The notes under the pieces were generated by a model. That model saw nothing but the letters and a program-made list of their open reading frames with translations. It was not told the DNA's origin and made no database searches. The position numbers were made by a program, and so were the translations under genes. Source: Phaeacidiphilus oryzae TH49 (GTDB lineage Bacteria > Actinomycetota > Actinomycetes > Streptomycetales > Streptomycetaceae). Taken from it: DNA of 64,000 bases. How positions within the stretch are numbered: the stretch's first letter is position 1; every line of letters begins with the position of its first letter. Positions 1-64,000 of the stretch are shown piece after piece. The stretch spans positions 3,976,055 to 4,040,054 of the forward strand of contig NZ_JQMQ01000005.1 in NCBI RefSeq assembly GCF_000744815.1. Direction: 5' to 3'.

Positions 1-440
1 TGTTCCACGCCCGGGTCTTCGACGTCTTCCAGACCCAGCTGACGGCGGTGCCGGGGGCGGAGGAGGTGCTCAAGGCCGTGCGGGCGGCGGGGGTTCCGTA
101 CTGCGTCGCCTCCTCGGCCACGCATGAGTGGATCAGGACCGCGCATCGGCTGACGGGGCTCTCGGATTTCTTCGACGACCGGCGGATCTTCAGCGCGGAG
201 GACGTGGGGCGGGGGAAGCCGGCGCCGGACCTCTTCCTGCGGGCGGCGGCGGAGATGGGCGCTACGCCGGAGCGCTGCGCGGTCGTCGAGGACTCCCCCG
301 CGGGGGTGGCCGCGGCGCGGGCGGCGGGGATGGACGTCTTCGGCTACACCGCGCTGACGCCGGCGGCGAAGCTGGCCGCGGCGACGTCCCGCTTCCCCAC
401 GATGGCGGAGCTGCCACCACTGCTGGGCCTGGCCCACTGA
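1..440 (+). CDS. HAD-superfamily phosphatase, beta-phosphoglucomutase-like (5' end missing)
   Basis: The frame is open from base 3 to the TGA at 438-440, so the gene begins before the window and the N-terminal nucleophile Asp motif is missing. What remains shows the later HAD motifs: a Ser/Thr strand (CVASSATHEW), a Lys region (GRGKPAPDLFL) and the acidic motif VVEDSPAGVAAARAAGM. That pattern fits subfamily IA sugar-phosphate phosphatases and phosphoglucomutases acting in the cytoplasm. The substrate cannot be read. The GTG at 48 is an internal valine codon, not a convincing start, because the frame and protein-like sequence continue upstream. Confidence 0.85.
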   Translation, partial: FHARVFDVFQTQLTAVPGAEEVLKAVRAAGVPYCVASSATHEWIRTAHRLTGLSDFFDDRRIFSAEDVGRGKPAPDLFLRAAAEMGATPERCAVVEDSPAGVAAARAAGMDVFGYTALTPAAKLAAATSRFPTMAELPPLLGLAH

Positions 441-755
441 CCGCCCCGCGATTCGCGCAGCGAATCAAGGGGCGCGGGGAACCGCGCGCCCGGCCAGTGA
501 CCTGCCGCACTCGGCAGCGGAGTCCGGGTTGCGAGCCGGTGGCGGTGGCCGGGTGCGGCGCCGTAGTCGGCTGGGCGCGCAGTTCCCCGCGCCCCTGGAT
601 TCGCCCTTCGGGCTTCCACCCGGGGCTGCTCGGCGGGGTCGGGGCGGCAGCCCCGGGAAACAGGAAGGGGCGGGGTAGGGGAAGACCCCTTCCGCCTGCG
701 GGCGTCAGCGCCTAGTCTCCCGGGAACGCGGGTACCAACCGGTAGCCGCATCGTC
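441..755. repeat. Intergenic stretch with two copies of the GC-rich repeat
   Basis: This 315-base gap has no convincing gene. A 7-base inverted repeat (GATTCGC/GCGAATC) lies at 451-467. It is followed by one copy of the repeat core in minus orientation at 468-491 and a plus-orientation copy at 573-596, the second preceded by a TGCGGCGCCGTAG block at 554-574. The palindromes could end transcription of the upstream HAD gene. The promoter of the following transporter should be near the right edge, but no clear -35/-10 pair is visible. Confidence 0.7.
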
Positions 756-1988
756 GTGGGGGGAGCGCTCACGCACGTGGAGAGTCGTCTGCGGGCCGCT
801 CGCGCCGCCCTCGCCGTGAGTTTCCTCGGGCAGGGCGCGATCTTCGCGCTCCTCGTGACGAGGATCCCCGCCATCCAGCGGCAGTACGGGATCAGCGACG
901 GCCAACTGCCGATATTCCTCGCGGCCGTTCCGATCCTGGCCGGGGTCGGATCGGTCTGCTCCGAGCAGGTGGTGAAGCGGACCACCCCGCGCGCGGTCCT
1001 CCGCGTGGTCCAGCCGGTGGTCTGCCTGACCCTGCTGGGCGTCGGCGCCGGCGGCAGCAGCCTCTGGGCCCTGGCGATCTCCCTCGCCGCCTTCGGTCTC
1101 TTCACCGGCGGCCTGGACGCCTCGATGAACATGCTCGGGGTCGGGCTGCAGCGCCGTTACGGGCGCCCGATCATGACCGGCTTCCATGCCGCGTTCAGCC
1201 TCGGCGGGATCGTCGGCGCCTCGCTGGCCTGGGTGGACGCCCACTACCACCTCTCGCTCTCCGCGGTCTTCACCCCCGCCGCACTGGTGGTCGCCGCCGC
1301 CGTGCTGATCGCCGGCCGCTGGTACGCCGGCCCGGCCGAGCTCGGCTCGGCGGTCGCGGAGGCCGCCGCGCAGGCCGCCCGCACGGTGCCGTGGAAGCCG
1401 CTGCTGCCGCTCTGCCTGGCGATGTGCTTCGCGTACATCGGGGACGCCACCGTCTCCAACTGGAGCGCCAAGTACCTCTCCGACGGGCTGCACTCCTCCG
1501 ACCAGCTCTCCACCCTCCCGTACAACGCGTACATGGTGGTGATGCTGGTGGCCCGGGCGCTGGGCGACGGGCGGGTGCGGCGCTGGGGGCCCGTGCGGGT
1601 GGTCCTCGCCGGGACCGTGGTCTGCACCCTCGGCTTCGTGCTGGTGGTCTGCGCGCCGGGGGCCTGGTTCGCGATCCTCGGCTTCGCCGTGGTCGGGCTC
1701 GGCATCAGCGTGGTGGTGCCGCAGGTCTTCGCGGCCGGCGGCCGGCGGGTGCCGTGGGCATCGGACGCCGCGGTGGCCCGGCTCAACATCTTCAACTACG
1801 CGGGTTTCCTGGTCGGTTCGCCGCTGGTCGGCGCGCTGGCCGACGCCATGGGCTACCGGCTGGCGATGCTGGTGCCGACCGCGATGCTGCTCTCCCTGGT
1901 GCTGGTGGTGCGGTCGTTCGGCGCGGGGCCGGCCGCCCGGCCGGCCGCGGAGAGCGGCGCCGTGCAACCGGTCCCGTCCGAGACCTGA
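756..1988 (+). CDS. MFS transporter
   Basis: A 410-residue protein with a run of about 12 hydrophobic segments, the size and layout of a major facilitator superfamily permease in the cytoplasmic membrane. The first helix starts near residue 22 (AVSFLGQGAIFALLV). A central hydrophilic loop near residues 200-215 separates the two six-helix halves. The substrate is unknown; fucose-permease-like and drug-efflux members share this layout. The start at GTG 756 lacks a strong ribosome site, and GTG 777 is a reasonable alternative that would remove seven residues. It stands alone between the repeat-rich gap and the AcuC-like gene 32 bases downstream. Confidence 0.85.
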   Translation: MGGALTHVESRLRAARAALAVSFLGQGAIFALLVTRIPAIQRQYGISDGQLPIFLAAVPILAGVGSVCSEQVVKRTTPRAVLRVVQPVVCLTLLGVGAGGSSLWALAISLAAFGLFTGGLDASMNMLGVGLQRRYGRPIMTGFHAAFSLGGIVGASLAWVDAHYHLSLSAVFTPAALVVAAAVLIAGRWYAGPAELGSAVAEAAAQAARTVPWKPLLPLCLAMCFAYIGDATVSNWSAKYLSDGLHSSDQLSTLPYNAYMVVMLVARALGDGRVRRWGPVRVVLAGTVVCTLGFVLVVCAPGAWFAILGFAVVGLGISVVVPQVFAAGGRRVPWASDAAVARLNIFNYAGFLVGSPLVGALADAMGYRLAMLVPTAMLLSLVLVVRSFGAGPAARPAAESGAVQPVPSET

Positions 1989-2020
1989 GCCGCGCCCCCG
2001 GCGGGCGTTACGGTTGCCCC

Positions 2021-3238
2021 ATGGCGAACGAGCGGGGCGAGCAGGGCTGCGGTCTGCGGTTGCAGTGGGACGAGGCGGTCACCGAGTACGACTTCGGCCC
2101 CGAGCACCCCATGCACCCGGCGAGGCTGCACCTCACCATGCGGCTGATCCGGGAGTTCGGCCTGGACCGCGCCCCGGGGGTGCGGGTCGAGGCGGCCCCG
2201 CCGGCCGGCGACTCCACCCTGCGCCTGGTGCACCACGCCGACTATCTGGACGCGGTCCGCTCCGGGCTCTCCGACCCCCGCCGCGGACTGGGCACCGAGG
2301 ACAATCCGCTCTTCCCGAACATGCACCGGGCCGCCGCCCTGATCGCCGGCCAGTCGGTGGCCGCCGCCGAGGCCGTCTACCCGCCGCCCGGCACCCCCGC
2401 GGACCGCCGACTCGCCCGGCACGCCGTCAACTTCACCGGCGGTCTCCACCACGCCATGCCCAGCCGGGCGGCCGGCTTCTGCATCTACAACGACGCCGCC
2501 GTGGCCATCGCGCGGCTGCTGGAGCTCGGCGCCGAGCGGGTCGCGTACGTCGACACCGACGTCCACCACGGCGACGGCGTCCAGCACGTGTTCTGGCACG
2601 ACCCCCGGGTGCTCACCATCTCCCTCCACGAGGACCCGCGCTTCCTCTTCCCGCACACCGGCCGCCCGGAGGAGTCCGGCGGCCCCGGCGCCGAGGGGAT
2701 GGCGGTCAACGTCGCCCTGCCGCCCGGCACCAGGGACGCCGGCTGGCTGCGCGCCTTCCACGCCGTGGTGCCCCAGCTCCTCGCCGCCTTCCAGCCGCAG
2801 GTCCTGGTCACCCAGCACGGCGCGGACGCCCACGTCGAGGACCCGCTGGCGGACCTGGCGATCAGCGTGGACGCGCAGGCCACCGCCGCGGCCGAGCTCC
2901 ACGAGTACGCCCACACCTACGCCGGCGGCCGCTGGGTCGCCCTCGGCGGCGGCGGATACGCGGTGGCCGAGGTGGTGCCCCGGGTCTGGACGCATCTGGT
3001 GGGGATCGCGGCGGGCCGCCCGGTCGCCCCCGAGGAGGAGACCCCCGAGCCCTGGCGGGCCGAGGTCCGCCGGCTCACCGGCCGGGAGGCCCCCAAGCGG
3101 ATGACCGACGGGGTGCGCCCGACCTGGCGGGAGTTCGAGGACTACGGCTACGACCCGGCCGACCGCCTGGACCGGGCGATCATCGCCACCCGGCGGGAGA
3201 TCTTCCCGCTGCACGGCCTGCTGCCCGAGCCCTTTTGA
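2021..3238 (+). CDS. acuC: AcuC-like histone deacetylase-family protein
   Basis: A 405-residue cytoplasmic enzyme of the arginase/deacetylase fold. It carries the family's zinc-site signatures: GGLHHAMPSRAAGFC with the paired His, DTDVHHGDGVQHVFW, the HEDPRFLFPHTG loop, TQHGADAHVEDPL and a closing LGGGGYA. Members remove acetyl groups from lysines, for example on acetyl-CoA synthetase. The ATG at 2021 gives the family-typical N-terminus directly before the first conserved strand. The gene precedes a conserved phosphatase-annotated protein and a BdtA-like regulator. A link to acetoin use is inherited from the Bacillus name and is not shown here. Confidence 0.9.
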   Translation: MANERGEQGCGLRLQWDEAVTEYDFGPEHPMHPARLHLTMRLIREFGLDRAPGVRVEAAPPAGDSTLRLVHHADYLDAVRSGLSDPRRGLGTEDNPLFPNMHRAAALIAGQSVAAAEAVYPPPGTPADRRLARHAVNFTGGLHHAMPSRAAGFCIYNDAAVAIARLLELGAERVAYVDTDVHHGDGVQHVFWHDPRVLTISLHEDPRFLFPHTGRPEESGGPGAEGMAVNVALPPGTRDAGWLRAFHAVVPQLLAAFQPQVLVTQHGADAHVEDPLADLAISVDAQATAAAELHEYAHTYAGGRWVALGGGGYAVAEVVPRVWTHLVGIAAGRPVAPEEETPEPWRAEVRRLTGREAPKRMTDGVRPTWREFEDYGYDPADRLDRAIIATRREIFPLHGLLPEPF

Positions 3239-3319
3239 CCCGTCCCGTCCCGGGCGGGCGGTCCGGCGCCGCCGCCGGCCGACCGGCCGCCGCCCCACCA
3301 CCGAGGAGAACGGCCCTCC

Positions 3320-4168
3320 ATGACGCGGGATCAACTGCTGGACCACCTGGTGGAGTCCGGGATCGCGGGGGAGGTGGCCACCCCGCGCGAGGGCAACCTC
3401 CGGCACTACGCCCGGTTCGCCCGCCGGGACCCGGCGATGACCCTCGGCCTCGACCCGGACGACTCCTGGGACGAGGCCGCCGTCCTCGCCCTCCTCGCCG
3501 ACCGGGCCGGCGTCTCCCCGGACCCCGCGCACACCGCCGGACAGGACCGGATCGATCCCGAACGGACCCTGGACGCCCTGGACCGCTTCGCCGAGGAGAT
3601 CGCCCGGGCGGCCGCGGAGCGCGGCAGCGTCCTCATCGGCACCGGGCACCCCGTACCGCTGCTGGGGTTCCACGCGGCACTCGGGGAGGCCCTCGCCTCG
3701 GTGGGCTGTGCGGTGCGCACGCCCGCGCGCGGGTACCGCTTCCTGTTGCACAACGGGGGCGGGGAGCGGCACTGCGCGCTGGACTACGCACGGAGCGTCG
3801 GAGTCGTGCAGGTGTATGAAGAGGTGTCCTCGACCGGAGCCGGGAACTCCGGTGAACCGGGCGTCCGGCCGCTCCCCTCGTACGCCCACACGCATTCTCC
3901 GCAACCGGTGCGGATCGCCCTCTCGGCCCTCGCCGAGTCCGGGGAGAACCCGCCTGACCTGGTCATCGGCGACCACGGCTGGTCGGTCGGGGCCGGCCGG
4001 CTGGGGGTCAGGACGCTCGCTCTGGCCGATTCCAACGACCCCGCGCCGTTCGTCGCGGAGGCGATCGGGGAAGTCGAGGTGGCGGTGCCCCTCGACGACG
4101 GTGTGCGGTCGGAGTACTACACACCGCTGACGGACTACGTACTGCAACGGGCGGGTCTGTCACGGTAA
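3320..4168 (+). CDS. Conserved actinobacterial protein, commonly annotated as phosphatase
   Basis: A 282-residue soluble protein starting at ATG 3320, eight bases after the ribosome site GAGGAGAA. It has an acidic, helical N-terminal half and a C-terminal half with LIGTGHPVPLLGFHAAL and LVIGDHGWSVGAGRLGVRTLALADSNDP. From memory, relatives beside the bdtA-type gene in Streptomyces are labelled phosphatase; I cannot identify a defined catalytic motif that proves it. Its position between the deacetylase and the BdtA-like regulator is the best clue to its role. Confidence 0.6.
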   Translation: MTRDQLLDHLVESGIAGEVATPREGNLRHYARFARRDPAMTLGLDPDDSWDEAAVLALLADRAGVSPDPAHTAGQDRIDPERTLDALDRFAEEIARAAAERGSVLIGTGHPVPLLGFHAALGEALASVGCAVRTPARGYRFLLHNGGGERHCALDYARSVGVVQVYEEVSSTGAGNSGEPGVRPLPSYAHTHSPQPVRIALSALAESGENPPDLVIGDHGWSVGAGRLGVRTLALADSNDPAPFVAEAIGEVEVAVPLDDGVRSEYYTPLTDYVLQRAGLSR

Positions 4169-4294
4169 TTCCGGTCCGTGGCACCCCCTTCCCACTGGTA
4201 CCACCCGCAACTACTCTGGGGATACGCGTGTGCTGGCTGGAGTCACCGGAGGGGAAGCCGGTGCCCGTCACACGGAGAAGGTTCGGTGTTGTTC

Positions 4295-4504
4295 ATGGCG
4301 TCTGGCGAGAGGCCTCTGAACGAGGTCAATTTCCTCACCGTCGCGGAAGTCGCCACGGTGATGCGAGTGTCGAAGATGACCGTGTACCGCCTGGTGCACA
4401 GTGGTGAGCTGCCTGCCATCCGAGTGGGCCGCTCGTTCCGAGTTCCCGAGCAGGCAGTCCACGACTACCTCCGAGAGTCCTACGTCGGGCGGGAGACCGC
4501 ATAG
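4295..4504 (+). CDS. bdtA: BdtA/BldC-type small helix-turn-helix protein
   Basis: A 69-residue DNA-binding protein made almost entirely of a MerR/excisionase-like winged helix (FLTVAEVATVMRVSKMTV, then YRLVHSGELPAIRVGRS). Recognition residues SKMTVYRLV and the wing RSFRVPE match the BldC/BdtA family of streptomycetes. BldC itself controls entry into development; the precise role of BdtA is less clear. A ribosome site GGAGAAGG at 4274-4281 suits GTG 4286 or TTG 4289 in the same frame as well as ATG 4295, so the start may be three residues further upstream. A strong terminator follows at once. Confidence 0.85.
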   Translation: MASGERPLNEVNFLTVAEVATVMRVSKMTVYRLVHSGELPAIRVGRSFRVPEQAVHDYLRESYVGRETA

Positions 4505-4542
4505 CGGCCCCCGCGCCACCGGCGTAGGCGTACCACGCACCG

Positions 4543-4574
4543 CCGGCCCCCTGGAGTCCGCTCCAGGGGGCCGG
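4543..4574 (+). terminator. Hairpin terminator after bdtA
   Basis: A perfect 14-base-pair stem (4543-4556 with 4561-4574) closes on the loop TCCG. It lies 38 bases after the bdtA stop and has no long T tract, which is usual in streptomycetes. It separates bdtA from the tiny ribosomal protein gene. Confidence 0.8.
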
Positions 4575-4683
4575 ATTAACGCCACGGGCCGGAGGTTGGG
4601 TAGGCTGGGGCCTCACCTGTAAATCTGCGTTGGACTCTGACGCCCCGCTCCGCGGGGGTTGTCCAGTGAAGCGAGGGTTGTCA

Positions 4684-4782
4684 GTGGGCTCCGTAATCAA
4701 GAAGCGCCGCAAGCGTATGGCCAAGAAGAAGCACCGCAAGCTGCTGAAGCGCACCCGCGTTCAGCGTCGCAACAAGAAGTAG
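4684..4782 (+). CDS. bS22-type small ribosomal protein (AURKAIP1/COX24 domain)
   Basis: A 32-codon gene starting at GTG 4684 and ending with TAG. The product is extremely basic ([18 protein letters not shown], then [14 protein letters not shown]) and matches the AURKAIP1/COX24-domain proteins of actinobacteria. The mycobacterial version, bS22, sits on the small ribosomal subunit near the decoding centre. A GAGGG sequence at 4673-4677 is a plausible ribosome site. The gene has its own space after the bdtA terminator, and a small hairpin (4643-4648 with 4652-4657) lies in the leader. It is easily missed because of its length. Confidence 0.88.
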
Positions 4783-4995
4783 GCGGCGCCTTCGAGGCCT
4801 CGATGCCCGCCCCGGTCGTAGCGGCCGGGGCGGGCATCGGCATGCCCGCGCGCTTCCCGGACGCTTCCCGCGCGCGGCACCGGGCAGGCGCTCCCCGGAA
4901 CGCGGGGGAAGTATCGGCTGTGGCGGACACCCCGCGGCAACATCCACGCGGTAGCGTGCTGACGTGCACCCGGAGCTCGCGGGGAGGGCGTCCAA

Positions 4996-6087
4996 TTGGG
5001 GAAGGTGCTGCTCGTCACCGGTGTGGCCCGCCAGTTCGGCGGGCGGTTCGTGCGGCGGGTCCGCCGCGAGCCCGGGGTGGACCTGGTGGTCGGCGTCGAC
5101 CTCCATCCGCCGGCGCCCGAACTCGTGGGCCCCGAGGGCGGGGCCGTGGACCGGGCCGCCTACGCCTTCGCGCGCGCCGACATCCGCCGGCCGGTGATCG
5201 GCCGGCTGCTCGCCGAGTACGGCGTGGACACCGTGGTGCACCTCGGGGTGAGCGCCACCCTGCTGGGCTCCGCCGGCCGGTCGCAGGTCAAGGAGACCAA
5301 CGTGATCGGCTCCATGCAGCTGCTCGGCGCGGTGCAGAAGGCCCCCTCGGTGCGGCGACTGGTCGTCAAGTCCACCACCAGCGTCTACGGTTCCGCCCCC
5401 CGCGACCCGGCGGTCTTCGACGAGCAGATGCAGCCGAAGACGCTGCCGAGCGGCGGCTTCGCCAAGGACGCGGTCGAGGTCGAGGGGTACGTCCGCGGCT
5501 TCGCCCGGCGCCGCCCCGACGTGGCCGTGACCGTGCTGCGGTTCGCCAACATCATCGGCCCGCGGGCGGACACCCCGCTGGCCGAGTACCTGTCCTTCCC
5601 GGTGCTGCCGACCGTCCTCGGCTACGACCCGCGGCTTCAGCTGGTCCACGAGCAGGACGCGGTGGAGGCCGTGCGGCTGGCCGCCTTCGAGGCCGCCGGC
5701 GGCAGCATCAACACCGGCACCTTCAACATCGCCGGGGAGGGCGTGCTGCTCCTCTCCCAGGCGGCCCGGCGGCTGGGCCGGCCGACGGTGCCGGTGCTGC
5801 CGCCGGCCGTCAGCCTCCTCGCCCGGATGCTGCGCGGCAGCGGGCTGGCCGACTTCTCCCCCGAGCAGATGCGGCTCCTCACCCATGGCAGGGTGGTGGA
5901 CACCACCCAGATGCGGGACACCTTCGGCTTCACCCCGGAGTTCAGCACGGGGGAGGCGCTGGACGACTTCGCCCGGGTGCGCGGTCGCGGGCTGCTCCCG
6001 CCGGAGCGGGTGGAGGGGCTGGTCGACCGGATCGGCGGCGGCCTCCTCCGGCTGCCCCCCACCAGCGCGACTAGGAGGACCCCGTGA
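4996..6087 (+). CDS. NAD-dependent epimerase/dehydratase-family protein (extended SDR)
   Basis: A 363-residue protein with a Rossmann N-terminus (VLLVTGVARQFGGRFVRRV) binding NAD(P), then the strand VVHLGVSATLL and the serine motif VVKSTTSVYGSAPRD. The start is TTG 4996, eight bases after GGGGAGGG. The usual catalytic Tyr-x-x-x-Lys is not present where expected: the region reads GGFAKDAVEVEGY, with Phe155 for Tyr and Ala159 for Lys. Catalysis may be altered or lost. It overlaps the acyltransferase gene by four bases, implying translational coupling and a shared role, perhaps in lipid or envelope chemistry. Confidence 0.8.
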   Translation: MGKVLLVTGVARQFGGRFVRRVRREPGVDLVVGVDLHPPAPELVGPEGGAVDRAAYAFARADIRRPVIGRLLAEYGVDTVVHLGVSATLLGSAGRSQVKETNVIGSMQLLGAVQKAPSVRRLVVKSTTSVYGSAPRDPAVFDEQMQPKTLPSGGFAKDAVEVEGYVRGFARRRPDVAVTVLRFANIIGPRADTPLAEYLSFPVLPTVLGYDPRLQLVHEQDAVEAVRLAAFEAAGGSINTGTFNIAGEGVLLLSQAARRLGRPTVPVLPPAVSLLARMLRGSGLADFSPEQMRLLTHGRVVDTTQMRDTFGFTPEFSTGEALDDFARVRGRGLLPPERVEGLVDRIGGGLLRLPPTSATRRTP

Positions 6088-7124
6088 GCGAGGCCAAGGT
6101 CATCCCCTTCGCCGACCGGCGGGCCGGGACCGGCGACGGCCGGGCGAATCGGCCGAAGGCCGTGCCGCCGCCGGAGCCGGTGCCTGACGAGACGTCAGCG
6201 GCCAGGGCCCCCGAGGCGGCCCGGCGGCCCCCCGTGCCGCCTCTGGTGGACGCCCTGGGCGGGCTGGCGGACCGGGTGTTCGGCAAGGGCTGGGAGGCCA
6301 GGGCGGCCAACGGGCTGGCCTTCCTGCGCCGCAGGCTCACCGGCGAGTACGAGGTGGACGAGTTCGGCTTCGACCGCGAGCTGACCGAGCAGGTGCTGAT
6401 CACCGCGCTGCGGCCGCTGGCGGACAAGTACTTCCGGATCTCCGTCCGCGGGGTGGAGAACCTCCCGGACACCGGCGGGGTGCTGATCGTCGCCAACCAC
6501 TCCGGGGTGCTGCCGCTGGACGCGCTGATGACGCAGATCGCGATCCACGACCACCACCCCGCCCACCGGCACCTGCGAATGCTGGCCGCCGACCTGGTCT
6601 TCGTACTGCCCGGGATCAACGAGCTGGCCCGGAAGGCCGGCCACACCCTCGCCTGCAACGAGGACGCCCAGCGGCTGCTGGCCAAGGGCGAGGTGGTCGG
6701 GGTCTGGCCGGAGGGCTTCAAGGGGATCGGCAAGCCGTTCGCCGACCGGTACAAGCTGCAGCGGTTCGGGCGGGGCGGGTTCGTCTCCTCCGCGCTGCGG
6801 GCGGGCGTGCCGATCGTGCCGTGCTCGATCGTCGGGGCCGAGGAGATCTACCCGATGCTGGGCAACGCGAAGACGCTGGCGCGGCTGCTGGGGTTGCCGT
6901 ACTTCCCGATGACGCCGACGTTCCCGTGGCTGGGGCCGCTGGGGGCGGTGCCGCTGCCGACCAAGTGGACGATCCAGTTCGGCGAGCCGATCCCGACCGA
7001 CGGCTACGGGCCGGAGGCGGCGGACGACCCGATGCTTCTCTTCAACCTGACGGACCAGGTCCGCGAGACCATCCAGCACACGCTGTACAAGCTGCTGGTG
7101 CAGCGCCGTTCGGTCTTCTTCTGA
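6084..7124 (+). CDS. PlsC-like 1-acylglycerol-phosphate acyltransferase family protein
   Basis: A 346-residue protein whose catalytic core is like phospholipid acyltransferases. It has the His-Asp motif (VANHSGVLPLDAL, His139 and Asp146), the phosphate-binding GVWPEGFKGIG and the later IVPCSIVGAEEIYPM. Spacing between His and Asp is six residues rather than the classic four, as in some actinobacterial branches. The first 55 residues are low complexity and probably flexible. GTG 6084 overlaps the stop of the epimerase gene by four bases, so the two are co-translated. It ends at a repeat element facing the convergent rsbN gene. Confidence 0.82.
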   Translation: MSEAKVIPFADRRAGTGDGRANRPKAVPPPEPVPDETSAARAPEAARRPPVPPLVDALGGLADRVFGKGWEARAANGLAFLRRRLTGEYEVDEFGFDRELTEQVLITALRPLADKYFRISVRGVENLPDTGGVLIVANHSGVLPLDALMTQIAIHDHHPAHRHLRMLAADLVFVLPGINELARKAGHTLACNEDAQRLLAKGEVVGVWPEGFKGIGKPFADRYKLQRFGRGGFVSSALRAGVPIVPCSIVGAEEIYPMLGNAKTLARLLGLPYFPMTPTFPWLGPLGAVPLPTKWTIQFGEPIPTDGYGPEAADDPMLLFNLTDQVRETIQHTLYKLLVQRRSVFF

Positions 7125-7158
7125 CGCCGGGCCGACGTCCGCGGGTCTGCGGGTGGCT

Positions 7159-7183
7159 GGGCGCGCAGTTCCCCGCGCCCCTT
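7159..7183 (+). repeat. GC-rich intergenic repeat copy
   Basis: One copy of the window's repeat core (GCGCAGTTCCCCGCGCCCC family) between the convergent acyltransferase and rsbN genes. A short CTGC-TCC-GCAG dyad follows. It probably serves both genes as a transcript end, though no function is proven. Confidence 0.75.
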
Positions 7184-7236
7184 GATCTGCTCCGCAGACC
7201 CCGGGGCGCGGGTGGCCGCCGGCCGCCGAGCGGCCG

Positions 7237-8493
7237 CTAACCGCTCAGGCCGAGTCCCGGCAGCAGGCCGGGGACCAGCGGTGGCAGGTTGAGTCCGCTG
7301 CTGCTCGGGCTCGCCGCGGGCGAGGAGCCGGTGCCGGAGGTCGTCGGGCCCGAGGGGGAGGACGAACTCCGGGACGAGGAGCCGCCGTTGCCCAGGACAC
7401 CGCCGGTGAGGCCGCCGACGATGCCGCCCACGCCCCCCGACTGGGACGCCGTGGGCGTCGCCGAGCCGTGGCTCGAACCCCCGCCCGTGCCGGTCGTGGT
7501 GGCACCGCCCAGCAGCCCGCCGCCCGGCGCCGCGCTGGGCGCCCGCGAACCCGCCGGGGCGCTGTGCCGCATCGCCGGCGAGCTCCCGCTGCCGCCGACC
7601 GTGGGGCCGGTCAGGTGCAGCGGGGCCACCTCACGGTCTATCCCGGAGAGCAGCCGGCGCACCGGCTCCGTCACCGGGGCCAGCCCGTGCGGGAGTTGGC
7701 TGGAGACGGTGTCCAGCCGGGGCTGCTCCTGGGCGGCGAAGCCGGCCAGCCGGCGCATCGGCGCGACCGTGTGCTCGCGGAGGTAGATCCCGCGCAGCAG
7801 ATCGCGGCCGCGGGTGCCGTCCGCGTTCATCTCGTCGAACTCGCTGCGGATCCGCGCGGCCAGCTCGGGGCTGAGTTCGCCGCCGCGGCGGGCGCCCATC
7901 AGCTGCTGCACCTCGCCCATCCGGGCGGAGGCCTGGTCCAGCAGCAGGCGGCCGCGCTCGGCGTCCGAGCCGGCCAGCCCGAGGCGCCAGTCCTCGAGGC
8001 TGCGCTTCATGCCGTAGAGGGCGTCCCCGGGAAGGGCGTTGGAGCTCGCCGCGGCGACGCCGCCGAGGGCCCCGACCGCCATCCCGGCGGCCAGGCCGCC
8101 GAACGCCAGACGGCGCCGCCAGCGGCTGGCCGGCAGCAGTCGGCCGCCGCCGAAGAGCCCCAGCGCGCCGGGGGCGCGGTGCGTCCCGTGCCGCGACTGC
8201 TGGGCCGGTACGGCGGCGGCCGAACTCGGCTGCTCGGCCAGCATGTTCTCGAACGCCGCCACCAGATGGGCGCGTTGCACCATGCGGACGTCGCCGGCGA
8301 GCTCTGGCACCGGCAGCGCGCGCAGCGCGCCCACCGCCTCCAGCAAGCCGCCGAGTTCGGCCCCGGCCGAGTTCTCCGCACCGTGTGGCGCGGGCTGGTC
8401 GGCTGTCGGCTCGACAGCCTCCAGGGCCTCGGCGAAGGCCTTCGCCCTCCGGTGCTCGAGAACTTCGAGAACGCGGCCTGTCACGGGCCGCAC
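7237..8493 (-). CDS. rsbN: Anti-sigma factor RsbN (antagonist of BldN)
   Basis: A 418-residue membrane protein. Residues 1-125 form the cytoplasmic sigma-binding part, one transmembrane helix lies near 128-150 (LAFGGLAAGMAVGALGGV), and a long extracytoplasmic region with a Ser/Gly/Pro-rich tail follows. In streptomycetes RsbN sequesters BldN until development. The identity rests on this architecture and on its place directly downstream of bldN, as in known streptomycete genomes. The tail after residue 300 is low complexity and likely disordered. The gene is 180 bases from the bldN stop, so shared transcription is possible but it may have its own promoter. Confidence 0.9.
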   Translation of the reverse strand: MRPVTGRVLEVLEHRRAKAFAEALEAVEPTADQPAPHGAENSAGAELGGLLEAVGALRALPVPELAGDVRMVQRAHLVAAFENMLAEQPSSAAAVPAQQSRHGTHRAPGALGLFGGGRLLPASRWRRRLAFGGLAAGMAVGALGGVAAASSNALPGDALYGMKRSLEDWRLGLAGSDAERGRLLLDQASARMGEVQQLMGARRGGELSPELAARIRSEFDEMNADGTRGRDLLRGIYLREHTVAPMRRLAGFAAQEQPRLDTVSSQLPHGLAPVTEPVRRLLSGIDREVAPLHLTGPTVGGSGSSPAMRHSAPAGSRAPSAAPGGGLLGGATTTGTGGGSSHGSATPTASQSGGVGGIVGGLTGGVLGNGGSSSRSSSSPSGPTTSGTGSSPAASPSSSGLNLPPLVPGLLPGLGLSG

Positions 8494-8673
8494 CTCCTCT
8501 CGTCCTGGGGCCTGCCCGGTCCTTCGGCGGGCCTCCGCGCCTTCACCCGCTGCACGGCTGCCCGGGGTTATGCGCCCTGCGCAACGAGCGTGGGGGCCGC
8601 GGGTTACGCGTAAGCCGGAAGACGATTGCGCAGGTCGACGCAGTGTGACGCGATGTTCACCAGGCGTGACGGA

Positions 8674-9651
8674 TCAACGGGCGTCGCTGGGCAGCAGTCG
8701 GGCGAGTGTGCGGACCGCGCGGTACTGGAGGGTCTTGATCGCGCCCTCGTTCTTGCCCATGATCCGCGCCGTCTCGGCCACCGACAGGCCCTGCAGGAAG
8801 CGCAGTGTCACGCACTCCTGCTGCTGCGGGTTGAGCCGGCGCACGGCCTCCAGCAGTGCGGCGTTGGAGAGCGACTCCAGCACGGACTCCTCGGGGCTGC
8901 GCTCCACCTCGTTGGCGTCCAGCATCTCGCCGGTGGTGACCTCCAGGCGGAAGCGGCTGGACTTGAAGTGGTCCGCCACCAGGTTCCGGGCGATGGTCAC
9001 CAGCCAGGCGCCGAAGTCCCGGCCCTGCCAGGTGAAGGTGCCGATCCTGCGCAGCGCGCGGAGGAAGGTCTCGCTGGTCAGGTCCTCGGCGGTGGCCCTG
9101 CTGCCGACCCGGTAGTAGATGTACCGGTACACGGTGTCGGAGTAGTGGTCGTACAGCCGTCCGAAGGCCTCACTGTCCCCCTGCTGGGCGCGGCCGACCA
9201 GTTCCACCACCGGGTTGACGGGGGCGCCGGCGGTCGCTGTCGCCCCCGGGCCGGGTGCCGCCGAGGGCGCTGAGGGCGCTGAGGTCGCCGTAGGCGCCGT
9301 GGTCGCTGAGCCCCGGCTTGCGGAGCGATGGCGCGCGCCCCCGGTGGAGGCGCTGGGGATCTCGCCGGAGCGCGCGGCGGGGGTGCGTGCGGGGCTGTCG
9401 GAACGCGGAGCGGAGCCGCCCGTCGCGCCGCCCGGCCCGGCGGGCGCGGCGCCGCGCAGCGGCGAGGCCGGCAGGGGGACCGCCGGGGCCGGCGCGGCGA
9501 AGGCCGGAGCCGTCAGGACCGGCGCGACCAGGACCGTCGCAGGGCGCGGCCACTGGCGCCCCGAGAGGTCGCGGGGCGTCAGCAGACCGCCGGGGGTGGG
9601 GCGGGCAGGGCTTCCGGGAGCGGTCGCGTCGTTCCGGTCGTGTGCGTACAC
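8674..9651 (-). CDS. bldN: Developmental ECF sigma factor BldN
   Basis: A 325-residue sigma factor. The C-terminal ~180 residues hold region 2 (GDSEAFGRLYDHYSDTVY through TAEDLTSETFLRALRRI and FGAWLVTIARN) and region 4 (LNPQQQECVTLRFLQGLSV), nearly identical to what I recall of S. coelicolor BldN. BldN drives aerial hypha genes including bldM, chaplins and rodlins. It is made as a proprotein; here the Ala/Pro/Ser-rich N-terminal extension is about 145 residues, longer than the roughly 86 I recall for S. coelicolor. GTG 9651, after a GGGAG site, gives the family start MYAH. Confidence 0.95.
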   Translation of the reverse strand: MYAHDRNDATAPGSPARPTPGGLLTPRDLSGRQWPRPATVLVAPVLTAPAFAAPAPAVPLPASPLRGAAPAGPGGATGGSAPRSDSPARTPAARSGEIPSASTGGARHRSASRGSATTAPTATSAPSAPSAAPGPGATATAGAPVNPVVELVGRAQQGDSEAFGRLYDHYSDTVYRYIYYRVGSRATAEDLTSETFLRALRRIGTFTWQGRDFGAWLVTIARNLVADHFKSSRFRLEVTTGEMLDANEVERSPEESVLESLSNAALLEAVRRLNPQQQECVTLRFLQGLSVAETARIMGKNEGAIKTLQYRAVRTLARLLPSDAR

Positions 9652-9971
9652 GGGACTCCCATGGGCAGGACTGTCGGTCGTACGGCGTTACGCGCGCCAT
9701 GCCCATGGCGGGACGCATGGGGCGGCGAGCGTCAGACGAGAATAACGCTTTGTGCAACAACGACTACACGGTGTTGCCGAATTCGCCGCTTGCGTCTCTT
9801 CCGTTACGGTCTGGAGCCGGTTTGTGACCGGGTGAAGTACGAGGGGAACCCAGGATTCCGACTGAAGTTGATCGTTTTCTGACCGGACGAGGCGGGGTTC
9901 CCCGCCGTCGCGTGCCCCAATCCATGGATTGAGCTGCTCGTCACAGCCCCGGAGCGGTCAGAAGCGAACAG
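9652..9971. other. Intergenic region upstream of bldN
   Basis: This 320-base AT-richer gap lies between the HAD hydrolase and bldN, both on the minus strand, and must contain the bldN promoter. A TATTCT-like -10 candidate is seen on the minus strand near 9735-9750, but no convincing -35 pairs with it. No gene is supported here. Confidence 0.5.
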
Positions 9972-10847
9972 TCAGTGGCGCTTGCGGTACATCGCGACCG
10001 CGGCCGCCGTGCCGCCCGCCGCGGCGCCGAGCCCGGCGGCCGCCGGGATGCCCACCCTGGCCGCCTTCCGGCCGGTCCTGAAGTCCCTTATCCGCCAGCC
10101 CTGTTCCCGGGCGTGGCGCCGGAGGTCGGCGTCCGGGTTGATCACGTACGGATGGCCGACCAGCGAGAGCATCGGAATATCGTTCGAGGAGTCGCTGTAC
10201 GCCGCGCAGCGCGACAGGTCGAGCCCCTCCTTCGCGGCGAGCGCCCGCACCGCCTCGGCCTTCGCCGGGCCGTGGAGGGTGTCGCCGACCAGGCGGCCGG
10301 TGTAGACGCCGTTCACCGCCTCGGCGACGGTGCCCAGGGCGCCGGTCATCCCGAGCCGGCCGGCGATCACCTTGGCCGCCTCCTGCGGGGCCGCGGTCAC
10401 CAGCCAGGTGCGCTGGCCCGCCTCCAGGTGCATCTGCACCAGGGCGCGGGTGCCCGGCCAGATCTTGTCGGCCATGTACTCGTCGAAGACCTCTTCGCAG
10501 ATCTCCTCGAGATCGGTCACCCGGTGGCCCTGGACGATCGAGAGCGCGCTCGCCTTGGCGTCCGCCATGTGCCCGGCGTGCTCCGCGCCGTTCACCCGGA
10601 ACCAGGCCTGCTGCCAGGCGAAGCGGGCGAGTTCGCGGGAGCTGAAGAACTTGCGCTTGTAGAGTCCGCGGCCGAGATAGAAGATCGCCGCGCCCTGCAT
10701 GATCGTGTTGTCGCAGTCGAAGAAGGCCCCCGCCTGCGGGTCCACCGGGATGTCCGCGTCGTGCGCGGGAGCGGCCGCGGCCTGCGCGGCTGCGGCGTCG
10801 CCCGCGAGCGCGGCACGCGCCGGGGTGAGCCTCGGGATCCTGCTCAT
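9972..10847 (-). CDS. HAD-IB family hydrolase (SerB-like) with C-terminal membrane helix
   Basis: A 291-residue hydrolase. Motif I is FFDCDNTI (nucleophile Asp44, acid Asp46), motif II is WLVTAAPQEAA, and the C-terminal acidic motif is AAYSDSSNDIPMLSLVG. This is the phosphoserine-phosphatase-like IB group. A hydrophobic Ala/Gly segment near 263-284 followed by YRKRH suggests a membrane anchor or association. In streptomycetes a relative lies between bldN and the glutaredoxin gene, so the order is conserved. The substrate is unknown. It is divergent from the glutaredoxin-like gene 119 bases away. Confidence 0.88.
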   Translation of the reverse strand: MSRIPRLTPARAALAGDAAAAQAAAAPAHDADIPVDPQAGAFFDCDNTIMQGAAIFYLGRGLYKRKFFSSRELARFAWQQAWFRVNGAEHAGHMADAKASALSIVQGHRVTDLEEICEEVFDEYMADKIWPGTRALVQMHLEAGQRTWLVTAAPQEAAKVIAGRLGMTGALGTVAEAVNGVYTGRLVGDTLHGPAKAEAVRALAAKEGLDLSRCAAYSDSSNDIPMLSLVGHPYVINPDADLRRHAREQGWRIRDFRTGRKAARVGIPAAAGLGAAAGGTAAAVAMYRKRH

Positions 10848-10966
10848 ACCGGGAGCATAGCCACGAGGACGCGTACGGTTCGTATCCGCAGTGTGCAGTC
10901 AGTGTTAACCGGCCGCGACGAGGCGGGATGCCCGCCCGCGGCCGACCAGTCAGCGAGGGACGGGCG

Positions 10967-11197
10967 ATGATCACGCTCATCGGCAAGCCGGGGTGCCATC
11001 TCTGCGACGAGGCGCGGGAGGTGGTCTCGCGGGTCGCGGGGGAACTGGGGGTTCCGTGGGAGGAGCGGGACATCCTCCAGGACGAGGAGCTGTACCGGAA
11101 GTACTGGGAGCAGATCCCGGTCACCCTGATCGACGGGCGCCAGCACGACTTCTGGCGGGTGGACGAGAAGCGGCTCCGGGCCGCGCTGGAGAAGTGA
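10967..11197 (+). CDS. Glutaredoxin-like thiol-redox protein
   Basis: A 76-residue thioredoxin-fold protein with the N-terminal redox motif KPGCHLCDEA (CxxC), the cis-proline loop EQIPVTLIDG and a C-terminal helix. This matches the glutaredoxin family, DUF836 type, of actinobacteria. Start at ATG 10967 places GCGAGGGA seven bases upstream; the earlier ATG at 10928 would add an unlikely N-terminus. Its place just before rex fits a redox theme but no shared regulation is shown. Confidence 0.85.
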   Translation: MITLIGKPGCHLCDEAREVVSRVAGELGVPWEERDILQDEELYRKYWEQIPVTLIDGRQHDFWRVDEKRLRAALEK

Positions 11198-11588
11198 TCC
11201 GGCGCACTCCGGGTAGCCACGGGGAAGTCCCGTGCGGCAGAGGTGTTTTTGAACACATCTGTCGGCTCCGCGCGAGTTTGCGCCGGGGTCCTTTGTTGGC
11301 CTTACCATCTATAACCGGCCCAGCGGCCAGTCGGAGGTAGCGGGGGCGTGAACAGTCAGGAGGCGCACAGGTGCTCGCCGACGCTCCCGTCACTCCTGGC
11401 GGTCCCCGCCCCTTGGGCAGCCCGGTGAACTCCGGGGACGAATCCGACTCTTCACCAAATCCGGACACTGCCGGGGCGGTTGCGTGATGCGTGTCACTTC
11501 GGCCGGGCAAAACGGACACCATCTTTGTGCACACGTTCACAAACGCATAGCCTGGCGTGCAAAGCCCAGCTTCACCTACAGGAGCATC
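11198..11588. other. Regulatory gap upstream of rex
   Basis: This 391-base region has no supported gene. It holds a partial dyad GTGTT-TTTG-AACAC near 11243-11256, a TATAAC box at 11310-11315 without a clear partner, and the Rex operator/promoter at 11525-11553. Confidence 0.6.
11525..11553 (+). promoter_or_regulatory. Rex operator overlapping a rex promoter
   Basis: The 16-base sequence TGTGCACACGTTCACA (11526-11541) differs at one base from the Rex site TGTGAAC-N3-TTCACA. It overlaps a promoter: -35 TTGTGC (11525-11530), a 17-base spacer, and -10 TAGCCT (11548-11553). The start codon lies 36 bases after the -10. Rex binds such sites when NADH is low, so autoregulation of rex and the haem genes is expected. 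Confidence 0.85.
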
Positions 11589-12497
11589 GTGGCAACTGAC
11601 CGATCTTCCCAGGCCCCCAGCGGCAGCCGGGGGCGCCCGTCCGGCCGGGGCCGCGGCATTCCCGAGGCGACGGTCGCGCGGTTGCCGCTCTACCTGAGGG
11701 CGCTCACGGCGCTCTCCGAGCGCTCGGTCCCCACGGTCTCCTCCGAGGAGCTGGCCGCCGCGGCCGGGGTCAACTCGGCCAAGCTCCGCAAGGACTTCTC
11801 CTACCTGGGGTCCTACGGCACCCGCGGGGTCGGGTACGACGTGGAGTACCTCGTCTACCAGATCTCGCGTGAGCTGGGCCTCACCCAGGACTGGCCGGTG
11901 GTGATCGTCGGTATCGGAAACCTCGGCCACGCCCTCGCCAACTACGGCGGGTTCGCCTCCCGCGGGTTCCGGGTCGCCGCCCTGCTGGACGCCGATCCGG
12001 AGCTGGCCGGGAAGACCGCGGCCGGTCTGCCGGTTCGTCCCATGGACGACCTGGAGCGGGTGATCGCCGAGGAGCACGTCTCGATCGGCGTGATCACCAC
12101 TCCGCCGGTCGCCGCCCAGCAGGTCTGCGACCGGCTGGTGGCGGCCGGGGTGACCAGCATCCTGAACTTCGCCCCGACCGTGCTGAGCGTTCCGGACGGG
12201 GTGGACGTCCGCAAGGTCGACCTCTCCATAGAGCTGCAGATCCTCGCCTTCCACGAGCAGCGGAAGTCCGGCGAGGACCTGGACCCGGCGGGGATGGACG
12301 GCCCGGGCGGCCCCGGCCGGTCCGACGCGCCGGTCGAGCCGGGCGGCCGCGCCCGCGCGGTGGCCGCGGCGGCGGCGAAGGCGCTGCCCCGCGCGGTGGC
12401 CAGGACCAGGAGCGGCGGGGCTGCCGGCAAGGCTGCCGGCAAGGCCGAGCGCGGCAAGGGAGACGAAGGGGACCTGCCGGCCGTGATGCCGGCGTGA
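11589..12497 (+). CDS. rex: Redox-sensing transcriptional repressor Rex
   Basis: A 302-residue regulator. The N-terminal winged helix (SSEELAAAAGVNSAKLRKDF, then YLGSYGTRGVGYDVEYL) binds the operator. The Rossmann domain (VVIVGIGNLGHALANYGGF) senses the NADH/NAD ratio, and a domain-swapped helix ends the core near residue 230. The last ~70 residues are a basic Ala/Lys/Arg-rich tail, longer than in minimal Rex proteins. The start is GTG 11589 after AGGAG. The gene heads a rex-hemA-hemC-hemD arrangement, tying haem supply to respiratory state; hemB is set apart by a hairpin. Confidence 0.95.
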   Translation: MATDRSSQAPSGSRGRPSGRGRGIPEATVARLPLYLRALTALSERSVPTVSSEELAAAAGVNSAKLRKDFSYLGSYGTRGVGYDVEYLVYQISRELGLTQDWPVVIVGIGNLGHALANYGGFASRGFRVAALLDADPELAGKTAAGLPVRPMDDLERVIAEEHVSIGVITTPPVAAQQVCDRLVAAGVTSILNFAPTVLSVPDGVDVRKVDLSIELQILAFHEQRKSGEDLDPAGMDGPGGPGRSDAPVEPGGRARAVAAAAAKALPRAVARTRSGGAAGKAAGKAERGKGDEGDLPAVMPA

Positions 12498-12555
12498 GCC
12501 CAGCGGTACCAGTGAGAACCAGCATGCGAACGGACAAGGGAAACGAGGCGGGCGA

Positions 12556-13938
12556 ATGAGTCTGCTCGTCCTGGGGCTGAGCCATCGGACAGCCCCGGTG
12601 GGGCTGTTGGAGCGGGCCTCGCTGACCGGCGAGGAGCCCGTCCGGCTGCTGCGGGCCGCCGCCGGCTCGGCGCCGGTCGGCGAGGCCACCCTGGTGGCCA
12701 CCTGCAACCGGATAGAGCTCTACGCCGACGTGGCCAAGTTCCACGCCGGGGTCGACGACCTCTCGGCGCTGCTCGCCGGGCACACCGGGGTGGAGCTGGA
12801 GGAGCTCACCCCGCACCTCTACGTCCACTACGAGGACCGCGCCGTCCACCACCTCTTCTCGGTGGCCTGCGGTCTCGACTCGATGGTGGTCGGCGAGGGC
12901 CAGATCCTCGGCCAGCTCCGCGACGCGCTCTCCCTCGCCCAGGACGAGGGGACCGCCGGACGTGGCCTCAACGAGCTGTTCCAGCAGGCCCTCCGGGTCG
13001 GCAAGCGGGCGCACAGCGAGACCGGCATCGACCGGGCCGGGCAGTCGCTGGTGACCTTCGGTCTGGAGCAGGTCGCCGAGGCCACGGGCCCGGTGGAGCG
13101 GAAGCGGGCGCTGGTCGTCGGCGCCGGCTCGATGAGCTCGCTGGCCGCGACCACGCTGGCCCGGCTCGGCGTACCGGACCTGGTGATCGCCAACCGGACG
13201 CCGGAGCGGGCCGAGCGGCTGGCCGCCGCGCTGGACGCGCGGACCGTGCCGTTCGGCCAGGTCGGCGCCGCGATGGCGGAGGCCGACCTGGTGATCTCCT
13301 GCACCGGAGCCGCGGGCATCGTCCTCGGCGCGGAGGAGATCGCGGTCGCGGTCGGCCGGCGCGCCGAGCGCTCGGCCGGAGCTGCGCCGCTGGCCGTACT
13401 CGACCTGGCCATGCCCCGGGACACCGATCCCGGGGTGCAGGACCTGGACGGGGTCGTGCTGGTCGACCTGGAGACGCTGGCCGACGCGGCCTCCGAGCGC
13501 CCCGGCGGCGCCGCGGACGTCGACCTGGTCCGGCGGCTCGTCGACGAGGAGCTCGAACAGTACGCCGCGGCCCAGCGGGCGTCCCGGATCACCCCGACCG
13601 TGGTCGCCCTGCGCACCATGGCCGCCGAGGTGGTCGGCGCCGAGCTGGAGCGCCTGGACGGGCGGCTGCCCGAGCTGGACGCCAAGGCCCGCGCCGAGCT
13701 GAAGCAGACCGTCCACCGGGTCGTGGACAAGCTGCTCCACGCCCCCACGGTCCGGGTGAAGCAGCTGGCCAGCGAGCCCGGCGGGGCCTCCTACGCCGAG
13801 GCGCTGCGGGAGCTCTTCGACCTCGACCCGGCGGCCGTCCGCGCCGTGGCCGGCGCTCCGGACCCGGTACGGGTCCCGGAGGCGGCCCGCGAAACCACTC
13901 TGCCCGCTCCCAGCACGATCAGGACGATCATGCCATGA
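12556..13938 (+). CDS. hemA: Glutamyl-tRNA reductase HemA
   Basis: A 460-residue enzyme reducing glutamyl-tRNA to glutamate-1-semialdehyde with NADPH, the first step of C5-pathway tetrapyrrole synthesis. Catalytic Cys50 sits in TLVATCNRIELY. The substrate pocket GLDSMVVGEGQILGQ and the NADPH-binding VVGAGSMSSLAATTL are intact, as is the C-terminal dimerisation helix. Its stop overlaps the hemC start by four bases. It lies 58 bases after rex and is probably co-transcribed with it from the Rex-controlled promoter. Confidence 0.97.
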   Translation: MSLLVLGLSHRTAPVGLLERASLTGEEPVRLLRAAAGSAPVGEATLVATCNRIELYADVAKFHAGVDDLSALLAGHTGVELEELTPHLYVHYEDRAVHHLFSVACGLDSMVVGEGQILGQLRDALSLAQDEGTAGRGLNELFQQALRVGKRAHSETGIDRAGQSLVTFGLEQVAEATGPVERKRALVVGAGSMSSLAATTLARLGVPDLVIANRTPERAERLAAALDARTVPFGQVGAAMAEADLVISCTGAAGIVLGAEEIAVAVGRRAERSAGAAPLAVLDLAMPRDTDPGVQDLDGVVLVDLETLADAASERPGGAADVDLVRRLVDEELEQYAAAQRASRITPTVVALRTMAAEVVGAELERLDGRLPELDAKARAELKQTVHRVVDKLLHAPTVRVKQLASEPGGASYAEALRELFDLDPAAVRAVAGAPDPVRVPEAARETTLPAPSTIRTIMP

Positions 13939-15011
13939 CTGGTGAACTGACCTCTACCCCAGGGGAGTTGGGCGCCGACCCGGCTCAGGGCCCGCTCCGG
14001 CTCGGCACCCGCCGGAGTGCCCTCGCCCTGACCCAGTCCGGAATGGTCGCCGACGCGGTCACCCGAGCCACCGGCCGACCCGTCGAGCTGGTGGAGATCA
14101 CCACCTACGGCGACGTCTCCCGGGAGCACCTCTCGCAGATCGGCGGCCAGGGCGTCTTCGTCTCCGCCCTGCGGGACGCGGTGCTGGCCGGCCGGGTCGA
14201 CTTCGCCGTCCACTCGCTGAAGGACCTGCCGACCGCGCAGCCCGCCGAACTCGCCCTGGCCGCCGTGCCGGAGCGGGAGGACCCGCGGGACGTCCTGGTC
14301 GCCAGGGACGGCCTGGACCTCGTCCAGCTGATCGAGAAGTGCGCCCACGAGGCCGGTGGCCGCACGGCCCGGATCGGCACCGGGGCGGCGCGCCGGACGG
14401 CGCAGCTGAACGCGTACGCGGCCCGGCACGGACTCCCGCTGGAGACCGTGCCGATCCGCGGCAACGTGGACACCCGGATCGGCTTCGTCCGCTCCGGGGA
14501 GCTCGACGCGGTGGTCCTCGCCGCGGCCGGACTGAGCCGGCTGGGCAGGCTCGCCGAGGCCACCCAGCTGATCGAGCCCGAGCTCATGCTGCCGTCGCCC
14601 GGGCAGGGCGCGCTGGCAGTGGAGTGCCGCGCGGACGACGAGGACCTCGTCGCCGCGCTGGCCCAGCTCGACCACGCCCCCACCCGGGCGGCGGTCTTCG
14701 CCGAGCGCGCGCTGCTGGGCGCGCTGGACGCCGGGTGCTCCGCCCCGGTGGGGGCGTTGGCCACGCTTGCGGAGAACGGTGCGGACCCCGTGGTCGAGCA
14801 TCCGGTGACGGATCGTCACCAGGCCGGCGAGCTGCGCCTGCGCGGCCTCGTCGGCACCCTTGACGGCTCGTCCGTCGTGCAGTTGTCCACCACCGGCACC
14901 ATCGCCCCCGACGCCTCCGTGGAGGCGGCGGCCGCGGCCATCGGCCGCGAGCTCGCCGCCCGCATGCTCGCCGAGGGTGCCGCCGGTCTCATGGGGGAGC
15001 GAGCCCAGTGA
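13935..15011 (+). CDS. hemC: Porphobilinogen deaminase HemC
   Basis: A 358-residue hydroxymethylbilane synthase joining four porphobilinogens. Signature motifs are LRLGTRRSALAL, HSLKDLPT, IRGNVDTR, LPSPGQGALAVE and the dipyrromethane cofactor cysteine Cys268 in LDAGCSAPVGA. About 20 residues precede the core. ATG 13935 overlaps the hemA stop, and its own stop overlaps hemD, so hemA-C-D are translationally coupled. The product is consumed by the synthase encoded next. Confidence 0.97.
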   Translation: MTGELTSTPGELGADPAQGPLRLGTRRSALALTQSGMVADAVTRATGRPVELVEITTYGDVSREHLSQIGGQGVFVSALRDAVLAGRVDFAVHSLKDLPTAQPAELALAAVPEREDPRDVLVARDGLDLVQLIEKCAHEAGGRTARIGTGAARRTAQLNAYAARHGLPLETVPIRGNVDTRIGFVRSGELDAVVLAAAGLSRLGRLAEATQLIEPELMLPSPGQGALAVECRADDEDLVAALAQLDHAPTRAAVFAERALLGALDAGCSAPVGALATLAENGADPVVEHPVTDRHQAGELRLRGLVGTLDGSSVVQLSTTGTIAPDASVEAAAAAIGRELAARMLAEGAAGLMGERAQ

Positions 15012-16780
15012 GCCCCACCGCCAGCAAGTCCGCCGGCAAGCCCGCCGTAGAGGACAGCACCGCCGGCGCCGCCGTCGGCGTCGCCACCGAGACCGCCGCC
15101 GGGGTCCCCGGCCGCCGCCAGGCCGGCCGGGTCACCTTCCTGGGGGCGGGACCGGGCGACCCCGGGCTGCTGACCCTCAACGCGGTGGAGGCGCTGTCCA
15201 CCGCCGATCTGCTGATCGCCGACCCGGAGATCGCCGAGTCGGTGCGTCCGCACTGCCCGGCCGGGATCGAGACGCAGTCCCCGCACCCCGACACCGAGGC
15301 CTTCGTCCTGGACGAGGAGCCGGCCGCCGAGGTGATCGCCCGGCTGCTGCCCGCGGTCCGGTCCGGCAAGCACGTGGTGCGCGCCGTCGAGGGCGACCCC
15401 GGCCTGGACGGCCGGGCCACCGAGGAGATGCTGGCCTGCGCCCAGGCGCAGGTGGCCTTCCAGGTGGTGCCGGGCGTGCCGCAGGCGGTCGGTGTGCCGG
15501 CGTACGCGGGCGTGCCGCTGCGCGGCGGCGCCGGGGCGGAGGGCGCGGAGCCCGGCGGCTCGGCCGACGTCCGCTACGTGGACGTCAGCGGGCACGTCGC
15601 CGACGCGACCTGGACCGAGCTGGGCGAGGCCGACGCGTCCACCGCGCTGGTGCTGCGCACCGTGCTGGGCCAGGTGCCCGCGATGGCCCAGGCGCTGGTC
15701 GCCCACGGCCGGAAGCCGGACACCCCGCTCTCCATCACCCTCCGCGGCACCACCACCAGGCAGCGCACCTACACCGCGACCCTGGGCAGCATCGCCGCCG
15801 AGCTGAAGTCCGCGAAGGTGCTGCCCTCGCCGGTCTCGGCGCCGGTCGACCCGGCGTCCTCGGTGATAGCCGTGCTGGGCGAGCGGGTGGCGCACCGCCA
15901 GGAGCTCTCCTGGTTCGAGACCAAGCCGATGTTCGGCTGGAACGTGCTGGTCCCGCGCACCAAGGACCAGGCCGGCGCGCTCTGCGAGCAGTTGCGCTCG
16001 TACGGGGCCGTGCCGCACGAGGTGCCGACCATCGCGGTCGAGCCGCCGCGCACCCCGCAGCAGATGGAGCGGGCGATCAAGGGCCTGGTGACGGGCCGCT
16101 ACGAGTGGATCGCCTTCACCTCGGTCAACGCGGTCAAGGCGGTCCGGGAGAAGTTCGAGGAGTACGGGCTCGACGCCCGCGCCTTCGCCGGGATCAAGGT
16201 CGCGGCGGTGGGCGCCACCACGGCGCAGGCGCTGGTCGACTTCGGCGTGAAGCCGGACCTCGTCCCGAGCGGCGAGCAGTCGGCGGCCGGGCTGCTGGAG
16301 GACTGGCCGCCGTACGACCCGGTCTTCGACCCGATCGACCGGGTGCTGCTGCCGCGCGCGGACATCGCCACCGAGACGCTGGTCGCCGGGCTGATCGAGC
16401 TGGGCTGGGAGGTGGACGACGTCACGGCCTACCGGACCGTGCGGGCCTCGCCGCCGCCGGCGCCGACCCGGGAGGCGATCAAGGGCGGCGGGTTCGACGC
16501 GGTGCTCTTCACCTCGTCCTCCACGGTGCGGAACCTGGTCGGGATCGCCGGAAAGCCGCACAACGTGACCGTCATCGCGTGTATCGGGCCGGCGACGGCC
16601 AAGACCGCGGAGGAGCACGGGCTGCGGGTCGACGTGCTGTCGCCGGCGCCGAGCGTCGCCGCGCTGGCGGAGGCGCTGGCCGCGTTCGGCGCGCAGCGCC
16701 GGGACGCGGCGCTGGCGGCGGGCGAGCCGGTGTACCGGCCTTCCGAGCGGCGGCCGGGGTCGCGTCGCAAGGCGCGTTAG
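15008..16780 (+). CDS. hemD: HemD uroporphyrinogen-III synthase with N-terminal methyltransferase-like domain
   Basis: A 590-residue two-domain protein. Residues 40-285 resemble the SAM-dependent uroporphyrinogen-III methyltransferase fold (VTFLGAGPGDPGLLTLNAV). Residues ~310-570 are uroporphyrinogen-III synthase (WIAFTSVNAVKAVREKF, VLFTSSSTVRNLVGIAG, CIGPATAKTAEEHG). The methyltransferase half is degenerate: the usual GGDPFVFGRG region reads EGDPGLDGRA near 129-137. Synthase activity, closing hydroxymethylbilane, is the secure assignment; methylation towards sirohaem or B12 is uncertain. It overlaps hemC by four bases. Confidence 0.92.
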   Translation: MSPTASKSAGKPAVEDSTAGAAVGVATETAAGVPGRRQAGRVTFLGAGPGDPGLLTLNAVEALSTADLLIADPEIAESVRPHCPAGIETQSPHPDTEAFVLDEEPAAEVIARLLPAVRSGKHVVRAVEGDPGLDGRATEEMLACAQAQVAFQVVPGVPQAVGVPAYAGVPLRGGAGAEGAEPGGSADVRYVDVSGHVADATWTELGEADASTALVLRTVLGQVPAMAQALVAHGRKPDTPLSITLRGTTTRQRTYTATLGSIAAELKSAKVLPSPVSAPVDPASSVIAVLGERVAHRQELSWFETKPMFGWNVLVPRTKDQAGALCEQLRSYGAVPHEVPTIAVEPPRTPQQMERAIKGLVTGRYEWIAFTSVNAVKAVREKFEEYGLDARAFAGIKVAAVGATTAQALVDFGVKPDLVPSGEQSAAGLLEDWPPYDPVFDPIDRVLLPRADIATETLVAGLIELGWEVDDVTAYRTVRASPPPAPTREAIKGGGFDAVLFTSSSTVRNLVGIAGKPHNVTVIACIGPATAKTAEEHGLRVDVLSPAPSVAALAEALAAFGAQRRDAALAAGEPVYRPSERRPGSRRKAR

Positions 16781-16838
16781 TCGCCCACCGGGCGGCGAGT
16801 GGCTGTGCGTCGGCGTCTGCGGCGCCGTAGTTCCGCTT

Positions 16839-16906
16839 CGCGCAGTTCCCCGCGCCCCTGAAATCAGCGCCGAAGGCGCGATTCAGGGGCGCGGGGAACT
16901 GCGCGG
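16839..16906. repeat. Large hairpin from two inverted repeat copies between hemD and hemB
   Basis: Two copies of the GC-rich repeat face each other: 16839-16862 and 16882-16906, with near-perfect arms of about 24 bases. The inner part (TCAGCGCC-GAA-GGCGCGA) extends the stem with small bulges. The structure should end or attenuate transcription from hemD, leaving hemB to its own promoter. It is the most symmetrical example of the window's repeat family. Confidence 0.8.
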
Positions 16907-17013
16907 CCAACCGGCCATCGACCCGCAGACGCCGACTCGCCATCCGTTGCCGCCCAGTCGGCGGCCCGCCGTAGGATCCAGTAAGCGCAACGCAGTCGAG
17001 GAGGCACCGAGAC

Positions 17014-18027
17014 ATGGCCGGCGAGAACAAGTGGGCGATCCGCCCGGAGGAGACCCCGGTCATCCGGCCCCGCAGGCTCCGCAGCACAGCGGCGATGCGG
17101 CGGCTCGTCGCGGAGACCCGCCTCCACCCGGCGGAGCTGATCCTGCCGGTCTTCGTCCGGGAGGGGATCAGCGAGCCGGTCCCGCTGGCGGCGATGCCGG
17201 GGGTCGTCCAGCACACCCGGGACACCCTCAAGGCGGCGGCCGTCGAGGCCGTCGAGGCCGGCGTCGGCGGGTTGATGATCTACGGCGTCCCCGAGGTGCA
17301 GGACGCGGCCGGCTCCGAGGGCACCAACCCGGACGGCATCCTCCAGCAGGCCATCCGCGACGTGATCGCCGAGGTCGGCGACGAGATCGTGGTGATGTCC
17401 GACCTCTGCCTGGACGAGTACACCGACCACGGCCACTGCGGGGTCCTCGCCGAGGACGGCTCGGTGGACAACGACGCGACCCTCGCCCGCTACGCCGAGA
17501 TGGCCGTGGTGCAGGCCGACGCCGGCGTCCACGTGGTCGCCCCGTCCGGGATGATGGACGGCCAGGTGCGGGTGGCCCGCCGGGCGCTGGACGAGCACGG
17601 GCACACCGACGTGGCGATCCTGGCGTACACCGCGAAGTACGCCTCGGCCTTCTACGGCCCCTTCCGGGAGGCCGTCGGGTCCTCGCTCAAGGGCGACCGC
17701 AAGGCCTACCAGCAGGACCCGGGGAACGCCCGGGAGGCGCTGCGCGAGCTGGAGCTGGACGTCGCCGAGGGCGCGGACCTGGTGATGGTCAAGCCCGGCA
17801 TGGTCTACCTGGACATCCTCAGCGCGGTCGCCGAGGCCTCGCCTGTCCCGGTCTCCGCGTACCAGGTCTCCGGTGAGTACGCGATGATCGAGGCCGCCGC
17901 GGCCAACGGCTGGATCGACCGGGACCGGGCGATCATGGAGGCGCTGACCGCGCTGCGCCGGGCCGGCGCCGAGCAGATCCTCACCTACTGGGCGGTCGAG
18001 GCGGCCCGCAACCTCCGCCAGGGCTGA
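17014..18027 (+). CDS. hemB: Delta-aminolevulinic acid dehydratase HemB
   Basis: A 337-residue porphobilinogen synthase. Schiff-base lysines are in [14 protein letters not shown] (Lys208) and [15 protein letters not shown] (Lys260). The metal region reads [15 protein letters not shown]: two cysteines (132, 142) of the three-cysteine zinc site remain and the middle one is Asp134. The ATG at 17014 follows GAGGAGGC (16998-17005). It is separated from hemD by 233 bases with a hairpin, so it is likely transcribed separately. A perfect terminator follows. Confidence 0.96.
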
Positions 18028-18038
18028 CGCGACACGAC

Positions 18039-18075
18039 GAAGGGGCCGGGAGAGCGATGCTCTCCCGGCCCCTTC
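18039..18075 (+). terminator. Strong bidirectional terminator after hemB
   Basis: A perfect 17-base-pair stem (18039-18055 with 18059-18075) with a three-base loop lies between hemB and the convergent rodlin gene. The A/T-poor symmetrical form should work from both sides. Confidence 0.88.
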
Positions 18076-18155
18076 GGCTGTTCACTGTCGGGTCACCGGA
18101 GGGTCAGGTGCTGCGAACGTGACGGGTGTCACGTGGGTTCCGCGTGGGCGGAACG

Positions 18156-18500
18156 TCAGCCGATCAGGTGGCCCAGGCCGCCGTCGCCGTTGCCCTGGGT
18201 GGTGTGGCCGACGTTGCAGATCTGGTGCGGCTGGGTGCTGAGGACCGGCACCTCGACCGGAACGGCCACACCGATCACCGCGACGGCGATGTTGTGGACC
18301 TCCGGCAGGCAGACGTTCGGGTTGTCCAGAGTGTGGAAGTTCGGGCTCATGGCGCCGTGGGTTCCGGTCTGGTTGGTGCCGCCGTTGCCCTGCAGAGCGG
18401 CGGTGGAGCCGTCCGAGTCGCCGATGGCGGAAGCGGGGGCAGCGGCCATGGCGACGCCGGCGGCAGCGACACCGAGGGTGGCGAGAGCCTTCTTGTACAT
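18156..18500 (-). CDS. Rodlin-family surface protein
   Basis: A 114-residue secreted protein. A Sec signal peptide (MYKKALATLGVAAAGVAM, cleavage after PASA near residue 25) precedes a mature part starting IGDSDGSTAALQGNGG. It has the rodlin pattern SPNFHTLDNPNVCLPE with one cysteine, Val/Pro strands, a second cysteine in QICNVG and the ending TTQGNGDGGLGHLIG. Rodlins arrange chaplin fibrils into the rodlet layer of aerial hyphae and spores. It is about two-thirds identical to the next gene upstream, so the two arose by duplication, like rdlA/rdlB. Identification is from remembered rodlin sequence features. Confidence 0.8.
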   Translation of the reverse strand: MYKKALATLGVAAAGVAMAAAPASAIGDSDGSTAALQGNGGTNQTGTHGAMSPNFHTLDNPNVCLPEVHNIAVAVIGVAVPVEVPVLSTQPHQICNVGHTTQGNGDGGLGHLIG

Positions 18501-18601
18501 GGGGGTTGATCCTCTCGTGGTAGCCCACCGCGGCAGAGCGGGGGCGGCTGGGGGGTGGGGATGGGACTCGGCGGGAACCGCCGTGGTGGAGCGGACCGGC
18601 G

Positions 18602-18946
18602 TCAGCCGATCAGGTGGGAGACACCGCCGTCGCCGTTGCCCTGCGTGGTGTTGCCCACAGAGCAGTACTGCTTCGGCTGGGTGCTTGCCACCGGGACCTC
18701 GACCGGGACGGCCACGCCGGCCACCGCGACGGCGATGTTGTGGATCTCGGGCAGGCAGATGTTCGGGTTGTCCAGGAAGTGGAAGTTGGGGCTGTTGTTG
18801 CCCCAGGTCCCGGTCATGTTGGTGCCGCCCGCACCCTGGAGGGAGTTGGTCGACCCGTCGTGGTCGCCGATGGCGGAGGCCGGGGCGGCGGCCATGGCGA
18901 CGGCGGTGGCTGCCACGCCGGCAGCGGCCAGAACCTTCTTGACCAT
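18602..18946 (-). CDS. Rodlin-family surface protein (second copy)
   Basis: A 114-residue paralogue of the adjacent rodlin. The signal peptide MVKKVLAAAGVAATAVAM ends at PASA, and the mature protein shows IGDHDGSTNSLQGAGG, DNPNICLPEIHNIAVAVAG, a second Cys in KQYCSVG and GDGGVSHLIG. The start is ATG 18946, preceded by the ribosome site AAAGGA. An in-frame ATG 12 codons upstream is less likely. A promoter of extracytoplasmic sigma type lies 67 bases upstream. The two rodlins are 101 bases apart on one strand and may share a transcript. Confidence 0.82.
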   Translation of the reverse strand: MVKKVLAAAGVAATAVAMAAAPASAIGDHDGSTNSLQGAGGTNMTGTWGNNSPNFHFLDNPNICLPEIHNIAVAVAGVAVPVEVPVASTQPKQYCSVGNTTQGNGDGGVSHLIG

Positions 18947-19303
18947 TGCAGTTCCTTTGTTGGATTTCTGAGGTGGTGTCAATTGCCTTCTGCTGTCCCG
19001 GAGGCAATCGGCTCAACGAGGGGCCGTCGAACCTGGTTGCGCACCCGATCGGGCGATTACGCCTGTTGAACCCGTTCGCACTGGGTCCAGCCCCTGCGCC
19101 GTGTTCCCGATCCACCCGTGACAACGCGCCAACTGCCCACTTGGAATTGGGTGTTGATCCGGAAGGTCGATTTCCTTCGCCCGGGAGAGGGAAAACCGCG
19201 GTGGCCGATGGACCATCAGGGTGACGCGATCGGTGTCCGCTCCCCGCCGCACGCTTCAATCTGACGGACTGCGTCCAGGCCTCGGAAGACAGGAACATCC
19301 GCG
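18947..19303. other. Divergent regulatory region between rodlin and secreted-protein genes
   Basis: This 357-base gap is less GC-rich than its surroundings and divides the minus-strand rodlins from a plus-strand secreted protein. Besides the candidate rodlin promoter it holds CCAACT followed 17 bases later by TGTTGA near 19126-19156, a weaker similar arrangement facing right. No gene is supported. Confidence 0.5.
19013..19040 (-). promoter_or_regulatory. Candidate BldN-type promoter of the rodlin pair
   Basis: On the minus strand the elements are GCAACC (19035-19040), a 16-base spacer and CGTTGA (19013-19018), 67 bases before the rodlin ATG. AAC at -35 and CGT at -10 are typical of ECF sigma factors. 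Assignment to BldN is inference from the known control of rodlins by BldN. Confidence 0.5.
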
Positions 19304-20008
19304 ATGAAGAACTCCCTGCGAAGGACGGCGGCCGCGATGGCGGCCTGCGCGTCCGCCGGCACCGGCGCCCTCGCCGCCGCCGGAACGGCGTCGGCGACCG
19401 AGCTCGCACCGGTCTCCCAGCACCAGGCCGATCAGGTGAACGCTGTGGAGCACACCGTCTCCGGCATGGATGTGCCGTTCACCGTGCCGCTCGGCGAGGC
19501 GACCCGCCCGCTGCTCGGCAGGACCACCCACGCCCAGGTGTCCGGCAGCCTGCCGGCCTCGCCGGTGGTGCCGCCCTCGGTGAAGCCGTCGGACCCCGGC
19601 GAGATCCTCCCCGACCCGCTGGTGCCGGCGCTCAACGGGCCCGCCCACACCCCCTCGCTGGGCGCGGACGCCCCGCTGGTGGACGGGAGCGGGCGGGTCA
19701 CCGACCACGCGCTGGGCCTGGGGCTGCCGAAGTCCCCGATGGACGCGGCCGGGGCCGCGCTGTCCCTCGGGCACCCGCTGGGGCTGGGGGGCGCGCAGGC
19801 CGCGCACACCCGCAGCGCGCAGGCCGGATCCGACCTCCAGGGCGTGCGACTCGGCGACCTGGAGCCGGCGTTGACCCCGCCGCACCTGTCCACCCGCCCG
19901 AACGGCGGGCTGACGCTGGAGCAGCGGACCACCGGCCAGTCCGTCACCAAGCCGGTGGACGGTGTGGCCGGCAGCCTCAACGACTCCCTCCACAACATCG
20001 GGGTCTGA
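19304..20008 (+). CDS. Secreted protein of unknown function in the rodlin-chaplin island
   Basis: A 234-residue protein with a Sec signal peptide (KNSLRRTAAAMAACASAG... cleavage after TASA near residue 31). The mature part contains no cysteine, is rich in Pro, Leu, Gly and Ser, and has motifs such as GMDVPFTVPLGEATRPLLG and a C-terminal VDGVAGSLNDSLHNIGV. It shows no enzymatic motif or membrane helix. ATG 19304 follows an AGGAA site. I do not recognise the family. Its place between rodlins and chaplins suggests a role at the hyphal surface, but this is inference only. Confidence 0.75.
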   Translation: MKNSLRRTAAAMAACASAGTGALAAAGTASATELAPVSQHQADQVNAVEHTVSGMDVPFTVPLGEATRPLLGRTTHAQVSGSLPASPVVPPSVKPSDPGEILPDPLVPALNGPAHTPSLGADAPLVDGSGRVTDHALGLGLPKSPMDAAGAALSLGHPLGLGGAQAAHTRSAQAGSDLQGVRLGDLEPALTPPHLSTRPNGGLTLEQRTTGQSVTKPVDGVAGSLNDSLHNIGV

Positions 20009-20099
20009 GGCCGCCTCCCGCCCGGGCGCGGTGCCGTACGACGGCCCGCACCCGGGCGGTTCGGCGCGCTGTCGCCGCGCGCTGTTCCCGTGCGCTGTC

Positions 20100-20480
20100 T
20101 CAGTGCGCCATGGCGTCCGTCAGCGAGCCGACGGCCGGCAGTGAGGAGAGCCCCCCGCCGCCGCTCAGCGGCGAGGTCAGCGGGGTGGTGGAGACGGGGC
20201 CCGCGCCCGGGGAGTCCGGGACCAGCGAGACGCCGTTGTTCAGGGGGTCCGCCGAGGACTGCGCCCACGGGTCCAGGCGGAGGTCCTTGAGCGGCCCGAT
20301 CACGTGCTTGGTGGCGCCGCTGAGTCCGGCCAGCCCGGTCGCCGGGTCGAGCCGCTGGAGGCCGACGCCGGGGAGCGGGTGGGTCTGCGGCGCCTCCGCG
20401 GCGAGCGCCGTGCCGCTGGAGGCCGCGGCCCCGGCCGCGGTGAGGCCGACGAGGAGGGCGGCGGCGCGTACGTAAGCCAT
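20100..20480 (-). CDS. Small secreted protein of unknown function in the rodlin-chaplin island
   Basis: A 126-residue protein with a signal peptide (AYVRAAALLVGLTAAGAA, cleavage near ALAA) and a cysteine-free mature region: THPLPGVGLQRLDPATG, a central GPLKDLRLDPW, then a Gly/Ser/Pro-rich tail ending SLTDAMAH. ATG 20480 follows AAGGAA; an earlier in-frame start would bury the signal peptide. The upstream chaplin gene is separated by a terminator hairpin, so this gene probably has its own promoter, which I could not identify. It is convergent with the 234-residue secreted protein gene. Family unknown. Confidence 0.72.
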   Translation of the reverse strand: MAYVRAAALLVGLTAAGAAASSGTALAAEAPQTHPLPGVGLQRLDPATGLAGLSGATKHVIGPLKDLRLDPWAQSSADPLNNGVSLVPDSPGAGPVSTTPLTSPLSGGGGLSSLPAVGSLTDAMAH

Positions 20481-20533
20481 CGTGGGGTTCCTTCTTGGAC
20501 GGGAGAGCTGGGGTCTGACGGTGCTCATGGCAA

Positions 20534-20563
20534 CTGCCCCCCGGCCGGAATGCCGGGGGGCAG
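20534..20563 (-). terminator. Terminator after the first chaplin
   Basis: A perfect 12-base-pair stem (20534-20545 with 20552-20563) with a six-base loop sits 48 bases past the stop of the minus-strand chaplin gene and before the small secreted-protein gene. Confidence 0.8.
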
Positions 20564-20610
20564 TGGCGATGGCGGTGCGGTGACCGCCGTGCCGAGCGCC
20601 TGGTGTGGCG

Positions 20611-20853
20611 TCAGCCGGCGTTGGCGCAGCTGTTGCCGAACGCCGGGTTGAGCAGGCCGATCACGTCGACGGTGTTGCCGCAGACGTTCACCGGGACGTG
20701 CACCGGGACCTGCAGCTGGTTGCCGGACAGGACGCCGGGCGAGTTGGCGGCGGTGCCGGCCGCGGCGCTGCTGGCCGAGGCGGCGCCGGCGCCGGCGAGG
20801 GCGAGCCCGGACGCGGCGACACCGATGACGAGAGCCTTCTTCGCGATGCGCAT
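20611..20853 (-). CDS. Short chaplin
   Basis: An 80-residue short chaplin. A signal peptide (MRIAKKALVIGVAASGLA, cleaved near ASA) is followed by one hydrophobic chaplin domain: NSPGVLSGNQLQVPVHVPVN, then CGNTVDVIGLLNPAFGNSC. Both conserved cysteines (58 and 76) are present. Chaplins self-assemble into amyloid fibrils that coat aerial hyphae and lower surface tension. With no sorting signal it should be the free, short type such as ChpD-H. It is a tandem paralogue of the chaplin just upstream. Confidence 0.93.
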   Translation of the reverse strand: MRIAKKALVIGVAASGLALAGAGAASASSAAAGTAANSPGVLSGNQLQVPVHVPVNVCGNTVDVIGLLNPAFGNSCANAG

Positions 20854-21052
20854 GGCAATTCCTTCGTGAGTCCGTCCAACCCCGAGTGGGAGGGACGATT
20901 GGCGAAACGACCGCTGTGCGGACGCGGACACGCGCCGCCACCGACAACCACCCGGCCAGCGGACACGGAGTCGTCGGGGCCGAACGTTCTGGCGGCGGAG
21001 CACAGGGGGGACAGCCGGCCTGGCGTGGTGGACGCCACGGCCGAGCGCCGGG

Positions 21053-21292
21053 TCAGCGGTTGGCGCAGCTGTTGCCGAAGGCCGGGTTCAGGGCGCCGAT
21101 GACGTTGATGCTGTTGCCGCAGAGGTTCACCGGGACGTGAACCGGGATCTGCAGCTGGTTGCCGGAGATGAAGCCCGGCGAGTTGGCGGCGGTGCCCGCG
21201 GCGGCCGCGTTCGCGCTGGCGACACCGGCACCGGCGGCGACCAGGCCGGCCGCGGCGACGGCCACGCACAGGCCGCGCTTGGTCTTCTGCAT
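21053..21292 (-). CDS. Short chaplin (second copy)
   Basis: A 79-residue short chaplin with a signal peptide (MQKTKRGLCVAVAAAGLVA) and the domain NSPGFISGNQLQIPVHVPVN, then LCGNSINVIGALNPAFGNSCANR. Both domain cysteines (57 and 75) are conserved; the Cys9 in the leader is removed with it. It lies 199 bases upstream of the other minus-strand chaplin, and the two upstream regions share a related motif of about 26 bases, which supports recent tandem duplication with parallel regulation. A free surface amyloid, as no LPxTG-type signal is present. Confidence 0.93.
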   Translation of the reverse strand: MQKTKRGLCVAVAAAGLVAAGAGVASANAAAAGTAANSPGFISGNQLQIPVHVPVNLCGNSINVIGALNPAFGNSCANR

Positions 21293-21581
21293 GGGGATCC
21301 CTCTCTCGTGGGTGCCGGCCCGTTGTGCTGATGCGGGGAGGTCCGCGGCGGCCGACACAGTGTCATCAGGCCCAACGAACACCGGAGTTCGGAGGAGACT
21401 GCCCGCGCACGACGATCACCCGGATGGCAGGCATGCGGGCGTTCGGTCACGCATCCGGGTGAAGATCGCGGGGTCTGGTCCTGGAGGCCGTTTCCTCCCC
21501 CTCCGCGCGGGCGTTATGACCGGTGTTAAGGCACGGAGTACCCCGGTGCTCGGCCACAGCAGAAACCGATGGAGTAATCAC

Positions 21582-21824
21582 ATGAAGAACGCTGTCAAGG
21601 GCGCTCTCATCACCGCCGCCGCGGCCGGCGTCGTCGCCGGTGGCGCTGGTGCCGCCTTCGCGAGCTCTGCCGCCCAGGGTGCCGCGTCCTGCTCGCCCGG
21701 TGTCGCCTCGGGCAACCAGGCGCAGGTCCCGGTGCACGTCCCGGTGAACGTCTCGGGGAACAGCGTCAACGTGATCGGCCTGCTGAACCCGGCGTTCGGC
21801 AACAGCGCCGCCAACGCCGGCTGA
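21582..21824 (+). CDS. Short chaplin lacking the conserved cysteine pair (ChpE-like)
   Basis: An 80-residue chaplin with a signal peptide (MKNAVKGALITAAAAGVVAG) and a clear domain QVPVHVPVNVSGNSVNVIGL. The two usual cysteines are replaced: Ser58 and Ala76. A single different cysteine, Cys37, lies near the start of the mature protein (AASCSPGVAS). S. coelicolor ChpE is also known to lack the pair, so this is probably the ChpE-type member; it cannot form the normal intramolecular disulfide. ATG 21582 follows GGAG. A strong bidirectional terminator lies downstream. Confidence 0.92.
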   Translation: MKNAVKGALITAAAAGVVAGGAGAAFASSAAQGAASCSPGVASGNQAQVPVHVPVNVSGNSVNVIGLLNPAFGNSAANAG

Positions 21825-21851
21825 CGCAGCGCCGGTACCCTCTCGCGTCCC

Positions 21852-21877
21852 CGACGCGGTGACGCGGTGACGCGGTG
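21852..21877. repeat. Short tandem repeat GACGCGGT
   Basis: Three consecutive eight-base units (GACGCGGT, the last running into GATG) lie between the chaplin stop and the terminator hairpin. Probably incidental. Confidence 0.5.
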
Positions 21878-21888
21878 ATGCAGTGCGA

Positions 21889-21926
21889 CAGCGGGGCCCC
21901 GGCCGAATCCGGCCGGGGCCCCGCTG
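21889..21926. terminator. Bidirectional terminator between chaplin and hypothetical gene
   Basis: A perfect 16-base-pair stem (21889-21904 with 21911-21926) with a six-base loop separates the plus-strand chaplin from the convergent minus-strand gene. Confidence 0.88.
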
Positions 21927-21948
21927 CCGTCGGCGGGAGGGCCGCCGG

Positions 21949-22470
21949 TCAGGGCCAGACCAGGCAGTACAGCTGGTGGCCCGCCTCGTGCAGCCGGTTC
22001 GCGAAGTCCTGCCACTCGTGGAGCATGCGGTAGATGACGAAGGCGTCCCGCGGCCCCCGCCGGTCGGGGACGGTGGACCAGATGAACGCGGCCGCACCCA
22101 GCTTCGGCTCGTCCGCGTTGCGCAGCGGGTCCACCACCGACTCGGGGAGCTGCACGACCGCGTAGTCGGGGTGCAGCACGACCAGTTCGAGCGGCGGCAC
22201 CTTCGCCAGCGGGATGCCCTGGATTCCGGTGAGGACCATCGCGCTCATGGTCTCCGGCTTGATCTTGGTGTGCAGGCCGCTGCTGACGGACGACTCCTCG
22301 TCGACTCCGCCGGCTTCTCCGCCCACCTCTCCGGTCTGGCCGAAAAGCTCGCCCAGGCGGCCGAGTTGGCCCAGTTCTCCGGCGTCCAGACCGAGCCCGT
22401 CGCGTCCCAGAGCGGTCGGGACGCGCGCGGCCGTGGCACGGTCGGGCGCGCCGAAGTACTTGTAGGTCAC
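21949..22470 (-). CDS. Conserved hypothetical protein beside hemL
   Basis: A protein of about 173 residues, if started at GTG 22470 ([20 protein letters not shown]). It has a C-terminal globular part with hydrophobic strands ([20 protein letters not shown]), then [20 protein letters not shown] and an end [13 protein letters not shown]. No enzyme signature is recognised. The start is uncertain: the frame continues upstream to 22596 but that extension is Gly/Arg-rich and not protein-like; a GGAGGT lies 16 bases before GTG 22470. It is divergent from hemL. From memory similar proteins flank hemL in streptomycetes. Confidence 0.65.
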
Positions 22471-22802
22471 GCCCAAGCGACCAGCACCTCCATCGCCCCC
22501 TCCTCTTGCGGACCGCCGGCGGCCACCGGCTCGTCCGATCCCCTCAGCCTCGGCATCGAAGCTCCACCGGTGCTCCGGCTCGCGTGCCTCGGACACTCCG
22601 CCCCATCCTCACCGACGTCCGACCTGCCGACAACAGGCGGCCGCACACCTCGGACAACCTCCGACGTACGGCCAGGTGCGCCGTACCCGGCCATCCTTGC
22701 CGACCTCGCGGACGGAGTCGACCATACGGTGTACCTGCGGCCCGATCATCGTCCCAGATGATCGGGCGGGACATGCCGAGCGCCAGGACACGATTTGAGA
22801 CC
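22471..22802. other. Divergent promoter region of hemL
   Basis: This 332-base gap must carry promoters for the conserved hypothetical gene and hemL. The only clear structure is the palindrome at 22741-22766; no -35/-10 pair could be called. No gene is supported. Confidence 0.5.
22741..22766. promoter_or_regulatory. Perfect palindrome upstream of hemL
   Basis: CCCGATCATC (22741-22750) and GATGATCGGG (22757-22766) form 10-base arms with the spacer GTCCCA, 36 bases before the hemL start. It is less GC-rich than the repeat family and looks like a repressor site or a leader hairpin. The factor is unknown. Confidence 0.5.
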
Positions 22803-24158
22803 ATGTGCCTCATGTGCTCCTCAAACTCCCCGGCCCCGGTGAACTACCCGTACGAGGCCCCGGCAAGCCAACTGCTGTTCGAGCGTGCCGAAGTCGTGAC
22901 CCCGGGCGGGGTGAACTCGCCCGTGCGCGCCTTCGGCGCGGTCGGCGGCACGCCCAGGTTCATGGCCTCCGCCAAGGGCGCCTACCTGACCGACGAGGAC
23001 GGCCGCGAGTACGTCGACCTGGTCGGATCCTGGGGGCCGATGCTCCTCGGCCACGCCCACCCCGCCGTGATCGCCGCGGTTCAGGACGCCGTCGGCCGCG
23101 GCACCTCCTTCGGCACCCCGAGCGCGGGGGAGGTGGGGCTCGCCGAGGAGATCGTCCGGCGGGTGGCCCCCGTGGAGCAGGTCCGGCTGGTCTCCTCGGG
23201 GACCGAGGCGACCATGTCGGCGATCCGGCTCGCCCGCGGGTTCACCGGGCGGGCCAAGGTCGTGAAGTTCGCGGGCTGCTACCACGGTCATGTGGACGCG
23301 CTCCTGGCGTCCGCCGGTTCGGGCGTGGCGACTTTCGCCCTGCCGGACTCCCCCGGCGTGACCGGCGCCCAGGCCGAGGACACCATCGTCCTGCCGTACA
23401 ACGACCTGGACGCGGTCCGGGCCGCGTTCGAGGCCAACCCCGGGCAGATCGCCTGCGTGATCACCGAGGCCTCGCCCGGCAACATGGGCGTCGTCCCGCC
23501 GCTGCCCGGCTTCAACCGCGCGCTCAGCGAGCTCTGCCGGGCCGACGGCGCGCTCTTCGTCTCCGACGAGGTGATGACCGGGTTCCGGGTCTCCAAGGCC
23601 GGCTGGTACGGACTGGAGGCGGAGCCGGAGGGCTGGGCCCCCGACCTGATCACCTTCGGCAAGGTGATGGGCGGCGGCTTCCCGGCCGCGGCCTTCGGCG
23701 GGCGGGCCGACGTCATGGCGTACCTGGCCCCGGCCGGGCCGGTCTACCAGGCGGGCACCCTCTCCGGTAACCCGGTCGCGACCGCGGCCGGCCTCGCCAC
23801 CCTCCGGGCCGCCGACGACGCGGTGTACGCGGCCGTGGACCGGGTCGCCGCCGAGGTCTCCGGGCTGGCCCACGAGGCGCTGGACAAGGCCGGGGTGGCG
23901 CACCGGGTGCAGCACGCCGGGAGCATGTTCTCGGTCTTCTTCACCGGCGAGCCGGTGCGGAACTACGACGAGGCGCGCGGCCAGGACGTCTTCCGGTACA
24001 CGGCGTTCTTCCACAGCATGCTCTCCCAGGGCGTCTACCTGCCGCCGTCCGCCTTCGAGGTGTGGTTCCTCTCGGCGGCGCACGACGAGCGGGCGGTCGA
24101 GCGGATCGCCGCCGCGCTGCCGACTGCCGCCGAGGCGGCGGCGCGGGCCACCGCCTGA
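22803..24158 (+). CDS. hemL: Glutamate-1-semialdehyde 2,1-aminomutase HemL
   Basis: A 451-residue PLP enzyme converting glutamate-1-semialdehyde to 5-aminolevulinate, the step between HemA and HemB. Family motifs are [41 protein letters not shown], the PLP aspartate in [13 protein letters not shown] and the PLP lysine Lys287 in [15 protein letters not shown]. The start is ATG 22803 or 22812 (three codons later); no ribosome site is strong for either. The rest of the haem pathway lies at 12.5-18 kb, separated by the rodlin-chaplin island. A palindrome precedes the gene. Confidence 0.96.
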
Positions 24159-24241
24159 CGGTCGGGCTGCGCCTTCGCGGCCGCGCGTCTCGGGGATACT
24201 GGGGCGCGCGGCAAGCGTTTCGAATGTGAGGGAGCTCTCCG

Positions 24242-24913
24242 GTGAGCAGCAGCAGCAACGTCGACGAGGCCGACGTCACCGTCGTGCATCTGATGCGGCA
24301 CGGCGAGGTGCACAACCCGGAGGGCGTCCTCTACGGGCGGCTGCCCGACTACCACCTCTCCGACCTCGGCAAGCAGATGGCGGAGCGGGTCGCCGACCAT
24401 CTCGCGGACCGGGACGTCACGCATGTGGTGGCCTCGCCGCTGGAGCGGGCGCAGGAGACGGCGGCGCCGATCGCGGCCGCCCACGGGCTCCCGGTCGCCA
24501 CGGACGGGCGGCTGATCGAGGCGGAGAACGTCTTCCAGGGGAAGACCTTCGGGGTCGGGGACGGTTCGCTGCGGAACCCCTCGCACTGGAAGCACCTGGT
24601 CAACCCGTTCCGGCCGTCCTGGGGCGAGCCGTACATCGAGCAGGTCGTGCGGATGATGGGGGCGCTGGGGGCGGCCCGGGACGCGGCGCGCGGCCACGAG
24701 GCGGTGTGCGTCAGCCACCAGCTGCCGATCTGGGTCACGCGGTGCTTCGCCGAGCATCGGCGGCTGTGGCACGACCCGCGGAAGCGGCAGTGCTCGCTGG
24801 CCAGCCTGACGAGCTTCACCTTCGAGGGCGACAAGATCGTCTCGATCGGCTACAGCGAGCCGGCGCGGGATCTGCTCCCCGCGAAGCTCGCCGGCAAGGG
24901 CTTCGGCGCGTAG
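24242..24913 (+). CDS. Histidine phosphatase (phosphoglycerate mutase-like)
   Basis: A 223-residue cytoplasmic enzyme of the histidine phosphatase superfamily. The phospho-accepting His lies in VVHLMRHGEVHNP, followed by YHLSDLGKQMAERV and SPLERAQETAAPI; the second catalytic His is in EAVCVSHQLPIWV. These hydrolyse or transfer phosphate from a small substrate that cannot be told from sequence. GTG 24242 follows a GAGGGAGC site. It lies between hemL and the cytochrome c maturation genes and may be co-transcribed with hemL. Confidence 0.88.
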   Translation: MSSSSNVDEADVTVVHLMRHGEVHNPEGVLYGRLPDYHLSDLGKQMAERVADHLADRDVTHVVASPLERAQETAAPIAAAHGLPVATDGRLIEAENVFQGKTFGVGDGSLRNPSHWKHLVNPFRPSWGEPYIEQVVRMMGALGAARDAARGHEAVCVSHQLPIWVTRCFAEHRRLWHDPRKRQCSLASLTSFTFEGDKIVSIGYSEPARDLLPAKLAGKGFGA

Positions 24914-25116
24914 CACGGGGTCGCGGGGTCCCGGGGTCGCGAGGTCGCGGGGTCCCGGAGCGAGTCGAGGGACGCGGGGGCCGGACGCACCTGCGGCCAC
25001 CGCGCCGCTGCGTCCCAGGCGCTTATGCATGGCTTACCCCCGCAGGTCAAGCGGGTGGCGCGCCGAAGTCTCGGGGGCGATGAAAACGGGTCAAAGGCGC
25101 ATGCGAAACTCTTCGC
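24914..25116. repeat. Gap with a 16-base direct repeat
   Basis: Two copies of GGTCGCGGGGTCCCGG occur at 24919-24934 and 24943-24958 within a run of GTCGCGG units. The promoter of the cytochrome c maturation operon should lie in the rest of this gap; none is clear. Confidence 0.55.
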
Positions 25117-25725
25117 ATGCGCGCATCCAGCCACGCCCGTCGGACGACGATCGGCGCCGCCGCTCTCGTCGGCGCCGCAGCCCTGGTCCTCACCGGTTGC
25201 GCCGGGAGCAGCAACTCGGCGTCCAGCTCCGGTGACAACACCCAGTTCGTCCAGGGCAACGGCGCCATCACCACGGTGGCCGCGGACAAGCGCAAGCCCG
25301 CCCCGGCGCTGGCCGGCAAGGACATCGACGGGCGGCAGCTGAGCCTGGCCCGGTACAAGGGCGAGGTCGTGGTGCTCAACGTGTGGGGCTCCTGGTGCGC
25401 CCCCTGCCGCGCCGAGGCCGACGGCCTGGAGGCGACCGCGAAGGAGTTCCAGGGCAAGGGCGTCCAGTTCGTCGGGATCAACACCCGGGACACCTCCGCG
25501 GGCAACGCCCAGGCCTTCGCCCGCACCCACCACATGAGCTACCCCAGCTTCTACGACCCCTCCGGCGACCTGGTCGGCGAGTTCCCGGCCGGCAGCCTCA
25601 ACCCGCAGGCCATCCCGTCCACCCTGGTGCTGGACCGTCAGGGCCGGATCGCCGTCCGGGCGTTGAGCGCGCTGACCCAGTCGCAGCTGGAGAGCATGAT
25701 CAAGCCGATCGTCGCGGAGAAGTAG
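25117..25725 (+). CDS. TlpA/ResA-type thiol-disulfide lipoprotein
   Basis: A 202-residue thioredoxin-fold lipoprotein. The lipobox VLTGC (Cys28) anchors it outside the membrane. The redox motif WGSWCAPCRAEADG (Cys94, Cys97) and the cis-Pro loop NPQAIPSTLVLD are intact. In System II it keeps apocytochrome c haem-binding cysteines reduced, receiving electrons from CcdA encoded next. The following gene starts seven bases after its stop, so it heads the operon TlpA-CcdA-ResB-CcsA. Confidence 0.93.
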   Translation: MRASSHARRTTIGAAALVGAAALVLTGCAGSSNSASSSGDNTQFVQGNGAITTVAADKRKPAPALAGKDIDGRQLSLARYKGEVVVLNVWGSWCAPCRAEADGLEATAKEFQGKGVQFVGINTRDTSAGNAQAFARTHHMSYPSFYDPSGDLVGEFPAGSLNPQAIPSTLVLDRQGRIAVRALSALTQSQLESMIKPIVAEK

Positions 25726-25731
25726 GCCGCT

Positions 25732-26499
25732 GTGACGATGCTCGCCCTCGGCGACAACGGGACCGTCGCGCACGGTGCGCTGCTGCTCGCCGTCCCGGTC
25801 GCGCTCTTCGGCGGGCTGGTCTCGTTCTTCTCGCCCTGCGTGCTGCCGCTGGTCCCCGGCTACCTCTCCTATGTCACCGGCTTCTCCGCCGCCGACCTGG
25901 GGGACGCCCAAGGGGCCCGCCGCGGGCGGATGTTCGCCGGGGCGATGCTCTTCGTCCTCGGCTTCACCGCCGTGTTCGTCTCCGGCGGCGCGCTCTTCGG
26001 CTACTTCGGCAACACCCTCTTCCAGCAGCGGCACGTCATCTCGTATGTGCTGGGCGGGCTGACCATCCTGCTGGGCCTGGCCTTCATGGGGGTGCTCCCC
26101 GGGTTCAGCCAGCGGGAGGTGCGCAGCCACCGGCGGCCCGCCGTGGGCCTGGTGGGGGCGCCCCTGCTGGGCATCGTCTTCGGCGTCGGCTGGACGCCGT
26201 GCATCGGCCCGACCCTGGCCTCCGTCGAGGCCCTCTCCATGAACGAGGCGAGCGCCGGCCGGGGGGCGCTGCTGATGGCGGTGTACTGCCTCGGGCTGGG
26301 GGTGCCGTTCGTCGTCGCCGCGCTGGCCTTCCGCAAGGCGCTGGGCGCGTTCGGCTGGATCAAGCGGCACTATCAGTGGGTCATGCGGATCGGCGGCGGG
26401 ATGCTCGTCGCGGTCGGCGTGCTGCTGGTCACTGGCGTCTGGGACCAGCTGGTGTCCTCTCTGCAGGAGTGGACCTCCGGCTTCACGATCGGGATTTGA
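25732..26499 (+). CDS. ccdA: Cytochrome c biogenesis protein CcdA
   Basis: A 255-residue membrane protein with about six helices that moves reducing power across the membrane. The paired cysteines lie in FFSPCVLPLVPGYLSY in helix 1 and VGWTPCIGPTLAS in helix 4. The start is GTG 25732, seven bases after the TlpA stop. It should reduce the neighbouring TlpA/ResA-like lipoprotein. Length and helix pattern are normal for the DsbD-core family. Confidence 0.94.
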   Translation: MTMLALGDNGTVAHGALLLAVPVALFGGLVSFFSPCVLPLVPGYLSYVTGFSAADLGDAQGARRGRMFAGAMLFVLGFTAVFVSGGALFGYFGNTLFQQRHVISYVLGGLTILLGLAFMGVLPGFSQREVRSHRRPAVGLVGAPLLGIVFGVGWTPCIGPTLASVEALSMNEASAGRGALLMAVYCLGLGVPFVVAALAFRKALGAFGWIKRHYQWVMRIGGGMLVAVGVLLVTGVWDQLVSSLQEWTSGFTIGI

Positions 26500-26501
26500 G
26501 A

Positions 26502-28358
26502 GTGACCGAGAACACCGAGACCGAGACAGGGCGCAACGCGGAGGCCGACGCCGCCGCGGAGGAGCGCGAGCTCGTCGCCGCCGGGCGGATGACCACGACC
26601 GCCGCCGAGGACCACGCCGACGCCGACGGATTCACCGGCTCGGCGGCCGGGCAGCCGCCCGCGCCTGGCACGGTGGGGATCGGCCTGGTCGGCTGGCTCC
26701 GCTGGTTCTGGCGGCAGCTCACCTCGATGCGGGTCGCGCTGATCCTCCTCTTCCTGCTGTCGCTGGCGGCCGTGCCCGGCTCGCTGGTGCCCCAGCAGTC
26801 CGAGAACGCGCTCAAGGTCTCCGAGTTCCGCACGGCCCACACCGAGCTCTCGCCGCTCTACGACAAGCTGGGCCTCTTCCACGTCTACAGCTCGCCGTGG
26901 TTCTCCGCGATCTACATCCTCCTCTTCGTCTCGCTGGCCGGCTGCATCATCCCGCGCTGCTGGCAGTTCGCGAAGGTGCTGCGGGCCAAGCCGCCGGCGG
27001 CCCCGCGGCACCTGGTCCGGATGCCGGTGTACGCGCGCTGGCGGACCTCGGCGCGGCCCGAGGAGGTGCTGGACGGCGCCGAGAAGGTGCTGCGCAAGCG
27101 CCGCTTCCGGGTGGGCCGGGCACCCTCGGCGTTCTCGCTCGGCTCGGAGAAGGGCTACCTCCGCGAGGTCGGCAACCTCCTCTTCCACGTCTCGCTCTTC
27201 GGCCTGCTGATCGCCTTCGCCGTCGGCAAGCTGTACGGCGGCCAGGGCAGCGCGCTGGTCATCCAGGGCCACGGCTTCACCAACACCCTGACCCAGTACG
27301 ACGACTTCTCGCCGAGCACCTTCTACGGCGCCGACAACCTGGACGACTTCGGGTTCACCCTGAACAGCTTCAAGGCGACCTACCAGACCAGCGGCGACCA
27401 GCTGGGCACCGCCCGCACCTTCGACGCCTACGTGGACTACTGGAACGGCGACCCGGGCAAGACCAAGCGGGCCACCATCCAGGTCAACCACCCGCTGAAG
27501 ATCGGCGGGAGCAACGTCTACCTGGTGAACCACGGCTACGCGCCGGTGGTGACGGTCCGCGACGCCAAGGGCAACGTCGCCTACACCGGCCCGAGCCCCT
27601 GCCTCCAGCAGGACCAGAACTGGACCTCCACCTGCGCCATCAAGGTCGCCGACTACACGTCCAAGGACGGTAGGTCGACCCAGCTGGGCTTCGGCGGGAT
27701 CTTCGCCCCGACGATGGTCGTCGACTCGGTGCGCGGACCGCACTCGGTCTTCCCGGCGCTGGACAACCCGGCCCTCTACCTCACCGGGTACGTCGGCGAC
27801 CTGGGCATCGACTCCGGGCTGCCGCAGAACGTGTACCAGCTCGACACCACCCACATGAAGCAGATGACGGCCTCCCAGGGCGCGCCGGCGAAGGCCGCGC
27901 TGACCCCGGGGCAGACCTGGACGCTGCCGAACGGCGCGGGCACGCTGACCTTCAACGGCGTGCAGCAGTGGGCGCAGTTCAACGTCGCCCACAACCCGGG
28001 CTCCAGCTCGGCGCTGATCAGCGCGGTGCTGGCGATCATCGGCCTGATCGGGTCGCTCTTCGTGCAGCGCCGCCGGATCTGGGTGCGCGCGGTGGAGGGC
28101 CCGGACGGCACCACCCTGGTGGAGGTGGCGGGGCTCGGCCGCAGCGAATCGGCGCGGATCGCGGAGGAGCTCGCCGACGTGGCGGTCGACCTCCAGCAGA
28201 GCGCGCCGGCCGACGTCGCCGAGGCCTCCGAGGACTCCGAGGACGCCGGGGACCCCGAGCCTTCCGAGGACTCCGCGGACGACGTCCCCGGCCCCCGCGC
28301 CGAGACCACCTCCCCGGCAGCAGCAGCCGCCACCTCCGACCTTCCCCCGAAGGAGTGA
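26502..28358 (+). CDS. resB: Cytochrome c biogenesis protein ResB
   Basis: A 618-residue membrane protein. A charged N-terminal tail of ~60 residues is followed by helices near 80-100 (MRVALILLFLLSLAAVPGSL), 130-150 and 220-240, a large extracytoplasmic domain, and a last helix near 500 (ALISAVLAIIGLIGSLFVQR). The C-terminal ~70 residues are acidic and low complexity. ResB partners CcsA as the System II haem lyase. GTG 26502 starts two bases after the ccdA stop. The acidic C-terminal tail is longer than the core needs. Confidence 0.93.
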   Translation: MTENTETETGRNAEADAAAEERELVAAGRMTTTAAEDHADADGFTGSAAGQPPAPGTVGIGLVGWLRWFWRQLTSMRVALILLFLLSLAAVPGSLVPQQSENALKVSEFRTAHTELSPLYDKLGLFHVYSSPWFSAIYILLFVSLAGCIIPRCWQFAKVLRAKPPAAPRHLVRMPVYARWRTSARPEEVLDGAEKVLRKRRFRVGRAPSAFSLGSEKGYLREVGNLLFHVSLFGLLIAFAVGKLYGGQGSALVIQGHGFTNTLTQYDDFSPSTFYGADNLDDFGFTLNSFKATYQTSGDQLGTARTFDAYVDYWNGDPGKTKRATIQVNHPLKIGGSNVYLVNHGYAPVVTVRDAKGNVAYTGPSPCLQQDQNWTSTCAIKVADYTSKDGRSTQLGFGGIFAPTMVVDSVRGPHSVFPALDNPALYLTGYVGDLGIDSGLPQNVYQLDTTHMKQMTASQGAPAKAALTPGQTWTLPNGAGTLTFNGVQQWAQFNVAHNPGSSSALISAVLAIIGLIGSLFVQRRRIWVRAVEGPDGTTLVEVAGLGRSESARIAEELADVAVDLQQSAPADVAEASEDSEDAGDPEPSEDSADDVPGPRAETTSPAAAAATSDLPPKE

Positions 28359-28360
28359 CC

Positions 28361-29494
28361 GTGTATTTGGCCATGGCGGTCAATGAGAATCTGGCCCAGA
28401 TCTCCAACTACCTGATCTATTCGGCGATGGCGGTCTATCTGATCGCCTTCTTCGCGTACATCGTGGAGTGGACGTTCGGCAGCCGAAGCCGGGTCGCCAG
28501 GCAGTCCGCGGCCCTCACCCTGGGCCAGGCCGTCGCCAGGACCGAGGCCGAGGCCCGCCCGGCCGCCCGCGCCCAGGTGACCGTCACCATGCAGCGCTCC
28601 GGCGGCGGCACCGCCGTCCTCACCCGCACCGCCGTCGGCAAGGCCGGCGACGTGGACGTGGTGAGCCGGGGCGACGCCGAGCCGCCGCAGGACGGCGTCG
28701 GCGCGGCCGGCGGCAGCGAGCGGGCCGACATGCTCGGCCGGATGGGCGTCTCGCTGACGATCCTGGCCGCGCTGCTCCAGCTGGGCGGAGTGGTCACCCG
28801 CGGGGTCTCCGCCGGGCGCCCGCCGTGGGGCAACCTCTACGAGTTCACCTGCGCGCTGACGCTGATCGCCGCGCTGGTGTACATCGGCGCGCTGGCCGCC
28901 AAGAAGAACGTGCGGTGGCTCGGCCTGCCGCTGACCACCGGCATCCTGCTGGGCCTCGGCCTGGCCGTCTCGGTGCTGTACACCGACTCCGAGCAGCTGG
29001 TGCCGGCGCTCCACTCGTACTGGCTGTGGATCCACGTCTCGGCGGCGATGGTCTCCGGCGGCGCGCTCTACGCCGGGGCGATCACCACCATCCTCTACCT
29101 GTGCAAGGACCACTACGAGGTGGCGCGGCAGCTCGGCCGGGCGAAGGGCGGGCGCTGGTCCTCGATCTGCGAGCGGCTGCCGGCCGGGGCGTCGCTGGAC
29201 AAGTTCGCGTACCGGATCAACGCGGTGATCTTCCCGCTCTGGACCTTCGCGATCATCGCGGGCGCCATCTGGGCGGAGTACGCCTGGGGCCACTACTGGG
29301 AGTGGGACCCGACCGAGACCTGGGCGTTCATCACCTGGGTCGGGTACGCCGCGTACCTCCACGCGCGGGCCACGGCGGGCTGGAAGGGCCGGAAGGCGGC
29401 GTATCTCTGCCTGATCGCCTTCGCCTGCTTCCTCTTCAACTCCTACGGCGTCTCCATCTTCATCAACGGCAAGCACTCCTACGCGGGCGTGTAG
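28361..29494 (+). CDS. Cytochrome c biogenesis protein CcsA/CcsB (haem handling)
   Basis: A 377-residue polytopic protein with the tryptophan-rich haem-binding signature WGHYWEWDPTETWAFITW near residues 305-325 and conserved membrane histidines. With ResB it exports haem and attaches it to CXXCH motifs. The first helix (residues 18-36) is separated from the rest by a hydrophilic stretch rich in Ala/Arg/Glu (45-120), a common actinobacterial variation. GTG 28361 follows AAGGAG and lies two bases after the resB stop. A terminator ends the operon. Confidence 0.94.
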   Translation: MYLAMAVNENLAQISNYLIYSAMAVYLIAFFAYIVEWTFGSRSRVARQSAALTLGQAVARTEAEARPAARAQVTVTMQRSGGGTAVLTRTAVGKAGDVDVVSRGDAEPPQDGVGAAGGSERADMLGRMGVSLTILAALLQLGGVVTRGVSAGRPPWGNLYEFTCALTLIAALVYIGALAAKKNVRWLGLPLTTGILLGLGLAVSVLYTDSEQLVPALHSYWLWIHVSAAMVSGGALYAGAITTILYLCKDHYEVARQLGRAKGGRWSSICERLPAGASLDKFAYRINAVIFPLWTFAIIAGAIWAEYAWGHYWEWDPTETWAFITWVGYAAYLHARATAGWKGRKAAYLCLIAFACFLFNSYGVSIFINGKHSYAGV

Positions 29495-29520
29495 CGGTTC
29501 CGCGAACAGCACCGCACCAG

Positions 29521-29556
29521 GCGACGGCCACCGGGATGCACCCCGGTGGCCGTCGC
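29521..29556. terminator. Terminator between cytochrome c operon and oxygenase gene
   Basis: A perfect 15-base-pair stem (29521-29535 with 29542-29556) with a six-base loop lies between convergent genes and should serve both strands. Confidence 0.87.
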
Positions 29557-29593
29557 CGTCCGCGGCGCCGTCCGCGCGCGGGCCCCGCGAGGG

Positions 29594-30574
29594 TCACCCC
29601 ACCGTGATCGCGTCCAGCTTCGCGCGGAGGTACGCCGAGGAGTCGACCGGCTCGTACGCGACCGGGCCGGCTCCCGGCGCCGGGACGACGCGGGTGTGCG
29701 GGTCGCATTCGTAGAAGTAGACGAGGGAGATCAGCTCCTCGTCCGGCGCCTCCGCCGCCGGCGGGAGCACCCGGTGCCGGCCGGACCTCCAGCGGTCCCC
29801 GGTCCAACGGGCCATCAGATCGCCGATGTTGACCGTCAGCGCCTCCGGGTCGTACGGCGCGTCCTCCCAGCCCGCGCCGCCGTCCGCCGGATCGACGTAG
29901 ACCTGGAGGCCGCCGCGGCCCTGCTCCCGGTCCAGCAGCGTGACGGTCCCGAAGTCGGTGTGCGGGCCGATCCGGAACTGCCCCGGCTGCGGCTCGCCGA
30001 CCTGCCCGAGCGCCGGGTACCGGTTGATGTTCAGGGTGTGGGTCGGATGCCGGGTGTGGTCGGTGAAGAAGCCCGGCCGCTGCCCCAGCGCCGCCGCCAG
30101 CAGCTCCAGCAGGCCGTCGGCGACCTCGCGCATCCGCGCGGTGTAGCGCTCGACGATCGCCCGCAGCGCCGGGACCTCCGCGGTCGGCCAGACGTTCGGC
30201 TGGAACCAGAACGCGTCGATCTCCGGGTCCCCGATCGGCCGGTCAGCGCCGATCGTCCAGGACTCCTTGAGGTCCGGCGGGGTCGCGGTGCCCTCGGAGT
30301 AGCCGTTCGCCTCGGCGCCGGGGCCGAGCCAGCCCCGCCCGCCGACGGAGACCGCGTACCGCCGCTTGACCTCGGGCGGCAGCTCGAAGAAGGCCCGGGC
30401 CGCCGCGCGCACCGCCGCCCGCTCCTCGCGGCTCACTCCGTGCCCGGTCACCAGCAGGAACCCGGCCTGGCCGAGGGCCGCGTCCACCCGCCGGGCGACC
30501 TCCGCCCGCTGCTCGGGGCTGCCGGAGCGCCAGGGCTCCAGGTCGATCACGGGGATCCGTGGGCTGCCTGTCAT
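29594..30574 (-). CDS. Isopenicillin N synthase-family 2OG/Fe(II) oxygenase
   Basis: A 326-residue non-haem iron oxygenase. The N-terminal DIOX_N region starts IPVIDLEPW. The iron site has His205 and Asp207 in IGPHTDFGTVTLLD and His267 in RSGRHRV. The Arg of the usual RxS substrate/2OG motif is absent: the position reads LIS (281-283) before LVYFYEC. It lies 12 bases after a cytosine deaminase gene on the same strand. Fungal thymine-7-hydroxylases belong to this superfamily, so a nucleobase substrate is a reasonable guess, not a demonstrated one. Confidence 0.85.
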   Translation of the reverse strand: MTGSPRIPVIDLEPWRSGSPEQRAEVARRVDAALGQAGFLLVTGHGVSREERAAVRAAARAFFELPPEVKRRYAVSVGGRGWLGPGAEANGYSEGTATPPDLKESWTIGADRPIGDPEIDAFWFQPNVWPTAEVPALRAIVERYTARMREVADGLLELLAAALGQRPGFFTDHTRHPTHTLNINRYPALGQVGEPQPGQFRIGPHTDFGTVTLLDREQGRGGLQVYVDPADGGAGWEDAPYDPEALTVNIGDLMARWTGDRWRSGRHRVLPPAAEAPDEELISLVYFYECDPHTRVVPAPGAGPVAYEPVDSSAYLRAKLDAITVG

Positions 30575-30586
30575 ACCGTCCGGCTC

Positions 30587-31027
30587 CTATTCGCCGATGT
30601 CCTCGTACCAGAGTTCCGGCCGGGCGGCGATGAACTCCCGCATCAGGGCCGTGCACGCGGGGTCGTCCAGCACGGTGATCCGGGTTCCGTGCTCGGCCAG
30701 CCAGTCGTGGCCGCCGTGGAAGGTCCGCGCCTCGCCGATGACGACCCGGCCGATGCCGAACTGCCGGACCAGGCCCGAGCAGTACCAGCAGGGCGACAGG
30801 GTGGTGACCATCGTCATCCCCCGGTAGCCGCGCAGCCGGCCCGCCGCCCGGAAGGCCGCGGTCTCCGCGTGGACGGACGGATCGCCGTCCTGGACGCGCC
30901 GGTTGTGCCCGCGGCCGAGGAGCTCGCCGTCCGGCCCGAAGAGTGCGGCGCCGATCGGGATGCCGCCCTCGGCGAGTCCGGTTCTGGCCTCGTCCAAGGC
31001 GATGGCCAGCAGCTCCGTGTCTTTCAT
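30587..31027 (-). CDS. Cytosine deaminase, yeast Fcy1-like
   Basis: A 146-residue CDA-fold zinc deaminase. The zinc site is HAE (53-55) with PCWYC (79-83). It resembles yeast cytosine deaminase Fcy1 over its length: EGGIPIGAALFGPDGELLG near the start and the ending FIAARPELWYEDIGE, close to the yeast FIDERPQDWFEDIGE as I recall it. It should turn cytosine into uracil. ATG 31027 begins the transcript with the 2OG oxygenase; a PucR regulator is divergent. A related amino-purine deaminase cannot be excluded. Confidence 0.87.
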   Translation of the reverse strand: MKDTELLAIALDEARTGLAEGGIPIGAALFGPDGELLGRGHNRRVQDGDPSVHAETAAFRAAGRLRGYRGMTMVTTLSPCWYCSGLVRQFGIGRVVIGEARTFHGGHDWLAEHGTRITVLDDPACTALMREFIAARPELWYEDIGE

Positions 31028-31160
31028 GACCCAACTCTCGCTGGCGTGAAACACCGGGGCAACGTGCGAAACGTACGCTCCCGGCGAGCCCCCCGCGGAC
31101 ATCACGTCCGCGGGAACGATCCAGGGGAGGCCCAGCGGGCCCCCCGGGGAGGGGAGCCGG

Positions 31161-32633
31161 ATGGCCGCTCTGACGCTCCGCGAGATCCTGTCCCTCGACG
31201 TCCTCGGCCCGGCCGCGCCCCAAGTGCTCAGTGGCGAGAGCGAGTTGGGGCGCCCGGTGCGCTGGGTGCACTGCAGCGAGCTGTACGGGATCGGTCCGCA
31301 GCTGGCCGGCGGCGAGCTCCTCCTCACCGCCGGTCAGGGACTGGCCGGGGTGGACGCCGGCGCCCGCCGCCGCTACCTCCGCCGGCTGGACGAGCGCGGG
31401 GTGGCGGGGATCGCGGTCGAGATCGGCGGCTCGCTCCCGGAGGTCCCGTACGAACTGGTGGAGGAGGGCCGGCGGCGGGACTTCCCGGTGGTCGCGCTGC
31501 GGCGGAGGGTGCCGTTCCTCCGGGTCGCCGAGGCGGCCAACACCGCGATCGTCACCCGTGCCGTCGCCGGGCGCGGCCGGCCCGGCGAGGCGGGCGGCGG
31601 CCCGGAGTCCGGCCCGCGCCCCCACGCCGACCGGGACGCCCACGCGGCCGCCCTGCTGAGGGAGTTGGCCGAGGGCACGGCGCTGGGCCAGGCGGACGTG
31701 CTGGCCCGGGCCCGCGAGCTGGGCTTCCGCCCGTCCCCGCGCCTGCGGCTGATCGGTGTCGCCGGCCCGCTCGCCGAGGCGGGCCTGGTGCTGCTGGACC
31801 GGGCGGTCGCGGAGGAGCGGGGCGCGGCCGCGATCCGGGCGGTGGCCCCGGACGGGCTGCTGGCCCTGGTCGCGCTGCCGGCCCGCCCGGGGGTGGACCC
31901 GGTACGGCGGTTGGCCGCCCTGCTGGACGGTGCGGCGGCCGCCGCCGGGGAACGCCGCTGGCCGCGGCTCGCGCTGGGCGACGCGGTGCCCGGCGGTGCC
32001 GACTGGACCCGCTGGGGCGAGACCCTGCGGGAGGCGCGCGGGGCGCTGCGGCTCGCGCTGAGCATCCCGCCGCCGCGGACGGCCCCGGCACCGGGGCGCG
32101 CCGGCGGGGGCGCTCCGGCGGCCGGGGGCGGCGGGCCGCTGGTCACCTCGGCCCGCGCGCTGGCCCTGGAGCGCCTGCTGGTCGGGGACTCCGGGGTGCT
32201 GGACCCGGGCGGTCGGGAGCGCCTGGGCCGCCTGGTCGAGCGGGTGCTCGGCCCGTTGCTGGCCTGGGAGTCGGCGCATCCGAGCGACCTCGTGCGGACC
32301 CTGGAGGTCCATCTGCGCAACGGCTGCTCCGCGACCCGTACGGCGGCCCTGCTGCATCTCGGGCGGCAGTCCCTCTACCAGCGGCTGGACCGGATCGAGT
32401 CGCTGCTCGGCGTCCCCGTCGCCGATCCGGACCTCCACGCCGAGCTGCTGCTGGCGACCTGCGCGCGGCGGGTGCTGACGGCGATGACCGGTGCTCAGGA
32501 CCCCCTGGGGGCACCGGCGCCGGCGCCGGTCTCCGCCGAGGCCTCCGCCGCCTGGGTTCCCTCGCCGACGAGGAACCGCCCGCCGCCCGCCGCATCGGCG
32601 AGGTCCGCTCCGAAGAGCCGCCCGGGGGTGTAG
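31161..32633 (+). CDS. PucR-family transcriptional regulator
   Basis: A 490-residue regulator. The N-terminal PucR domain (LTLREILSLDVLGPAAPQVL, then WVHCSELYGIGPQL) senses nucleobase-related or other small ligands. The C-terminal helix-turn-helix (LVRTLEVHLRNGCSATRT, then AALLHLGRQSLYQRLDRIE) binds DNA. ATG 31161 follows GGAGGGGAG. It is divergent from the deaminase-oxygenase pair and precedes the convergent nucleobase permease, so it most likely controls this cassette. The tail after residue 450 is low complexity. Confidence 0.9.
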   Translation: MAALTLREILSLDVLGPAAPQVLSGESELGRPVRWVHCSELYGIGPQLAGGELLLTAGQGLAGVDAGARRRYLRRLDERGVAGIAVEIGGSLPEVPYELVEEGRRRDFPVVALRRRVPFLRVAEAANTAIVTRAVAGRGRPGEAGGGPESGPRPHADRDAHAAALLRELAEGTALGQADVLARARELGFRPSPRLRLIGVAGPLAEAGLVLLDRAVAEERGAAAIRAVAPDGLLALVALPARPGVDPVRRLAALLDGAAAAAGERRWPRLALGDAVPGGADWTRWGETLREARGALRLALSIPPPRTAPAPGRAGGGAPAAGGGGPLVTSARALALERLLVGDSGVLDPGGRERLGRLVERVLGPLLAWESAHPSDLVRTLEVHLRNGCSATRTAALLHLGRQSLYQRLDRIESLLGVPVADPDLHAELLLATCARRVLTAMTGAQDPLGAPAPAPVSAEASAAWVPSPTRNRPPPAASARSAPKSRPGV

Positions 32634-32653
32634 GCGGCCGGCCGGTTGCCGAG

Positions 32654-32763
32654 TGCGGCGCCGTAGCCGGCTGGGCGCGCAGTTCCCCGCGCCCCTTACT
32701 CGCGCCTTCGGCGCTGCGCTCGGGCGCGCCCGCCCCGTACGAGGCCTTCGGCGCTGCGCTCGG
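32654..32763 (+). repeat. Composite GC-rich repeat with direct repeats
   Basis: Contains the block TGCGGCGCCGTAGCCGGCTG, the repeat core at 32673-32697, and two identical 21-base copies of GCCTTCGGCGCTGCGCTCGG-G at 32704-32724 and 32743-32763. It lies between convergent pucR and permease genes. This is the fullest copy of the composite element. Confidence 0.75.
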
Positions 32764-32777
32764 GGTGGGCCCGCCGC

Positions 32778-34241
32778 TTATGAGACCTTCGGGCTCGCCG
32801 GGGGGCGGCGCAGCGCGGCGTACAGCGCGGCGGCGGTGACGAAGCCTGCCGCGAAGGCGATGTCGCCCAGCGCGGGGACGGCCCTCGCGACGTAGCCGGT
32901 GAAGTCGGTCTGGTTGGAGAAGAGGAGGACGCCGGCGACGGTGCCGGCCAGCATCGCGACCGGGCCGGCCCAGTTGCGGTGGGACGGGGAGGTCAGCAGG
33001 GCGGCGGTCGCCGCGTCCGGTCGGCGGCGGGAGAGCCATCGGTCGGTGAAGACCACGCCGAGCCAGGGGCCGATCCAGTAGGTGATGACGAGGAGGAAGT
33101 TCTCGTAGGCCGAGCCGGCGTCGCTCAGCCCGCTCCAGGCGACGAGGGTCCCGATCGCGCCCAGGACCAGCGCCACGATCGCCCGCCGGGCCCACGCCGG
33201 GAGGCGGATCCCCATGGCGACGAAGGACAGCGTGCCGCTGTAGATGTTGAGGGCGTTGGCCGCGATCCCGCCGATGGCGATGGCCAGCAGCGTCAGATCG
33301 GCCAGCCAGGTGGGGAGGTGGCCGGTGAAGGCCGCCGTCGGGGTCGCCGAGGCGGGGGCCGCCAGCGTCGCGGACGCCGCGCCCACCGCGCCCAGCAGCA
33401 CGCAGGACCAGAAGACCCCCACCGCCGGCCAGAGCGCCACCTTCCAGCGGGCCGTGGCCTTCGGCAGGTAGCGGGTGTAGTCCGAGCCGTACGGGGTCCA
33501 GCCGGCCGCGTAGCCGAAGGCCGCCCCGGCGGTGAGGAGGAAGGCGCCGGGGACCGGGTGGGCGCCGCTGGCGGACGGGTGGGCGTGCGCCAGCGTCCAC
33601 ACCGAGGCGATCAGGAAGACCGCGCACAGCACCGGGAAGGCGTACTTCTCCACGGAGTGGATGAAGTTGTGCCCGTAGAAGGCGATCACGATCTGCAGGG
33701 CGACCGCGATGAACAGGCACAGCAGGGTCGGCCAGCCCAGCAGCGAGTTGAGGGCGAAGGCGGCGCTCACCGAGTTGACGGCGAACCAGCCGACGCCCGC
33801 GGTGAGGGCGTTGAGCCCGGCGGGGAGGATGGTGCCGCGGTAGCCGAAGGCGGCCCGCCCGGCCACCATCTGCGGGACGCCGAACCGCGGTCCTGACAGC
33901 CCGAGGAAGCCGTGGGCCACCGAGCCCAGCGCGGTGCCGAGCACCAGCGCGAGGAGCGCGCTCCAGAAGCCGAGTCCGAAGATCCCGACCGCCAGGACGC
34001 CGATGAAGACGGTGGCGAACTCCATGTTGGGGGAGGTCCAGGTCCACAGAAGCTGAAGGGCGCTGCCGTGTCTGGCGTTCTCCGGGACCGGTTCCGCGCC
34101 GGTCGGCTCGACGGTGAGGACGTGGTCGCCGTAGGCGGCGATCTCCTCGGGGGCGGCGGCGGCAGCGGTGGCGGCGGTGGCGGTGGCGGTGGTCCCCGGC
34201 GGGGCCGGCTCGGGGTTCTGCGAGGGGGGAGCGGTGGTCAT
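32778..34241 (-). CDS. NCS1-family cytosine/purine permease
   Basis: A 487-residue membrane transporter with about 12 helices. Family signatures are TWTSPNMEFATVFIGVLAVG in helix 1, the GPRFGVPQMVAGRAAFGY loop and AAGWTPYGSDYTRYLP. NCS1 proteins import cytosine, purines, allantoin or thiamine; the neighbouring Fcy1-like deaminase points to cytosine. ATG 34241 has a weak ribosome site. The ~45-residue N-terminal tail is Ala/Thr-rich. It is convergent with pucR and divergent from the menaquinone decarboxylase gene. Confidence 0.9.
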   Translation of the reverse strand: MTTAPPSQNPEPAPPGTTATATAATAAAAAPEEIAAYGDHVLTVEPTGAEPVPENARHGSALQLLWTWTSPNMEFATVFIGVLAVGIFGLGFWSALLALVLGTALGSVAHGFLGLSGPRFGVPQMVAGRAAFGYRGTILPAGLNALTAGVGWFAVNSVSAAFALNSLLGWPTLLCLFIAVALQIVIAFYGHNFIHSVEKYAFPVLCAVFLIASVWTLAHAHPSASGAHPVPGAFLLTAGAAFGYAAGWTPYGSDYTRYLPKATARWKVALWPAVGVFWSCVLLGAVGAASATLAAPASATPTAAFTGHLPTWLADLTLLAIAIGGIAANALNIYSGTLSFVAMGIRLPAWARRAIVALVLGAIGTLVAWSGLSDAGSAYENFLLVITYWIGPWLGVVFTDRWLSRRRPDAATAALLTSPSHRNWAGPVAMLAGTVAGVLLFSNQTDFTGYVARAVPALGDIAFAAGFVTAAALYAALRRPPASPKVS

Positions 34242-34449
34242 GTCGAACACTGTCGCGGGCGCCCAGGCCGGGGTAAACGTGCAGTGCGTCAGCTCTCCGC
34301 CGACCGGAGGCTGACGTTCCGTACGCCGCCGCCATCCGCGGTTTCCCGCGTGTTGCCGAGCCGTTTCGGTGCGGCGGCCGCACGGCCCGAACCGGGTGGA
34401 CGCGGGGCGGAGTGCGAACCGCGGAGCCCCGTACCGGATACTGAAGGAC
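34242..34449. promoter_or_regulatory. Divergent promoter region with an inverted repeat
   Basis: Holds promoters for the permease and the menaquinone decarboxylase. An imperfect dyad CGTCAGC (34287-34293) with GCTGACG (34310-34316) lies 46 bases from the permease start and could be an operator for the cassette regulator. This is inference. Confidence 0.4.
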
Positions 34450-35907
34450 ATGGCTTACGACGATCTTCGGTCCTTCCTGCGGGCACTGGAACGGGACGGG
34501 GACCTCCGCCGGATCAAGGCGGAGGTCGACCCCCATCTGGAGGTGGGGGAGATCGTCGACCGGGTGCAGAAGGCCGGCGGCCCGGCGCTGCTCTTCGAGA
34601 ACGTCAAGGGCAGCGCGATGCCGCTGGCGATGAACGTCTACGGCACCGAGCGGCGGCTCTCCAAGGCCCTCGGCCTGAAGTCGCCCGACGACATCGCGGA
34701 GAAGATCGCCGGGCTGCTCAAGCCGGAGCTCCCGCAGGGCTTCACCGGCTTCCGGGACGCCTTCGGCAAGCTCGCCGGGATGACCCACGTGCCGCCGAAG
34801 AAGGTGAAGGCCGAGGACGCCAAGGTCCAGGAGGTCGTCCTGACCGGCGAGGAGGTCGACCTGGAGCGGCTGCCGGCGCTCTTCACCTGGCCCGCCGACG
34901 GCGGCTCCTTCTTCAACCTGGGGCTGACCCACACCAAGGACCCCGAGTCCGGCATCCGCAACCTCGGCCTCTACCGGCTGCAGCGGCACGACAAGCGGAC
35001 CATCGGGATGCACTGGCAGATCCACAAGGACAGCCGGAACCACTACCAGGTGGCGGCCCGGCGCGGGGAGCGGCTGCCGGTCGCCATCGCCTTCGGCTGC
35101 CCGCCGGCCGTGACCTACGCCGCCACCGCGCCGCTGCCCGGCGACATCGACGAGTACCTCTTCGCCGGCTTCGTGCAGGGCGAGCGGGTGCGGATGGTGG
35201 ACTGCAAGACCGTCCCGCTCCAGGTCCCGGCGGACGCCGAGGTGGTACTCGAAGGGTGGCTGGAGCCCGGCGAGACCCGGCCCGAGGGGCCCTTCGGCGA
35301 CCACACCGGCTTCTACACCCCGCAGGAGCCGTTCCCCGCGCTGACCGTCGACTGCGTGACGATGCGCCGCCGCCCCCTCCTCCAGTCCATCGTGGTCGGC
35401 CGGCCGCCGACAGAGGACGGTCCGCTGGGCAAGTTCACCGAGCGGTTCTTCCTCCCGCTGCTCAAGATCATCATTCCGGACATCGTGGACTACGACCTGC
35501 CGGAGGCCGGCGGCTTCCACAACTGCGCGATCGTCTCGATCGACAAGAAGTACCCGAAGCACGCCCAGAAGGTGATGCACGCGATCTGGGGGGCGCACAT
35601 GATGTCGCTCACCAAGCTGATCGTGGTGGTGGACGCGGACTGCGACGTCCACGACTACCAGGAGGTCGCCTGGCGGGCCTTCGGCAACGTCGACTACAGC
35701 CGCGACCTGAGCGTGGTGGAGGGACCCGTGGACCATCTCGACCACGCCTCGTACCAGCAGTTCTGGGGCGGCAAGGCGGGGATCGACGCGACCCGCAAGC
35801 TGCCCGAGGAGGGCTACACCCGGGACGGCGGATGGCCCGAGATGGTCGCCTCCGACCCGGCCACCGCCGCCCTGGTGGACCGCCGTTGGAAGGAGTACGG
35901 GCTCTGA
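34450..35907 (+). CDS. UbiD-family menaquinone biosynthesis decarboxylase (MqnL-type)
   Basis: A 485-residue decarboxylase of the UbiD family using prenylated FMN. Features are LRSFLRALERDGDLRRI at the start, FTWPADGGSFFNLGLTHTKD, IGMHWQIHKDSRNHYQ, LEPGETRPEGPFGDHTGFY and HAIWGAHMMSLTKLIVVVD. It is the actinobacterial type linked to late steps of the futalosine menaquinone route. ATG 34450 follows AAGGA. It overlaps the prenyltransferase gene by one base, so the two are co-translated. No UbiX for the cofactor is encoded nearby. Confidence 0.9.
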   Translation: MAYDDLRSFLRALERDGDLRRIKAEVDPHLEVGEIVDRVQKAGGPALLFENVKGSAMPLAMNVYGTERRLSKALGLKSPDDIAEKIAGLLKPELPQGFTGFRDAFGKLAGMTHVPPKKVKAEDAKVQEVVLTGEEVDLERLPALFTWPADGGSFFNLGLTHTKDPESGIRNLGLYRLQRHDKRTIGMHWQIHKDSRNHYQVAARRGERLPVAIAFGCPPAVTYAATAPLPGDIDEYLFAGFVQGERVRMVDCKTVPLQVPADAEVVLEGWLEPGETRPEGPFGDHTGFYTPQEPFPALTVDCVTMRRRPLLQSIVVGRPPTEDGPLGKFTERFFLPLLKIIIPDIVDYDLPEAGGFHNCAIVSIDKKYPKHAQKVMHAIWGAHMMSLTKLIVVVDADCDVHDYQEVAWRAFGNVDYSRDLSVVEGPVDHLDHASYQQFWGGKAGIDATRKLPEEGYTRDGGWPEMVASDPATAALVDRRWKEYGL

Positions 35908-36833
35908 TGAGCGCCATCGCCGCCACGCCCGACCGGCCGCAGGGGCCGGACACCGAGGAGCAGAGCAGGACCCGGGCCTTCCTCCGCCTGGTGATGATCG
36001 AGCACTCGGTCTTCGCGCTGCCCTTCGCCTACATCGCGGCGCTCACCGCGATGTTCCTGAGCAACGGCCACATCCACTGGGTGCAGCTGCTGCTGGTCAC
36101 CGTCTGCATGGTGGGGCTGCGCACCTTCGCCATGGCCGCGAACCGGATCATCGACCGGGAGATCGACGCGCGCAATCCGCGCACGGCGGGCCGGGAGCTG
36201 GTGACCGGCGCGCTGAGCGTCCGCACCGCCTGGACCGGGGCGATCATCGCGGTGATCGTCTTCCTGGGGTCCGCCGCGCTGCTGAACCCGCTCTGCCTGG
36301 CCCTGGCGCCGGTCGCGGTGATCCCGATGGTGGTCTATCCGTACGGAAAGCGGTTCACCGACTTCCCGCACGCCATCCTCGGCCTGGCGCAGGCGATCGG
36401 GCCGGTCGGCGCCTGGCTCGCGGTGACCGGCAGCTGGTCCTGGCCGGCGGCGGTGCTGGGGCTCGCGGTGGGCGTCTGGATCGGCGGCTTCGACCTGATC
36501 TTCGCCTGCCAGGACGTCGCGGCGGACCGGGCACACGGGGTGCGCTCGGTGCCGGCCCGCTTCGGCATCCCGGCCGCGCTGTACGGCGCGCGCGGCGCCC
36601 ATGTGGTGACGATGGCGCTGCTGGTCTGGTACGCGGTGCTGGTGGACGCGGGGGCGGCGTTCTGGCTGGGCCTGGTCGTCACCTTCGTGGCCTTCTGCTA
36701 CGAGCACACGATCGTGAAGCCGCACGACATCTCCCGGCTGAACCGGGCGTTCTTCCAGGTGAACGGCTTCATCGGGATCGCCCTCTTCGTCTTCGCGCTG
36801 ATCGACCTGCTGGTCCGCGGCCTGCGCGGATAG
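35907..36833 (+). CDS. mqnP: UbiA-family menaquinone prenyltransferase (MqnP)
   Basis: A 308-residue integral membrane prenyltransferase. The first aspartate-rich motif NRIIDREIDARNPRT (Asn79, Asp83, Asp87) and a second (FACQDVAADRAHG) bind the Mg-prenyl diphosphate. Eight or nine helices fill the rest. It should add the isoprenoid tail to a naphthoate in the futalosine pathway. Its start overlaps the stop of the decarboxylase gene by one base. Confidence 0.9.
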   Translation: MSAIAATPDRPQGPDTEEQSRTRAFLRLVMIEHSVFALPFAYIAALTAMFLSNGHIHWVQLLLVTVCMVGLRTFAMAANRIIDREIDARNPRTAGRELVTGALSVRTAWTGAIIAVIVFLGSAALLNPLCLALAPVAVIPMVVYPYGKRFTDFPHAILGLAQAIGPVGAWLAVTGSWSWPAAVLGLAVGVWIGGFDLIFACQDVAADRAHGVRSVPARFGIPAALYGARGAHVVTMALLVWYAVLVDAGAAFWLGLVVTFVAFCYEHTIVKPHDISRLNRAFFQVNGFIGIALFVFALIDLLVRGLRG

Positions 36834-36865
36834 GCCTTCGGCCGGGCGACCCGGAGAATGGAGTC

Positions 36866-37240
36866 ATGGGAGAGAAGGACGGGACGAGCGGCCCGCCGGA
36901 GCTGGAGCCGGTGCTCCACCGTGCGCGGGCCCTGCTGCTGCACGACCTGACCGCCCGGGACGTCGCCGACGCGGCGGTCGTCTCGCTGGTGGAGGACGCG
37001 GTGGCGCACCGGCGGTGGTGGGTCGAGCAGTGGCCGGAGGGCGCCGAGTTCCTGCCCGGCCTGGTGGCCCAGGACGTGCAGGACGCCCTGCTGGACGGCT
37101 ACGGGCGGTGGCCGCTGTGCGAGGACTGCGCGGCGGAGGGCGACCCCCACGCCCTCTCCGTGGAACCCGAGCTGGGCCCCGATCCGCACTGGGTGTGCGG
37201 AAAGCACGGCGCGGTGGTCGCCGCGGTCGGCGAGCTGTGA
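36866..37240 (+). CDS. Conserved hypothetical protein with CxxC motif
   Basis: A 124-residue soluble protein. The N-terminal two-thirds are helical (ARALLLHDLTARDVADAAVV, VEQWPEGAEFLPGLVAQ). The C-terminus has PLCEDCAAEGDPHAL and HWVCGKHG, three cysteines and a histidine that could hold a metal. ATG 36866 lies 33 bases after mqnP. Its stop overlaps the following DUF4031 gene. I do not recognise a function. Confidence 0.75.
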   Translation: MGEKDGTSGPPELEPVLHRARALLLHDLTARDVADAAVVSLVEDAVAHRRWWVEQWPEGAEFLPGLVAQDVQDALLDGYGRWPLCEDCAAEGDPHALSVEPELGPDPHWVCGKHGAVVAAVGEL

Positions 37241-37509
37241 TCCTCATCGACCCGCCGGACTGGCCCGGGCACGGGCGCTACTGGTCGCACCTGGTGAGCG
37301 ACGTGTCCTTCGAGGAGCTCCACGTCTTCGCCCGGCGGCTGGGCGTGCCGCCCCGGGCCTTCGAGCGGGACCACTACGACGTGCCGGCGGACCTCTACCA
37401 GCGGGCCGTGCGGGCGGGGGCCAGCGCGGTGCCGTCCCGGGTGCTGGTCGCCCGGATCACCGCGGCCGGCCTGCGGCGGCCCAAGCACCGGCCCTGGCCC
37501 GGGGACTGA
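37237..37509 (+). CDS. DUF4031 domain protein
   Basis: A 90-residue protein beginning ILIDPPDWPGHGRYWSHLVS, with a helix ELHVFARRLGVPPRAFERDH and a DVPADLYQRAVRAGA segment, matching the small DUF4031 family. GTG 37237 overlaps the preceding gene by four bases, implying coupled translation. The biochemical role is unknown. It is convergent with the HD-domain gene. Confidence 0.82.
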   Translation: MILIDPPDWPGHGRYWSHLVSDVSFEELHVFARRLGVPPRAFERDHYDVPADLYQRAVRAGASAVPSRVLVARITAAGLRRPKHRPWPGD

Positions 37510-37565
37510 CGCCGGGTCAGGGGCAGCACAAGGGAACGCGGGGGACTCGGGGAGAGTCGGGTGAG

Positions 37566-38237
37566 TCAGGGAGATCCGGCGAGCAGCAGCTCCAGTTCGG
37601 TGCTGAGGTTCAGCCGGGCGCGTTCGGCGTACCGCTGGCGGGCCGGCGGGGTGCGGTAGAGCGCCGGCAGGTCGAGGAGGTCGCGGAGCACGGCGGCCCG
37701 GCCGGCCCGGAAGTCCGGGTCGGGGACGAAGGAGTACTCCTCGCGCACCGCCGCCGCGTAGGCGGCGTAGTCCTGCGGGGAGCCGGCCAGGACGGCCAGG
37801 TCCGCGTCGCAGAGCACCTCGCCGTCCCGGTCCCCGGCCTCCGGCTCGTGGGTGCGGGTGAGGAGGACCAGGCGGGACACCTCGTCGGCGCGGCGCCCGG
37901 GCACGCCGGCCTCGCCGAGGGCGCGCAGCGCCAGGCGGGCGCTGGCCGCCTCGTTCTCGCTGTGTTCCGGCCGGTAGACGGCGTCGTGGAACCAGGCGGC
38001 CAGCCGCACGGCGTCCGGATCGGCGGCGTAGCCCGCCAGCGCGTCCACCTCGTGGAGCACCGCGTCCAGATGGGCGACCGTGTGGTACCGGCGGTGCGGT
38101 TCTGACCAGCGGCGCAGCAGGTCCTCCCCATACGGGCCGGCCGGCGGCCCGCTGCTGCGGGTCCGGTCCAGCAGGGCGCACCAGCGGCGCAGCAGCTCGT
38201 CCGACGAGGTCGGCCGGCGGTGGTGTTCGGTCGGCAT
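37566..38237 (-). CDS. HD-domain metal-dependent hydrolase
   Basis: A 223-residue protein with HD-family metal ligands: HRRYHTVAHLDAVL, AAWFHDAVYRP (His-Asp pair) and a later aspartate in DADLAVLAG. These enzymes hydrolyse phosphomonoesters or diesters of nucleotides; the substrate here is unknown. ATG 38237 is favoured because MPTEHHRR precedes the first conserved helix. It is divergent from cutC. Confidence 0.87.
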   Translation of the reverse strand: MPTEHHRRPTSSDELLRRWCALLDRTRSSGPPAGPYGEDLLRRWSEPHRRYHTVAHLDAVLHEVDALAGYAADPDAVRLAAWFHDAVYRPEHSENEAASARLALRALGEAGVPGRRADEVSRLVLLTRTHEPEAGDRDGEVLCDADLAVLAGSPQDYAAYAAAVREEYSFVPDPDFRAGRAAVLRDLLDLPALYRTPPARQRYAERARLNLSTELELLLAGSP

Positions 38238-38351
38238 CAGGCCATTGTGGTGCACGGACCTGCGCGTTGGTGAGCGGAAGCGTGAGCGACGGGTGACCGA
38301 ATCGGGTGCGGTGGCTCGCAGCGCGGGCACGGCTGTGGCAGGCTGTGCGAT

Positions 38352-39059
38352 ATGTCTAGACCAATCCTCGAGGTGATCGCCACCCGTGCCGAGGACGCGG
38401 TGGCCGCGGTGGCGGGCGGGGCCGATCGCCTCGAAGTGGTCACCGACATGTCCGCGGACGGCCTCACCCCGGACGTGGACGGGCCGGACGGCTTCGGCCG
38501 GATCCGGGACGCGGTGGACGTGCCGCTGCGGGTGATGCTGCGTCAGCGGGACGGCTTCCTGGCCGGCGGGGCCGAGGGGGTCGACGCGCTGCGGGCCGCC
38601 GCGCGCCGGCTGCGGGCGGCCGGGGCCGAGGAGTTCGTCCTCGGCTTCCTCGACCGGGACGGGCGGGTGGACGCCGAGTCCGTGCGGGCGGTGCTGGAGG
38701 AGATCCCCGGCTGCGCGTGGACCTTCCACCGGGCGCTGGACCACGCGGCGGACCGGGAGGAGGCGCGGGCGGCGGTGGGCGAACTCCCCGGCGTGGACGG
38801 GGTGCTGACCGGGGGCTCGGCGGAAGGGGTCGCCGGGGGCGGGCTGTCCGTCCTCGTCGACGAGGCGCGGGCGGGGGCGAAGCCGCGGAGCATCGCCGGC
38901 GGGGGGCTGACCCTGGACGCGGTCCCGCGGCTGGCCGCGGCGGGCGTCGACGCCTTCCACGTGGGCCGCGCGGTCCGCCCGTCCGGCTGGTCCGGCCCCG
39001 TCTCCGCGACGGAGGTCCACGCCTGGCGCGAGGCGCTGGACGCGGGCGCGGCCCGGTAG
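38352..39059 (+). CDS. cutC: CutC-family protein
   Basis: A 235-residue TIM-barrel protein. Family features are LEVIATRAEDAVAAVAGGAD-RLEVV at the start, VPLRVMLRQRDGF, FVLGFLDRDGRVD, WTFHRALDH, GVLTGGSA and AGVDAFHVGRAVRP. CutC was named for copper homeostasis in E. coli, but that role is doubtful and the true activity is not settled. ATG 38352 directly precedes the first barrel strand. A repeat-rich gap follows. Confidence 0.88.
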   Translation: MSRPILEVIATRAEDAVAAVAGGADRLEVVTDMSADGLTPDVDGPDGFGRIRDAVDVPLRVMLRQRDGFLAGGAEGVDALRAAARRLRAAGAEEFVLGFLDRDGRVDAESVRAVLEEIPGCAWTFHRALDHAADREEARAAVGELPGVDGVLTGGSAEGVAGGGLSVLVDEARAGAKPRSIAGGGLTLDAVPRLAAAGVDAFHVGRAVRPSGWSGPVSATEVHAWREALDAGAAR

Positions 39060-39316
39060 TTCTCAGTGGCCCCAGCCCCGCGACCACGCTTGGCTGCCCC
39101 GGAAGTGCGCCCCGAAGGGGCAGCACTTCAGGGGCGCGGGGAACTGCGCGGCCGGCCGACTACGGCGCCGCACCCGGCTGGGGGTCCCCCCTCTGGGGGA
39201 GGCCAACGGGCTGCAACCCGAAGCCCGTTGCCGAGCGCGGCAGGCTGCGGCGCCGGCCGCGCAGTTCCTGGCGCCCCTTGCTTGCGCCTTCGGCGCTGCG
39301 CCCGGCCGAGGGAGGG
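39060..39316. repeat. Repeat-rich gap with two copies of the GC-rich element
   Basis: A hairpin GAAGTGC-GCCCC-GAA-GGGGC-AGCACTTC spans 39102-39129. It runs into an inverted copy of the core (39129-39154) followed by the CGGCGCCGCA block. A second, decayed copy lies at 39258-39280 followed by GCGCCTTCGGCGCTGCGC. This separates the convergent cutC and HelD-like genes. Confidence 0.75.
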
Positions 39317-41401
39317 CTACGCCAGCAACGCCGGCAGCGGCCTCGCGTGGAGGACCGTGAGGCCGGAGACCGCACGGGTCAGCGAGACGTACAGCCGCCG
39401 CAGGCCGGTGCGTTCGTCCGGCTCCGCGGCGACGATCGCGGACGGCTCGGCCAGCACGACGTAGTCGTACTCCAGGCCCTTCGCCAGGCTCGCCGGCACC
39501 AGCGTCAGCCGCGCCTCCGCACTCGTCTCCTCGCCGGGGGACAGCGCCGCGATCCCCGCCTCCGCCAGCGCCGCCCCGATCTCCGCCAGCATCGCGTCCG
39601 CCGCGATCAGCCCGATCGAGCCGTCCTGCTTCAGCGCGGACCCGCTCTCCGCGACCAACTCCGCCAGCAGATCGGAGCCCTGACGCACGGTCAGCGAGCC
39701 GACCGCCGCGCGCACCGAGGTCGCGGGCGCCAGCTCCGGCGCGATCGCCGGCAGCAGCCGGGAGGCGTAGTCGATGATCTCGGCCGGCACGCGGAACCCC
39801 TGGGTCAGCTCCTCGACCCGCGCCCCGCCCTTGCCGAGATGGCCCAGTGCCTCCGCCCAACTGGGCGTCGACCACGGCGTGGTGCCCTGCGCCAGGTCGC
39901 CCAGCACCGTCACAGAACCGGTGGTGCAGCGCCGTCCGACCGCCCGGTACTGCATCGGCGAGAGGTCCTGCGCCTCGTCCAGCACCACATGGCCCAGCGA
40001 GCCGGTCCGGTCCAGCAGGTCGCGGGCCTCGTCGACGAGGACGGCGTCGGCCGCGGACCACTCCGCCCCGCGCGGGCTGCGCGCCGGCCTCGCCCAGAGC
40101 AGCAGCTCCTGCTCCTCGGCGGTGAGCAGCCCCTCCGCGCACTCCGCCAGGAACTCCCGGTCGGAGAGCAGCCGGAAGACCGTCTTCACCGGGTCCACCT
40201 GCGGCCAGGCCGCCTTCACCACGGCCTTGACCGCCGGGTTCCTGGCCACGGCGTCCTGCACCCGGTCGTCCGGGGCCTCGCCGGACTGCTCCATCCGCAC
40301 CAGCACGGCGTGGGCGATCCGCTGCGGCAGAGCGGCCCTGGCCGCGTTGTAGCGGATGTCCCGGTCCATCAGCTCCTGGACGATCTCGGCGAGTTCGTAC
40401 CCGGGGATCCGCCAGCGCCGGGAGCCGCGGACCACCACGCAGGACTCCTCGGGCAGCCGGATGCCGGAGCGCACCGCCCGCCGCAGCACCTGCGCCATCC
40501 GGGCGTCGCCCTTCACCGACGCGGTCGCCGCGCGGTCCGTCCCGCGCACCGGGACGTGCGCGACCAGCTCGTCCACGGTGGACTGGGCCACCGTCAACTC
40601 GCCCAGTGCGGGCAGCACCTGCTCGATGTACCGGAGGAAGGACCGGTTCGGCCCGACGACCAGTGTCCCGGTCCTGGCCAGCCGCTCCCGGTGGGCGTAG
40701 AGGAGGTACGCCACGCGGTGGAGGCCGACCGCGGTCTTCCCGGTGCCCGGCGCCCCCTGGACGCACAGGTCGGTGTGGACGTCGGTGCGGACGATCTCGT
40801 CCTGCTCGGGCTGGATGGTGGCGACGATGTCCCGCATCGGGCCGATGCGCGGACGCTCGATCTCCGCGGTGAGGAGGGCGGAGGCGAGCGGGGCGTCCGG
40901 ATCGGCCTCGGTGAGGTACTCGTCCTCGTACGCGGTGAGCTCGCCGCCGGCCGAGCCGAAGCGGCGGCGCAGCCGGACGTCCATCGGCTTCTTGGGACTG
41001 GCCTGGTAGAAGGGCTGGGAGACCGGCGCCCGCCAGTCGATCACCATCGGGTCGCCGGTGGCGTCGTGGACGTGCCGGCGGCCGATGTAGAAGCGGGAGC
41101 CGGCGGCGTCCGCGGGCGCGGCCCCGGCCTCGGCGCCGATCTCGTGGAGGTAGTCGAGCCGGCCGAAGAAGAGCGGCAGGTCGGCCAGGTCGGCGAGGGC
41201 CGCGATCCGGCGTTCCAGCTCCCCGGCCAGCACCTCGCGGTTCACCCAGTTCCCGGTGACGTCGGTGATGTCCAGCGCCTCGGCGTCCGCGCGCATCGCG
41301 GTCAGCGCGGCCCTGGAGGCGGCGAGGTGGTTCCGCTCGCGTTGCAGCGGGTCGTCCTGCGCCGCCGGCGCGGGCATCGCCGACACATCGTGCGAGGGCA
41401 T
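39317..41401 (-). CDS. HelD-like RNA polymerase-associated ATPase
   Basis: A 694-residue UvrD/Rep-like superfamily 1 ATPase without the DNA-helicase accessory domains. An N-terminal coiled-coil region precedes FYIGRRHVHDATGDPMVIDW. Walker A is VQGAPGTGKTAVGLHR, Walker B is VVLDEAQDLSPMQYRAV, and the C-terminal half has GLEYDYVVLAEPSAIV and RLYVSLTRAVSGL. HelD recycles stalled RNA polymerase. It looks like the general actinobacterial HelD rather than rifampicin-inducible HelR. ATG 41401 is used. Confidence 0.87.
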   Translation of the reverse strand: MPSHDVSAMPAPAAQDDPLQRERNHLAASRAALTAMRADAEALDITDVTGNWVNREVLAGELERRIAALADLADLPLFFGRLDYLHEIGAEAGAAPADAAGSRFYIGRRHVHDATGDPMVIDWRAPVSQPFYQASPKKPMDVRLRRRFGSAGGELTAYEDEYLTEADPDAPLASALLTAEIERPRIGPMRDIVATIQPEQDEIVRTDVHTDLCVQGAPGTGKTAVGLHRVAYLLYAHRERLARTGTLVVGPNRSFLRYIEQVLPALGELTVAQSTVDELVAHVPVRGTDRAATASVKGDARMAQVLRRAVRSGIRLPEESCVVVRGSRRWRIPGYELAEIVQELMDRDIRYNAARAALPQRIAHAVLVRMEQSGEAPDDRVQDAVARNPAVKAVVKAAWPQVDPVKTVFRLLSDREFLAECAEGLLTAEEQELLLWARPARSPRGAEWSAADAVLVDEARDLLDRTGSLGHVVLDEAQDLSPMQYRAVGRRCTTGSVTVLGDLAQGTTPWSTPSWAEALGHLGKGGARVEELTQGFRVPAEIIDYASRLLPAIAPELAPATSVRAAVGSLTVRQGSDLLAELVAESGSALKQDGSIGLIAADAMLAEIGAALAEAGIAALSPGEETSAEARLTLVPASLAKGLEYDYVVLAEPSAIVAAEPDERTGLRRLYVSLTRAVSGLTVLHARPLPALLA

Positions 41402-41705
41402 GGTGAAGCCTCCAGCCTGCGCGGACCCCCGGGGTGGGGGCGCGCGGGTCGTCTCGGTGGTCCGACTGTGGAATTCGGCGCCGCCGGGTTCCGACCCGGC
41501 GACACCTCCCGAGCAGCACAGGGAGGCGGAAACCGCGCCATTCTAGGCGGGCCGTGGAAGCCGGGCCAGCGAGTTACCCGGTGCTGGCGGCGTCTCCGGG
41601 ATGTGTCGATCTCGAAACAGGGGAAACCGCCCTCGGCGATCTTGCGTGTTGGGATCACGTAAGCGCTCGCTGAGAACAGATGTCCACTACCTGGGGGGAT
41701 TTCCC
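41402..41705. promoter_or_regulatory. Divergent regulatory gap with a 20-base palindrome
   Basis: This 304-base region separates the HelD-like gene from the DUF4232 lipoprotein gene. A palindrome CGCCGGGT-TCCG-ACCCGGCG lies at 41482-41501, 81 bases from the HelD start. The rest shows no clear promoter. Confidence 0.5.
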
Positions 41706-42407
41706 ATGCAGCTCCGCAAGCCCGCCGCCCTGGCCGCCGTGGTCCTCGCCGCCGGTCTCTCGCTCACCGCCTGCAACGGGAACGGCTCGGTCTCCGCCTC
41801 CGGCTCGGCCGGCTCCGCGGGCGCCTCGGCCTCGGCGGGGGGCACCGCGTCGGCCGGCCAGTCCGGGAACGGCGGCGCCCAGGCCGGCTCCGGCAGCGGC
41901 TCCGCCGGCTCCTCGGGCTCGGGCACCTCCGGCTCCGGTACCTCGGGCTCGGGCACCTCGGGCTCGGGCTCCACCGGCTCGGCGTCGGGCACCTCCGCTT
42001 CCTCGAAGTGCCTGACGCCCAACCTGGCCATCGCCGTGAAGTCGAGCGGGCCGGCCAGCAACGGCCCGTACTACGACACCGAGATCAGCATGACCAACAG
42101 GGGCTCCGGCAGCTGCGTGATGCGCGGCTACCCGGGCGTGGACTTCCTCACCAACTACGGCAGCATGAGTGAGCCCCGGACCGCGAACCAGATCGAGCCC
42201 ACCGTCCACCTGGCGCCCGGGCAGGCCACCTCGTTCACCATCCTGACGCCGGTCAACAACACCGGCGGCTCCGGCGTCCGGATCACCGGCGCGAAGATCA
42301 CCCCGCCGAACGAGACCCACTACGCGACCGTCTCGCTCGGCCTGAACATCCCGGCGTCCGACGCCAACTCGGACGGCACCGCGGGCGTCAGCCCGGTCGG
42401 CGACTGA
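41706..42407 (+). CDS. DUF4232 lipoprotein
   Basis: A 233-residue surface lipoprotein. The signal peptide ends in the lipobox SLTAC (Cys near 24). A linker of Gly/Ser/Thr-rich sequence follows (residues ~28-100) with a repeated SGSGT unit. The C-terminal DUF4232 domain starts near KCLTPNLAIAVKSSGPASN and includes ISMTNRGSGSCVMRGYPGVD with a second cysteine, likely disulfide-bonded to the first. These domains are common in streptomycete envelopes; the function is unknown. ATG 41706 follows GGGGGGA. Confidence 0.88.
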   Translation: MQLRKPAALAAVVLAAGLSLTACNGNGSVSASGSAGSAGASASAGGTASAGQSGNGGAQAGSGSGSAGSSGSGTSGSGTSGSGTSGSGSTGSASGTSASSKCLTPNLAIAVKSSGPASNGPYYDTEISMTNRGSGSCVMRGYPGVDFLTNYGSMSEPRTANQIEPTVHLAPGQATSFTILTPVNNTGGSGVRITGAKITPPNETHYATVSLGLNIPASDANSDGTAGVSPVGD

Positions 42408-42421
42408 GCAGCCGGCCCGGT

Positions 42422-42441
42422 CGGGGGCGGCGGCGCCCCCG
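42422..42441. terminator. Terminator between lipoprotein and XPB genes
   Basis: An eight-base-pair stem CGGGGGCG/CGCCCCCG with loop GCGG lies in the 35-base gap between convergent genes. Confidence 0.7.
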
Positions 42442-42442
42442 C

Positions 42443-44095
42443 TCAGACGTCGTCGCCCGCCAGCACCGCGTCCGCGTCCACGATCCGGTAGGCGTAGCCC
42501 TGCTCGGCCAGGAAGCGCTGGCGGTGGGCGGCGAAGTCCTGGTCCACGGTGTCCCGGGCGACGACCGAGTAGAAGCGCGCCGGGTGGCCGTCCGCCTTGG
42601 GCCGGAGCACCCGGCCGAGGCGCTGGGCCTCCTCCTGCCGGGACCCGAAGGTGCCGGAGACCTGGATGGCGACGGTGGCCTCGGGCAGGTCGATGGAGAA
42701 GTTCGCCACCTTGGACACCACCAGCACGTCGATCTCCCCGGCCCGGAAGGCGTCGAAGAGCTTCTCCCGCTGGGCGTTGGTGGTCTCGCCCTTGATCACC
42801 GGGACGTCCAGCTCCGCGCCCAGCTCGTCCAGCTGGTCGATGTACTGGCCGATCACCAGGGTCGGGGTGCCGCGGTGCCGCTCGACCAGGGCGCGGGTCA
42901 CCTTGGACTTGGTGGCGGTGGTCGCGCAGAAGCGGTACCGCTCCTCCGGCTCCGCCGTCGCGTACGCCAGCCGCTCCGAGTCGGTGAGGGTGACCCGGAC
43001 CTCGCAGCAGTCCGCGGGGGCGATGTACCCCTGGGCCTCGATCTCCTTCCAGGGCGCGTCGAAGCGCTTGGGGCCGATGAGGGAGAAGACGTCGCCCTCC
43101 CGGCCGTCCTCGCGGACCAGGGTGGCGGTCAGCCCGAGCCGGCGCCGGGCCTGGAGGTCGGCGGTGAAGCGGAAGATCGGCGCGGGCAGCAGGTGCACCT
43201 CGTCGTAGACGATCAGGCCCCAGTCCCGGGAGTCGAAGACCTCCAGGTGCGGGTAGACGCCCTTCCGCTTGGTGGTCATCACCTGGTACGTGGCGATGGT
43301 GACCGGGCGGATCTCCTTGCGGGTGCCGGAGTACTCGCCGATCTCCTCCTCGGTGAGCGAGGTGCGCTTGACCAGCTCGTGCTTCCACTGCCGGGCCGAG
43401 ACCGTGTTGGTGACCAGGATCAGCGTGGTCGCCTTGGCGGTGGCCATCGCGGCCGCGCCGACCAGCGTCTTGCCGGCGCCGCAGGGCAGCACGACGACGC
43501 CGGAGCCGCCGTGCCAGAAGCCCTCGACCGCGTGCTCCTGGTACGGCCGCAGCTTCCAGCCGTCCTGGTCCAGCTCGATCGGGTGCGCCTCGCCGTCGAC
43601 GTAGCCGGCCCGGTCCTCGGCCGGCCAGCCGAGCTTCAGCAGGGTCTGCTTGATCTGGCCGCGCTCGGAGGGGTGGACGACCACCGTGTCCGGGTCGAGC
43701 CGCGCGCCGACCAGCGGGGCGATCTTCTTGGAGCGCAGCACCTCCTCCAGCACCGGCCGGTCCGTGCTGGAGAGCACCAGGCCGTCCGCCGGGTGCTTCT
43801 CCAGGCGCAGCCTGCCGTACCGGTCCATGGTGTCCGCGATGTCCACCAGCAGGGCGTGCGGCACCGGATAGCGGGAGTGGGTGACCAGCGCGTCCACCAC
43901 CTGCTCGGCGTCGTGGCCGGCGGCCCGCGCGTTCCACAGGCCCAGCGGCGTCACCCGGTAGGTGTGGACATGCTCCGGCGCCCGCTCCAGCTCGGCGAAG
44001 GGCGCGATGGCCCGCCGGGCCTCATCCGCGCTGGGATGCTCGACCTCCAGCAGGAGTGTCTTGTCTGACTGGACGATCAGCGGCCCGTCGTTCAC
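42443..44095 (-). CDS. XPB-type DNA repair helicase
   Basis: A 550-residue superfamily 2 helicase. The N-terminal helicase-associated region runs to ~170; Walker A VVLPCGAGKTLVGAAAM and the DEVH box (LIVYDEVHLLPAPIF) lie in the first RecA domain, LGLTATLVREDGREGD is motif III, and QVSGTFGSRQEEAQRLGRVL is motif VI in the second. It is the bacterial relative of eukaryotic XPB, likely unwinding DNA in repair. GTG 44095 is the better start; TTG 44098 is only 2-3 bases from AGGAGG. A partner candidate is encoded at 46.3 kb. Confidence 0.93.
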   Translation of the reverse strand: MNDGPLIVQSDKTLLLEVEHPSADEARRAIAPFAELERAPEHVHTYRVTPLGLWNARAAGHDAEQVVDALVTHSRYPVPHALLVDIADTMDRYGRLRLEKHPADGLVLSSTDRPVLEEVLRSKKIAPLVGARLDPDTVVVHPSERGQIKQTLLKLGWPAEDRAGYVDGEAHPIELDQDGWKLRPYQEHAVEGFWHGGSGVVVLPCGAGKTLVGAAAMATAKATTLILVTNTVSARQWKHELVKRTSLTEEEIGEYSGTRKEIRPVTIATYQVMTTKRKGVYPHLEVFDSRDWGLIVYDEVHLLPAPIFRFTADLQARRRLGLTATLVREDGREGDVFSLIGPKRFDAPWKEIEAQGYIAPADCCEVRVTLTDSERLAYATAEPEERYRFCATTATKSKVTRALVERHRGTPTLVIGQYIDQLDELGAELDVPVIKGETTNAQREKLFDAFRAGEIDVLVVSKVANFSIDLPEATVAIQVSGTFGSRQEEAQRLGRVLRPKADGHPARFYSVVARDTVDQDFAAHRQRFLAEQGYAYRIVDADAVLAGDDV

Positions 44096-44176
44096 CAACG
44101 CCTCCTCATGCGTGACCAGACCTCCCAGTGTCGCGCATCGGACAAGTCTCCCGGGAGCGGAGGCCGCCCCGGACGG

Positions 44177-44983
44177 TCAGCCGGCGCCGCCGCCGCTGCG
44201 GGCGTAGCGGCCCGGGGTGGTGCCGAGCACCCGCTTGAACTGCCGGGTGAAGTGCGGCTGGTCGTAGAAGCCGGAGGCGGTCGCGGCCAGCGCGGGGGAC
44301 ATCCCGTCCAGCAGGAGCCCGCGGGCCAGGTCGACCCGGCGTCCGGTCAGGTACTGGTGCGGGCCCATGCCGAACTCGCGGCTGAAGACCCGCACCAGAT
44401 GGGCCGGGTGGGCGTGGAGCTGCTCCGAGGCCTGCTGGAGGCTGATCCCCTCGCGGAAGCGGGCGTCCAGCAGCTCGCGCAGCCGGCGGGCCAGCGTGGG
44501 GTCCTGGGCCTGGCCGCGGTCCTGGACGGTGTGCGCCAGATGGTCCCGCAGCCGCTCGGCGACCAGCGCCAGCCTTCCCTCCGCCTCGAACTCCTCGCCG
44601 GGGTGCTCCAGCGCCCGGTGGAGGCGGTGGATGCGGTCCCGGAGCAGCGGGTCGGGGAAGAGCGGCCGGTCGACGGCCAGGCCGATCAGATGCTCGGGGA
44701 TCACCGAGGAGTCGAGGTAGGCGACCCGCTTGCGGAAGCCGGCCGGGGTGGCGGACTGGCCGTTGTGCGGGATGTGCGGGGGGAGGAGGGTGACCGCCTG
44801 CGGCAGCGTGCCGTGCTCGTGGTGGGCCAGGTCGTAGCGGACGCCGCCGTCGTCGACGATCAGCAGGGTCCACGCCTCATGGGTGTGCATCGGGTAGGCG
44901 TGGTCGACGAAGTGGGCGTGGAAGACCTCGGCCACCCCCGGCACGGGCGGCCGCCAGGCGCGTATCCGCTGCTGGGCAACCAC
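44177..44983 (-). CDS. AraC-family transcriptional regulator
   Basis: A regulator of about 268 residues. The N-terminal cupin-like AraC binding domain (HAHFVDHAYPMHTHEAWTLL, LLPPHIPHNG) is followed by two C-terminal helix-turn-helices (ISLQQASEQLHAHPAHLVRV, MSPALAATASGFYDQPHFTR) with QFKRVLGTTPGRYAR. Start GTG 44983 is preferred; TTG 45025 would overlap the likely promoter. It is divergent from a DUF2000 gene, which it probably controls. Confidence 0.88.
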   Translation of the reverse strand: MVAQQRIRAWRPPVPGVAEVFHAHFVDHAYPMHTHEAWTLLIVDDGGVRYDLAHHEHGTLPQAVTLLPPHIPHNGQSATPAGFRKRVAYLDSSVIPEHLIGLAVDRPLFPDPLLRDRIHRLHRALEHPGEEFEAEGRLALVAERLRDHLAHTVQDRGQAQDPTLARRLRELLDARFREGISLQQASEQLHAHPAHLVRVFSREFGMGPHQYLTGRRVDLARGLLLDGMSPALAATASGFYDQPHFTRQFKRVLGTTPGRYARSGGGAG

Positions 44984-45033
44984 GCAAGGATCGTACAAGA
45001 CCGCCTGCCGGCGGCCGGGGTTCAATCCTGGGC

Positions 45034-45447
45034 ATGGCTACTTTCGACACCAAGATCGCCGTCCTGGTCCGCGACGACCTCGAGACCTGGCAGCGGCTCA
45101 ACGTCACCTCGTTCCTGGTCAGCGGGATCGGGCGGCGGGCCCCGGAGGTGATCGGCGAGCCGTACCAGGACGCCGACGGGACGGAGTACCTGCCGATGTT
45201 CCGCCAGCCGGTGCTGGTCTTCGAGGGCGGCAAGGAGCTGCTGGCGCGGTCGCACGGGCGGGCGCTGGACCGCGGGCTCGCGGTGGGCGTCTTCACCTCC
45301 GACCTCTTCGCCACCGGCAACGACGAGGACAACCGGGCGGCGGTGCGGGCGGTCCCGCGCGACTCCCTGGATCTGGTCGGCCTGGCCGTCTACGGCCCCC
45401 GCAACGCGGTGGACAAAGCGATCAAGGGCGCCCGCATGCATGGGTGA
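45034..45447 (+). CDS. DUF2000 family protein
   Basis: A 137-residue soluble protein: KIAVLVRDDLETWQRLNVTS, the segment PMFRQPVLVFEGGKEL, and VGVFTSDLFATGNDEDN. This matches DUF2000, small proteins of unknown activity found next to AraC regulators. ATG 45034 lies 50 bases from the AraC start. A GC-rich repeat follows the gene. Confidence 0.85.
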   Translation: MATFDTKIAVLVRDDLETWQRLNVTSFLVSGIGRRAPEVIGEPYQDADGTEYLPMFRQPVLVFEGGKELLARSHGRALDRGLAVGVFTSDLFATGNDEDNRAAVRAVPRDSLDLVGLAVYGPRNAVDKAIKGARMHG

Positions 45448-45492
45448 CCTGCGGCGCGGGTCCCGATGCGGCGTCGCAGGCGCGCATCGGGG

Positions 45493-45515
45493 CCGCGCAG
45501 TTCCCCGCGCTCCTT
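45493..45515 (+). repeat. GC-rich intergenic repeat copy
   Basis: A copy of the repeat core with one change (CGCTCC for CGCCCC) between convergent DUF2000 and SRPBCC genes, followed by the dyad GAGTCGC-CGC-GCGACTC. Confidence 0.72.
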
Positions 45516-45546
45516 GAGTCGCCGCGCGACTCCCGGGGCGGTCCGC

Positions 45547-45948
45547 TCAGCCGATGGTGGTGTTCATGGCGGCGAGGAGGCCGGGCCAGCCCTGGCCCAT
45601 CCCCTTGTGCGCCGCGCGGCCCGCCTCGCTGTCGAGGTCGAGGCCGGCGTGGGTGAGGAAGAGGCGGGTGCCGTGGCCCTCGGGTTCCAGCCGCCAGGTG
45701 AGGACGGAGTCCAGCACGCCCTCGGCGAAGGTGTAGCGGAGCAGCTTCTCCGGCTCGGCTTCGAGGACCTCGCACCGCTGCGCGCCCCACGGGCCCATCT
45801 CCAGCGTGAAGCGGTGGCCGACCTCGGCGCCGACGTCGCCGGCCGCCCACCACTTCGCGTGCTGCGCCGGGTCGGTGAGGGCCTGCCAGACCACCGCCGG
45901 CGGGTGGTCGAGGTACTGCTCGAACTCCAGGGTGGCGAGCTTGGTCAT
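45547..45948 (-). CDS. SRPBCC (AHA1-like) domain protein
   Basis: A 133-residue START/Bet v1-like protein beginning LATLEFEQYLDHPPAVVWQ, with ALTDPAQHAKWW, TLEMGPWGAQRCEVLEAEP, LTWRLEPEGHGTRLFLTH and a final helix GQGWPGLLAAM. This fold binds small hydrophobic ligands. The ATG overlaps the stop of the upstream ArsR-type regulator (ATGA), a widespread pair in which the repressor controls the SRPBCC gene. The ligand is unknown. Confidence 0.9.
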   Translation of the reverse strand: MTKLATLEFEQYLDHPPAVVWQALTDPAQHAKWWAAGDVGAEVGHRFTLEMGPWGAQRCEVLEAEPEKLLRYTFAEGVLDSVLTWRLEPEGHGTRLFLTHAGLDLDSEAGRAAHKGMGQGWPGLLAAMNTTIG

Positions 45949-46268
45949 GGATGTTCCCGGTCCTGTTCGCGGTCGAGGTGGTCGGCGAGGGCGCGCAGCC
46001 GCGCGCGCCAGAAGCGCTCGAAGGGATGGAGCCACTCGCCGATCTCGGAGAGCGGTTCCGCGGTGAGGTGGTAGAGGCGCTGCCGGCCGCGCGGCTCCTC
46101 GCGGACCAGCCCGGCCGTGCGCAGTACCTGGAGGTGCTCGGATATCGAGGGCCGGCTCAGTTCGAAGAGCCCCGCCAGCTCCCCGGCGGGGAGCGGTCCT
46201 TCGCGGAGGGCTTCGAGGAGCCGGCGGCGCACGGGGTTGGCCAGCGCGCTGTAGACGTCCGTGGGCAT
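45945..46268 (-). CDS. ArsR-family transcriptional repressor
   Basis: A 107-residue winged-helix repressor: VYSALANPVRRRLLEALREG, the recognition helix LFELSRPSISEHLQVLRTAG, and a wing LVREEPRGRQRLYHLTAEPL. It lacks the usual CxC metal site, so a small molecule or the SRPBCC partner may be the signal. ATG 46268 gives the normal N-terminus. A perfect palindrome lies 18 bases upstream and is a likely operator. It is translationally coupled to the SRPBCC gene. Confidence 0.92.
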   Translation of the reverse strand: MPTDVYSALANPVRRRLLEALREGPLPAGELAGLFELSRPSISEHLQVLRTAGLVREEPRGRQRLYHLTAEPLSEIGEWLHPFERFWRARLRALADHLDREQDREHP

Positions 46269-46285
46269 GGCCCCACGGTACCCCA

Positions 46286-46309
46286 AAGCGTCGGAATTTT
46301 CCGACGCTT
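46286..46309 (-). promoter_or_regulatory. Palindrome upstream of the ArsR/SRPBCC operon
   Basis: AAGCGTCGGAA (46286-46296) and TTCCGACGCTT (46299-46309) form perfect 11-base arms with a two-base spacer. It lies 18 bases before the arsR-type start, where an autoregulatory operator is expected. It could also act as a short terminator for the upstream gene on the same strand. Confidence 0.65.
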
Positions 46310-46313
46310 CCGC

Positions 46314-48812
46314 TCAGGGGGCGGTGAGGTCCGGATCGTCCAGCTCGGCCACCCCGGTGATCCGGTGGAGGGCGAAGGTGCGGACCTCCTCGCGGAGGTG
46401 GTCGTACGCGGTGACGTAGCCGCCCTCGACCCGGACCGGCTCCACCACCCGCTGGCTGGCCGAGCCCTCCGCGTTGACGTAGCCGATCCACAGCTGGGCG
46501 CCGGTGAGGACGGCGGTCTGCATCGCGGCCAGGGTGTCCGCCGCCGCGGTCCGCGGCAGCCGACCCGGCGTCTGGGCCTCGGCCCCGCTCGGCGCCCTGC
46601 GCGGGGCGGTGGAGGCCCGGTCGCCGGCCCGGATCGCCCGGACCGCCGCGTCCAGCAGCACCGCCCGCGGGGCCGGCGGGCCGTCCGGGATCGCCGCCGG
46701 CGCGGTACGCAGGGGCGTGCGCCGGGCGTCCGGCCGGGCGACCACCACGTCCCCCTCGGCGGACTCCGCGGCCGGGGCGTAGCCCATCGAGCGCAGCACG
46801 GAGAGGAGGGTGTCCGGCGCGCTCTGGGCGACCACCACGGTCGGCGCCAGCCGGCGCAGCCGCAGCTGCGCGGAGCGCCGGTCGGCCAGGATCTCGCCGA
46901 GGAGCGCCTCGTCGTCGCAGCGGAGATACGATCCGGCGGCGCCCACCCGGAGCCGGCCGTGCCGCCGGGCCACGTCGTCGACCAGGTAGTCCAGCGGCTG
47001 CGGCACCGGGGTGCGGGAGTGCCGGGCGAGGAACTCGTGCACCTCGGCCGCCGACCAGCCGACGTCCAGCGCCCGGCGGACCGACTCGGGGGTGAAGCGG
47101 TAGACGGTCGCCCCGCCCTTGGACTCCACGTCCGCGAGGAGGGAGAGGGCCTGCGCGATCGGGGTGTCCAGCGGCCCCGGGGCGATCGCGGTCAGATCGG
47201 GTTGCAGGATGACGTGGTCGACCGGCTCCGGGAGGAGCGGCTCCAGCGCCGCGCGGGCGGCCGCCCGCGCTCCCGCCTCGCGGGCGTTCGCCGTGCCGGC
47301 GGACGGATCCGCCAGCAGCGCGCGGGCCGGCGCGGCCAGGGCCCCGCGGCCGGTGACGCCGAGCCGCTCCGCCTCGGTGAGCGTCCACCGCACCAGACGG
47401 TCCTTCAACTCGCCGCCCCGGAGCGGCAGTTCCCAGTGCAGCCGGGCGGTCACGGCCGCCGTGTCCGCGGCGGTGCCGGGCGGCAGCTCGGCGAGGAGAG
47501 CCAGCACCCGGGCGCGGACGGTGGCCGCGATCGGCCGGTCCAGGTCGGGGCCGAGCGCCGAGAGCACCCTGCCGCGCGCGTCCTTCTCGCCGACCAGGCC
47601 GGCCACCCGGGAGCCGGTCAGCCAGCCGTCCGCGACCAGCCGCAGCCAGCGCTCGCCCGGCGACTGCCGCAGCCACTCGTCGTACGCCGGGGTGGGCGCC
47701 CAGACCTCGTCCGCCTCGCCGTCGCCGGCCAGCAGTCCTGCGGCGTAGGCGAGCTCCAGCCAGAAGGCGGCCTCCTCGGGCGGCAGGTCCGCCTCGGCCG
47801 CGGTGCGGCGCAGCTCGCGGACGCCCAGGCCGCCCGTGCGGAGCACCGGCGGAGGCGCGGTCGAGTACCGCTCAAGCAGCTCCTCGACGGTGCGCACGGC
47901 CAGGAAGGCCTGGCCGCCCGCGGCCCGGTCGACGGCCTCCGGCTCGCGCTCCCGCCCGGCCGGGGACGGCGGGACGGGGGTGGTCTCGCGGTGGACCCGC
48001 CCGCCCCGCAGGGTCAGCGCCGCCTCCCGGGGGAGCACCACCGTGCGGCGGTCCACCGGCAGCAGCAGGCCGCGGGCCAGCAGCCATTCCACGGGAGTGC
48101 GGGCCTCGGCGGCCCGGACCGGGCGGCCGGCCTCCGGGACGCTGCCGGTGGGCGGGCCCCAGGTGAGCCGGGACAGCACCTCCGACACCCCGTCAGGGGC
48201 GGTGTCCAGCAGCGCGGTCAGGGCCTCCTGGTCGGCGAAGAGGGCGGCCAGCGCCTCGGCCGCGGAGACCGGGTCGTGGGTGGGGGGCAGGCCGGCGTCG
48301 GCCAGCAGCTCCTGGAGGCGGGACGGTGAGGTGCCGGTGACCGCCTCCGCGAGGGTGGGGCCGAGGCCGGTCGGGCCCCCGCCGGGCTCGCTGCTCAGCG
48401 GCGGGGCGAGGACGTCGCGGACCGTGCGGGGCAGGTGGAGGGCCTCGTCGGCGCCCCAGAGGAGGGCCTGCTCGCGCAGCCGGGCGACGGCCGCGGCGGT
48501 GGCGCCGGCCGTCTCGGGGCCGCCGACCAGCGCCTCCACCTCGGTCAGCGGCACGCCGTCCGGGACCACCGCGATCGCCTCGGCCACGTCCAGCGTGAAG
48601 CGGTCCAGCCGCTCCAGGGCCCGGACCACGGAGGCCCTGGTGGAGAGCCTGGTGGAGAGCTGGGTGAGGTCGCTCGGGACGGGGTTGAGCAGGTCCGGAC
48701 GGGCGCGCAGGAGCGCGGCGAGGTCGGCGTCGGCCCGGCCGCGGAGTTCCTCGGCGAGAGTGCGCGGCGCGCGGGCGGCGGTGGCTGCGCCGGAGGTCCT
48801 GCTGCTGCTCAT
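46314..48812 (-). CDS. Helicase-associated domain protein with C-terminal WYL domain
   Basis: An 832-residue protein. The N-terminal half is a run of helical repeats (LAEELRGRADADLAALLRAR, VRALERLDRFTLDVAEAIAV). A helicase-associated region (Helicase_C_3-like) covers about residues 470-640 (DHVILQPDLTAIAPGPLD, then SVRRALDVGWSAAEVHEFLA). The C-terminus is a WYL-type domain (WIGYVNAEGSASQRVVEPVR through FALHRITGVAEL). There is no Walker motif. Such proteins are found with XPB helicases, whose gene lies 2.2 kb away. ATG 48812 is preferred over 48896. Confidence 0.85.
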   Translation of the reverse strand: MSSSRTSGAATAARAPRTLAEELRGRADADLAALLRARPDLLNPVPSDLTQLSTRLSTRASVVRALERLDRFTLDVAEAIAVVPDGVPLTEVEALVGGPETAGATAAAVARLREQALLWGADEALHLPRTVRDVLAPPLSSEPGGGPTGLGPTLAEAVTGTSPSRLQELLADAGLPPTHDPVSAAEALAALFADQEALTALLDTAPDGVSEVLSRLTWGPPTGSVPEAGRPVRAAEARTPVEWLLARGLLLPVDRRTVVLPREAALTLRGGRVHRETTPVPPSPAGREREPEAVDRAAGGQAFLAVRTVEELLERYSTAPPPVLRTGGLGVRELRRTAAEADLPPEEAAFWLELAYAAGLLAGDGEADEVWAPTPAYDEWLRQSPGERWLRLVADGWLTGSRVAGLVGEKDARGRVLSALGPDLDRPIAATVRARVLALLAELPPGTAADTAAVTARLHWELPLRGGELKDRLVRWTLTEAERLGVTGRGALAAPARALLADPSAGTANAREAGARAAARAALEPLLPEPVDHVILQPDLTAIAPGPLDTPIAQALSLLADVESKGGATVYRFTPESVRRALDVGWSAAEVHEFLARHSRTPVPQPLDYLVDDVARRHGRLRVGAAGSYLRCDDEALLGEILADRRSAQLRLRRLAPTVVVAQSAPDTLLSVLRSMGYAPAAESAEGDVVVARPDARRTPLRTAPAAIPDGPPAPRAVLLDAAVRAIRAGDRASTAPRRAPSGAEAQTPGRLPRTAAADTLAAMQTAVLTGAQLWIGYVNAEGSASQRVVEPVRVEGGYVTAYDHLREEVRTFALHRITGVAELDDPDLTAP

Positions 48813-49012
48813 CCGGCCCAGAGTAGTCCCTCGGCGGGGGCCCGCCCGGGTGTGCGAGGTGGGAGGCGTGCGGCGGGGCGTGCGGAGGTGGCGCACACAT
48901 CAGGTGGTGGGCGGGGCGCCGGGCCCGTCCGTTCGGGGTCGTCCGGTAGGGGGGAGGAGTACCGTCGCAGCGGGCGCGGCGTGCGGGCGCGCACAGGAGG
49001 GGACCGGGAACG

Positions 49013-50065
49013 GTGGGGTACGAGAGCGACAAGCTGGTCTACGACTATCTCAGCCGGGTGGGTGATCTGGCGCAGGCCGCGTCGATGACCGCGGCCGAGC
49101 GGGCCAGACTCGTCGCCCGGGTGCGCTCGGAGATCGACTCCGGGCGGGCGCAGCTGCCCAAGGAGACCCCGGCGACCGTGCGGCGGCTGCTGAAGCGGGT
49201 CGGCTCGGCGGAGGACGTGGTCCGGGCGGCCGAGCGGGGCGGCCCGGAGGCCGGCGCGGCCGCGGCGGGGGCGCGCGGCGGGCCGCATCCGGAGGTGCCG
49301 GTGGGGGCCGGGCCGTCGGGGGCCGTCGGCGGCGGCCTCGGCGGCGGCCTCGGGGGCGGCCTCGGGGGCGAGGAGGACGGATCCGCCGTCTACAGCGGCG
49401 GTGGGGACTGGTGGCGGCTGCCGGACGAGTCCGCGGCCTCGGCGCCGGCCCCGGACGGGCGGCGGGTGCCGACCATGCGCGGCCCGGCCCAGGCGGACTT
49501 CGGCGTCTGGGACCGGGTGGAGCTGGACTTCGACGTCGAGGAGGGCGAAGAGGGCGAGGAGACCGAGGAGGACGGCGAGGCGGAGGCCGCGGAGGGGGCG
49601 GCTGCCCGGGGCCCGGTCGGTACGGGGGCCCAGGCCGGGGCCGAGGAGGCCGCGGAGGAGGTCGTCGAGGTCGCGCCGCGCAGGCGGCTGCTGCGGTTCC
49701 GGCGCGGGCCGCGGCGGGCCACCGGGCCGCTGCTGTGGCTGGAGGCGCTGGCGGCGCTGCTCCTCGCGGCGGCGGCGGTGCTGGGGCTCTGGTACCTGGC
49801 GGTGCTCGGCTGGTTCGCCACGTACGGATCGGTCCGGCTGGGCCAGACGATGCGGAAGTTCGTGTCGATCGGGGTGCCGGCGCTGACCGTGGCCGGGGGG
49901 CTGGTGTGGCTGTGGGCGCGGAGCACCGGGCACTGGGGCGCGGCGTTGACGCATCCGCAGGCCATGGCGGAGCTCAAGGGGATGTGGGGGGCGTTGCTGC
50001 GGATCGCGTCGGCCGCGTCGGCGGTCCTCCTCGGCTGGCTCATCTACCGCCAGCGCCGCTGGTAG
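49013..50065 (+). CDS. HAAS-like membrane protein
   Basis: A 350-residue protein. Residues 1-75 are a helical HAAS-like domain (YDYLSRVGDLAQAASMTAAE, VRRLLKRVGSAEDVVRAAER). A long low-complexity Gly/Ala/Glu-rich region follows. The C-terminus has three membrane helices near 240-260 (WLEALAALLLAAAAVLGLWY), 285-300 and 325-345. The HAAS domain usually joins a regulator to membrane parts. The start is GTG 49013 after GGAGGGGA. It is divergent from the WYL protein. Function unknown. Confidence 0.7.
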   Translation: MGYESDKLVYDYLSRVGDLAQAASMTAAERARLVARVRSEIDSGRAQLPKETPATVRRLLKRVGSAEDVVRAAERGGPEAGAAAAGARGGPHPEVPVGAGPSGAVGGGLGGGLGGGLGGEEDGSAVYSGGGDWWRLPDESAASAPAPDGRRVPTMRGPAQADFGVWDRVELDFDVEEGEEGEETEEDGEAEAAEGAAARGPVGTGAQAGAEEAAEEVVEVAPRRRLLRFRRGPRRATGPLLWLEALAALLLAAAAVLGLWYLAVLGWFATYGSVRLGQTMRKFVSIGVPALTVAGGLVWLWARSTGHWGAALTHPQAMAELKGMWGALLRIASAASAVLLGWLIYRQRRW

Positions 50066-50266
50066 CGCCGCGGCGGCCCGGTCGGCCGGGCCGGACGTCA
50101 TCCCCACCCCCTGCCCGCCCGCCGCGAGCGCCCTCGGCGCCGTCCTCGGGGCGGGTGGGGGTATCGCTGCCTCTTCGGGGCTAATCCTCGGGCGTTGCGC
50201 CTGGTCGGCGCCGCGCCCAGCGGTAACGCTGGGAGGACTGGTCACGGTGGCGGGAGGAGGGGACGG
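50066..50266. other. Intergenic region before the GH65 operon
   Basis: About 200 GC-rich bases with no gene. A GGAGGAGGGG sequence at 50252-50261 is the ribosome site of the HAD gene. No promoter was identified. Confidence 0.45.
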
Positions 50267-50986
50267 ATGGGCTTCGGTGCGCGAGGAGCCGTGTTCGACA
50301 CGGACGGGGTGCTCACCGACACCGCGAGCCTGCACGCGCAGGCCTGGCGGCGGACCTTCGACGGATACCTGCGGGAGCGCGCCCAGCGCCTGGGCGAGGA
50401 GCCGCCGCGCCCCTTCGACCCGCGGCGGGACTACCTCTCGCTGATCGACGGCCGCTCGCGGGAGGACGGCGCCGCCGCCTTCCTGGAGTCGCGCGGGATC
50501 CACCTCGCCGGCCCGGACGAGCTGCGGGCGCTGACCGACCGCAAGGACGCCGCCTTCATGGAGCTGCTGCGCACCCAGGGCGCCCGCCCGTACCCGTCCT
50601 CGCTGGACTTCGTCCGCTCGCTGCGCCGCGCCGGGGTGCCCACCGCGGTGGTCTCGGCCAGCCGGCACTGCCGCGAGGTGCTGGAGAGCGCCGGCGCCGC
50701 CGGGCTCTTCGACGTCCGGGTGGACGGGATCGACGCGGCCCGGCTGAAGCTGCCGGGCAAGCCGGACCCGGCGCTCTTCCTGGAGGCCGCCCGCCGGCTC
50801 GGCACCGAGCCGGGGCGGACGCTGCTGGTCGAGGACGCGATCGCCGGGGTGAGCGCCGGCCGGCGGGGCGGCTTCCATCCGGTCGTCGGCCTGGATCGCG
50901 GCGCCGGGGAGTCCGCCCTGCTGGAGGCGGGCGCGGACCGGGTGGTCGAGGACCTCGCCGAGCTCGGCGAGGAGGCGGCCCGATGA
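50267..50986 (+). CDS. Beta-phosphoglucomutase-like HAD hydrolase
   Basis: A 239-residue HAD protein. The nucleophile motif is AVFDTDGVLTDTASLH, followed by a helical cap, the Thr/Ser motif PTAVVSASRHCREVL, GKPDPALFLEAARRLG and VEDAIAGVSAGRRGG. It should interconvert beta-glucose-1-phosphate and glucose-6-phosphate, or dephosphorylate a related sugar. ATG 50267 follows a strong purine-rich site. It overlaps the GH65 phosphorylase gene by four bases; phosphorylase plus phosphoglucomutase is the standard pair for disaccharide use. Confidence 0.92.
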   Translation: MGFGARGAVFDTDGVLTDTASLHAQAWRRTFDGYLRERAQRLGEEPPRPFDPRRDYLSLIDGRSREDGAAAFLESRGIHLAGPDELRALTDRKDAAFMELLRTQGARPYPSSLDFVRSLRRAGVPTAVVSASRHCREVLESAGAAGLFDVRVDGIDAARLKLPGKPDPALFLEAARRLGTEPGRTLLVEDAIAGVSAGRRGGFHPVVGLDRGAGESALLEAGADRVVEDLAELGEEAAR

Positions 50987-53451
50987 TCGAGGACCCCCTC
51001 CTCGCCGAGGACTGCGACGCCGACGACTGGACGCTGCGCTACCAGGGCTTCGACCCCGAGCGGGAGGGGCAGCGGGAGGCGCTCTGCGCGGTCGGCAACG
51101 GCTACTTCGTCACCCGGGCCGCCGCTCCCGAGTCGGTCGCCGACGGCGTCCACTACCCCGGCACCTATCTGGCCGGCTGCTACCACCGCGCGGTCTCCGA
51201 GGTCCACGGCCGCCAGGTGGTCAACGAGGATCTGGTGAACGGGCCGAACTGGCTGGCGTTCAGCTTCCGGGCGGCGGACGCGAAGCCCGGCGCGCCCTGG
51301 TTCGGGGAACCCGGCTTCACCGTGCTCCCCGACTCCCAGACGCTCGAACTCGACCTCCGCACAGGCGAGTTGACCCGCCGTGCGATCTGCCGCGACCCGC
51401 AGGGCCGCCATACCCGGATCACCCAGCGCCGGCTGGCGCACATGGGGCGGCCGCACATCGGCCTGCTGGAGACGGAGATCGCCCCGGAGGACTGGGTGGG
51501 CGAACTGACCATCCGCTCCGGCGTGGACGGCCGGGTCGACAACCTCGGCGTCGCCCGCTACCGGGAGCTGAACAGCCACCACCTGGATCCGCAGGGGCAG
51601 GGCGGCGGCGAGCAGGGCGACCCCGTCTGGCTGCATTCCGGGCCCTCCGACAGCCCGCTGCGGATCGCGGTGGCCGCCCGTACCGTCCTGCGCCGCCCGC
51701 ACGCCGGGGAGGCGCGGTGGGAGCTGCGGGTCGAGGAGGGGCGGGTGGCGGAGGAGTTCACCGTCCCGGTCCGGCCGGGTGAGACGGTGGTCGCGGAGAA
51801 GATCGCGGCGCTCTGCACCTCCCGGGACCGCGCCATGGAGGACCCCCCGGCGATGGCCCGCCGGCTCGCCGCCGAGGCGCCCGCCGCCGCCGAGCTCCGC
51901 GGCGAACAGGCCCTGCGCTGGCGGGAGTTGTGGAACCGGTGCCGACTGGAGGTGCGGCCGGACCACATCGTCGCCGTCCGGCTGCACCTCTTCCACCTGA
52001 TGCAGACCTTCTCCGAGCACTCGGTCGGCCTGGACGTCGGCATCCCGGCCCGCGGGCTGCACGGCGAGGCGTACCGCGGCCACGTCTTCTGGGACGAGCT
52101 GTTCATCCTGCCGCTGCTCAACCTCCGCTTCCCGGAGCTGAGCCGGGCCGTGCTGGAGTACCGCCACCGCCGGCTGCCCGCCGCCCGCCGGGCCGCCCTC
52201 TCCACCGGCGCGACCGGGGCCATGTACCCGTGGCAGAGCGGGATGGACGGGCACGAGGAGACCCAGGAGGTGCACCTCAACCCCAAGTCCGGCCGCTGGC
52301 ACCAGGACCGCAGCCGGCTGCAGCGGCACGTCGGCCTCGCCGTGGGGTACAACGTCTGGCAGTACTACCAGGCCACCGGGGACGACGACTTCCTGGCCCG
52401 GGCCGGCGCCGAGATGCTGCTGGAGATCGCCCGCTACTGGGCCCATCTCGCCGAGTACGACCGGTCCACGGGGCGGTACCGGATCCGCGGGGTGATGGGA
52501 CCGGATGAGTACCACGACGGCTATCCCTGGACCGACGCGCCGGGCCTGGACGACAACGCGTACAGCAACGTCCTGGCCTCCTGGACGCTGTCCCGGGCGC
52601 TGGAGGCGCTCGGCCACCTGCCCGGACGCCGCCGCGGCGAGCTGCTGGAGCGGATCGGCCTGGACGCGGACGCGCTGGAGCACTGGAACGAGATCTCCCG
52701 CCGGCTGACCGTGCCCTTCCACGACGGGGTGATCAGCCAGTTCGCCGGCTACGAGCGGCTGGAGGAGCTGGACTGGGAGGGCTACCGGGCCAAGTACGGC
52801 GACATCCGGCGGCTGGACCGGATCCTGGAGGCCGAGGGGGACACCCCCAACCGGTACCGGGTCTCCAAGCAGGCCGATGTGCTGATGCTCTGGTACCTCT
52901 TCCCGCCCTCCGAGGTCCTCGCCCTCCTCGACCGGATGGGCTACCGCCCCGAGGGCGACCCGATGCGGGAGGCGGCCGCGTACTACCTGCGGCGCACCGC
53001 CCACGGCTCGACGCTGAGCGCCGTGGTGCACGCCTGGGTGCTGGCGCGCTGCGACCGCCGGGCGTCCTGGGAGTTCTTCCGCGAGGCCACCGCCGGTGAC
53101 CTGGAGGACGTCCAGGGCGGCACCACCGCCGAGGGCATCCACCTCGGCGCCATGGTCGGCACGGTCGACCTCCTCCAGCGCTGCTATCCGGGTCTCGACA
53201 CCCGGGCAGACGCCCTCTTCCTGGAGCCCAACCTGCCGTCCTCGGTGGCGACCGTGGAGCTGAACCTCCGCTACCGCGGGCACTGGGACGTCGGCCTGCG
53301 GCTCACCCACGAGGAGGTCGTGCTGCGGCTGCCGGACGAGCCGCCGGGCGTCCCCGTCCGGGTGGTGCTGCCGGACGGGGTGCGCCTGCTGCGGCCGGGC
53401 GAGACCCAGCGGGTGCTGCTCCCCCCGAACCCGTACCGGGAGCCGTACTAG
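50983..53451 (+). CDS. GH65 disaccharide phosphorylase (maltose/trehalose/kojibiose type)
   Basis: An 822-residue glycoside hydrolase family 65 enzyme. An N-terminal beta-sandwich domain (to ~300) is followed by the (alpha/alpha)6 barrel with VFWDELFILPLLNLRFPE and the catalytic acid in GVMGPDEYHDGYPW (Glu near 509), then the C-terminal sheet domain. Family members split a glucosyl disaccharide with phosphate giving beta-glucose-1-phosphate, which the co-translated HAD mutase can process. Sugar preference is not readable. No transporter is adjacent. Its stop overlaps the convergent methyltransferase gene by four bases. Confidence 0.93.
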   Translation: MIEDPLLAEDCDADDWTLRYQGFDPEREGQREALCAVGNGYFVTRAAAPESVADGVHYPGTYLAGCYHRAVSEVHGRQVVNEDLVNGPNWLAFSFRAADAKPGAPWFGEPGFTVLPDSQTLELDLRTGELTRRAICRDPQGRHTRITQRRLAHMGRPHIGLLETEIAPEDWVGELTIRSGVDGRVDNLGVARYRELNSHHLDPQGQGGGEQGDPVWLHSGPSDSPLRIAVAARTVLRRPHAGEARWELRVEEGRVAEEFTVPVRPGETVVAEKIAALCTSRDRAMEDPPAMARRLAAEAPAAAELRGEQALRWRELWNRCRLEVRPDHIVAVRLHLFHLMQTFSEHSVGLDVGIPARGLHGEAYRGHVFWDELFILPLLNLRFPELSRAVLEYRHRRLPAARRAALSTGATGAMYPWQSGMDGHEETQEVHLNPKSGRWHQDRSRLQRHVGLAVGYNVWQYYQATGDDDFLARAGAEMLLEIARYWAHLAEYDRSTGRYRIRGVMGPDEYHDGYPWTDAPGLDDNAYSNVLASWTLSRALEALGHLPGRRRGELLERIGLDADALEHWNEISRRLTVPFHDGVISQFAGYERLEELDWEGYRAKYGDIRRLDRILEAEGDTPNRYRVSKQADVLMLWYLFPPSEVLALLDRMGYRPEGDPMREAAAYYLRRTAHGSTLSAVVHAWVLARCDRRASWEFFREATAGDLEDVQGGTTAEGIHLGAMVGTVDLLQRCYPGLDTRADALFLEPNLPSSVATVELNLRYRGHWDVGLRLTHEEVVLRLPDEPPGVPVRVVLPDGVRLLRPGETQRVLLPPNPYREPY

Positions 53452-54311
53452 CCGCAGGTGGCGGTGGTGTAGAGGATGTGGGTGGTGCGGCGCAGGGGGG
53501 CCGGGGGCAGCGCGGCGAAGGCCGCGGACCTGGCCTCCTCCCGGCGGGACTCGGGGATCCGGTCCAGCACCCGGCGGCGGCCGCCGCCCCACTGGGAGCG
53601 CCACCAGTCCTCGGGGCCGCCGTAGTCGGAGTGCGCCACCTCGTCGTGGACCCGGATGGCCTCGAAGCCCGCGTCGGCGAGCAGCGCCGGGATGTCGGGG
53701 CCGGAGCGGCGGTGGCCGGCTCCGGGGTCCGGCCGCTCCTCGGGGTCCGGCTCGGCGAAGGAGGCGAGCACCCGGAAGGCCTCGCCCCAGCGCGGGTCGT
53801 CGTCGGGCCCGAAGGAGGTGGCGCCGAACCGCCCGCCGGGGGTGAGCAGCCGGCGGGCGGAGGCGATCGCCGCCGCGGGGTCGGGGGTCACCTGGAGCAC
53901 CAGGCTGGAGAGCACCGCCTCGAAGGAGGAGTCGGGGAATCCGGGCGACTCGATGTCGTCCACCCGCACCGAGACGTTGCGCAGCCCGAGCCGCGCCGCC
54001 TCCTGGGCGGTGGCGTGCGCCATCCCCTCCGAGAGGTCGATGCCGACCGCGTAGCCGTCCGGGCCGACGGCCTCGCGGGCGGGGAAGAGCACCGCGCCGC
54101 GGCCGCAGCCGAAGTCGATCACCCGGTCTCCGGGGCGCAGCCCGGCCAGCTCGGTCAGGCGGGCGCCGATGCGGTCGTGGAACCCGCCGTGGGCGCGCTG
54201 GTAGTCCTCCTTCGCGACCAGGTCGAAGGTGTGGGCGATGCGCTCCTTGCGCCGCGCCTGGTCGCGTCCCGCCCCCAGGGGCTCCACCGGTTCCACTGGA
54301 ATCGTCGGCAT
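53448..54311 (-). CDS. SAM-dependent methyltransferase
   Basis: A 287-residue class I methyltransferase. SAM-binding motif I is DRVIDFGCGRGAVLFPA, followed by YAVGIDLSEGMAHATA, VSVRVDDIESPGFP and the later PGGRFGATSFGPDD. A UbiE/small-molecule type is likely; the acceptor is unknown. ATG 54311 starts the product. The gene is convergent with the GH65 gene and divergent in neither direction, standing alone after the iron-uptake genes on the same strand. Confidence 0.87.
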   Translation of the reverse strand: MPTIPVEPVEPLGAGRDQARRKERIAHTFDLVAKEDYQRAHGGFHDRIGARLTELAGLRPGDRVIDFGCGRGAVLFPAREAVGPDGYAVGIDLSEGMAHATAQEAARLGLRNVSVRVDDIESPGFPDSSFEAVLSSLVLQVTPDPAAAIASARRLLTPGGRFGATSFGPDDDPRWGEAFRVLASFAEPDPEERPDPGAGHRRSGPDIPALLADAGFEAIRVHDEVAHSDYGGPEDWWRSQWGGGRRRVLDRIPESRREEARSAAFAALPPAPLRRTTHILYTTATCG

Positions 54312-54382
54312 CCTGCCATGGTGGTGCGGAGTGACCTGGCTCACAAGGGTTGCGCACCGGGATGGTTCGCGCCGACCGGGTG

Positions 54383-55465
54383 TCAGACGCCGAGGAGGTA
54401 CTGGAGCTGGGAGAGGAGTTCGTTGGCGCCGGTGTAGCCGATGCCGAGGAACCACAGCTGGTCGTCGACCGGGAAGGCCTGGTGCTTCGCCACCGCGGGC
54501 AGCGCCCGCCAGGAGGCGCCGCCGGTGACGGCCTTCTGCTGGGAGTCCTCGGCCGGTCCGTAGCCCGCGTAGAGGAGGGTGGTGGCGTCCGAGGTCTGGT
54601 GGATCCCGCTCGCGTCCACCTCGGTGGCGAAGACCTCGCCGTCCTGCGCCCCCGGGCGGCCCACCTGGACGTCGGCCAGGACGCTGCCGGCGAAGCTCTT
54701 CCTGCCGTACAGCCGGATCGGCCGGCCGGCGACGAACCGCACCAGTCCGACCTTGTGGGCGCCCGCCTTGTCCTTGCCGCCGAGGGCGTCGACGACGTTG
54801 GCCACATGGGCGGAGTAGGCGTCGATCACCACGCCGACGGAGTCGTCCAGGCCCAGCGCCGAGGCGTGCAGCCGGAAGTTGGACTTCCACGGGTAGCCGG
54901 TGGTCTCGGTGAGGACGGTCGGAGCGATCGCGCTGAGCTGCCGGTAGCGGCTGCCGTCGCGGTACCTGCTGGAGAGGATGAGGTCGGGTTCCAGCTCCGC
55001 GATGGCCCTGAGGTCGGGCCGGCCGATGGTGCCGACCCGCTTGACCGGGGAGAGCCGGTCGGAGGCCCAGTAGTCGAGCAGTCCGGAGTCGACGGGGGCG
55101 CGGCAGGCGCCGACCGGGGTCAGCCCCAGGGTGAGGACGGAGTCCAGCTCGGCGGTGTCCAGGGTGACGATCCGGGACGGCGAGGAGGGGACGGTGACCT
55201 TGCCCATCACGGTGGAGACCGTGCGGGGGGAGGGGGAGGGGCCGACCGAGGGCGGCGCGGTCGGGGAGGCGGAGGTGCCCGAGCTCCCCGAGCCCCCCGC
55301 CGAGCCCGAGCCCCCGGCCGAGCCCGAGCCCGCGGATGAGCCCGAGTCCGAGCAGCCGGCCAGTGCGAGGCCGGCGCCGAGCCCGGCGCCCAGGCCGAAG
55401 CCGAGCAGCGAGCGGCGGGACGGCCCCGCGGGACGGCGGGCGGGGTCGGGTGGCTGACGGTTCAT
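54383..55465 (-). CDS. Iron-siderophore ABC transporter substrate-binding lipoprotein
   Basis: A 360-residue binding protein of the FecB/FhuD group. The signal has twin arginines (SRRSLLGFGLGAGLG) and ends in the lipobox LALAGC (Cys38), so it is probably exported by Tat and lipid-anchored. A Ser/Gly linker precedes the domain: SRIVTLDTAELDSVLTLGLT, IAELEPDLILSSRYRDG and VLTETTGYPWKSNF. It lies 63 bases after the ATP-binding gene, downstream on the same strand, under the same iron box. No permease is encoded nearby. Confidence 0.92.
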   Translation of the reverse strand: MNRQPPDPARRPAGPSRRSLLGFGLGAGLGAGLALAGCSDSGSSAGSGSAGGSGSAGGSGSSGTSASPTAPPSVGPSPSPRTVSTVMGKVTVPSSPSRIVTLDTAELDSVLTLGLTPVGACRAPVDSGLLDYWASDRLSPVKRVGTIGRPDLRAIAELEPDLILSSRYRDGSRYRQLSAIAPTVLTETTGYPWKSNFRLHASALGLDDSVGVVIDAYSAHVANVVDALGGKDKAGAHKVGLVRFVAGRPIRLYGRKSFAGSVLADVQVGRPGAQDGEVFATEVDASGIHQTSDATTLLYAGYGPAEDSQQKAVTGGASWRALPAVAKHQAFPVDDQLWFLGIGYTGANELLSQLQYLLGV

Positions 55466-55528
55466 CAGTCGCCCATTATGTCCGATTTGATGATGAAGGT
55501 CGGAGAGGGCGGACGGTGTGGCGACCGC

Positions 55529-56332
55529 TCAGGCCGCGGCCCGGCGGGGGCCGGGGGCGCCGGGGACCACCAGCGGGGTGCCGGTGACCGGGTCCGGCAC
55601 CACCACCGACTCGAGGCCGAAGACCTCCCGCACCAGCTCGGCGGTGACCACCTCGGACGGCGGGCCCTCGGCGGCGATCCGCCCGGCCTTCATCGCCACC
55701 AGGTGGTCCGCGTACCGGGCGGCCTGGTTGAGGTCGTGGAGGACGGCGACGGTGGTCTGCCCGCGCTCCCGGTTCAGCTCCGCCACCAGGTCGAGGACCT
55801 CGATCTGGTGGGCGATGTCCAGATAGGTGGTGGGCTCGTCGAGCAGCAGGAGGTCGGTGTCCTGGGCGAGCGCCATGGCGATCCAGACCCGCTGCCGCTG
55901 GCCGCCGGAGAGCTCGTCCACCGGGCGGTCGGCCAGCTCGGCGACGGCGGTCCGCTCCATCGCCAGCCCGACGGCGGCCTCGTCCGACTCCGACCACTGC
56001 CGCCACCAGCTCTGGTGCGGCTGCCGTCCGCGGGCGACCAGGTCGGCCACGGTGATCCCGTCCGGTGCGACCGGGGTCTGCGGCAGCAGGCCGAGCTTGC
56101 GGGCCACCTCCCGGGTGGGGGTGCGGTGCAGCTCCGCGCCGTCCAGCAGGACGGACCCGGAGGCCGGGCGGAGCAGCCGGCCGAGCGCCCGCAGCAGGGT
56201 GGACTTGCCGCAGGCGTTGGGGCCGACGACCACGGTGACCCGGCCGTCCGGTACGGCGAGGTCGAGGTCCTCGACGACCGTCCGCTGCTCGTAGGCCAGG
56301 GTGACCTGACGTGCCGTCAGTCGCGCGCTCAC
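55529..56332 (-). CDS. Iron-siderophore ABC transporter ATP-binding protein
   Basis: A 267-residue ATPase of the FecE/FepC type. Walker A is [16 protein letters not shown], the signature is [18 protein letters not shown], Walker B is [20 protein letters not shown], and the switch His is [16 protein letters not shown]. It energises siderophore import together with a permease that is not encoded in this window. An iron box lies 37 bases upstream, so repression by a DtxR/DmdR-type regulator is expected. It heads the transcript with the binding protein. Confidence 0.95.
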
Positions 56333-56368
56333 TCCGCCGGCTCCCCTCGGTGGAACGGTTGGGTCTGG

Positions 56369-56387
56369 TTAGGCAAACCTAACCTAC
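56369..56387 (-). promoter_or_regulatory. Iron box (DtxR/IdeR/DmdR-type operator)
   Basis: Read on the minus strand the 19 bases GTAGGTTAGGTTTGCCTAA match 15 of 19 positions of the DtxR/IdeR consensus TTAGGTTAGGCTAACCTAA. It is 37 bases before the ATP-binding gene and 39 before the divergent HAD gene, so it may affect both. Confidence 0.82.
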
Positions 56388-56425
56388 TCCATGGGCGGGC
56401 CGGCACCCCACGTACCCTGGGGCCC

Positions 56426-57070
56426 ATGGCAGACCCGAACACCCAGGCGCCGCTGACCGTCGGCTTCGACCTGGACATGACGCTGATCGACTCCCGGCCG
56501 GGCATCAAGTACACCTACGACCTGGTCGCGGAGGAGTTCGGGGTGCCGATCGACAGTGAGCTGGTGATCAGCCGGCTCGGGCCGCCCGTCGAGCGGGAGA
56601 TGGCCCACTGGTTCCCGCCCGAGCGGGTGCAGGAGGTCTCCGACCGCTACCGGCAGCTGTACGCGGTGCACGGCGTGGACGGCTGCGACCCGCTGCCCGG
56701 AGCCGTGGAATCGCTGGCGGCGGTGCGGGAGTTGGGCGGCCGGGCGCTGGTGGTCACCGGGAAGCACACGCCGAACGCGGTCCTCTGCCTGAAGAGCGCG
56801 GGGATGGCGGACGCCGTCTCGGAGGTCTTCGGCGACGTCTTCGCCGAGGGGAAGGGCGAGATCCTGATCACCGAGGGCGCCGCCGTCTACGTCGGGGACC
56901 ACCTCGGCGACCTGGTCGCGGCGCGCACGGCGGGCGCGGTCGGGGTGGGCGTGGCCACCGGGCCGTACACGGCGGCCGAGCTGACGGCGGAGGGCGCGGA
57001 CGTCTCGCTGCCCGACCTCACCGGATTCCCGGCCTGGCTGGCGGGGTACGCCGGGCGGGCGTCGGGCTGA
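56426..57070 (+). CDS. HAD-superfamily hydrolase (phosphoglycolate phosphatase-like)
   Basis: A 214-residue HAD protein. The nucleophile motif is VGFDLDMTLIDSRPGI, motif II ALVVTGKHTPNAVL, and the C-terminal acidic motif VYVGDHLGDLVAARTAG. The cap insertion is small and helical (residues 35-95). The substrate is not known. ATG 56426 lies beside the divergent iron box, so a link with iron status is possible but untested. It is seven bases from a convergent small membrane gene. Confidence 0.9.
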   Translation: MADPNTQAPLTVGFDLDMTLIDSRPGIKYTYDLVAEEFGVPIDSELVISRLGPPVEREMAHWFPPERVQEVSDRYRQLYAVHGVDGCDPLPGAVESLAAVRELGGRALVVTGKHTPNAVLCLKSAGMADAVSEVFGDVFAEGKGEILITEGAAVYVGDHLGDLVAARTAGAVGVGVATGPYTAAELTAEGADVSLPDLTGFPAWLAGYAGRASG

Positions 57071-57077
57071 GCGGACG

Positions 57078-57326
57078 TCAGGCGTCGGCGGCGGTCGAGG
57101 CCGCCCGGCGCTGGCTCATCGCCGCGCGGACCATGCCGAGCAGCGCCACCAGGAAGCCGAGCGGCATCAGCATGCAGGCGGCGTAGGCGGGGGTCGGCAG
57201 CCGGCTCATGCCGAGGAAGAGCGGGGCGACGGTGGCGATGGTCGCCAGGGCCCCGACGATGAAGACGATCCCGCCGGTCCGCACGAGGGCGTCGCCGGCG
57301 CGGGCGGTGTTGTCGCTGGTGCTCAC
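57078..57326 (-). CDS. Small two-helix membrane protein
   Basis: An 82-residue protein with two membrane segments (TGGIVFIVGALATIATVAPL and AACMLMPLGFLVALLGMVRA) and short hydrophilic ends. No family is recognised by motif, but relatives are usual beside the HAD and cold-shock genes in streptomycetes, from memory. Codon use is normal. Confidence 0.75.
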   Translation of the reverse strand: MSTSDNTARAGDALVRTGGIVFIVGALATIATVAPLFLGMSRLPTPAYAACMLMPLGFLVALLGMVRAAMSQRRAASTAADA

Positions 57327-57496
57327 AGGAACAGGGTAGGCGGTGCCGGCGAGAGGCCGCCGAGAGGGCCGGAACGGAGGGCTCCGTACCTGGTCGGCCG
57401 GGATGCCGGGAGATCGTTAATCCCTGGGCGCGCTGGGTATGACACGGTAGGTTGGGCGCGGGTCGGAGCTTCTGTGTCGGAAAGCGGGTGTGTGCT

Positions 57497-57880
57497 TTGC
57501 CTACCGGCAAGGTCAAGTGGTTCAACGCGGACAAGGGGTTCGGATTCCTCTCCCGCGATGACGGAGGGGACGTCTTCGTCCACTCCAAGGCGCTTCCCGC
57601 CGGTGTGGACACCCTCAAGCCGGGGCAGCGGGTGGAGTTCGGCGTGGTCGCCGGGCATCGGGGGGACCAGGCACTCTCGGTCGTCCTCCTCGATCCGGTG
57701 CCGTCGGTGGCGGCGGCGATGCGGAAGCGGCCGGACGAACTCGCTCCGATCGTGCAGGATCTGACGACGCTTCTGGAGCGGGTGCTGCCGGGGCTGCAGC
57801 GGGGCCGCTACCCCGAGAAGCAGTCCGGCAAGCAGATCGCGCAGATGCTGCGGGCGGTCGCGGACCAACTGGACGTCTGA
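57497..57880 (+). CDS. Cold-shock domain protein with C-terminal helical extension
   Basis: A 127-residue protein. Residues 1-66 are a cold-shock domain with RNP1-like KGFGFLSRDDGGDVFVH (first motif GKVKWFNADKGFGFL), binding single-stranded nucleic acid. Residues 67-127 form a helical extension (DELAPIVQDLTTLLERVL, KQIAQMLRAVADQLDV) found in a subgroup of actinobacteria. The start is probably TTG 57497 (MPTGKVKWF); GTG 57488 is an in-frame alternative. A hairpin terminator follows. Confidence 0.93.
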   Translation: MPTGKVKWFNADKGFGFLSRDDGGDVFVHSKALPAGVDTLKPGQRVEFGVVAGHRGDQALSVVLLDPVPSVAAAMRKRPDELAPIVQDLTTLLERVLPGLQRGRYPEKQSGKQIAQMLRAVADQLDV

Positions 57881-57887
57881 GGCCCGG

Positions 57888-57921
57888 GCGCCCCGCAGGT
57901 CGCGAGCGACCCGAGGGGCGC
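57888..57921. terminator. Two-part hairpin between cold-shock and mqnD genes
   Basis: An outer stem GCGCCCC/GGGGCGC (57888-57894 with 57915-57921) and an inner GGTCGC/GCGACC (57898-57903 with 57906-57911) lie between convergent genes. Confidence 0.75.
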
Positions 57922-57932
57922 GGATCGCCGGG

Positions 57933-58793
57933 CTAGCGCCCCGGGAAGGCCAGTGCGTCGGCCGGCAGCTCGGGGACCAGCCCCTGCGCGGCGGCCCGGC
58001 TGAGGAACGCGGAGACCGCCTCGTAGCCCGCGGGGCCGAGGTCGCGGGTGAACTCGTTGACGTAGAGGGCGATGTGCTGGTCGGCGACCGCGGGGTCCAT
58101 CTCCTCGGCGTGGGTGAGGACGTAGTCCCGGGACGCGGCGGGGTCGGCCCACGCGTACTCGACGGAGGCGCGGATCGTGCCGGCCAGCAGCCCCAGGCGC
58201 TCCGCGCCGAGCGAGCGGCGGGCGATGATCGCGCCGAGCGGGATGGGGAGGCCGGTGTCCGCCTCCCACGCCTCGCCCATGTCCGCCAGCTTGCGGATGC
58301 CGAACTGCTGGTAGGTGAACCGCGCCTCGTGGATCACCAGTCCGGCGTCGACCTTGCCGTCCCGCACCGCCGGCATGATGTCCCGGAAGGGCAGGACGAC
58401 GATCTCGCCGAGCCCTCCCGGCACCGCCTTCGCCGCCCAGAGGCGGAAGAGGAGGTACGCGGTGGACCGCTCGCTCGGCACCGCGACGGTCTTGCCCGCC
58501 AGCGCCGCCGGGTCCTCCGGCGCGTCCGGCCCGACCAGCACCAGCGGCCCGCAGCCCCGGCCCAGCGCCCCGCCGGACGGCAGCAGCGCGTACTCGCCCA
58601 GCACCCAAGGGAGTTGGGCGTAGGAGAGCTTGAGGACGTCCAGCTCCCCGCGCTCGGCCATCCCGTTGGTGAGGTCGATGTCGGCGAAGGTCACCCGCGG
58701 CGCCGGCTCCCCGTCGACCAGGCCGTTCGCCCAGGCGTGGAAGACGAAGGTGTCGTTGGGGCAGGGCGAGTAGGCGATGGTCAGCGGTGCCAT
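57933..58793 (-). CDS. mqnD: 1,4-dihydroxy-6-naphthoate synthase MqnD
   Basis: A 286-residue periplasmic-binding-protein-fold enzyme that acts on cyclic dehypoxanthine futalosine late in the futalosine menaquinone pathway. It begins with the family signature AYSPCPNDTFVFHAWANG, followed by LDVLKLSYAQLPWVL, VAVPSERSTAYLLFRLW, LVIHEARFTYQQFG and the later LYVNEFTRDLG. No signal peptide is present, so it is cytoplasmic. Its ATG is 12 bases after the mqnB stop on the same strand, forming mqnB-mqnD. Confidence 0.95.
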   Translation of the reverse strand: MAPLTIAYSPCPNDTFVFHAWANGLVDGEPAPRVTFADIDLTNGMAERGELDVLKLSYAQLPWVLGEYALLPSGGALGRGCGPLVLVGPDAPEDPAALAGKTVAVPSERSTAYLLFRLWAAKAVPGGLGEIVVLPFRDIMPAVRDGKVDAGLVIHEARFTYQQFGIRKLADMGEAWEADTGLPIPLGAIIARRSLGAERLGLLAGTIRASVEYAWADPAASRDYVLTHAEEMDPAVADQHIALYVNEFTRDLGPAGYEAVSAFLSRAAAQGLVPELPADALAFPGR

Positions 58794-58805
58794 GGGGACG
58801 CTCCT

Positions 58806-59531
58806 TCAGGCCTTCGGGTGCAGTAGCGCGGGGTACGGCAGCGCGGCGTAGACGCGCTCCAGCGCGGCGAGCGCGTCGCCGATCACCCAGGACGACCGGT
58901 CCCGCGGACCCACCGCATTGGACACCGTACGCAGCTCCTGGACGGGGATGCCGAAGGGGGCCGCCGCCTCGGCCACCCCGAAGCCCTCCATGGCCTCGGC
59001 CACCGCCTCCGGGTGACGACCGGTCAGCTCGGCGGCGCGGGCGGCGGTGCCGGTGGTGGTCGAGACGGTGAGCACCGGGCCGGCGCTGACCGGCAGCCCG
59101 GCGGCCCGCAGCGCGCCGGTGATGAGCGCCACATGCGCGGTCTCATGCCGGATCCGGCCGAAGCCGAGCGCGGCGACGTCGGCGAAGCCCCCGGGAGCCT
59201 CCGGGGCCTCCGCGCCCAGGTCCGCGGCGACGATGCCGTCCGCGACCACGGCCGCCCCCATCGCGGCCCGCGGCGCGAAGCCGCCGGCGATGCCGGAGGA
59301 GACGGCCAGCGCGTACCCGTCGCCGCCGACGGCCAGCGCGGTGGCGGTGGCCGCCGCGGCGGCGGCCGGGCCCACGCCCGCGGCCAGCACGTCGACCGGC
59401 CAGCGGCGGCGGAGGGTGCGTCCGCCGGGCAGCGGAACCTCGACCGGTGCGGCGTCCTCCTCGGCCCCGGGGACGCCCCTGAGCACCGCGTCCGCCTCGA
59501 CCGGGACCGCGGTCACGACCAGCAGGCGCAC
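58806..59531 (-). CDS. mqnB: Futalosine hydrolase MqnB
   Basis: A 241-residue nucleosidase of the phosphorylase fold that removes hypoxanthine from futalosine. Features are LLVVTAVPVEADAVL at the start, ALAVSSGIAGGFAP, TVSTTTGTAARAAELTG, the EAMEGFGVAEAAAPF helix with the nucleoside-binding Met-Glu, and ELRTVSNAVGPRDRSSW. It is coupled with mqnD 12 bases downstream and lies eight bases after DUF2771, so all three are one transcript. The presence of a hydrolase places this organism in the MqnB branch of the pathway. Confidence 0.95.
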   Translation of the reverse strand: MRLLVVTAVPVEADAVLRGVPGAEEDAAPVEVPLPGGRTLRRRWPVDVLAAGVGPAAAAAATATALAVGGDGYALAVSSGIAGGFAPRAAMGAAVVADGIVAADLGAEAPEAPGGFADVAALGFGRIRHETAHVALITGALRAAGLPVSAGPVLTVSTTTGTAARAAELTGRHPEAVAEAMEGFGVAEAAAPFGIPVQELRTVSNAVGPRDRSSWVIGDALAALERVYAALPYPALLHPKA

Positions 59532-59538
59532 GGCGGGA

Positions 59539-60072
59539 TCAGAGGCTCTTGTTGTCGAGCTCGTAGTACCAGACGCCGTAGGCCTTGTTGCCCTGGTCCA
59601 TCGAGACGACGGTCAGCAGGGTCTTGGCCTTCGAGCTGGACATCACCTGGGTGGCGCGGACCTGGCCGGAGAAGGTGGTCGACCTGGTCCAGCCGGAGAG
59701 GACCGCCTGGCCGGAGCCCGTGGTGGAGGAGTCGCCGCCGTCGGTGAAGGCGTCCCAGCCGTGGCCCGCCATGGTCTCGTCCAGGCCGACCGACACCATG
59801 TCGTTGCTGCGGACGTTGATGGACGGCAGCTTGCCCTGGGAGGCCGCGGAGAGGGCCTTCGTCTGGCAGAGCTTGACCTGCGCGTCGGACAGCGGCTTGC
59901 CGTCGTTGTAGCAGGTCGGCTCGGCGGTCTTGAAGCCCTTGCCCACGGTGACCGTGGCCAGCGGCTGGGGCTTGGTGATGCTGGAGGCGTTGGCAGCGGA
60001 CGTGCCCGCGGCGATGGCGCAGCCCACGACGACGAGGGCCCCCAGGGCGATGGCAGGACGGCTAAGGCTCAT
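59539..60072 (-). CDS. DUF2771 secreted or lipoprotein
   Basis: A 177-residue exported protein. The hydrophobic leader ALGALVVVGCAIAAG contains a lipobox-like VVGC, but a Sec-type cut further on (TSAANAS) is also possible. The body shows PLATVTVGKGF, CYNDGKPLSDAQVKLC with two cysteines likely bonded, and GLDETMAGHGWDAF, matching DUF2771. It is the first gene before mqnB. The role is unknown. Confidence 0.83.
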   Translation of the reverse strand: MSLSRPAIALGALVVVGCAIAAGTSAANASSITKPQPLATVTVGKGFKTAEPTCYNDGKPLSDAQVKLCQTKALSAASQGKLPSINVRSNDMVSVGLDETMAGHGWDAFTDGGDSSTTGSGQAVLSGWTRSTTFSGQVRATQVMSSSKAKTLLTVVSMDQGNKAYGVWYYELDNKSL

Positions 60073-60115
60073 GAGCCGAAGGCTACCTGTAGAGATCGTT
60101 CCGTCGGACGGCGGG

Positions 60116-61549
60116 TCAGGCCGTGTCCTCCGCCGCCCGGCCCACGGTCCCCCGGGCGGGGTGCGGCGGCCGCGGCATCCGGCGGAGGCTGCGGAGGGTG
60201 AGCAGCAGGCAGGCGATCAGCAGCGCGGCCGCGGTGCCGGTGCCCAGGCGGCCGATCAGCGGCAGGACGATGCCCAGTCCGCCGCCGAGCACCCAGCCGA
60301 GTTGCATCAGGGTCTCCGAACGGGCGAACGCGGAGGTGCGGATCCGCTCCGGGACGTCCCGCTGGATCAGCGCGTCCAGCGCGACCTTGCCGAGCGACTG
60401 GGCGATGCCGGCCACGCCGGCCGCCAGCACCACGGTGAGCGGCAGGTACCAGAGGGTGGCGGCGGTGAGCGCGGCCGCCGCGGCGGCCAGCATCGCGGTG
60501 ACGGTCAGCTCCGGCCCGCGGCTGCGCAGCCAGGAGCCGATCACCGTGCCCACCATGTTGCCCGCCCCCAGCGCCCCGGCGGCCAGCGCCAGGGCCAGCG
60601 CGCTGGGCAGCCCGCCGACCGGGTGCTCCCGCAGCAGGAAGGCGAAGAAGAAGGTGAGGAAGCCGGAGAGGGCACGCAGCGAGCCCTCCGCCCGGACCGC
60701 CAGCCGCACCGCCGGGCCGGCCTCCCGCCAGCTGCGGCGGAGGCGGGCGAGGAGCGGCTCGCGCGGCGGACGCGGCCCGGACGGCTGCTCGGCGCGGAGG
60801 TCGGGGCTGTCCACCTGGTGGGGGAGGGAGAAGGAGAGGACGGCGCCGGCCACGAAGACCAGGAAGGCGGCGCGCAGCGGCCAGTCCGGCCCGATGAAGT
60901 GCAGCGCCCCGCCCAGTCCGCCGGCCAGGGCGGTGGCGATCAGCCCGGCCAGTGTCACCCGTGAGTTCGCCTTGACCAGCGTCACCCCCTCGGGGCGAAG
61001 CCGGGGCACGACCACGCTGCGCACCACCCCGTACGCCTTGGAGGAGACCAGGACGCCCAGCGCCTCCGGATAGAGTTCCAGGCCACCGGTGCGGATCGAG
61101 CCGGCCATCGTCCAGGCGAGCATCGCCCGGGCCAGCATGGCGGTGGCCATCGCGGCCCGCCGACCGGACGGCAGCCGGTCCAGCAGCGGGCCGATCACCG
61201 GGGCCAGCAGGACGAACGGCGCCATCGTCACCAGCAGGTAGAGGGCCACCCGGTCGCGGGCCTGGCCGGTGGGCACGGAGAAGAAGATGGTGGAGGCGAG
61301 GGCGACGGTGATCAGCATGTCGCCGGCCGAGTTCACCGCGTGGAGTTCGATCAGATGGGCGAGTCCGGACTCGCCGGCTCCCCCGGCCGAGGTGGCCTTT
61401 CTGATCCGGCGCCCGGTCGCCCCCGCGGCCTTGCCGGTGCCCACCGCCGCGGCCGCGACGGCGCGCCTGGCACCCTCCCGGAAGCCCCTTGCCGCGCCCT
61501 CGGGTGGCGGGGCGTCCGGGCGGTTCGGAGTACGGTCCTCGTCCGCCAC
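60116..61549 (-). CDS. MFS transporter
   Basis: A 477-residue membrane protein with a hydrophilic Arg/Ala/Gly-rich N-terminal tail of about 65 residues, then about 12 helices (LITVALASTIFFSVPTG, LYLLVTMAPFVLLAPVIGPL). Motif A-like LLDRLPSGRRAAM lies after helix 2. The long tail is unusual for the family but common in this conserved streptomycete gene. Substrate unknown. It lies upstream of DUF2771 on the same strand and is divergent from the DUF3027 gene. Confidence 0.87.
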   Translation of the reverse strand: MADEDRTPNRPDAPPPEGAARGFREGARRAVAAAAVGTGKAAGATGRRIRKATSAGGAGESGLAHLIELHAVNSAGDMLITVALASTIFFSVPTGQARDRVALYLLVTMAPFVLLAPVIGPLLDRLPSGRRAAMATAMLARAMLAWTMAGSIRTGGLELYPEALGVLVSSKAYGVVRSVVVPRLRPEGVTLVKANSRVTLAGLIATALAGGLGGALHFIGPDWPLRAAFLVFVAGAVLSFSLPHQVDSPDLRAEQPSGPRPPREPLLARLRRSWREAGPAVRLAVRAEGSLRALSGFLTFFFAFLLREHPVGGLPSALALALAAGALGAGNMVGTVIGSWLRSRGPELTVTAMLAAAAAALTAATLWYLPLTVVLAAGVAGIAQSLGKVALDALIQRDVPERIRTSAFARSETLMQLGWVLGGGLGIVLPLIGRLGTGTAAALLIACLLLTLRSLRRMPRPPHPARGTVGRAAEDTA

Positions 61550-61759
61550 ACTGCCATCCTGCCGGAGCGGCGCGGATGCCGGGTACTGTCCGGGCCAACG
61601 GCGGGACGATAGCGTTCGTCAGGTACCGGGGTGGTTGGAGGCGCTCGGAACGTCCCGCAGAATGGTGTACGAGTCCCGGGCCGAGCGCCGTACGGCCGCG
61701 CGGCAGCGGCGCCCCTGACACCGGTGTCTGAAGACTTGGATTGGGAGAGAATCGATCCT
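61550..61759. other. Divergent region between MFS and DUF3027 genes
   Basis: About 210 bases hold both promoters. A reading frame of 18 codons starting at ATG 61662 is seen, but with no ribosome site it is not called a gene. Confidence 0.4.
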
Positions 61760-62671
61760 GTGAGTCCTGCGATGCGAAGCCGTACCCCTGACCGGCTGTG
61801 TGCCGAAGCCGTAGAGCTGGCCCGCAGGGCCGCGGTGGAGTCGGCCGGGGCCGACTCGGTGGGCGAGCACCAGGGCCTGGAGGTGGACGGCGACCGCGTC
61901 GTCACCCACTACTTCGCCTGCGCCGAGCTCGCCTACCGCGGCTGGCGCTGGGCGGTCACGGTGGCCCGCGCCTCCCGCGCCAAGAACGTCACCGTGGACG
62001 AGATCGTCCTGCTGCCCGGGGCGGACGCGCTGATCGCCCCGCAGTGGGTGCCGTGGAGCGAGCGGCTGCTCCCGGGCGACCTCGGCCCCGGCGACCTGCT
62101 GCCCACCCCGGCCGACGACCCCCGTCTGGAACCGGGCTGGACCGGGAGCGACGAGGGGCGGCCGGCGCCCGCGGCCGGTTCCGCCGCGGCCACCGAGGAG
62201 ACCAGCGCCGAGGCGTTCGTCCCCGAGGAGCTGGAGCTCAGCGAGAGCGCCCGCGGCACGGTCGCGGACGTCGCCTCGGAGCTCGGGCTCGGACGCCCCC
62301 GGGTGCTCTCCCGGTACGGGCTGCATCTGGCCGCCGACCGCTGGGAGAAGGAGCACGGGCCGCACAGCCCGATGGCGCAGGCCGCGCCGGCCTCCTGCTC
62401 CAGCTGCGGCTTCCTGATGCCGGTGGGCGGTGTGCTGGGGCAGGCCTTCGGGGTGTGCGCCAACGAGTACAGCCCGGCGGACGGGCGGGTCGTGTCGCTG
62501 GGCTTCGGCTGCGGCGGGCACTCGGAGGCGGCGGTGATGCCGACGGCCCCGCAGCCCGCCGAGCCGATCCTGGACGAGCTGCGGGTGGATCCGATGGCGC
62601 TGCGGGGCGGCGGAAACGGCGGCGGCTCGGTCGAGGCGGGCGCCCCGCCGGAGGAGCTGGGCCACTCCTGA
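61760..62671 (+). CDS. DUF3027 domain protein
   Basis: A 303-residue protein of actinobacterial family DUF3027. The N-terminal domain has AVELARRAAVESAGADSVGE, THYFACAELAYRGWRWAV and VTVDEIVLLPGADALIAPQW. The C-terminal part has SRYGLHLAADRWEKEHGPHS and a probable metal site CSSCGFLMP with VCANEY and FGCGGHSE. GTG 61760 follows GGGAGAGA; ATG 61772 is four codons later. It lies 112 bases before the GHKL ATPase gene on the same strand. Function unknown. Confidence 0.88.
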   Translation: MSPAMRSRTPDRLCAEAVELARRAAVESAGADSVGEHQGLEVDGDRVVTHYFACAELAYRGWRWAVTVARASRAKNVTVDEIVLLPGADALIAPQWVPWSERLLPGDLGPGDLLPTPADDPRLEPGWTGSDEGRPAPAAGSAAATEETSAEAFVPEELELSESARGTVADVASELGLGRPRVLSRYGLHLAADRWEKEHGPHSPMAQAAPASCSSCGFLMPVGGVLGQAFGVCANEYSPADGRVVSLGFGCGGHSEAAVMPTAPQPAEPILDELRVDPMALRGGGNGGGSVEAGAPPEELGHS

Positions 62672-62783
62672 GGCCTTCGGCAAGGCGCTAGGCGCCGCCG
62701 CGTTCGGGGCGGTGTGACGGGATCTGTCGCGGACACGGAAGAATGCGCGGGACCATAGGGGTCCGAGCAGGAGGCCGAGTCGA

Positions 62784-64000
62784 GTGGAACCGCGGATCGT
62801 CGGAAGCCCGGAGAACGCCGTAGGCGCGGTCGGTGAGGCCGAGGACGTCTTCGACACGGGGGCCTTGCGGCACCGAGTCCTGGCGGCCTGGGCCGCCTCG
62901 CCGGCGCGCTTCCGGGAGGATGCGAACGCCGAGGAGGAGCTGGCCCTCGGCGGCTACCGGGACCGCCTGGTGGTCGAGCTGGCCCAGAACGCGGCGGACG
63001 CGGCGGCCCGCGCCGGACGCCCCGGCCGGCTGCGGCTGACCCTCCGGGACGGGGTGCTGGCCGCGGCCAACTCGGGTGCCCCGCTGGACGGTTCCGGCGT
63101 CGAGTCGCTGTCCACGCTGCGGGCCTCGGCCAAGCGGGCCGGGGACGAGGGCACGGTCGGCCGGTTCGGCGTCGGCTTCTCCGCCGTCCTCGCGGTGAGC
63201 GACGAGCCGGCGGTGCTCAGCACCTCGGGCGGGGTGCGCTGGTCGATGGGCGAGGCCCGGGCCGCGATCGAGGGACTGGGCGACCGGACGCTGCTGGACG
63301 AGGTGCGCCGCCGGGACGGCCATGTGCCGCTGCTGCGGCTGCCGCTGCCGGCCGGCGGCACCCCGCCGGACGGCTACGACACCGTGGTGGTGCTGCCGCT
63401 GCGCGACGGCGCCGCCGGCGACCTGGCCCGCCGGCTGCTCCAGGAGGTAGACGACGCCCTGCTGCTGACGCTGCCTCAGCTGGACGAGGTGGTCGTCGAG
63501 ATCGACGACGGGCCGGTGCGGGTGCTGCGCCGGGAGTCCGCGGGGCCCGAGGGCGAGGGGCCGACCGAGGTGGCGGTCGCCGAGCAGGTCGGGGACGGTG
63601 AGCCGACCCGCAGCCGCTGGCAGGTGGTCGCCGACTCCGGCTCGCTGGAGTCCGGACTGCTCGCGGACCGGCCGGTGGAGGAGCGGCTGCGCCCCTGGTG
63701 GTCGGTGACCTGGGCGGTCCCGGTGGACGAGGCAGGGCGCCCGCGCAATCCCCGCACGCCCCCCGTGGTGCATGCGCCCACCCCGAGCGACGAGCCGCTG
63801 GGACTGCCCGCGCTGCTGATCGCGACGCTGCCGCTGGACTCCACCCGGCGCCATGTCGCCCGCGGGCCGCTGACCGACTTCGTCCTGGCCAGGGCCGCCG
63901 AGGCGTACGCCAGGCTGGTGCGGGAGCGCGGGCCGCGGGTGGACTCGCTCGACCTGGTGCCGGGCCCGCTGGGCAAGGGCGAGCTGGACGGGGCGCTGCG
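62784..64000 (+). CDS. Sacsin-like GHKL ATPase (3' end missing)
   Basis: At least 405 residues, running off the window. GHKL ATP-site motifs are present: the N-box VVELAQNAADAAARAG, a G1-like GVLAAANSGAPLD and the lid GTVGRFGVGFSAVLA. This resembles the N-terminal ATPase of sacsin and related Hsp90-type proteins. GTG 62784 follows AGGAGG. It is downstream of DUF3027 on the same strand and may share its transcript. The C-terminal domains, needed to name it, lie outside the window. Confidence 0.85.
   Translation, partial: MEPRIVGSPENAVGAVGEAEDVFDTGALRHRVLAAWAASPARFREDANAEEELALGGYRDRLVVELAQNAADAAARAGRPGRLRLTLRDGVLAAANSGAPLDGSGVESLSTLRASAKRAGDEGTVGRFGVGFSAVLAVSDEPAVLSTSGGVRWSMGEARAAIEGLGDRTLLDEVRRRDGHVPLLRLPLPAGGTPPDGYDTVVVLPLRDGAAGDLARRLLQEVDDALLLTLPQLDEVVVEIDDGPVRVLRRESAGPEGEGPTEVAVAEQVGDGEPTRSRWQVVADSGSLESGLLADRPVEERLRPWWSVTWAVPVDEAGRPRNPRTPPVVHAPTPSDEPLGLPALLIATLPLDSTRRHVARGPLTDFVLARAAEAYARLVRERGPRVDSLDLVPGPLGKGELDGAL

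Follow-up and report, generated by a model that had tools for sequence, protein, structure and literature searches.

The closest described counterparts of the two proteins analyzed here belong to the coat that makes aerial hyphae water-repellent: the chaplins (ChpA-H, PF03777) and the rodlins (RdlA/RdlB, NF041022), whose genes are driven by sigma-BldN in S. venezuelae (PMC4125116, PMC4255298). Among these genes, chpG corresponds to SCO2699, and chpA, chpD, rdlA and rdlB correspond to SCO2716-2719 (PMC3293853). SapB, a post-translationally modified oligopeptide (PMC4255298), is secreted and has been hypothesised to delay the assembly of chaplins where they meet the air (PMC5618241). In Bacillus subtilis, the TasA fibre accessory protein TapA is an exported helper encoded beside the gene of the amyloid subunit (PMC5618241).

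Two further genes in a rodlin-chaplin island

The window, a stretch of 64,000 nucleotides, is part of the 7.8 Mb genome of Phaeacidiphilus oryzae, a member of the Streptomycetaceae. It contains an island that runs from hemB through two rodlin-like genes (minus strand), ORF1 (plus), ORF2 (minus), two chaplin genes (minus) and a further chaplin gene (plus) to hemL, the names hemB and hemL being our reading of the translations. ORF1 (19304-20008, plus strand, 234 residues) and ORF2 (20100-20480, minus strand, 126 residues from the ATG at 20480) are convergent, tail to tail. The proximal rodlin-like gene, divergent from ORF1 (18602-18946, minus strand), and the distal one (18156-18500, minus strand) match NF041022, the NCBIfam rodlin model, with E-values of 2.5e-14 (53 bits) and 5.3e-14 (52 bits). 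Both scores lie under the curated cut-off of 75 bits, and the two proteins are thus diverged relatives of the modelled type; the rodlin subtype at 18156-18946 falls below the model's own annotation threshold. On the other side of the island, the chaplin directly upstream of ORF2 (20611-20853, minus strand), the middle chaplin (21053-21292, minus strand) and the divergent chaplin (21582-21824, plus strand) match PF03777 with E-values of 1.2e-28, 2.5e-26 and 3.7e-24. Unlike its two neighbours, the third chaplin no longer has the usual cysteine pair (VNVSGNSVN...GNSAANAG), and it carries a cysteine elsewhere (AASCSPG).

ORF1 and ORF2 are real genes under purifying selection. Their GC contents by codon position are 0.74/0.58/0.96 and 0.75/0.62/0.96, and the median pairwise dN/dS is 0.60 for ORF1 (186 pairs) and 0.42 for ORF2 (115 pairs), with values below 1 in 97-98% of the usable pairs of the two families. 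Long chance frames are common in high-GC DNA, and the two ORFs could have been mechanical open frames of this kind that yield no product. This reading is refuted by the in-frame GC3, the dN/dS values and the orthologues in many genomes; together with the conservation of the protein across genera, including its start and signal peptide, they leave it a negligible probability.

The first-pass annotation had placed proteins of 234 and 126 residues between rodlins and chaplins and had described both as Pro/Leu/Gly-rich, with a clear signal peptide, no mature cysteine and no known motifs; our analysis agrees on each of these points. N-terminal signal peptides with AxA-type sites, judged by inspection of the window proteins and many homologues, mark both as Sec-type secreted proteins, with cleavage read by eye between ASA and TEL in ORF1 and between ALA and AEA in ORF2. 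The mature parts (about 200 residues, pI 5.4, for ORF1; 98 residues, pI 5.3, for ORF2) are rich in Leu, Gly, Pro and Ala and contain no cysteine, as is the case after residue 30 in 63 of 65 ORF1 and 116 of 118 ORF2 family members. Searches of Pfam and NCBIfam with either protein, alone or via 56-71 relatives, returned no family above cut-off; a sub-threshold Thiolase_C match of ORF1 (E 0.008), found in 1 of 56 members, was attributed to chance. The PF03777 domain is absent from ORF1, ORF2 and 71 and 56 family members, whereas the neighbouring chaplins match it at 1e-24 to 1e-28. Similarly, the rodlin model matches neither protein nor the members of both alignments, against E-values of about 1e-14 for the neighbours. 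Both proteins also lack the chaplin-type mature cysteine pair, as well as the sortase motif and membrane anchor of long chaplins, their C-termini reading ...SLNDSLHNIGV (ORF1) and ...VGSLTDAMAH (ORF2). The missing domain, model match and cysteine pair rule out a chaplin or rodlin identity.

ORF1 and ORF2 nonetheless share with chaplins a small size, Sec export, a composition rich in Gly, Val and Leu and the same gene island, although they have none of the chaplin hallmarks (domain, cysteine pair, sortase signal) and the length of ORF1 is roughly three times that of a short chaplin. Like the rodlins, ORF1 is exported and encoded by an adjoining gene with a common divergent promoter region, but it is Pro-rich, does not match the rodlin model and persists at some loci without rodlins. 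SapB may belong to the same role class, that of a secreted modulator of chaplin assembly, but ORF1 and ORF2 are exported as longer proteins and show no trace of a SapB-type modification. The likeness of ORF1, as a proposed helper, to TapA is an analogy that claims no homology, and ORF1, unlike TapA, does not form an operon with a subunit gene.

The structure models of both proteins are of middling confidence. AlphaFold modelled ORF1 with a mean pLDDT of 71 and a pTM of 0.54, residues ~41-160 being beta-rich and reaching 74-90, and ORF2 with a pLDDT of 66 and a pTM of 0.33, mostly as coil plus helices. Foldseek matched neither model to a solved fold at E<=0.001, and the ORF1 profile matched no PDB sequence; the best VIA match, CapZ (Z 4.2, 100 residues, 5.6 A), was not used as evidence. 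Secretion, low charge, abundant Leu, Val and Gly, the beta-rich model of ORF1 residues ~55-160 and the position in the island would all suit structural subunits of the sheath, which either polymerise like chaplins and rodlins or form a separate layer. We consider this quite improbable, as invariant prolines run through ORF1 (8 of the 10 invariant alignment columns) and disfavour a cross-beta core, the ORF2 model consists mostly of coil and helices, and the chaplin domain, cysteine pair and sortase motif are missing from both. The mature part of ORF1, Pro-studded, Cys-free and partly beta-predicted, is easier to reconcile with a soluble partner than with a subunit of the fibre.

Linkage of the ORF1 family

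Of 150 Streptomycetaceae genomes, 50 gave an ORF1 match in a single-sequence search, and a 12-sequence profile detected it in 68 at E<=0.01 (66 of these below 1e-4); in a sample of 296 Actinomycetota, the only matches were in Streptomycetaceae. Among 52 inspected loci (all >=6 kb, a few of them repeats of one genome), 49 are close to chaplins or rodlins. These comprise 35 loci with chaplins, rodlins and ORF2, two with chaplins and ORF2, 11 between Streptomyces chaplins and one with rodlins only. Neither chaplins nor rodlins lie near the other three loci (L155, L156, L168), and rodlins are missing from the surroundings of L155, L156, L237 and L238.

The linked loci fall into three arrangements. 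Kitasatospora, genus g3 and the window share the order hemB-rodlins-ORF1-ORF2-chaplins. In G006 (genus g7, L154), ORF1 stands next to two rodlins, and both chaplins and ORF2 are missing from the locus. Finally, 11 loci of genus g9, which we infer from gene content, among other evidence, to be Streptomyces, carry a shorter homologue of ~173 residues between two chaplins, beside a tyrosinase. This Streptomyces form aligns to ORF1 with an hhalign probability of 98.0 (E 2.9e-13, 168 columns) and is recovered by genome-wide profile searches with E-values of 1e-11 to 1e-5. As the loci are partly repeated and the related genomes are not independent, the strength of the linkage lies in the three different arrangements rather than in the count. 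The first-pass annotation had named homologues that never occur near chaplins or rodlins as the case against its proposal; for ORF1, the neighbour check shows the opposite.

The Streptomyces interval is probably the chpG-melC-chpF interval of S. coelicolor, in which chpF is presumably SCO2705. Among the papers searched for SCO2702-2704 and SCO4909-4911, a single one mentions a gene of these sets, SCO2704, as overexpressed in an argR mutant. The same interval encodes two more small secreted proteins, beginning MKSLKAA... and MRGLPVRR... (L157 9777-11112, L159 9610-10759).

In the window, the intergenic region between ORF1 and the proximal rodlin contains a promoter-like element of the latter, GCAAC-N17-CGTT (19015-19040, minus strand), 94 nt before the rodlin start, and some other rodlins and chaplins are preceded by similar elements at a distance of 71-109 nt. 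We take this putative ECF/sigma-BldN-like element to resemble sigma-BldN promoters. The sequence TCAAAGAA...GGTTACG upstream of ORF1, first read as an ORF1 promoter, belongs to the opposite strand, as the putative promoter of the rodlin. The motif CG[TC]AAC-N14-18-CGT[TC] is present in 9 of 102 rodlin upstream regions (1.3 expected) and 19 of 177 chaplin upstream regions (3.0 expected), and in 1 of 54 for ORF1 and 0 of 50 for ORF2; since it also misses most rodlin and chaplin genes, its absence at ORF1 and ORF2 says little. Upstream of ORF1 in Kitasatospora, a different ECF-like element, GC[AT]ATC-N14-18-CGTT, occurs in 22 of 30 cases, a count over orthologous sequences that reflects conservation and not independent enrichment. 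Across all ORF1 upstream regions this element lies 72-162 nt before the start; it is absent upstream of the window ORF1. De novo discovery of two-block promoters was swamped by adjacent coding sequence.

Two genomic addresses of ORF2

With the ORF2 profile A2, 143 of 150 Streptomycetaceae genomes each yield exactly one copy, and the sample of 296 Actinomycetota contains no match that lies outside the family. In 64 of 102 inspected genomes, ORF2 is located at a deoC-ALDH-ALDH-udk locus, beside homologues of sigQ and afsQ1/Q2 and with no chaplins nearby (the names deoC-udk, sigQ and afsQ1/Q2 are a reading of the translated neighbours). At this address, which is the one used in most Streptomyces, ORF2 lies between an aldehyde dehydrogenase gene and udk. 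Another 36 genomes have ORF2 at a chaplin/rodlin locus, and two were assigned to neither address. The deoC-udk address is probably ancestral, as the divergent genera g2, g4 and g12 have it too, the ORF2 tree itself being unrooted. Since most Streptomyces carry ORF2 at a distance from any chaplin, its basic function cannot hinge on the chaplin neighbourhood.

Of the 36 ORF2 genes at a chaplin/rodlin locus, 34, including that of the window, form one Kitasatospora-type clade (support 100/99), in which ORF2 follows a chaplin and a conserved hairpin separates the two. Genus g11 has a chaplin-side ORF2 without rodlins and without ORF1. Where the ALDH-udk junction is readable in Kitasatospora and g11 (L249, L253, L254), ORF2 is absent from it. 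In G043 and G145 (both g9; L153 and L187), ORF2 adjoins a rodlin and is not at deoC-udk; these sequences are closer to those of the deoC locus (83-86 bits) than to the chaplin clade (48-53 bits), and the ORF2 tree places them among the deoC-locus members. ORF2 has thus probably settled beside a chaplin or rodlin twice; a single common chaplin-side clade is not rejected by an AU test (p 0.44).

In the window, the hairpin (20533-20564, minus strand; -33.9 kcal/mol, z -4.95) is located after the stop of the chaplin (20611) and ahead of the start of ORF2 (20480). It could be aligned in 19 loci, and both sides of its stem show changes. Only ~50 nt separate the hairpin from ORF2, making co-transcription of chaplin and ORF2 through it plausible, with the hairpin as an attenuator or processing element of a chaplin-ORF2 transcript; it may just as well be a terminator of the chaplin.

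Proposed roles of the two families

Judged from sequence and gene neighbourhood, ORF1 and ORF2 may represent two hitherto undescribed protein families that are exported by Sec and serve the hyphal surface layer of streptomycetes as accessory proteins, a proposal to which we give an even chance. Our best guess is that both are exported and either play an accessory part in the sheath or modulate its assembly, being themselves neither chaplins nor rodlins; a surface-layer role is likely for ORF1 and possible for ORF2. Gene linkage favours such a coat-helper function, with a strong case for ORF1 and a weaker one for ORF2. The earlier suggestion of surface-layer components or helpers is partly supported: ORF1 is linked at 49 of 52 loci, and ORF2 homologues do occur near chaplins or rodlins (36/102), in two apparently separate events, but most (64/102) are at the unrelated deoC/udk address.

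The main rival holds that both are general exported envelope or spore-wall proteins of the same life stage, independent of chaplins and rodlins, in a region that collects genes for secreted proteins of that stage. ORF2's commonest address, the deoC-ALDH-udk-sigQ-afsQ region, would fit this view, as would the tyrosinase and the two other small secreted proteins in the Streptomyces chaplin interval and the separate promoter-like element of Kitasatospora ORF1. We regard it as possible, though doubtful on balance: ORF1 tracks chaplins and rodlins through three locations, and would hardly have come to lie within a few kb of them by chance on every occasion, and ORF2 apparently settled at chaplin/rodlin loci twice.

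As accessory sheath proteins, the two would act in different ways. ORF1 would be exported to work in or just under the sheath, where it would most likely bind chaplin or rodlin subunits and steer when and where assembly occurs. ORF2 would be an exported envelope protein of small size; in the Kitasatospora-type clade, its production would draw on the transcript of the preceding chaplin or keep pace with it, at a level set by the intervening hairpin. A more far-reaching version would make ORF1 an extracellular factor dedicated to the assembly of chaplin/rodlin amyloid and conserved in much of the Streptomycetaceae, and ORF2 an envelope protein recruited to the same job by relocating at least twice beside chaplin/rodlin genes; it seems to us rather unlikely.

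Being exported, conserved and kept with chaplin/rodlin genes despite rearrangement, ORF1 is a concrete, deletable candidate for a control function, and the interval that holds its Streptomyces homologue, flanked by two chaplin genes, is tractable. The two addresses of ORF2 offer a natural comparison of one gene with and without chaplin linkage. Near the Streptomyces deoC-udk address, we also observed another small secreted protein, encoded beside an adenosine deaminase gene (L090 13752-14267, L103 13652-14137).
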